Shown: piece by piece, positions 1 through 14,480 of the stretch | Numbering within the stretch: position 1 is the stretch's first letter | How the letters are laid out: every line of letters starts with the position of its first letter | Assembly: GCA_028275295.1 (NCBI GenBank) | Contig: JAPWUY010000005.1 | Coordinates: forward strand, 1-14,480 | DNA from: Thermodesulfobacteriota bacterium | GTDB taxonomy: Bacteria > Desulfobacterota > Desulfocorpusculales > Desulfocorpusculum | Reading direction: 5' to 3' | DNA: 14,480 bases | Position numbers and translations under genes: made by a program | The notes under the pieces: model-generated | Databases searched by the model: none | Told to the model about the DNA's origin: nothing | Seen by the model: the letters and a program-made list of their open reading frames with translations, nothing else

Positions 1-746
1 AGTGTCATGGCAATGCCCATTAGGGTATCGGCTTCCATTATGTAATCGCTCACTGGAGCCACAAAGAGGATCTCGGCTCCCTTCACGTTGACAGGGAACT
101 CTATGGGAAGCCCTGTCATCTCCTGCATCTCTTCATTGAGAAACTCTATTGTGTCGAGAAAAGCCCTCTCGGGGATGGCAGAGGTGTTCCGGGTCGGCCC
201 CTTGAGCTGCGAGTCCACGCTCACCTTGAAGTTGTGAGGGACCATTCCAGCCTCGCTCAAGCAGAACCTTCCTATTCGGGTAATGAGGCTATTGTCCACT
301 CCCATAGGGCACTCCAAGGCACAACGCCTGCACATGGTGCAACGGTAGAAGCTCTCGTACATCTCGTCCACGAGCTCCTCCGTCAGATCCTCCGCACCCA
401 CAAGCTTCCCCAGGAGCCTCCCCAGAAGGGTGTAGCGTCTCTTGTAAACCTTCCTCAAGAGGTCCGACCTTTTGGCCGGAAGCCAATGGGGATTCGATTG
501 ATCGTCGCAGGTTATGTGGCAGAGGGTCGCACAATTGTTGCATTTTGCACATGTGTCCAGATATAGCTTCAATGGAAACTTGTAAAGCTCGTGTTTGACC
601 ACCTTGTCCAGGCACTCGAGAAATGGCTTCACCCTTCCCTCTCTTGGCACGTGAGCCGCCCTGAAAAGCTGGTACTTGTCTATGGTCCTTCTGGGCTTTC
701 CCTTTTTGTCCTCCTTGGCCTCGGCCGATTGATTCTTCTCGTTCAT
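1..746 (-). CDS. HdrD/TmcB/DsrK-like iron-sulfur protein, C-terminus beyond window
   Basis: The reading frame starts at ATG 746-744 and stays open to base 1, so about 248 N-terminal residues are visible and the C-terminal part is outside the window. After a Lys-rich hydrophilic start, two ferredoxin-type [4Fe-4S] motifs are seen: C66-x2-C69-x2-C72-x3-C76 and C136-x2-C139-x2-C142-x3-C146-P. The stretch between them is closely similar to the same region of the protein at 8500-9885, so the two are paralogues. Family knowledge: such proteins carry electrons between a membrane cytochrome b and a cytoplasmic partner, with CCG domains in the C-terminal half. The gene lies 61 bases after the NarI-like gene on the same strand, as in DsrMK, TmcBC and HdrDE pairs. 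AGGGG lies a few bases upstream of the chosen ATG. Whether it belongs to Tmc, Dsr or another subfamily cannot be told from this part. Confidence 0.88.
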   Translation of the reverse strand, partial: MNEKNQSAEAKEDKKGKPRRTIDKYQLFRAAHVPREGRVKPFLECLDKVVKHELYKFPLKLYLDTCAKCNNCATLCHITCDDQSNPHWLPAKRSDLLRKVYKRRYTLLGRLLGKLVGAEDLTEELVDEMYESFYRCTMCRRCALECPMGVDNSLITRIGRFCLSEAGMVPHNFKVSVDSQLKGPTRNTSAIPERAFLDTIEFLNEEMQEMTGLPIEFPVNVKGAEILFVAPVSDYIMEADTLMGIAMT

Positions 747-807
747 TTTCCGATCCCCTGGGCGCTCTTTTCTTTGGGCTCTTGGCCTCTTTCGGATTCT
801 CAGCTTT

Positions 808-1476
808 TCATCCCCTCACTTCGTAGGGATTAAACCATCTGCTTTTGTGAAAGGCAAAATACTTGCTGGCCACGTGGAACATCTTGGAGAAAGGCAAGTA
901 AGCGATGAAGAATTCGACCAGGAAAACGAACCAGATGAGAACTGGCTCGTCCGGGAGGACCGAAGGGGAAAACCCTGCTAAGGAGAAGACCCAACGCCTC
1001 ATCTCCCCGCTAAGTCCCCTGCCGGTGAGGCTCCATCCCAGCCCTCCCATTGCTATGAATATGGCCAGATTGAAGAATTCCACAGGAGTGGAGATGGCTC
1101 TCACCTGGGGTATCCAGAGCCTCGCTACGAATAGATAGATGCTCGAGAAGAAAAGCCCTGCCGCAGCGAGCCTCGAAAGCCAAGGCGCGTTCACTCCCAG
1201 GAGGAGAAGAAGAAACCAGATGGCCGATGCAACAAGGCTCAGATGAAAGACATAGGAGCCAAGCCAGATGGCCCTGTTGTTCTTGAAGAGCATCTTGAAG
1301 CTTATCCACTCTCCCACTATGTAACTTGCCTCTCCCACAAGGCCTTCGGGAACCGGATAGAGTTTCCAGTTGAGCTTCTTGGGGGATGTGGCCCACACCC
1401 CTATCCTGTATCCTGCCCCTACCAAGAAAACCAAAATCGCCAAATAAGGGAAAACCTGGCTCACGATGGTCGCCAT
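808..1476 (-). CDS. NarI/TmcC/DsrM-like membrane cytochrome b subunit
   Basis: A 222-residue protein with five hydrophobic segments (about residues 8-28, 71-93, 102-122, 133-152 and 179-200), the layout of the nitrate reductase gamma (NarI) family. Family members carry b haems and exchange electrons with menaquinone. Candidate haem ligands are H78 in helix 2 and H201 and H210 at the end of helix 5; NarI uses two His in each of these helices, so helix 2 is one short. The start ATG at 1476 is preceded by AGAGGAGG at good spacing. It sits 52 bases after the universal stress protein gene and 61 bases before the HdrD-like gene, so the three probably form one transcription unit. Inferred role: membrane anchor and quinone-reactive subunit for that iron-sulfur protein. 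It is a distant paralogue of the protein at 9979-10638. Direction of electron flow is unknown. Confidence 0.86.
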   Translation of the reverse strand: MATIVSQVFPYLAILVFLVGAGYRIGVWATSPKKLNWKLYPVPEGLVGEASYIVGEWISFKMLFKNNRAIWLGSYVFHLSLVASAIWFLLLLLGVNAPWLSRLAAAGLFFSSIYLFVARLWIPQVRAISTPVEFFNLAIFIAMGGLGWSLTGRGLSGEMRRWVFSLAGFSPSVLPDEPVLIWFVFLVEFFIAYLPFSKMFHVASKYFAFHKSRWFNPYEVRG

Positions 1477-1528
1477 GGGATCCTCCTCTTTTTAGAGTTT
1501 AGCCTGGTTCCGCACGCTAGGCCACAGC

Positions 1529-2092
1529 TCATGCCTTTTTTCTTCTCCTCTTAAAATCTCTCATCTCCACGACCTTTTCCGAGGACTGACCCCTTGTCCT
1601 CCTCGAAACTTCCCTTGGGGGTTGCACCATCACTACTGGGCACGGGGACCTCTTGGCCAGAAAGGCCCTGAGGCTCATACCGATGGGCGTCATCTTGGCC
1701 TCTGCAACCGATGCTGCCAAAACCAAGACTTCCACATCCCTCCTTTTCACGAATCGCACCAGTTCCACCCCCTCCACGCCCACCAGCACATGAAAGGAGC
1801 TCGTGCCCACCCCTTCTACGGCTTGGCCATAGCGGGAGCGGAGCTCCTCCTCTGCGAGCCTTGCCACATCGGGGTTCAAACCCGCTGCCATGGCCGAATC
1901 GACGATCTCGGCATAGAACCTGTAAGGGGATGGAAGCACGTGGACAACGAATAAGTGAGAGGTGGGATTCCTCGATGCCAGGCCCAAAGCGAAAGGAAAC
2001 GCCAGGTCCGCTCCTGGGCTGAGGTCCGTATAAAAGAGAATTTTCTCCCAGGCCACCTTGGCAACCTCTTTGTCGCCTGAGCTGAGCCCCAT
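1529..2092 (-). CDS. Universal stress protein (UspA family), divergent nucleotide loop
   Basis: About 187 residues with a UspA-type fold pattern: a first strand KILFYTDLSPGAD, a strand FVVHVLPSPY, and a C-terminal strand ending in CPVVMV. The usual ATP-binding signature G-x2-G-x9-G-S/T is only partly present: an IGMS remains where the last Gly-Ser is expected, but the first glycines are Ala or Ser, so ATP binding is doubtful. A basic tail (FKRRRKKA) extends beyond the normal end. ATG 2092 is chosen because the longer TTG start at 2116 falls inside the promoter. A GTG at 2056 with AGAGG eight bases upstream is a real alternative and would give a more typical Usp N-terminus. The gene heads the unit containing the cytochrome b and HdrD-like genes; a Usp also accompanies the Tmc complex genes of Desulfovibrio, as I recall them. 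Confidence 0.78.
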   Translation of the reverse strand: MGLSSGDKEVAKVAWEKILFYTDLSPGADLAFPFALGLASRNPTSHLFVVHVLPSPYRFYAEIVDSAMAAGLNPDVARLAEEELRSRYGQAVEGVGTSSFHVLVGVEGVELVRFVKRRDVEVLVLAASVAEAKMTPIGMSLRAFLAKRSPCPVVMVQPPREVSRRTRGQSSEKVVEMRDFKRRRKKA

Positions 2093-2187
2093 AGCGTGGC
2101 CAAGCTCAGGCGGCAATTATAGCAGATTTGCCCCATAGGTATCATCCCAATTTTCCGTGAGCGAAATCTCCCCTTAAACCCCATAGG
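2087..2187. repeat. Three CCCCATAG direct repeats around the usp promoter
   Basis: CCCCATAG (plus-strand reading) occurs at 2087-2094, 2131-2139 (as CCCCATAGG) and 2179-2187 (as CCCCATAGG). Start-to-start distances are 44 and 48 bases, roughly four to four and a half helical turns. The first covers the usp start codon, the second lies just upstream of the -10 element, and the third is further upstream. They could be binding sites for a regulator. The string also occurs by chance in coding sequence (Pro-Met-Gly codons read on minus), so the case is modest. Confidence 0.3.
2116..2124 (-). promoter_or_regulatory. Extended -10 sigma70-type promoter for the usp operon
   Basis: On the minus strand the sequence TGCTATAAT is a perfect extended -10 element (TG-n-TATAAT). 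It predicts transcription from near base 2109, about 17 bases before the ATG at 2092. No good -35 hexamer is seen at the right distance, as is common for extended -10 promoters. A GG-N9-GC element overlaps it, but the spacing is one base short for sigma54. Confidence 0.5.
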
Positions 2188-2209
2188 GCATCTTTGCAGC
2201 CCGCTCGAT

Positions 2210-2253
2210 CCCTTAGAGATCACAAGGGAGAGGTCCTTCTAGCCCTTGAGATC
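2210..2253 (-). terminator. Strong stem-loop between ATPase and usp, with an alternative pairing
   Basis: GATCACAAGGG (2218-2228) and CCCTTGAGATC (2243-2253) form an 11-bp inverted repeat with one mismatch and a 14-base loop that can itself partly pair. CCCTT at 2210-2214 can instead pair with AAGGG at 2224-2228, so two exclusive hairpins are possible. The element lies 85 bases after the ATPase stop codon. There is no T-run on either side, so it is not a classical intrinsic terminator. A 3' mRNA-end structure, a Rho-assisted terminator or an attenuator-like element are all possible. Confidence 0.4.
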
Positions 2254-2337
2254 CTTCCGAGGCAGCGGGTTCCGGGGCATCCCAGGGAAGGAAGCCGGCC
2301 TTGGGGATGGGGATGGGCTCAGGCCGAGGCCTACGGG

Positions 2338-4425
2338 TCATTTTCTCGTGAGCAAGCGGGCGGAGTTTCCAAGAATGACGATATCGGGTAGGGATTGTGC
2401 CGCTGCCGCAACCACGAGGGGGAGGATTCCGAGGGCGGCTAGGGACAACCCCACCAAGTTGTATATCGCCGTGAATGCCAGGTTCATCTTCACAACCCGC
2501 ATGGTGCGCCGCGAGGTGCGCAACACTTCTGGCACAAGATGCCAGTCTTCGCGCATGAGGGCGATGTGGGCGGCCTCCATGGCCACATCTGTCCCAGCTG
2601 CGGCCATGGCAATGCCCACATCAGCTTGGGCAAGGGCCGGGGCGTCATTGACGCCATCGCCCACCATGACGACAGTGTGTCCGCGGGCTTGGAACTCCTT
2701 CACCACCCGGATCTTGTCTTCAGGGAGAAGTTTAGCTCGGCAGAGAACGCCAAGTTCTTGGGCCAGGCGGGCGGCGGTTCTCTCGTTGTCGCCCGTGAGC
2801 AATTCCACGTGACGGATTCCCAGTGCACGCATCTCTTGGAGCGCGGCGGGGACCTCTGGCCTAAGGGTGTCCTCCAATGCGAGGATACCAGCCAACTGAC
2901 CGTCAATCTCGAGAAATAGCAGGGTCTTTCCCTGCTCTTCGAGCTCGGCGGCCATGGGAAATCTTTGCGCTTCTGGAATCATGCGGCTGTTACCGATGCG
3001 AATGCGTTTTCCGCCAATCACACCACTCACGCCCAACCCAGGCACCGCTTCGAAGTATCTGGGCTCTAGCAAGGGGATATTCTCGCATCGAGCGAGGGCC
3101 CGGATGGCCTCTGCGAGGGGGTGTTCCGAATATCGTTCAGCGGATGCGGCCAGGGTGAGGATCTCCTTGCGCGAAAGGCCACATGAGGAAAAGACATCCG
3201 TCACTTGCGGCTGACCCAATGTGAGGGTCCCGGTCTTGTCCACGAGCAGCACGTCGGCCCGGGCGAGGAGTTCCAGATATCTGCCGCCCTTGATGAGCAA
3301 TCCCCGCCTGGCGCTAGCCCCAATGGATGCCAAGATTGCGACGGGAGTTGCCAAGGCAAAGGAACAAGAACAGGCCACGACGAGAACGGCTGCTGTGGAC
3401 AGAGGATTGCGCGTAATGAGAAAGGTCAGGCCGGCGATGGCCCCTACTATCGGCAGATACAGGGCACTGAAGCGATCGGCCACGCTGTGGAGATGGGCCC
3501 GGTGCGCTTCGGCCTCCTCCACCATCTTGATCACCCGTCCAAAGGTTGTGTCCTCTCCCACCTTCTCGGCGCGAATGCGAAGACTGCCCAGCTTGGCAAT
3601 GGTCGCGGCATAGACCCGGCTTCCGGGGATGACCTCTGCGGGCATGGACTCGCCGGTGATGGGAGACTGGTCCACGGTGGCGTGTCCGGCGATGACCTGG
3701 CCGTCCACTGGAATCCTCTCTCCCGGCCGGACAATGACTATCTCACCCACACTGACCTCCCCTATGGGGACTTGGATTTCGACCCCTTGGCGTTCCACGC
3801 GAGCGGTCTGCGGGGCAAGGGATGTGAGCTCTCTCAGGGCGCGACGGGCAGAGTGGGCAGTGAAGCTCTCCACGTAATCGCCAATGCGCATGAACAGAAC
3901 CACGAGGCCGGCAGTAGCCCACTGACCCACGGCTAGTGCGGCAATGACTCCCAGGGTCATTAGGGTATGGGAGGTGACCTTTCCTCTCACTGCGGCGCGA
4001 AGGACATCCATGAAAATGGGATAGCCCCCTGCGACAACGACCGTCAAACCCAGGAGGAAAGGGACGTGCTCATTGAGGATGTCCAAGAATCCAAGGATCT
4101 CCCCAAAGACGACCGCGTTCACGATGAGGCCGAATGTGCCGACAAGGAGGAGAGTCAGTCGGCGGTGGAAACCCTCCGCCGAGGCGAGAGCATCCTTTGG
4201 GGATTCCAAAGGCGAGACCTCATATCCCGCAGTGCGAATGGCAGCGCAGATCTCCGGTAGTCCAATCTTGTCAGGGTCGAACTCCACAATGGCTTTCTCG
4301 GCCCCGAGCAAGACCTGGGCTGACTGGACCCCGGGGAGCTTCTCGATAGCACCTCGAACGTGTCGGGCACACTCGGCACAGTCCATGCCAGAGATAGGGA
4401 TCTCGACGGTTTGGGCTCTCCTCAT
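2338..4425 (-). CDS. P1B-type heavy-metal-transporting ATPase with a CSC membrane motif
   Basis: A 695-residue ion pump of the inner membrane, complete by family standards. It has one N-terminal heavy-metal-associated domain with GMDCAEC (C16, C19), the actuator motif TGES (257-260), the phosphorylation site DKTGT with D396, the nucleotide-domain HP motif (H435-P436) and the hinge GDGVND (D590). Family knowledge: ATP hydrolysis drives export of a soft or transition metal. The membrane metal-site motif is normally CPC, but here residues 352-354 are CSC. Helix 7 keeps Tyr-Asn (Y655, N656), whereas the helix 8 position that reads MxxSS in copper pumps reads QSLPD (677-681). The substrate is therefore not safely copper or zinc. 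The start at 4425 overlaps the stop of a small upstream ORF, and its own SD (GAGGGGG) is about 10 bases away. No metalloregulator gene is next to it. Confidence 0.93.
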   Translation of the reverse strand: MRRAQTVEIPISGMDCAECARHVRGAIEKLPGVQSAQVLLGAEKAIVEFDPDKIGLPEICAAIRTAGYEVSPLESPKDALASAEGFHRRLTLLLVGTFGLIVNAVVFGEILGFLDILNEHVPFLLGLTVVVAGGYPIFMDVLRAAVRGKVTSHTLMTLGVIAALAVGQWATAGLVVLFMRIGDYVESFTAHSARRALRELTSLAPQTARVERQGVEIQVPIGEVSVGEIVIVRPGERIPVDGQVIAGHATVDQSPITGESMPAEVIPGSRVYAATIAKLGSLRIRAEKVGEDTTFGRVIKMVEEAEAHRAHLHSVADRFSALYLPIVGAIAGLTFLITRNPLSTAAVLVVACSCSFALATPVAILASIGASARRGLLIKGGRYLELLARADVLLVDKTGTLTLGQPQVTDVFSSCGLSRKEILTLAASAERYSEHPLAEAIRALARCENIPLLEPRYFEAVPGLGVSGVIGGKRIRIGNSRMIPEAQRFPMAAELEEQGKTLLFLEIDGQLAGILALEDTLRPEVPAALQEMRALGIRHVELLTGDNERTAARLAQELGVLCRAKLLPEDKIRVVKEFQARGHTVVMVGDGVNDAPALAQADVGIAMAAAGTDVAMEAAHIALMREDWHLVPEVLRTSRRTMRVVKMNLAFTAIYNLVGLSLAALGILPLVVAAAAQSLPDIVILGNSARLLTRK

Positions 4426-4481
4426 CCCAGTGCGTCCCCCTCAGGGTAACCTTTGGTGTGAGAACTGAAAGTCAGGCCCAT
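4422..4481 (-). CDS. Putative 19-residue leader ORF coupled to the ATPase gene
   Basis: ATG 4481-4479 follows a near-ideal SD, AAGGAGG, at nine bases, one of the strongest in the window. It opens a frame reading MGLTFSSHTKGYPEGDALG. Its TGA (4424-4422) overlaps the ATPase ATG (4425-4423) as ATGA. This layout is typical of translational coupling. The ATPase itself has only a poorly spaced SD, so ribosomes may enter through the leader. The peptide has no cysteine and one histidine; it matches no family I know. It could be a regulatory leader, a coupling device or chance, since it is too short for coding statistics. Confidence 0.4.
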   Translation of the reverse strand: MGLTFSSHTKGYPEGDALG

Positions 4482-4600
4482 ACTCTCTTTCCTCCTTCGA
4501 GAAACCCGCTGAGAGTCGAGGGGAAATGGGCATGTTCTCAGAGTGTACTATTGGGGATCCGTGACGGGAAAGATGGGGAAGAGGAATCTCTTGTCCCGGA

Positions 4601-4616
4601 CCTCCCACTGGGGAGG
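4601..4616. repeat. Perfect hairpin in the HdrB-ATPase gap
   Basis: CCTCCC-ACTG-GGGAGG forms a 6-bp perfect stem with a 4-base loop, about 80 bases after the hdrB-like stop. No T-run follows on the minus strand, so a classical intrinsic terminator is not supported; it may protect the mRNA end or act with Rho. The rest of the gap (4482-4695) shows no gene and no promoter I can defend. Confidence 0.35.
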
Positions 4617-4695
4617 AATCCTGGTCAGGGGAGGGGGAGCCAGTCCACCTCGGCCCCTGTTGCTATCTCGGGTCGAGACATTCGCCCCTCTCGCC

Positions 4696-5544
4696 TCAGA
4701 GGAGTCTTGCCTCTCTGAGCACAGGTCTTGGGTCGACCAAGTGTCTTCCGAGCCATCTCGTTGTCCTCGGGAGTTCCGCGGCCAAACCCAAAAGCTCGGT
4801 TATGTAGAGGACAGGGAGGGCGGGCTCCTTTCGGCCTCTCATCTCCAAGTTCACCTGGCACAGGGGGCAGAACACCACTATGCAGTTGGCCCCTGCCCTT
4901 CTCGCATGCTCCCTTATCCTGTCCACCAGGGAGGATACTAGGCCGGGCTTTGTTATGCCCAGATGCGCTCCGCAACACTGTCTCCCATATCCCCAGTGGG
5001 CCACCTCGCCTCCCAATGTCCGGAAGAGATTTTCGAGAAAGCTCTCGTAAGGCCCCACATCGAACCCCGTTATCCATTCTGGCCTGCTCAAAAGACACCC
5101 ATAGTAAAGAGCGCCTTTTATGCCCTTGAGGGGCTTCTTGAGGAGGGATCTCATCTGTTCCGTGCCCACGTCCCTGAGCATTTCCAGGAAGAACTTGAGT
5201 CTCACGCTGCCTCCATAGGGCCTTCCCAGGGCCTTGGAGACTTGTTCCCCCTTCTCGGGGTCCGACTGCACTTGTCTGGCTGCCTCCCTCAACCTCACAA
5301 AGCAGCTCGGGCACATTACCAAAAGTTCCTTGAGGGATTGCTCCTCGGCTAGGAGCAGGTTCCTCATGGCCAGGTTCAATGCCCACCCATGATGGGTGGA
5401 ATGAGCAGGAGAGGAGCCGCAACAATTCCAGTCCTCCAACTCAATGGCCTCGACTCCCAGTGGCCTCATGAGATCCCAGAAGCTTTCTCCCATCTCCTGA
5501 GCGCTGGAGTGCAAAGAGCAGCCAGGATAGTAGCCTACTTTCAT
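4696..5544 (-). CDS. hdrB: Heterodisulfide reductase subunit B-like protein
   Basis: A 282-residue protein of the HdrB family with both cysteine-rich CCG domains intact: C9-x31-C41C42-x35-C78-x2-C81 and C150-x39-C190C191-x34-C226-x2-C229. In methanogen HdrB these ten cysteines bind two non-cubane [4Fe-4S] clusters that cleave the CoM-S-S-CoB disulfide. In bacteria the natural substrate is unknown and may be another disulfide or a protein partner. There is no signal peptide or membrane segment, so it should be cytoplasmic. The start ATG overlaps the HdrC-like stop as ATGA, so translation is coupled. It is the last gene of the central operon. No hdrA is present in the window, so a flavin-based bifurcating HdrABC cannot be assumed. 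The gene symbol marks the family, not a proven substrate. Confidence 0.9.
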   Translation of the reverse strand: MKVGYYPGCSLHSSAQEMGESFWDLMRPLGVEAIELEDWNCCGSSPAHSTHHGWALNLAMRNLLLAEEQSLKELLVMCPSCFVRLREAARQVQSDPEKGEQVSKALGRPYGGSVRLKFFLEMLRDVGTEQMRSLLKKPLKGIKGALYYGCLLSRPEWITGFDVGPYESFLENLFRTLGGEVAHWGYGRQCCGAHLGITKPGLVSSLVDRIREHARRAGANCIVVFCPLCQVNLEMRGRKEPALPVLYITELLGLAAELPRTTRWLGRHLVDPRPVLREARLL

Positions 5545-6071
5545 CTGAGCCTCCTTGTGCCGTTCATTATCCTCTTGATCTGCTCCTCTCCCTTTATCCT
5601 GGATGGCAGCAGTTGAAGTCTTCCCTTGGCCATCATCTTGAATCCCACGGAGAAATCCTCGAAAAACTTGCCCGTCGAGAGCTTGTACTTGAGGACAAGA
5701 CCCAGCTCGTAAACCCTTCCCCAGCGTCTCACCTCTCCCAAAAAGGCCCTGTGAAAGGCGAGTATCTCCGGCTCTGCAACCCTCACACCTGCCTCGAGGG
5801 CCATTTCCCTCAGGGTATCCATCATGGCGGGGATGTGGACCCGGTTAGGGCACTGGCTCAGACAGGAGAAGCACCCGACACAGACCCAGATGGCCTTGCT
5901 TCCCAGGACCTCCTCCCTCATCCCCCTCTGAACCATCCGGATGATCTGATTGGGGTTGTAATCCATTGCCTCCACTACAGGACAACCGCCCCCACAGCTC
6001 AGGCAATGATAGCAGCCCTCGAACCTCTGGCCACTCCTTCGAGAAACCTCCTCCAAGAACTCAGCTGCCAT
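5541..6071 (-). CDS. hdrC: Heterodisulfide reductase subunit C-like ferredoxin protein
   Basis: A 176-residue protein with two [4Fe-4S] motifs, C20-x2-C23-x2-C26-x3-C30-P and C64-x2-C67-x2-C70-x3-C74-P, in the order and spacing of HdrC. The C-terminal third is basic and helical (GKFFEDFSVGFKMMAKGR region), as in HdrC. No membrane segment is seen. Its role should be to pass electrons from a donor to HdrB. The ATG at 6071 follows GGGAGG. The gene lies 24 bases after a response regulator gene and overlaps the HdrB-like gene by four bases. Since HdrA is missing, the donor could be the HdrD-like and cytochrome b pair encoded earlier in the same operon (inference). Confidence 0.9.
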   Translation of the reverse strand: MAAEFLEEVSRRSGQRFEGCYHCLSCGGGCPVVEAMDYNPNQIIRMVQRGMREEVLGSKAIWVCVGCFSCLSQCPNRVHIPAMMDTLREMALEAGVRVAEPEILAFHRAFLGEVRRWGRVYELGLVLKYKLSTGKFFEDFSVGFKMMAKGRLQLLPSRIKGEEQIKRIMNGTRRLR

Positions 6072-6095
6072 GCCCGCCTCCCTCTCTCCACAATT

Positions 6096-6494
6096 TCAAT
6101 TCACCGCGGCAAGGCTCTCCCTCACCTTGCCCAAAAGCTCCTCCGGCACCACTGGTTTTTCCAGAAAAGCGAAGGGCCTTCTCAGTTTCAGGGAGGAGAA
6201 GAAACTCCTGAAATCCTCTATCATGTGGTCGTGGATTCCCGTGACCACGATTATGGGAATATGAGCGAGGCTCTCATCCCTGGATATTTTCTGAAAAAGC
6301 GTCACACCACTCTTTTTTGGCATGAGAAGATCGAGCAGGATCACATCGGGCCTCAGATCTCTTATCCTCTCCAGTGCCTCCTCGGGATCGTTGGCACAAT
6401 GGGCTTCATATCCGTGATCCTCCAAGAGGGTTGCCAAGTATGTGGTCATACTAGGCTCATCGTCCACTATCATTATACGCTTCGCGCCGCCCAT
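6096..6494 (-). CDS. Stand-alone response regulator, DivK/CheY-like (distal copy)
   Basis: A 132-residue single receiver domain. The acidic pocket is D11-D12, the predicted phospho-acceptor is D55 in VILLDLLMPK, the switch Thr is in VVTG (T85), and the conserved Lys is K113 in FLEKP. There is no DNA-binding or enzymatic output domain. The stretch between strand 4 and the FLEKP motif is longer than usual and ends in a hydrophobic, basic segment, a trait shared with the second regulator at 8066-8473. Longer upstream starts exist in frame, but ATG 6494 with GGGGAGG in front gives a normal domain start. It lies 29 bases after the kinase gene and 24 bases before the HdrC-like gene. It presumably takes phosphate from that kinase and acts by protein-protein contact; the target is unknown. 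Confidence 0.92.
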   Translation of the reverse strand: MGGAKRIMIVDDEPSMTTYLATLLEDHGYEAHCANDPEEALERIRDLRPDVILLDLLMPKKSGVTLFQKISRDESLAHIPIIVVTGIHDHMIEDFRSFFSSLKLRRPFAFLEKPVVPEELLGKVRESLAAVN

Positions 6495-6523
6495 ATCCAC
6501 CTCCCCAGTCACCAAATGGAGCC

Positions 6524-8053
6524 TCATCCCGAGGAGAGGCCCGTTTGCTCGGGATACTTTTCTCCAAAGACCGGCTTGCGGGGAATCATGATCTCGAAGA
6601 TCGTCCCCCCTCTGGGCGAACTCCTGTAGCGAAGATGACCTCCGTGTTCCCTCACGATCTTGTTGGTCACTATCAGGCCGAGACCTGTCCCCGCATTGCC
6701 CTTTGTCGTGACCATTTCCCGAAATAGTTTCTCTTTGATTTCCTCTGGCACGCCTGGACCATTGTCCTCCACCTGGAAGCACACCACCTCCTCGAGCTCG
6801 TGGACCCTGAGGAAGACCTTCCCAGGCCCCTGAGCCCCCAAGGAGGCGCAAGCATCTATGGCATTGGAGAGGAGATTGGCCAAGGCTGTGTGGAGCCCCT
6901 TGTGATCTCCCCTGAAGGTCAGGTTTCTCTCCCCCATGGTCTCCAATTGGAGCTCAATCCCCAAGTCTCCGGCCCTCTTTTGGAAGAGGGAGATGACCTC
7001 CAAGGCCAGGTTCACGGGGGATATGTCCTCGAGCTTTGGCCTTCCATGTCTCGAGACGAGGAGGATGTCCTGGAGGAGCCTTCTCGCCATCTCCACTCCC
7101 TCTTGGATCATGGAGAGGCCCTTTTCCGTGAGCTCAGGATCGTTCCTTCTCAAAGCTGACCTGACCACATATGCACCGCCATCCAATCCTCCCAATATGT
7201 TCTTTATGGAATGAGCCGTTATGGCCACCGCTTGCCCGAGAGTCGCGAGCTCCCTCTGGAGGGTCTTCACGGGTGTAATCTCAGTGGACATCTCCATCAC
7301 AGCGTAGGTTGTGCCCCAGTTGTCCTTTATGGGAGCTGTGTAAACAACAACCTCCATGGGCTCTCCTGACCTTCTCCTCACTGTCTCCTCGCTGAAGTGT
7401 ATCTGGCCATCGACAAAGGTCCTCTCCACCGGGCAGGGATCGCATTTCTTGTCCCTTCCTTTGTAAACCTCGTAGCATTTCCTGCCAATGGCTCTTCCGA
7501 ACTCCTTCTGGAAGAGACCGTTTGTTTTTATTATGCGGAAATCCCGATCCTGGACCGATATGTAGCAGGGAACCCCTTCGAAGAGGGCCTTGTACTCCCT
7601 CTGGCTCAGCTCCAGCTGGCTCTGTCTCCTCTTAAAAAGGGTGACATCGGTCGATATCTCGAGAAAGCAGCGCCCTCGGGCGAAGCCCCAAGGAAGAGGG
7701 ATCAATTGGGAAAGCACCTGTATCTTCCCTGTCTGGGGGTTCTCTATGGACTGCTCCCAGCAAAAAGATTTGCCCGTAGAAGCAACCATGTCCAAAGGAC
7801 ATTCCCCACAGGGCTCCTCCCTCAACCAGTGCACCTCGAAGCATCTCATGCCCGGGACCAGTCCCATATCCCTTTTCATGGCCTGATTGGCCCAGAGGAC
7901 CGTCCTCTCCCCTGAGACCACACACGCGTAAGAGGGAAGTAAATTCAGAAGGGACAGTCCTCCTCTGGCCTCCTCCGAGACATTGGCAATTTCCCCCCTT
8001 TCCTCTGGCTCCGGGGCCTCCTTTTTTTTAGGGCTCACAGGCGTCCAGAACAT
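6524..8053 (-). CDS. Cytoplasmic PAS-PAS sensor histidine kinase
   Basis: A 509-residue kinase without membrane segments or a signal peptide, so it senses an internal signal. Two PAS domains (about 33-140 and 150-262) are followed by the histidine box AHSIKNIL (H281) and an HATPase domain with N-box NLLSNAID (393-400), G1 box DNGPG (430-434) and G2 box GNAGTGLGL (452-460). Each PAS domain carries the same cysteine pattern: C71-FEV-x7-C82-GE-C85-P and C193-YEV-x7-C204-DP-C207-P. This suggests a redox, thiol, metal or cofactor response (inference). Start ATG 8053 has only a weak SD, and the gene starts 12 bases after the first response regulator stop, so translation may be coupled. It sits between two single-domain response regulators, its likely partners, inside the redox operon. 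Confidence 0.94.
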   Translation of the reverse strand: MFWTPVSPKKKEAPEPEERGEIANVSEEARGGLSLLNLLPSYACVVSGERTVLWANQAMKRDMGLVPGMRCFEVHWLREEPCGECPLDMVASTGKSFCWEQSIENPQTGKIQVLSQLIPLPWGFARGRCFLEISTDVTLFKRRQSQLELSQREYKALFEGVPCYISVQDRDFRIIKTNGLFQKEFGRAIGRKCYEVYKGRDKKCDPCPVERTFVDGQIHFSEETVRRRSGEPMEVVVYTAPIKDNWGTTYAVMEMSTEITPVKTLQRELATLGQAVAITAHSIKNILGGLDGGAYVVRSALRRNDPELTEKGLSMIQEGVEMARRLLQDILLVSRHGRPKLEDISPVNLALEVISLFQKRAGDLGIELQLETMGERNLTFRGDHKGLHTALANLLSNAIDACASLGAQGPGKVFLRVHELEEVVCFQVEDNGPGVPEEIKEKLFREMVTTKGNAGTGLGLIVTNKIVREHGGHLRYRSSPRGGTIFEIMIPRKPVFGEKYPEQTGLSSG

Positions 8054-8065
8054 CCCCAGGCACCT

Positions 8066-8473
8066 TCAACTTTTTTGAGGGCCACGTCCCAGCACTTTTT
8101 CCACGGTCTCAAGGAGGGCCTCTGGCGCCACAGGCTTTTCCAAGAAAGCTTCTGGGCCTCTTATGGATCTCTCGTAGATGAATTTCCTGAAGTCTATCAT
8201 GGGATACTGTTCCTGGGTGAAGCCAGTTATGATCACTATGGGAATTGCCCCGAGGCGATCGTGTTTCCGGAGGTCCCTGTAGAGCTTTATCCCTGTCTTC
8301 TCGGGCATGAGAAGATCCAGTGTGATGAGGTCGGGGCTCTCCTTTAGGGCCTTCTCCCATGCCTCCTCTGCACTTTGTGAGCAAAATGTCATGTACCCAT
8401 GATCCTGGAGTATGGTGCTCAGGTAAGTGAGCATTGCTGGCTCGTCATCCACTATGAGGATCTTCTTGGTCAT
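8066..8473 (-). CDS. Stand-alone response regulator, DivK/CheY-like (proximal copy)
   Basis: A 135-residue single receiver domain with D9-D10, predicted phospho-acceptor D53 in LITLDLLMPE, T83 in IITG and K113 in FLEKP. There is no output domain. It clearly resembles the regulator at 6096-6494 (shared IVDDEP, LDLLMP, FLEKPV and PEALLE/PEELLG blocks), so the two are paralogues flanking the kinase gene. The true start is ATG 8473, preceded by AGGAGGGG; a longer in-frame extension upstream overlaps the HdrD-like gene and is not supported. The segment before FLEKP is long (about residues 86-109). It is encoded 26 bases after the HdrD-like stop and 12 bases before the kinase start. Similar DivK-type regulators accompany the Tmc and Hmc complexes of Desulfovibrio. 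It may control activity rather than transcription. Confidence 0.92.
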   Translation of the reverse strand: MTKKILIVDDEPAMLTYLSTILQDHGYMTFCSQSAEEAWEKALKESPDLITLDLLMPEKTGIKLYRDLRKHDRLGAIPIVIITGFTQEQYPMIDFRKFIYERSIRGPEAFLEKPVAPEALLETVEKVLGRGPQKS

Positions 8474-8499
8474 TTCCCCTCCTCGGGCCTCCTCCCCCC

Positions 8500-9885
8500 T
8501 CACTCCATTACCAAGGCATCGGCCACAAGCTCGCAGAGGAGTTTCACCTCCACACCCAATTTGTAATGGCGATTTATCTCCGCGAGCTGGTCCACGCAAT
8601 TGTGGCAGGAAGTGGCCACTATCTTTGCCCCGGTCTCGGCGATCTCCTCGGCTTTGACCTTTGCTGCCTCGAGCCTTCTTTTGGCGAACTCGGTCATGGT
8701 CAGGGCACCACCTCCACCACCGCAACAGTAGGAATACTGCCTGTTGTGCCTGAGCTCCACGAAGTCCTCCACAGCAGCCCTCAGGACTATCCTGGGCTCC
8801 TCCAAGATGCCCCCGCTTTTTGCTGCGTTGCACGGGTCATGATATGTGACCCTGTGGGGGTTCTTGGAGGGATCAAGCTTTATCCGGCCTTCCTGGATAT
8901 ACTGGGCGAGGAGCTCCTGGAACCCTATGACCTTGAATTTGGGCTGCCTGCCAAGCCAATTGGCGGCCTCCCACCTAATGGACCGGTAGCCGTGACCACA
9001 CTCCGCCGCGAGGAGGTACTCGCAGCCCAATCTCTCCACATCCTCTGCCTGCCACTGGGCTATCTTCCTCGCGTTGGCCACATCCCCAGTGAAAAGGCAG
9101 TAGTTGGTCGCGTCCCAAAACTTGGTGGATATGGTGTAGCTCTCCTTGGCCGCGTGCAAGATCTTGGCCTCCGCCTGGATGGTCAGGGGATAGTACTTGG
9201 GCTCCCTTGGGTTCATGGTGAGAAAATATTTGGCGCCCTTCTCATTCAGAGGGATGCGGAAGGTGGGATCTTCCAATTCCGCCTGTAGCTCCTCCTCTAT
9301 CCACTGGATGGTCTCTATGAGCTCCTCCTCGGTTATGCCCATATTGTTCCCTGTCTGGAGATGCACATCTATTGTCGCCTTGAGGCCCTCTGGGAGCCTG
9401 TTCATGGCTGCCATCATGTATCTGGCCGTGGACATTATGGAGGCGTAATCCACCCCCATGGGGCAGTTGAAGGAGCATCTCCTGCAGACAGTGCATGCTC
9501 CGAAAATGAGATCGTACATCTTCTCCGCCAGCTCCACATCGAGGTCCCTTCCTCCCACCCAGCGAGGGAAGATCCTCCCCAGCCAGTCGTATCTTTTCTT
9601 GTATACCTTTCGCAGGAGATCGGCTTTGTAGGCCGGGGCGAACTCGGGGTTTTTGGTCGAGGCATAGTAGTGGCAGGCCTCAGTGCAAAGCCCACAGTGA
9701 ACACAGGCTGCCAAAGAAGAGGCGAGGAGCCTGTTCATCCTCTGATCCAAGATCTCGAGCATCTTGGGGATGTCTTGGGGTTCGAAGGCCGGCTTTGGGC
9801 CCTCTTTGGGAGCCACCTCTGGCTTTGGAGCGATGCTCGCCTGGGAAATCTCCATGTCCTTGGCTACCGCCATCTTATCCTGCAT
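8500..9885 (-). CDS. HdrD/TmcB/DsrK-like iron-sulfur oxidoreductase
   Basis: A 461-residue cytoplasmic protein. After a Pro/Lys-rich N-terminal tail (1-40), two [4Fe-4S] motifs appear: C61-x2-C64-x2-C67-x3-C71 and C131-x2-C134-x2-C137-x3-C141-P. The C-terminal half holds one intact CCG domain (C352-x34-C387C388-x38-C427-x2-C430) before a glycine run. The preceding CCG region is degenerate, keeping only isolated cysteines (C263, C296). HdrD, DsrK and TmcB share this layout. The expected role is to carry electrons between the membrane cytochrome b encoded just before it and a cytoplasmic thiol/disulfide or protein partner. ATG 9885 follows GAGGAGG. It lies 93 bases after the cytochrome b gene and 26 bases before a response regulator gene. 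It is a paralogue of the protein at 1-746. The exact subfamily and substrate remain open. Confidence 0.92.
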   Translation of the reverse strand: MQDKMAVAKDMEISQASIAPKPEVAPKEGPKPAFEPQDIPKMLEILDQRMNRLLASSLAACVHCGLCTEACHYYASTKNPEFAPAYKADLLRKVYKKRYDWLGRIFPRWVGGRDLDVELAEKMYDLIFGACTVCRRCSFNCPMGVDYASIMSTARYMMAAMNRLPEGLKATIDVHLQTGNNMGITEEELIETIQWIEEELQAELEDPTFRIPLNEKGAKYFLTMNPREPKYYPLTIQAEAKILHAAKESYTISTKFWDATNYCLFTGDVANARKIAQWQAEDVERLGCEYLLAAECGHGYRSIRWEAANWLGRQPKFKVIGFQELLAQYIQEGRIKLDPSKNPHRVTYHDPCNAAKSGGILEEPRIVLRAAVEDFVELRHNRQYSYCCGGGGGALTMTEFAKRRLEAAKVKAEEIAETGAKIVATSCHNCVDQLAEINRHYKLGVEVKLLCELVADALVME

Positions 9886-9978
9886 CTTGTCTTCCTCCTC
9901 TTCTCACTCGCTGATTTGTTCCCCTCCCTCGGATTTGGAAAAAGTCCATCCAAAAGCAGGGCTCAGGGGATCATTTGC

Positions 9979-10638
9979 TCAACGGAACGCCCTCGAAGGT
10001 CTCGCTATGACTCCCCTGCCTCCGAAATTGACTCCGTAATACCATCTGGCAAAGGGATACGTTATGTAATGGGAAATCTTGCTAAAGGGCACATAGACGA
10101 GGAAGAAAGTCGTGAGGATGAAGAACACCCACATTGCGGTCCTTTCCCCTGTGCCCAGAGCCCAAATGCCGGAGAGGAAGAAAATGTCGAGAAGGGCTAA
10201 GGAGAAATAATCGTCAGGGGAGCTTATGAGGCGTATCTCGGGCTTGGTGATCCTCCTCAGGAGCCTCCTCACCCCAACTACAAATCCCACTGCCATGGCC
10301 ACAACCACCACTTTGGAGAAGGGATCTCCCGGCTCCATTACTCCGAAAGGAATGAGGAAAGTGGAAAGGATGGTCAGGGCCACAGCCAAGTGGAAGAGAG
10401 CGAACTCGAGATAAAAGTACCAGTGGGTCCTCGTGCTCTCCATTGCCCAAGGCATGAATATATTGGCCAAGGAGACCACAGCCCCTTTAGCCGGATCCCC
10501 CTTGAGATGGGCTTTGTCGCGCACTGTTGGCTTCTTGAGAAACCAGATCACTTTGGCCAGATACACTAGACCCATGAAGCTCAGGGCCATGTACTGAACC
10601 TCCTCCATCAAGAACCTCAATCCTCCATCCTCCATCAT
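9979..10638 (-). CDS. NarI/TmcC-like membrane cytochrome b subunit
   Basis: A 219-residue protein with five predicted membrane helices (about 15-35, 74-97, 106-125, 145-162 and 168-188). Family knowledge points to b haem binding and menaquinone/menaquinol exchange. Candidate ligands are H72 and H83 at helix 2, 11 residues apart, and H190 at the end of helix 5; NarI has two His in each, so one is not evident in helix 5. The C-terminal PFSKISHY resembles PFSKMFHV in the other copy at 808-1476, confirming paralogy. The double ATG at 10638 follows GAGGAGG at good distance. It is 25 bases after the TPR gene and 93 before the HdrD-like gene. Together with the latter it should form a membrane-bound redox module. 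Confidence 0.87.
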   Translation of the reverse strand: MMEDGGLRFLMEEVQYMALSFMGLVYLAKVIWFLKKPTVRDKAHLKGDPAKGAVVSLANIFMPWAMESTRTHWYFYLEFALFHLAVALTILSTFLIPFGVMEPGDPFSKVVVVAMAVGFVVGVRRLLRRITKPEIRLISSPDDYFSLALLDIFFLSGIWALGTGERTAMWVFFILTTFFLVYVPFSKISHYITYPFARWYYGVNFGGRGVIARPSRAFR

Positions 10639-10663
10639 GTCCCAGTACCTCCTCTTGGTCTTT

Positions 10664-11230
10664 TCAAGGACGACTCTCCATCCTGGCCAAATACGCCTTG
10701 TCCAGCTCCAGCTGAGGATGTTCCAAGAGCTCGTCCAATCTCACTACCTCCCTGAGATGAACCCTGCACTCCTCGAATTGCCCGAGCTTCTCGAGGCACA
10801 TGGCCAGATTGAGCCTCAAGAGCCTCTGGGTCCCGAGCTCCCCATCGTCGCACGCTAGCTTCAATCCCTTCTGGTAATTCTCCACAGCCCTGTCCAGTCT
10901 TCCCCAGGCCTCGTAAAGCCTGCCAAGGTTATTGAGGGCTATGGCGCACCCATTGGAGTATCCTATCTCCTGGGCTATTCTCATGCTCTGCCTGAAGAAC
11001 TGCATGGCATGGTCGAACTTCCCCCAGCTCTGATAGACCATGCCTATGTTGTTGAGGGATATGCACTCCCATTTCTTGTCACCGAGCTCCCTGGCCTTGA
11101 CAAGTCCGTTCCAGAACTGCTCCAAGGACCTATCGTAGCGCTGTTCCTGGTGGAGTCTGTGGCCCAACTGATTAAGGGCCGCTATCTCCCTTCGGGGATC
11201 GTCTCGTATTTCTTGGGATCTCCTGGCCAT
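10664..11230 (-). CDS. TPR-repeat protein heading the redox operon
   Basis: A 188-residue soluble protein made almost wholly of four TPR-like units of about 40 residues (approx. 15-54, 55-94, 95-134, 135-174). Each has the pattern L-N-x-L/I-G, then W-G-K/R-x-D/F-x-A. Such repeats bind other proteins; a role as assembly factor, scaffold or adaptor for the redox complex or its regulators is inferred. There are no cysteine clusters, signal peptide or membrane segments. ATG 11230 is preferred, with GAGGGAG about eight bases upstream. A longer TTG start at 11278 would lie inside the sigma54 promoter and is rejected. It is the first gene after that promoter and is followed after 25 bases by the cytochrome b gene. 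Confidence 0.85.
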   Translation of the reverse strand: MARRSQEIRDDPRREIAALNQLGHRLHQEQRYDRSLEQFWNGLVKARELGDKKWECISLNNIGMVYQSWGKFDHAMQFFRQSMRIAQEIGYSNGCAIALNNLGRLYEAWGRLDRAVENYQKGLKLACDDGELGTQRLLRLNLAMCLEKLGQFEECRVHLREVVRLDELLEHPQLELDKAYLARMESRP

Positions 11231-11273
11231 GTGCGCGCTCCCTCGGGCTCCTGACTCGTCTTTGCCTGGTAAC

Positions 11274-11289
11274 AGCAATTTTTGTGCCC
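11274..11289 (-). promoter_or_regulatory. Sigma54 (-24/-12) promoter of the redox operon
   Basis: The minus strand reads GGGCACAAAAATTGCT. It has GG and GC exactly ten bases apart, with GGCAC and TTGCT close to the consensus TGGCACG-N4-TTGCW. The predicted start is near base 11263, about 33 bases before the TPR ATG. A CGAGA-N4-TCTCG inverted repeat (11289-11302) abuts the -24 side. Downstream genes have no other obvious promoter. Confidence 0.75.
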
Positions 11290-11307
11290 GAGAAAGATCT
11301 CGCGTGA

Positions 11308-11320
11308 TATCAAAAGGTTA
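11308..11320 (+). promoter_or_regulatory. Putative IHF site between enhancer and sigma54 promoter
   Basis: TATCAAAAGGTTA matches the IHF consensus WATCAA-N4-TTR at every position. It is centred about 51 bases upstream of the predicted transcription start, between the -24 element and the palindrome at 11352-11366. IHF bending at this place normally brings a sigma54 activator to the polymerase. Confidence 0.6.
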
Positions 11321-11351
11321 GAAGGAGGAAAGGGGGATACACGCTAAAGAA

Positions 11352-11366
11352 GTTGCAGATTGCAAC
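11352..11366. promoter_or_regulatory. Perfect palindrome, probable enhancer site for the sigma54 activator
   Basis: GTTGCA-GAT-TGCAAC is a perfect 6-bp inverted repeat with a 3-base spacer, centred about 96 bases upstream of the predicted sigma54 start, the usual range for activator sites. The neighbouring gene encodes a Fis-type HTH activator that would bind as a dimer. The link between protein and site is inferred from position. Confidence 0.6.
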
Positions 11367-11557
11367 CTCCCCGAGGGTCCCATCCTCGAAGCAGGATCGC
11401 GGGGTTGTGTTGGCGTTACTCAAGGAGGTCTTTGGGGGCACCTCTCCAGATGAAAAACGACCCTACAAGGCACCCGGGACGGGGGCTCGGCTTCCCCGGG
11501 AATATCCGGCCTGCCCAGGGCCTGAGCGCCCGAAGACGTATGCTTTCGGGAATGAAG

Positions 11558-11572
11558 GGGGCAAGTTGCAAC
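11558..11572. promoter_or_regulatory. Second, weaker copy of the palindromic site
   Basis: GGGGCA-AGT-TGCAAC has one perfect arm and four of six matches in the other, compared with the site at 11352-11366. It lies about 300 bases upstream of the sigma54 start, between the activator gene and the operon. Confidence 0.35.
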
Positions 11573-11626
11573 CTGTTCGCTACATGGCCTATGTGACACA
11601 GAGGTGTTGCATTTGTCTCCGAAGAT

Positions 11627-11641
11627 GATGCGATTTGCATC
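11627..11641. promoter_or_regulatory. Third palindromic element at the 3' end of the activator gene
   Basis: GATGC-GATTT-GCATC is a perfect 5-bp inverted repeat. In the frame of the 11352 site it reads GATGCG-ATT-TGCATC (four and five of six matches). It overlaps the last bases of the activator stop codon. More GTTGCA half sites lie at 11606-11611 and 11648-11653. Confidence 0.3.
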
Positions 11642-12986
11642 AATAATGTTGCAAGGTCTGCTCCAGGCCCCTCAGCTTCCTCCATAAGGTGGTCCTGTGA
11701 ATCCCGAGTTCTCTAGCTGCCTTGATCTTGTTGCCTCCGTGTTTTCTCAGCACCTGCAGGATGGTGGATATCTCCACCTCCTTCATGCGCATCTCCTTTG
11801 CCTGCTCCAGTTCCTTTTCCAGCCCCAATAGGTAAGATGGAAGGTGGTGCGGTTGAATATGACCCTCCTTGCACATGATGAGGGCGTGCTCCACTATGTT
11901 CTCCAGCTCTCGGACATTTCCCGGGAAATCGTATCTCTGGAGTATGGCCATGGCCTCGGGCGAGATATCCTGGACCGGTTTAGAGGTCTTGGCGCTGAAG
12001 CGCCTGATAAAGTGCCTCACCAGGAGAGGTATGTCTTCGGGTCTCTCCCTCAAGGGGGGAAGTTGGAACTTGACCACGTTGATGCGATAGTATAGATCGC
12101 TTCTGAACCTCCCTGTTTTCACCATGTCTTCGAGGTTCCTGTTGGTTGCGGAGATAATCCTCACATCCACTCTGACGGGCTCCGTGGAACCTAGGGGGAT
12201 GAACTCTCCATCTTGGAGGACTCTCAAGAGCTTCACTTGGAGGGAAGGACTCAGGTCCCCAATTTCATCCAGAAAGAGGGTCCCCCTGTGGGCGAGCTGG
12301 AACATCCCGGGTTTGTCCCTTCTCGCGTCAGTGAAGGCTCCCCTCACGTAACCGAAAAGTTCAGATTCCAGAAGGCTCTCAGGAAGGGCCCCGCAATTCA
12401 GGGCGACCCATGGCCCCTTTTGCCTGAGGCTCAACTTGTGGATTGCCATTGCGAAAAGCTCCTTGCCTGTTCCGCTTTCTCCCTGAATGAGCACAGAGGC
12501 ATCGCTCCTGCTGACCTCAGGCAATATCTCGAGGAGCTGCAGGATCCTCCTGTTCCGGCTTATTATCCCCTGAAACGAGTACTCCTCCGCCACAGGTGGC
12601 CTCTTCGTGGGCATGTCCCTTATGGTGATTATTCCCCCTGAAAATTCCTCCTGTTGGTTGGTTATGGCCGAGAAACGGATGAGAACCGGGACACTCTGGC
12701 CGTCCGGGGTGGTGACCGAGGCCTCGTAATCCACAAGTGTCCCCCCTCCTTCCTTGAGCCTCGCAACCGGGCATCCCGCACCGCAGTTGGCAAGCCTCAG
12801 AACCTCCCTGCATGTCCTTCCAAGGGCTTCCTTTCTGGAATGGAGGGTGATCTCCTCGGCCCTTCTGTTGAAGTAGACTATCCGAAAACGGCCATCTATT
12901 ATGATGACCCCCTCGCCCAACTGTTCCAGAATCTCCTCACCATTCAACGACTTCCAGCTCCAGCTCGTGCGTTCCCCGTATCTCAT
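11640..12986 (-). CDS. Sigma54-dependent activator, PAS-AAA+-Fis HTH
   Basis: A 448-residue enhancer-binding protein. It has an N-terminal PAS domain (about 18-125), a sigma54-interaction AAA+ ATPase (about 138-372) and a Fis-type HTH (about 405-440). Visible motifs are Walker A GESGTGKE (169-176), Walker B LFLDEIGDL (D240, E241), the sigma54-contact loop GAFTDA (216-221; the consensus is GAFTGA), the arginine-finger region FRSDLYYR (294-301) and GNVREL (356-361). There is no receiver domain, so the signal enters through PAS rather than phosphorylation. The PAS domain carries C59-REV-x5-C68-x3-C72-P, much like both PAS domains of the kinase at 6524-8053. ATG 12986 follows AGGGG. It is the next gene upstream of the operon with the sigma54 promoter, and is therefore its likely activator. 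Confidence 0.94.
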   Translation of the reverse strand: MRYGERTSWSWKSLNGEEILEQLGEGVIIIDGRFRIVYFNRRAEEITLHSRKEALGRTCREVLRLANCGAGCPVARLKEGGGTLVDYEASVTTPDGQSVPVLIRFSAITNQQEEFSGGIITIRDMPTKRPPVAEEYSFQGIISRNRRILQLLEILPEVSRSDASVLIQGESGTGKELFAMAIHKLSLRQKGPWVALNCGALPESLLESELFGYVRGAFTDARRDKPGMFQLAHRGTLFLDEIGDLSPSLQVKLLRVLQDGEFIPLGSTEPVRVDVRIISATNRNLEDMVKTGRFRSDLYYRINVVKFQLPPLRERPEDIPLLVRHFIRRFSAKTSKPVQDISPEAMAILQRYDFPGNVRELENIVEHALIMCKEGHIQPHHLPSYLLGLEKELEQAKEMRMKEVEISTILQVLRKHGGNKIKAARELGIHRTTLWRKLRGLEQTLQHY

Positions 12987-13005
12987 GGCGAGACCCCTTT
13001 TGACA

Positions 13006-13022
13006 GCGAGCCCGAAGCTCGC
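13006..13022. repeat. Inverted repeat in front of the sigma54 activator gene
   Basis: GCGAGC-CCGAA-GCTCGC is a perfect 6-bp inverted repeat with a 5-base spacer, 20 bases upstream of the activator start codon. It could be an operator for the activator gene or a leader hairpin. It differs from the GTTGCA-type palindrome, so autoregulation through the same site is not indicated. Confidence 0.35.
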
Positions 13023-13175
13023 GATTCGGGTGATCCCAGAGCATTCTGTTTCGAGATCATCCTACCAAAAGACTAGGTAGAATCTCAAGCCTCCTGATTC
13101 CTGTCATCTGCTGGGGATTTCTCCAGCCATGAAGAAGGCCTTCCCAAAAGGTTCCCTCCCATTTGGGCCCTCGCC

Positions 13176-13204
13176 TTGGGACTCTGGCCTGAGAAGGGTG
13201 TTAT
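13176..13204 (+). promoter_or_regulatory. Possible weak sigma70 promoter for ychF
   Basis: TTGGGA (13176-13181) and TGTTAT (13199-13204) are 17 bases apart and each match four of six consensus positions. The predicted start would be near 13211, about 20 bases before the ychF ATG. This is the best candidate seen in the divergent gap, but it is a weak match. Confidence 0.25.
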
Positions 13205-13231
13205 GTGGTATTAAAGAGCGAGGGGATAGCC

Positions 13232-14326
13232 ATGGGGTTTTCCTGCGGCATCATAGGGCTTCCCAATGTGGGAAAGTCCACCATCTTCAATGCCCTCACA
13301 GCGGCAGGTGCAGCAGCGTCCAATTACCCCTTCTGCACCATAGAGCCCAATGTAGGTGTGGTCCCAGTCCCAGATGAGAGGCTTTGGAATCTGGCCAAAC
13401 TTTTGGGCAAGGAGAACGTCGTTCCCACCACTTTGGAGTTCAGGGACATTGCTGGACTTGTAGAGGGAGCTCACGAGGGGAAAGGCAGGGGGAACCAGTT
13501 CCTCGATGACATCCGAAATGCGGATGTCCTTGCTCACGTGGTCAGGTGTTTTCGAGATCCGGACGTTGTCCACGTGGATGGGGTCTTGAATCCCACAAGA
13601 GAGATAGATGTTGTGGAGGCGGAACTCGTCTTCTCGGACTTGGAGCTTTTGGAAAGGAGGATCTCCAAGCTCAAGAAGATGGCCAAATTCCAGGAGCGCT
13701 CACTCCAGCAGGAGCTTTCCATCGCGGAAGAGCTCATGGAAGCCCTGGAGGAGGGAAGACCCTTGAGGAGCCTCCCCCTAGGGGAAAGGCACAAGAGGCT
13801 CGCTACGTCCTTGGGTCTTCTCACTGTCAAGCCCCTCTTCTATGTGGCCAATGCGGGCGAGGAGGAGTTGCAGGGGAAAGGGGAGCTTGTGGAAAAGGTG
13901 AGAGAGAAAGCGGAGAAGGACTCAGCTCCCTGCGTCGTGATATGCGGGAAACTGGAGGCGGAGCTCCTTGACCTCTCACAGGAAGAGAGGGCTGAGTTCC
14001 TCAATGAGTACGGATTGGAATCCTCGGGGCTCGAGAGGGTCGTTCTAGTGGGATACAGGCTCCTCGACCTCATTACCTTCTATACCATAGTGGGCCGGGA
14101 GCTTAGGGCCTGGACAGTGAAGGCCGGGACTTTGGCTCCCAAAGCAGCGGGAAAGATCCATTCGGACATGGAAAGGGGATTTGTCAAGGCGGAGGTCATC
14201 CCTTACGATTCCTTCGTGCAAGCGGGATCCCTCGCCAAGGCCAGGGATCAGGGATTGGTGAGACTCGAGGGAAGGGACTATGTGATCCAGGATGGAGACA
14301 TAGTGACATTCAGGTTCACCTCATGA
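13232..14326 (+). CDS. ychF: Redox-regulated ATPase/GTPase YchF (Obg family)
   Basis: A 364-residue protein of the length usual for YchF (363 in E. coli). Residues 9-16 are the P-loop GLPNVGKS, followed by the G3 motif FRDIAGLVEGAHEGKGRGNQ and NADVLAHVVRCF. The specificity region reads YVANAGEEEL in place of the more common NVAE-like form. A coiled-coil helical domain is in the middle and a TGS domain (AWTVKAGT to DIVTFRF) at the C-terminus. YchF binds ATP and ribosomes and is linked to translation and oxidative-stress control; it is nearly universal. The ATG at 13232 follows AGGGG at seven bases; an upstream GTG at 13205 is not needed. It is divergent from the sigma54 activator and appears unrelated to the redox cluster. 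Confidence 0.96.
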   Translation: MGFSCGIIGLPNVGKSTIFNALTAAGAAASNYPFCTIEPNVGVVPVPDERLWNLAKLLGKENVVPTTLEFRDIAGLVEGAHEGKGRGNQFLDDIRNADVLAHVVRCFRDPDVVHVDGVLNPTREIDVVEAELVFSDLELLERRISKLKKMAKFQERSLQQELSIAEELMEALEEGRPLRSLPLGERHKRLATSLGLLTVKPLFYVANAGEEELQGKGELVEKVREKAEKDSAPCVVICGKLEAELLDLSQEERAEFLNEYGLESSGLERVVLVGYRLLDLITFYTIVGRELRAWTVKAGTLAPKAAGKIHSDMERGFVKAEVIPYDSFVQAGSLAKARDQGLVRLEGRDYVIQDGDIVTFRFTS

Positions 14327-14480
14327 TCACAGCTTCAGAGCGGTTCACGAGGCCCAGGGCCAAAAAATTCCCCGCCTCAATGAGCGCATCCTCATCTTGA
14401 AGGGTCCTTGGATTTCTCCCTGAGGGAGCAAGAGGCCTTTGGGGGGAGAGGTCATTCCCTCGAGGTCAAAAGGCCGCCTC

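Follow-up and report, generated by a model that had tools for sequence, protein, structure and literature searches.

A row of redox genes in an uncultured bacterium, probably a sulfate-reducing one, contains a histidine kinase and two single-domain response regulators, which raises the question of whether these regulators act on the redox enzyme itself or on its transcription, and whether the whole row encodes a single complex. The stretch of 14,480 nucleotides that was analysed is referred to as the window.

Operon organization and family of the membrane module

The genes and the promoter element are arranged as follows.

11640..12986, minus strand: sigma-54 activator (PAS-AAA-Fis; Pfam Sigma54_activat, PAS, HTH_8)
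11275..11288, minus strand: sigma-54 type -24/-12 site GGCAC-N5-TTGC, 44 bases upstream of the start codon of the TPR gene
10664..11230, minus strand: TPR protein of 188 aa (Pfam TPR_12)
9979..10638, minus strand: cytochrome b membrane subunit, HmcE/TmcC-like (NCBIfam HmcE 57 bits and TmcC 56 bits, neither reaching its cut-off)
8500..9885, minus strand: HdrD-like catalytic subunit of the TmcB/HmcF/DsrK kind (two 4Fe-4S motifs, one CCG domain)
8066..8473, minus strand: RR1, a single receiver domain of the DVU0259_DivK type, 26 bases downstream of the HdrD-like gene
6524..8053, minus strand: PAS histidine kinase (HK) with two C-x10-C-x2-C motifs
6096..6494, minus strand: RR2, a single receiver domain
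5541..6071, minus strand: HdrC-like protein (two 4Fe-4S motifs)
4696..5544, minus strand: HdrB-like protein (two CCG domains)

From the TPR gene to the HdrB-like gene, the ORF coordinates give successive gaps of 25, 93, 26, 12, 29, and 24 bases, followed by a 4-base overlap. The open reading frames and the Pfam and NCBIfam assignments agree with an earlier note on this DNA, which described eight genes in one direction with gaps of at most 93 bases and one overlap. No terminator-like site was found within the gaps, the four such sites on the operon strand all being intragenic (11 sites on both strands of the window versus 7.7 expected). Three internal sigma-70 promoters were found versus 2.5 expected, and were given no weight.

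The unit extends beyond these eight genes, upstream to the sigma-54 site and the activator gene. The sequence GGCAC-N5-TTGC at 11275..11288 is its sole exact match in the window, with 0.13 expected, and sites with one mismatch at most were present in all nine tested loci that have an activator directly upstream. The activator occupies the equivalent position in three other genomes (G001, G002, and G233), which also carry the TPR gene. Based on the -24/-12 element and the adjacent activator, the operon is predicted to be sigma-54 dependent, and the protein encoded at 11640..12986 is likely its transcriptional activator.

HdrD contains two CCG domains. The predicted product of 8500..9885 contains one CCG stretch and scored below the NCBIfam cut-offs for TmcB (285.5 bits, cut-off 735), HmcF (277 bits, cut-off 750), and DsrK (270.2 bits, cut-off 400); the membrane module, regarded in the earlier note as HdrDE-like, is instead nearer to TmcBC/HmcEF/DsrK. 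For the cytochrome b subunit no Pfam match was obtained, and its His residues are conserved in the alignment.

The likeness to the Tmc locus that had also been proposed is supported by the receivers, for which the best NCBIfam family is NF045717 "DVU0259_DivK" (RR1 102.8 and RR2 95.8 bits, both below the cut-off of 160), and by a parallel in Desulfococcus multivorans, where, according to a passage of PMC5109826, the Tmc/Hmc genes adjoin response regulators, Usp, and kinases as in D. vulgaris. Tmc (TmcABCD; Desulfovibrio, Desulfobacterales) resembles the window in its cytochrome b and single-CCG HdrD-like subunit and in the DVU0259-type receivers and kinases close by, with Usp near the Tmc genes. 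The window differs from Tmc in that the multiheme protein is missing, the kinase is flanked by two receivers, and HdrCB is added. No multiheme TmcA was found next to the TmcB/TmcC-like genes, and no ORF of at least 60 aa in the window has more than one CxxCH; a single ORF, on the opposite strand at 1622-1954, has one. Hmc (HmcABCDEF) shares with the window an HmcE/HmcF-like pair and regulator genes downstream, but a 16-heme cytochrome is missing from the window, and the genes tested include none of the remaining Hmc subunits. Among loci of relatives labelled Tmc or Hmc by gene order and CxxCH counts rather than by family searches, a 4-heme protein is present in the Tmc-like loci L258, L259, L262, and L271, while L257, L261, and L265 have a 16-heme protein upstream and Usp-RR-HK downstream of the HmcF-like gene; two further loci with Tmc/Hmc-type order (L260, L266) had no multiheme ORF flagged.

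Kinase and receivers beside CCG-domain enzymes

The kinase–receiver cassette recurs beside enzymes of the Hdr (CCG-domain) family. Of 85 DVU0259-type receivers, the two of the window included, 61 have a CCG gene no more than 5 kb away, versus none of 40 PhoB-like regulators; for the other 24 no CCG gene was found at this distance, some of them being near contig ends. Among 72 close HdrD-like loci, 23 have both a receiver (separate or fused) and a kinase downstream. The pair is absent from the other 49, indicating that it is not essential. The C-x10-C-x2-C motif was detected in 48 of 53 nearby kinase-like ORFs, but also in 47 of 100 others, which rules out this motif in the PAS domains as a hallmark of the cassette; among the 44 rows of the kinase set, 10 repeat a gene of another row in a shorter second reading.

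To our knowledge, no function is known for the receivers and kinases beside Tmc and Hmc. In the relatives, 11 of 151 HdrD-like proteins examined carry a receiver domain fused at their C-terminus, and at least 120 proteins carry this C-terminal fusion (all 120 matches listed for a fused query, the query included), one of the database names being "Reductase, iron-sulfur binding subunit containing response regulator receiver". The phospho-acceptor Asp is retained in 30 of 32 aligned fused receivers. The fusions share with the window the same HdrD-like enzyme and the same neighbours, and the receiver takes the place of RR1: the order is cytochrome b, HdrD-receiver fusion, HK, and mostly RR next, compared with cytochrome b, HdrD, RR1, HK, RR2 in the window, where the receiver is a separate gene. 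In the structure model of one fused protein (P0123), the mean pLDDT is 83.8 and the pTM is 0.70, which leaves the placement of the receiver domain uncertain. Regulators beside Tmc and Hmc are known; for receiver-HdrD fusions, nothing was found in print among the matches listed in literature searches.

The position of the fused receiver, where the window has RR1, supports a putative phospho-control of the enzyme at the protein level, and suggests that some respiratory enzymes may be switched directly by phosphorylation. The earlier note had proposed such control, possibly through the TPR protein; the protein-level part is strengthened by the fusions, while the route through TPR is not. Alternatively, the kinase and receivers could leave the enzyme untouched and act on transcription, whether via the sigma-54 activator or by serving as phosphate sinks. 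The activator and its site do precede the operon, and there is a possible precedent in rrf1, which we take to be a response regulator, and rrf2. Both lie downstream of hmc in D. vulgaris and, according to a passage of PMC10924467, encode regulators of hmc expression. This alternative is considered unlikely in view of the absence of an output domain from both RRs, the input domain of the activator, which is PAS and not a receiver, and the receiver carried by the catalytic subunit itself in many relatives.

Conserved core and the added HdrC-HdrB pair

The core of the locus consists of the sigma-54 activator followed by TPR, cytochrome b, HdrD-like, RR, HK, and RR genes, and this order is kept in all three genomes examined from the order to which the window belongs; Desulfomonile-type loci have the order cytb-HdrD-RR-HK-Usp. 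The downstream pair is less well kept. In JdFR-97 (G002) the core stands without HdrBC and an HdrC-HdrB pair is located at another place; in G001 the contig ends are consistent with a locus that has HdrC and apparently lacks HdrB; and HdrB is downstream in one of 72 comparable HdrD-like loci, namely the window itself. HdrC and HdrB are supported as a lineage-specific addition to a conserved regulated redox module. In the interval between RR2 and HdrC of G001, a terminator-like hairpin was seen by eye, but its stability was no better than that of shuffled sequences (z -0.04) and the terminator scan did not report it, so it counts as weak evidence.

That the eight genes specify a single undescribed complex, with quinone, cytochrome b, HdrD-like, HdrC, and HdrB forming one enzyme and the kinase and receivers serving as its dedicated regulators, would agree with the unbroken row of genes, the 24-base gap between RR2 and HdrC, the 4-base overlap, and the terminator-free gaps. 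Moreover, the G083 protein at L268 combines a NarI-type cytochrome b part with an HdrC-like 4Fe-4S part and is followed by HdrB-RR-HK-RR, indicating that membrane-linked HdrCB with a kinase–receiver cassette occurs. Against this, HdrCB is absent from the locus in G002, HdrB is apparently absent from it in G001, and only one of the 72 comparable loci has HdrB downstream; the independent placement of HdrBC in relatives, named beforehand as grounds for giving up the idea, was largely what was found. The data do not support a conserved complex made up of all eight gene products, and we regard such a complex as quite improbable.

The HdrB-like protein has two CCG stretches, as in HdrB of the HdrABC type, and matches solved HdrB chains in sequence; both HdrB (112.6 versus 345 bits) and HdrC (71.7 versus 160 bits) score below the NCBIfam equivalog cut-offs. 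As had been noted before, HdrA is not visible at the locus, none being present among the 14 window genes scanned. Elsewhere in the same genome, contig C31 carries genes for HdrB, for an HdrD-like protein, and for an HdrA-like protein of 1133 aa that includes a GltD-like part. In G000:C253, G001:C1, and G002:C13, the HdrC-HdrB pairs have neither HdrA nor the cassette alongside, and HdrCB is accompanied by HdrA in G001:C5 and in five f16 loci. The latter HdrABC operons (L318-L320, L323, and L326; HK-HK-(Usp)-RR upstream) resemble the window in having a DVU0259-type receiver directly before HdrC-HdrB, but differ in that HdrA follows in all five and two of them (L319, L326) also show an MvhD-like gene; nothing in these stretches was labelled as cytochrome b or as an HdrD-like membrane module.

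In a receiver tree built on 131 columns and with 28 of 69 inner branches open, RR2 of the window is sister to RR2 of G001 (97) and groups with the receiver preceding HdrC-HdrB-HdrA in G001:C5 (85); the DsrMK-labelled rows needed four changes and did not cluster. Pairing of HdrCB with HdrA or another flavoprotein encoded elsewhere, the pair being merely co-transcribed with the membrane module, is very unlikely despite the HdrA-like protein on C31 and the HdrCB pairs found apart from the cassette or with HdrA, as the RR2-type receiver that immediately precedes HdrC in three places (the window, the contig end of G001, and G001:C5) hints at a link with the cassette. Replacement of QmoC by HdrBC, reported for Desulfarculus in a passage of PMC6137086, was not supported for G001, whose aprA region has QmoC (462.7 bits, cut-off 300) following an HdrA-type protein; this test covers G001 alone, as the aprA contigs of G000 and G002 end before the QmoC position.

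A proposed phospho-switched membrane oxidoreductase

On balance, we consider it somewhat more likely than not that the locus is an operon driven by sigma-54 and encoding a membrane oxidoreductase of the TmcBC/HmcEF/DsrMK kind together with its own phospho-switch, to which HdrCB was added locally. Cytochrome b would exchange electrons with a quinone, presumably menaquinone, and the electrons would pass through the two 4Fe-4S clusters of the HdrD-like subunit to its CCG site. This site may act on a cytoplasmic thiol/disulfide partner, the leading candidate being DsrC or a protein resembling it. For Tmc and Hmc, a passage of a 2014 paper (PMC4215793) described the cytoplasmic partner as unknown. 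DsrC is fused at the same C-terminal position as the receiver in 5 of the 151 HdrD-like proteins; in the MAG of the window, which is 81% complete, AprA is present and neither DsrC nor DsrA was found over the cut-off.

The PAS kinase, with its cysteine triad in the PAS domains, may sense a redox or metal state and would phosphorylate the two receivers. RR1 could dock on the HdrD-like subunit in place of the fused receiver of the relatives, and its phosphorylation might tune the activity or assembly of this subunit. HdrC-HdrB, gained in this lineage behind RR2, a subtype that also directly precedes HdrC-HdrB elsewhere, would probably provide a second redox outlet.

More tentatively, CCG-domain respiratory oxidoreductases (Tmc, Hmc, HdrABC, HdrD-like) might form a class in which a dedicated kinase and receivers of the DVU0259 type switch the enzyme at the protein level. 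A single kinase in the window could then address the cytochrome b–HdrD-like enzyme through RR1 and HdrCB through RR2, steering electrons of the quinone pool between two disulfide sites. The fused receiver makes a puzzling gene neighbourhood directly testable, the question being whether a respiratory oxidoreductase changes its activity when a receiver is phosphorylated. Were this the case, phosphotransfer could let anaerobes switch their electron flow ahead of transcription.

Organization and conservation of the gene row

All eight genes described in the earlier note, for TPR protein, cytochrome b, HdrD-like protein, receiver (RR1), PAS kinase, second receiver (RR2), HdrC and HdrB, were borne out on the minus strand by open reading frames and domain families, as was their close spacing, the gaps being 25, 93, 26, 12, 29 and 24 bases long and the last two genes overlapping by 4. 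A scan of the window detected no terminator-like sites on the minus strand inside these gaps. The window is the complete contig C380 of a genome (G000) from an uncultured bacterium, of 2.5 Mb in 478 contigs and 81% completeness. Two elements precede the row.

11640-12986, minus strand: sigma-54 activator, upstream of the TPR gene
11275-11288, minus strand: GGCAC-N5-TTGC site, between the sigma-54 activator and the TPR gene

This exact GGCAC-N5-TTGC is the sole match in the window (0.13 expected). Allowing up to one mismatch outside the GG and GC, sigma-54 sites were found in the gap between activator and operon in all nine loci tested (the window, L151, L044, L291, L292, L293, L306, L140 and L141), with 0-14 of 500 shuffles each. 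The loci are non-independent, as six of the nine come from three genera that are close relatives or from one family. Transcription thus has a switch of its own, and the output-less receivers would be left free for action at protein level.

Three genomes of the order were compared, G000, G001 and G002. G002 is taken to be Desulfarculaceae bacterium JdFR-97, since its HdrD-like gene agrees in coordinates and score with that on MTPG01000003.1 (L032 and L044). The order sigma-54 activator, TPR, cytochrome b, HdrD-like, receiver, kinase, receiver (the core) is the same in G001 and G002, of which the HdrD-like proteins are 90% and 84% identical to that of the window. In G002 the core is followed by two sigma-54 activators and then Usp, DsrM-like and DsrK-like genes, and HdrC-HdrB (identity 71% and 64%) is on contig C13, flanked by genes on the opposite strand. 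In G001, contig C3 breaks off after roughly 30 codons of an HdrC gene that follows RR2. Contig C6 opens with the C-terminal end of an HdrC (64.5% to HdrC of the window over 31 residues) and a stop, then a hairpin and T run read by eye, and then Usp, DsrM-like and DsrK-like genes. The likely order in G001 is RR2-HdrC-Usp-DsrM-like-DsrK-like without HdrB, a predicted join across an assembly broken at a repeat. The terminal 83 bases of C3 match an orphan HdrC gene on C4 (L195:9630-10241), near its start, at 98.8% identity, which we read as a putative recent duplication or gene conversion. The Usp/DsrM-like/DsrK-like trio near the G002 core and at the start of C6 also occurs in the window as a second membrane module (3-2095, truncated by the contig end), and a heavy-metal P-type ATPase (2338-4425) is located between this module and HdrB.

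A close HdrD-like protein was detected in 39 of 395 genomes of the phylum (E <=1e-100). Among 92 distinct close HdrD-like genes in the loci analysed (profile score >=500), 72 with at least 3 kb downstream were counted; in the other 20, including that of G001, the flank was too short. On the same strand and no more than 5 kb downstream, receiver (separate or fused) and kinase were both present in 23 of the 72 loci, Usp in 18, HdrC in two, and HdrB in one, the window itself. Together with the gene orders of G001 and G002, these counts point to a core of a conserved type and to HdrCB as a local part. Conserved synteny is thus supported through the second receiver, and is not supported for the extension into HdrCB.

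In the receiver tree, the window's RR2 pairs with that of G001 as its sister (support 97), and groups with RR2 of G002 and a receiver on G001:C5 located directly before HdrC-HdrB-CCG protein-HdrA (support 85; CCG, Hdr-family domain). A stretch EDFR.FF..LKL..P, read by eye, is common to these receivers, G002 differing at one place. The grouping with the receiver before HdrC-HdrB suggests that RR2 may serve HdrCB; the presence of RR2 in G002 without adjacent HdrCB counts against a strict link. Two HdrA-like proteins that share 82% identity were observed, each including a part like GltD, the small subunit of glutamate synthase; they resemble the HdrL fusions of Desulfobacterium autotrophicum described in PMC2702500.

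L158:4600-8001 (G000:C31): HdrA-like protein with GltD-like part, 1133 aa
L199:4322-7717 (G001:C5): HdrA-like protein with GltD-like part, 1131 aa

Enzyme type, candidate partner and possible kinase sensor

The HdrD-like subunit, with one CCG domain and two 4Fe-4S motifs, scored 285, 277 and 270 bits against TmcB, HmcF and DsrK, where the equivalog cut-offs are far higher (735, 750 and 400), and the cytochrome b scored 57 and 56 bits against HmcE and TmcC, both under cut-off. On these scores, the pair looks as if it were a separate branch working like the Tmc, Hmc and Dsr membrane modules. No multiheme cytochrome was found in the window. Among solved structures, sequence comparison puts a single chain nearest, 9ojn_A (iron-sulfur-binding reductase, 1042 residues). 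EtfD in PMC13083937 has this length, and we infer that the two are the same protein; according to that paper, the clusters and b heme of EtfD act as a wire that joins ETF and menaquinone.

DsrC is located at the C-terminus of the HdrD-like protein in five Chloroflexota relatives (L065, L071, L073, L074 and L075), two of which were confirmed by Pfam, and this fusion points to a DsrC-like partner of the enzyme. In G000, aprA is present, no dsrA scored over cut-off and no dsrC was found, which may reflect the 81% completeness; G001 and G002 carry both dsrA and dsrC. In published work, the partner of Tmc and Hmc on the cytoplasmic side was described as not known in 2014 (PMC4215793), and Tmc is predicted to reduce DsrC (PMC10553843).

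Both PAS domains of the kinase contain C-x10-C-x2-C, of which at least one copy is present in all 44 kinase rows downstream of HdrD-like genes (34 distinct genes); in a wider test it was found in 48 of 53 nearby and 47 of 100 other kinase-like ORFs. From this motif, the kinase may sense redox or metal state.

Receivers beside CCG enzymes

The best family for both receivers is DVU0259_DivK, named from a Desulfovibrio gene (102.8 and 95.8 bits, under the cut-off of 160). A search of the 395 genomes (E <=1e-25) gave 85 places in 53 genomes, including the two in the window and at least one that is a fused receiver itself. A CCG-domain gene was located within 5 kb of 61, within 2.5 kb of 50 and within 1 kb of 36 of the 85 places, nearby contig ends being scored as misses. 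The share expected within 5 kb is at most 7.4%, from the CCG density (1110 domains in about 164.6 Mb, 41 of the 53 genomes). By the same detection, none of 40 control PhoB-model matches, hand-picked from a list covering 31 of the 53 genomes, was within 5 kb of a CCG gene, one being at 5.8 kb. Because related genomes do not give independent places, the Fisher value of 3e-16 exaggerates the contrast.

Partners of DVU0259_DivK-type receivers
L257-L262, L264-L267, L271: Tmc- and Hmc-like genes
L318-L320, L323, L326: HdrC-HdrB-HdrA with HK-HK-(Usp)-RR upstream
L152, L156, L157: HdrD-like genes with in-frame TGA
L301, L303, L306: DsrMK-like pairs
L268: cytochrome b-HdrC fusion with HdrB-RR-HK-RR

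In L152 (G000:C299), L156 and L157, two receivers of this type and a kinase follow the HdrD-like gene; the in-frame TGA, also present in L154 (G000:C232), possibly encodes selenocysteine. In L268:6122-11583 (G083:C103), cytochrome b is fused to an HdrC-like domain and followed by HdrB-RR-HK-RR, a separate instance of HdrCB linked to the membrane and accompanied by the same cassette. A HEAT-repeat protein between Usp and receiver (L293:11145-11774; ORFs of similar size there in L291, L292 and L306) is possibly a further protein-protein adaptor, like the TPR gene product.

Regulators beside Tmc/Hmc (PMC5109826) and the rrf1/rrf2 regulators for hmc (PMC10924467) are described in earlier papers. 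No report of a receiver-HdrD fusion, or of a general receiver-CCG association, was found among the listed matches of searches in open-licence full texts.

Receiver fused to the HdrD-like subunit

A C-terminal receiver was found in 11 of 151 distinct HdrD-like protein strings (profile score >=250, some being partial readings), with Pfam confirming L128. The fused loci have the order cytochrome b-[HdrD.REC]-kinase, most with a receiver next, and map onto cytochrome b-HdrD-RR1-kinase-RR2 of the window. All 11 fused receivers scored higher to RR1 than to RR2 and were in the same broad tree group as RR1 (support 85). In a protein database, PF02754 (CCG) and PF00072 (receiver) were both present in all 120 matches listed of 3742 (E 1e-50), the fused query included, with source names such as deltaproteobacteria, Acidobacteria, Methylomirabilales, Latescibacterota and Myxococcales among others. 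Within 32 aligned fused receivers of those 120, the phospho-acceptor Asp was present in 30 and the Lys in 32. The AlphaFold model of a fused protein gave two folded domains of uncertain placement. Among the findings, the fusion to the HdrD-like catalytic subunit gives the strongest indication that the DVU0259-type receiver would work on the enzyme itself.
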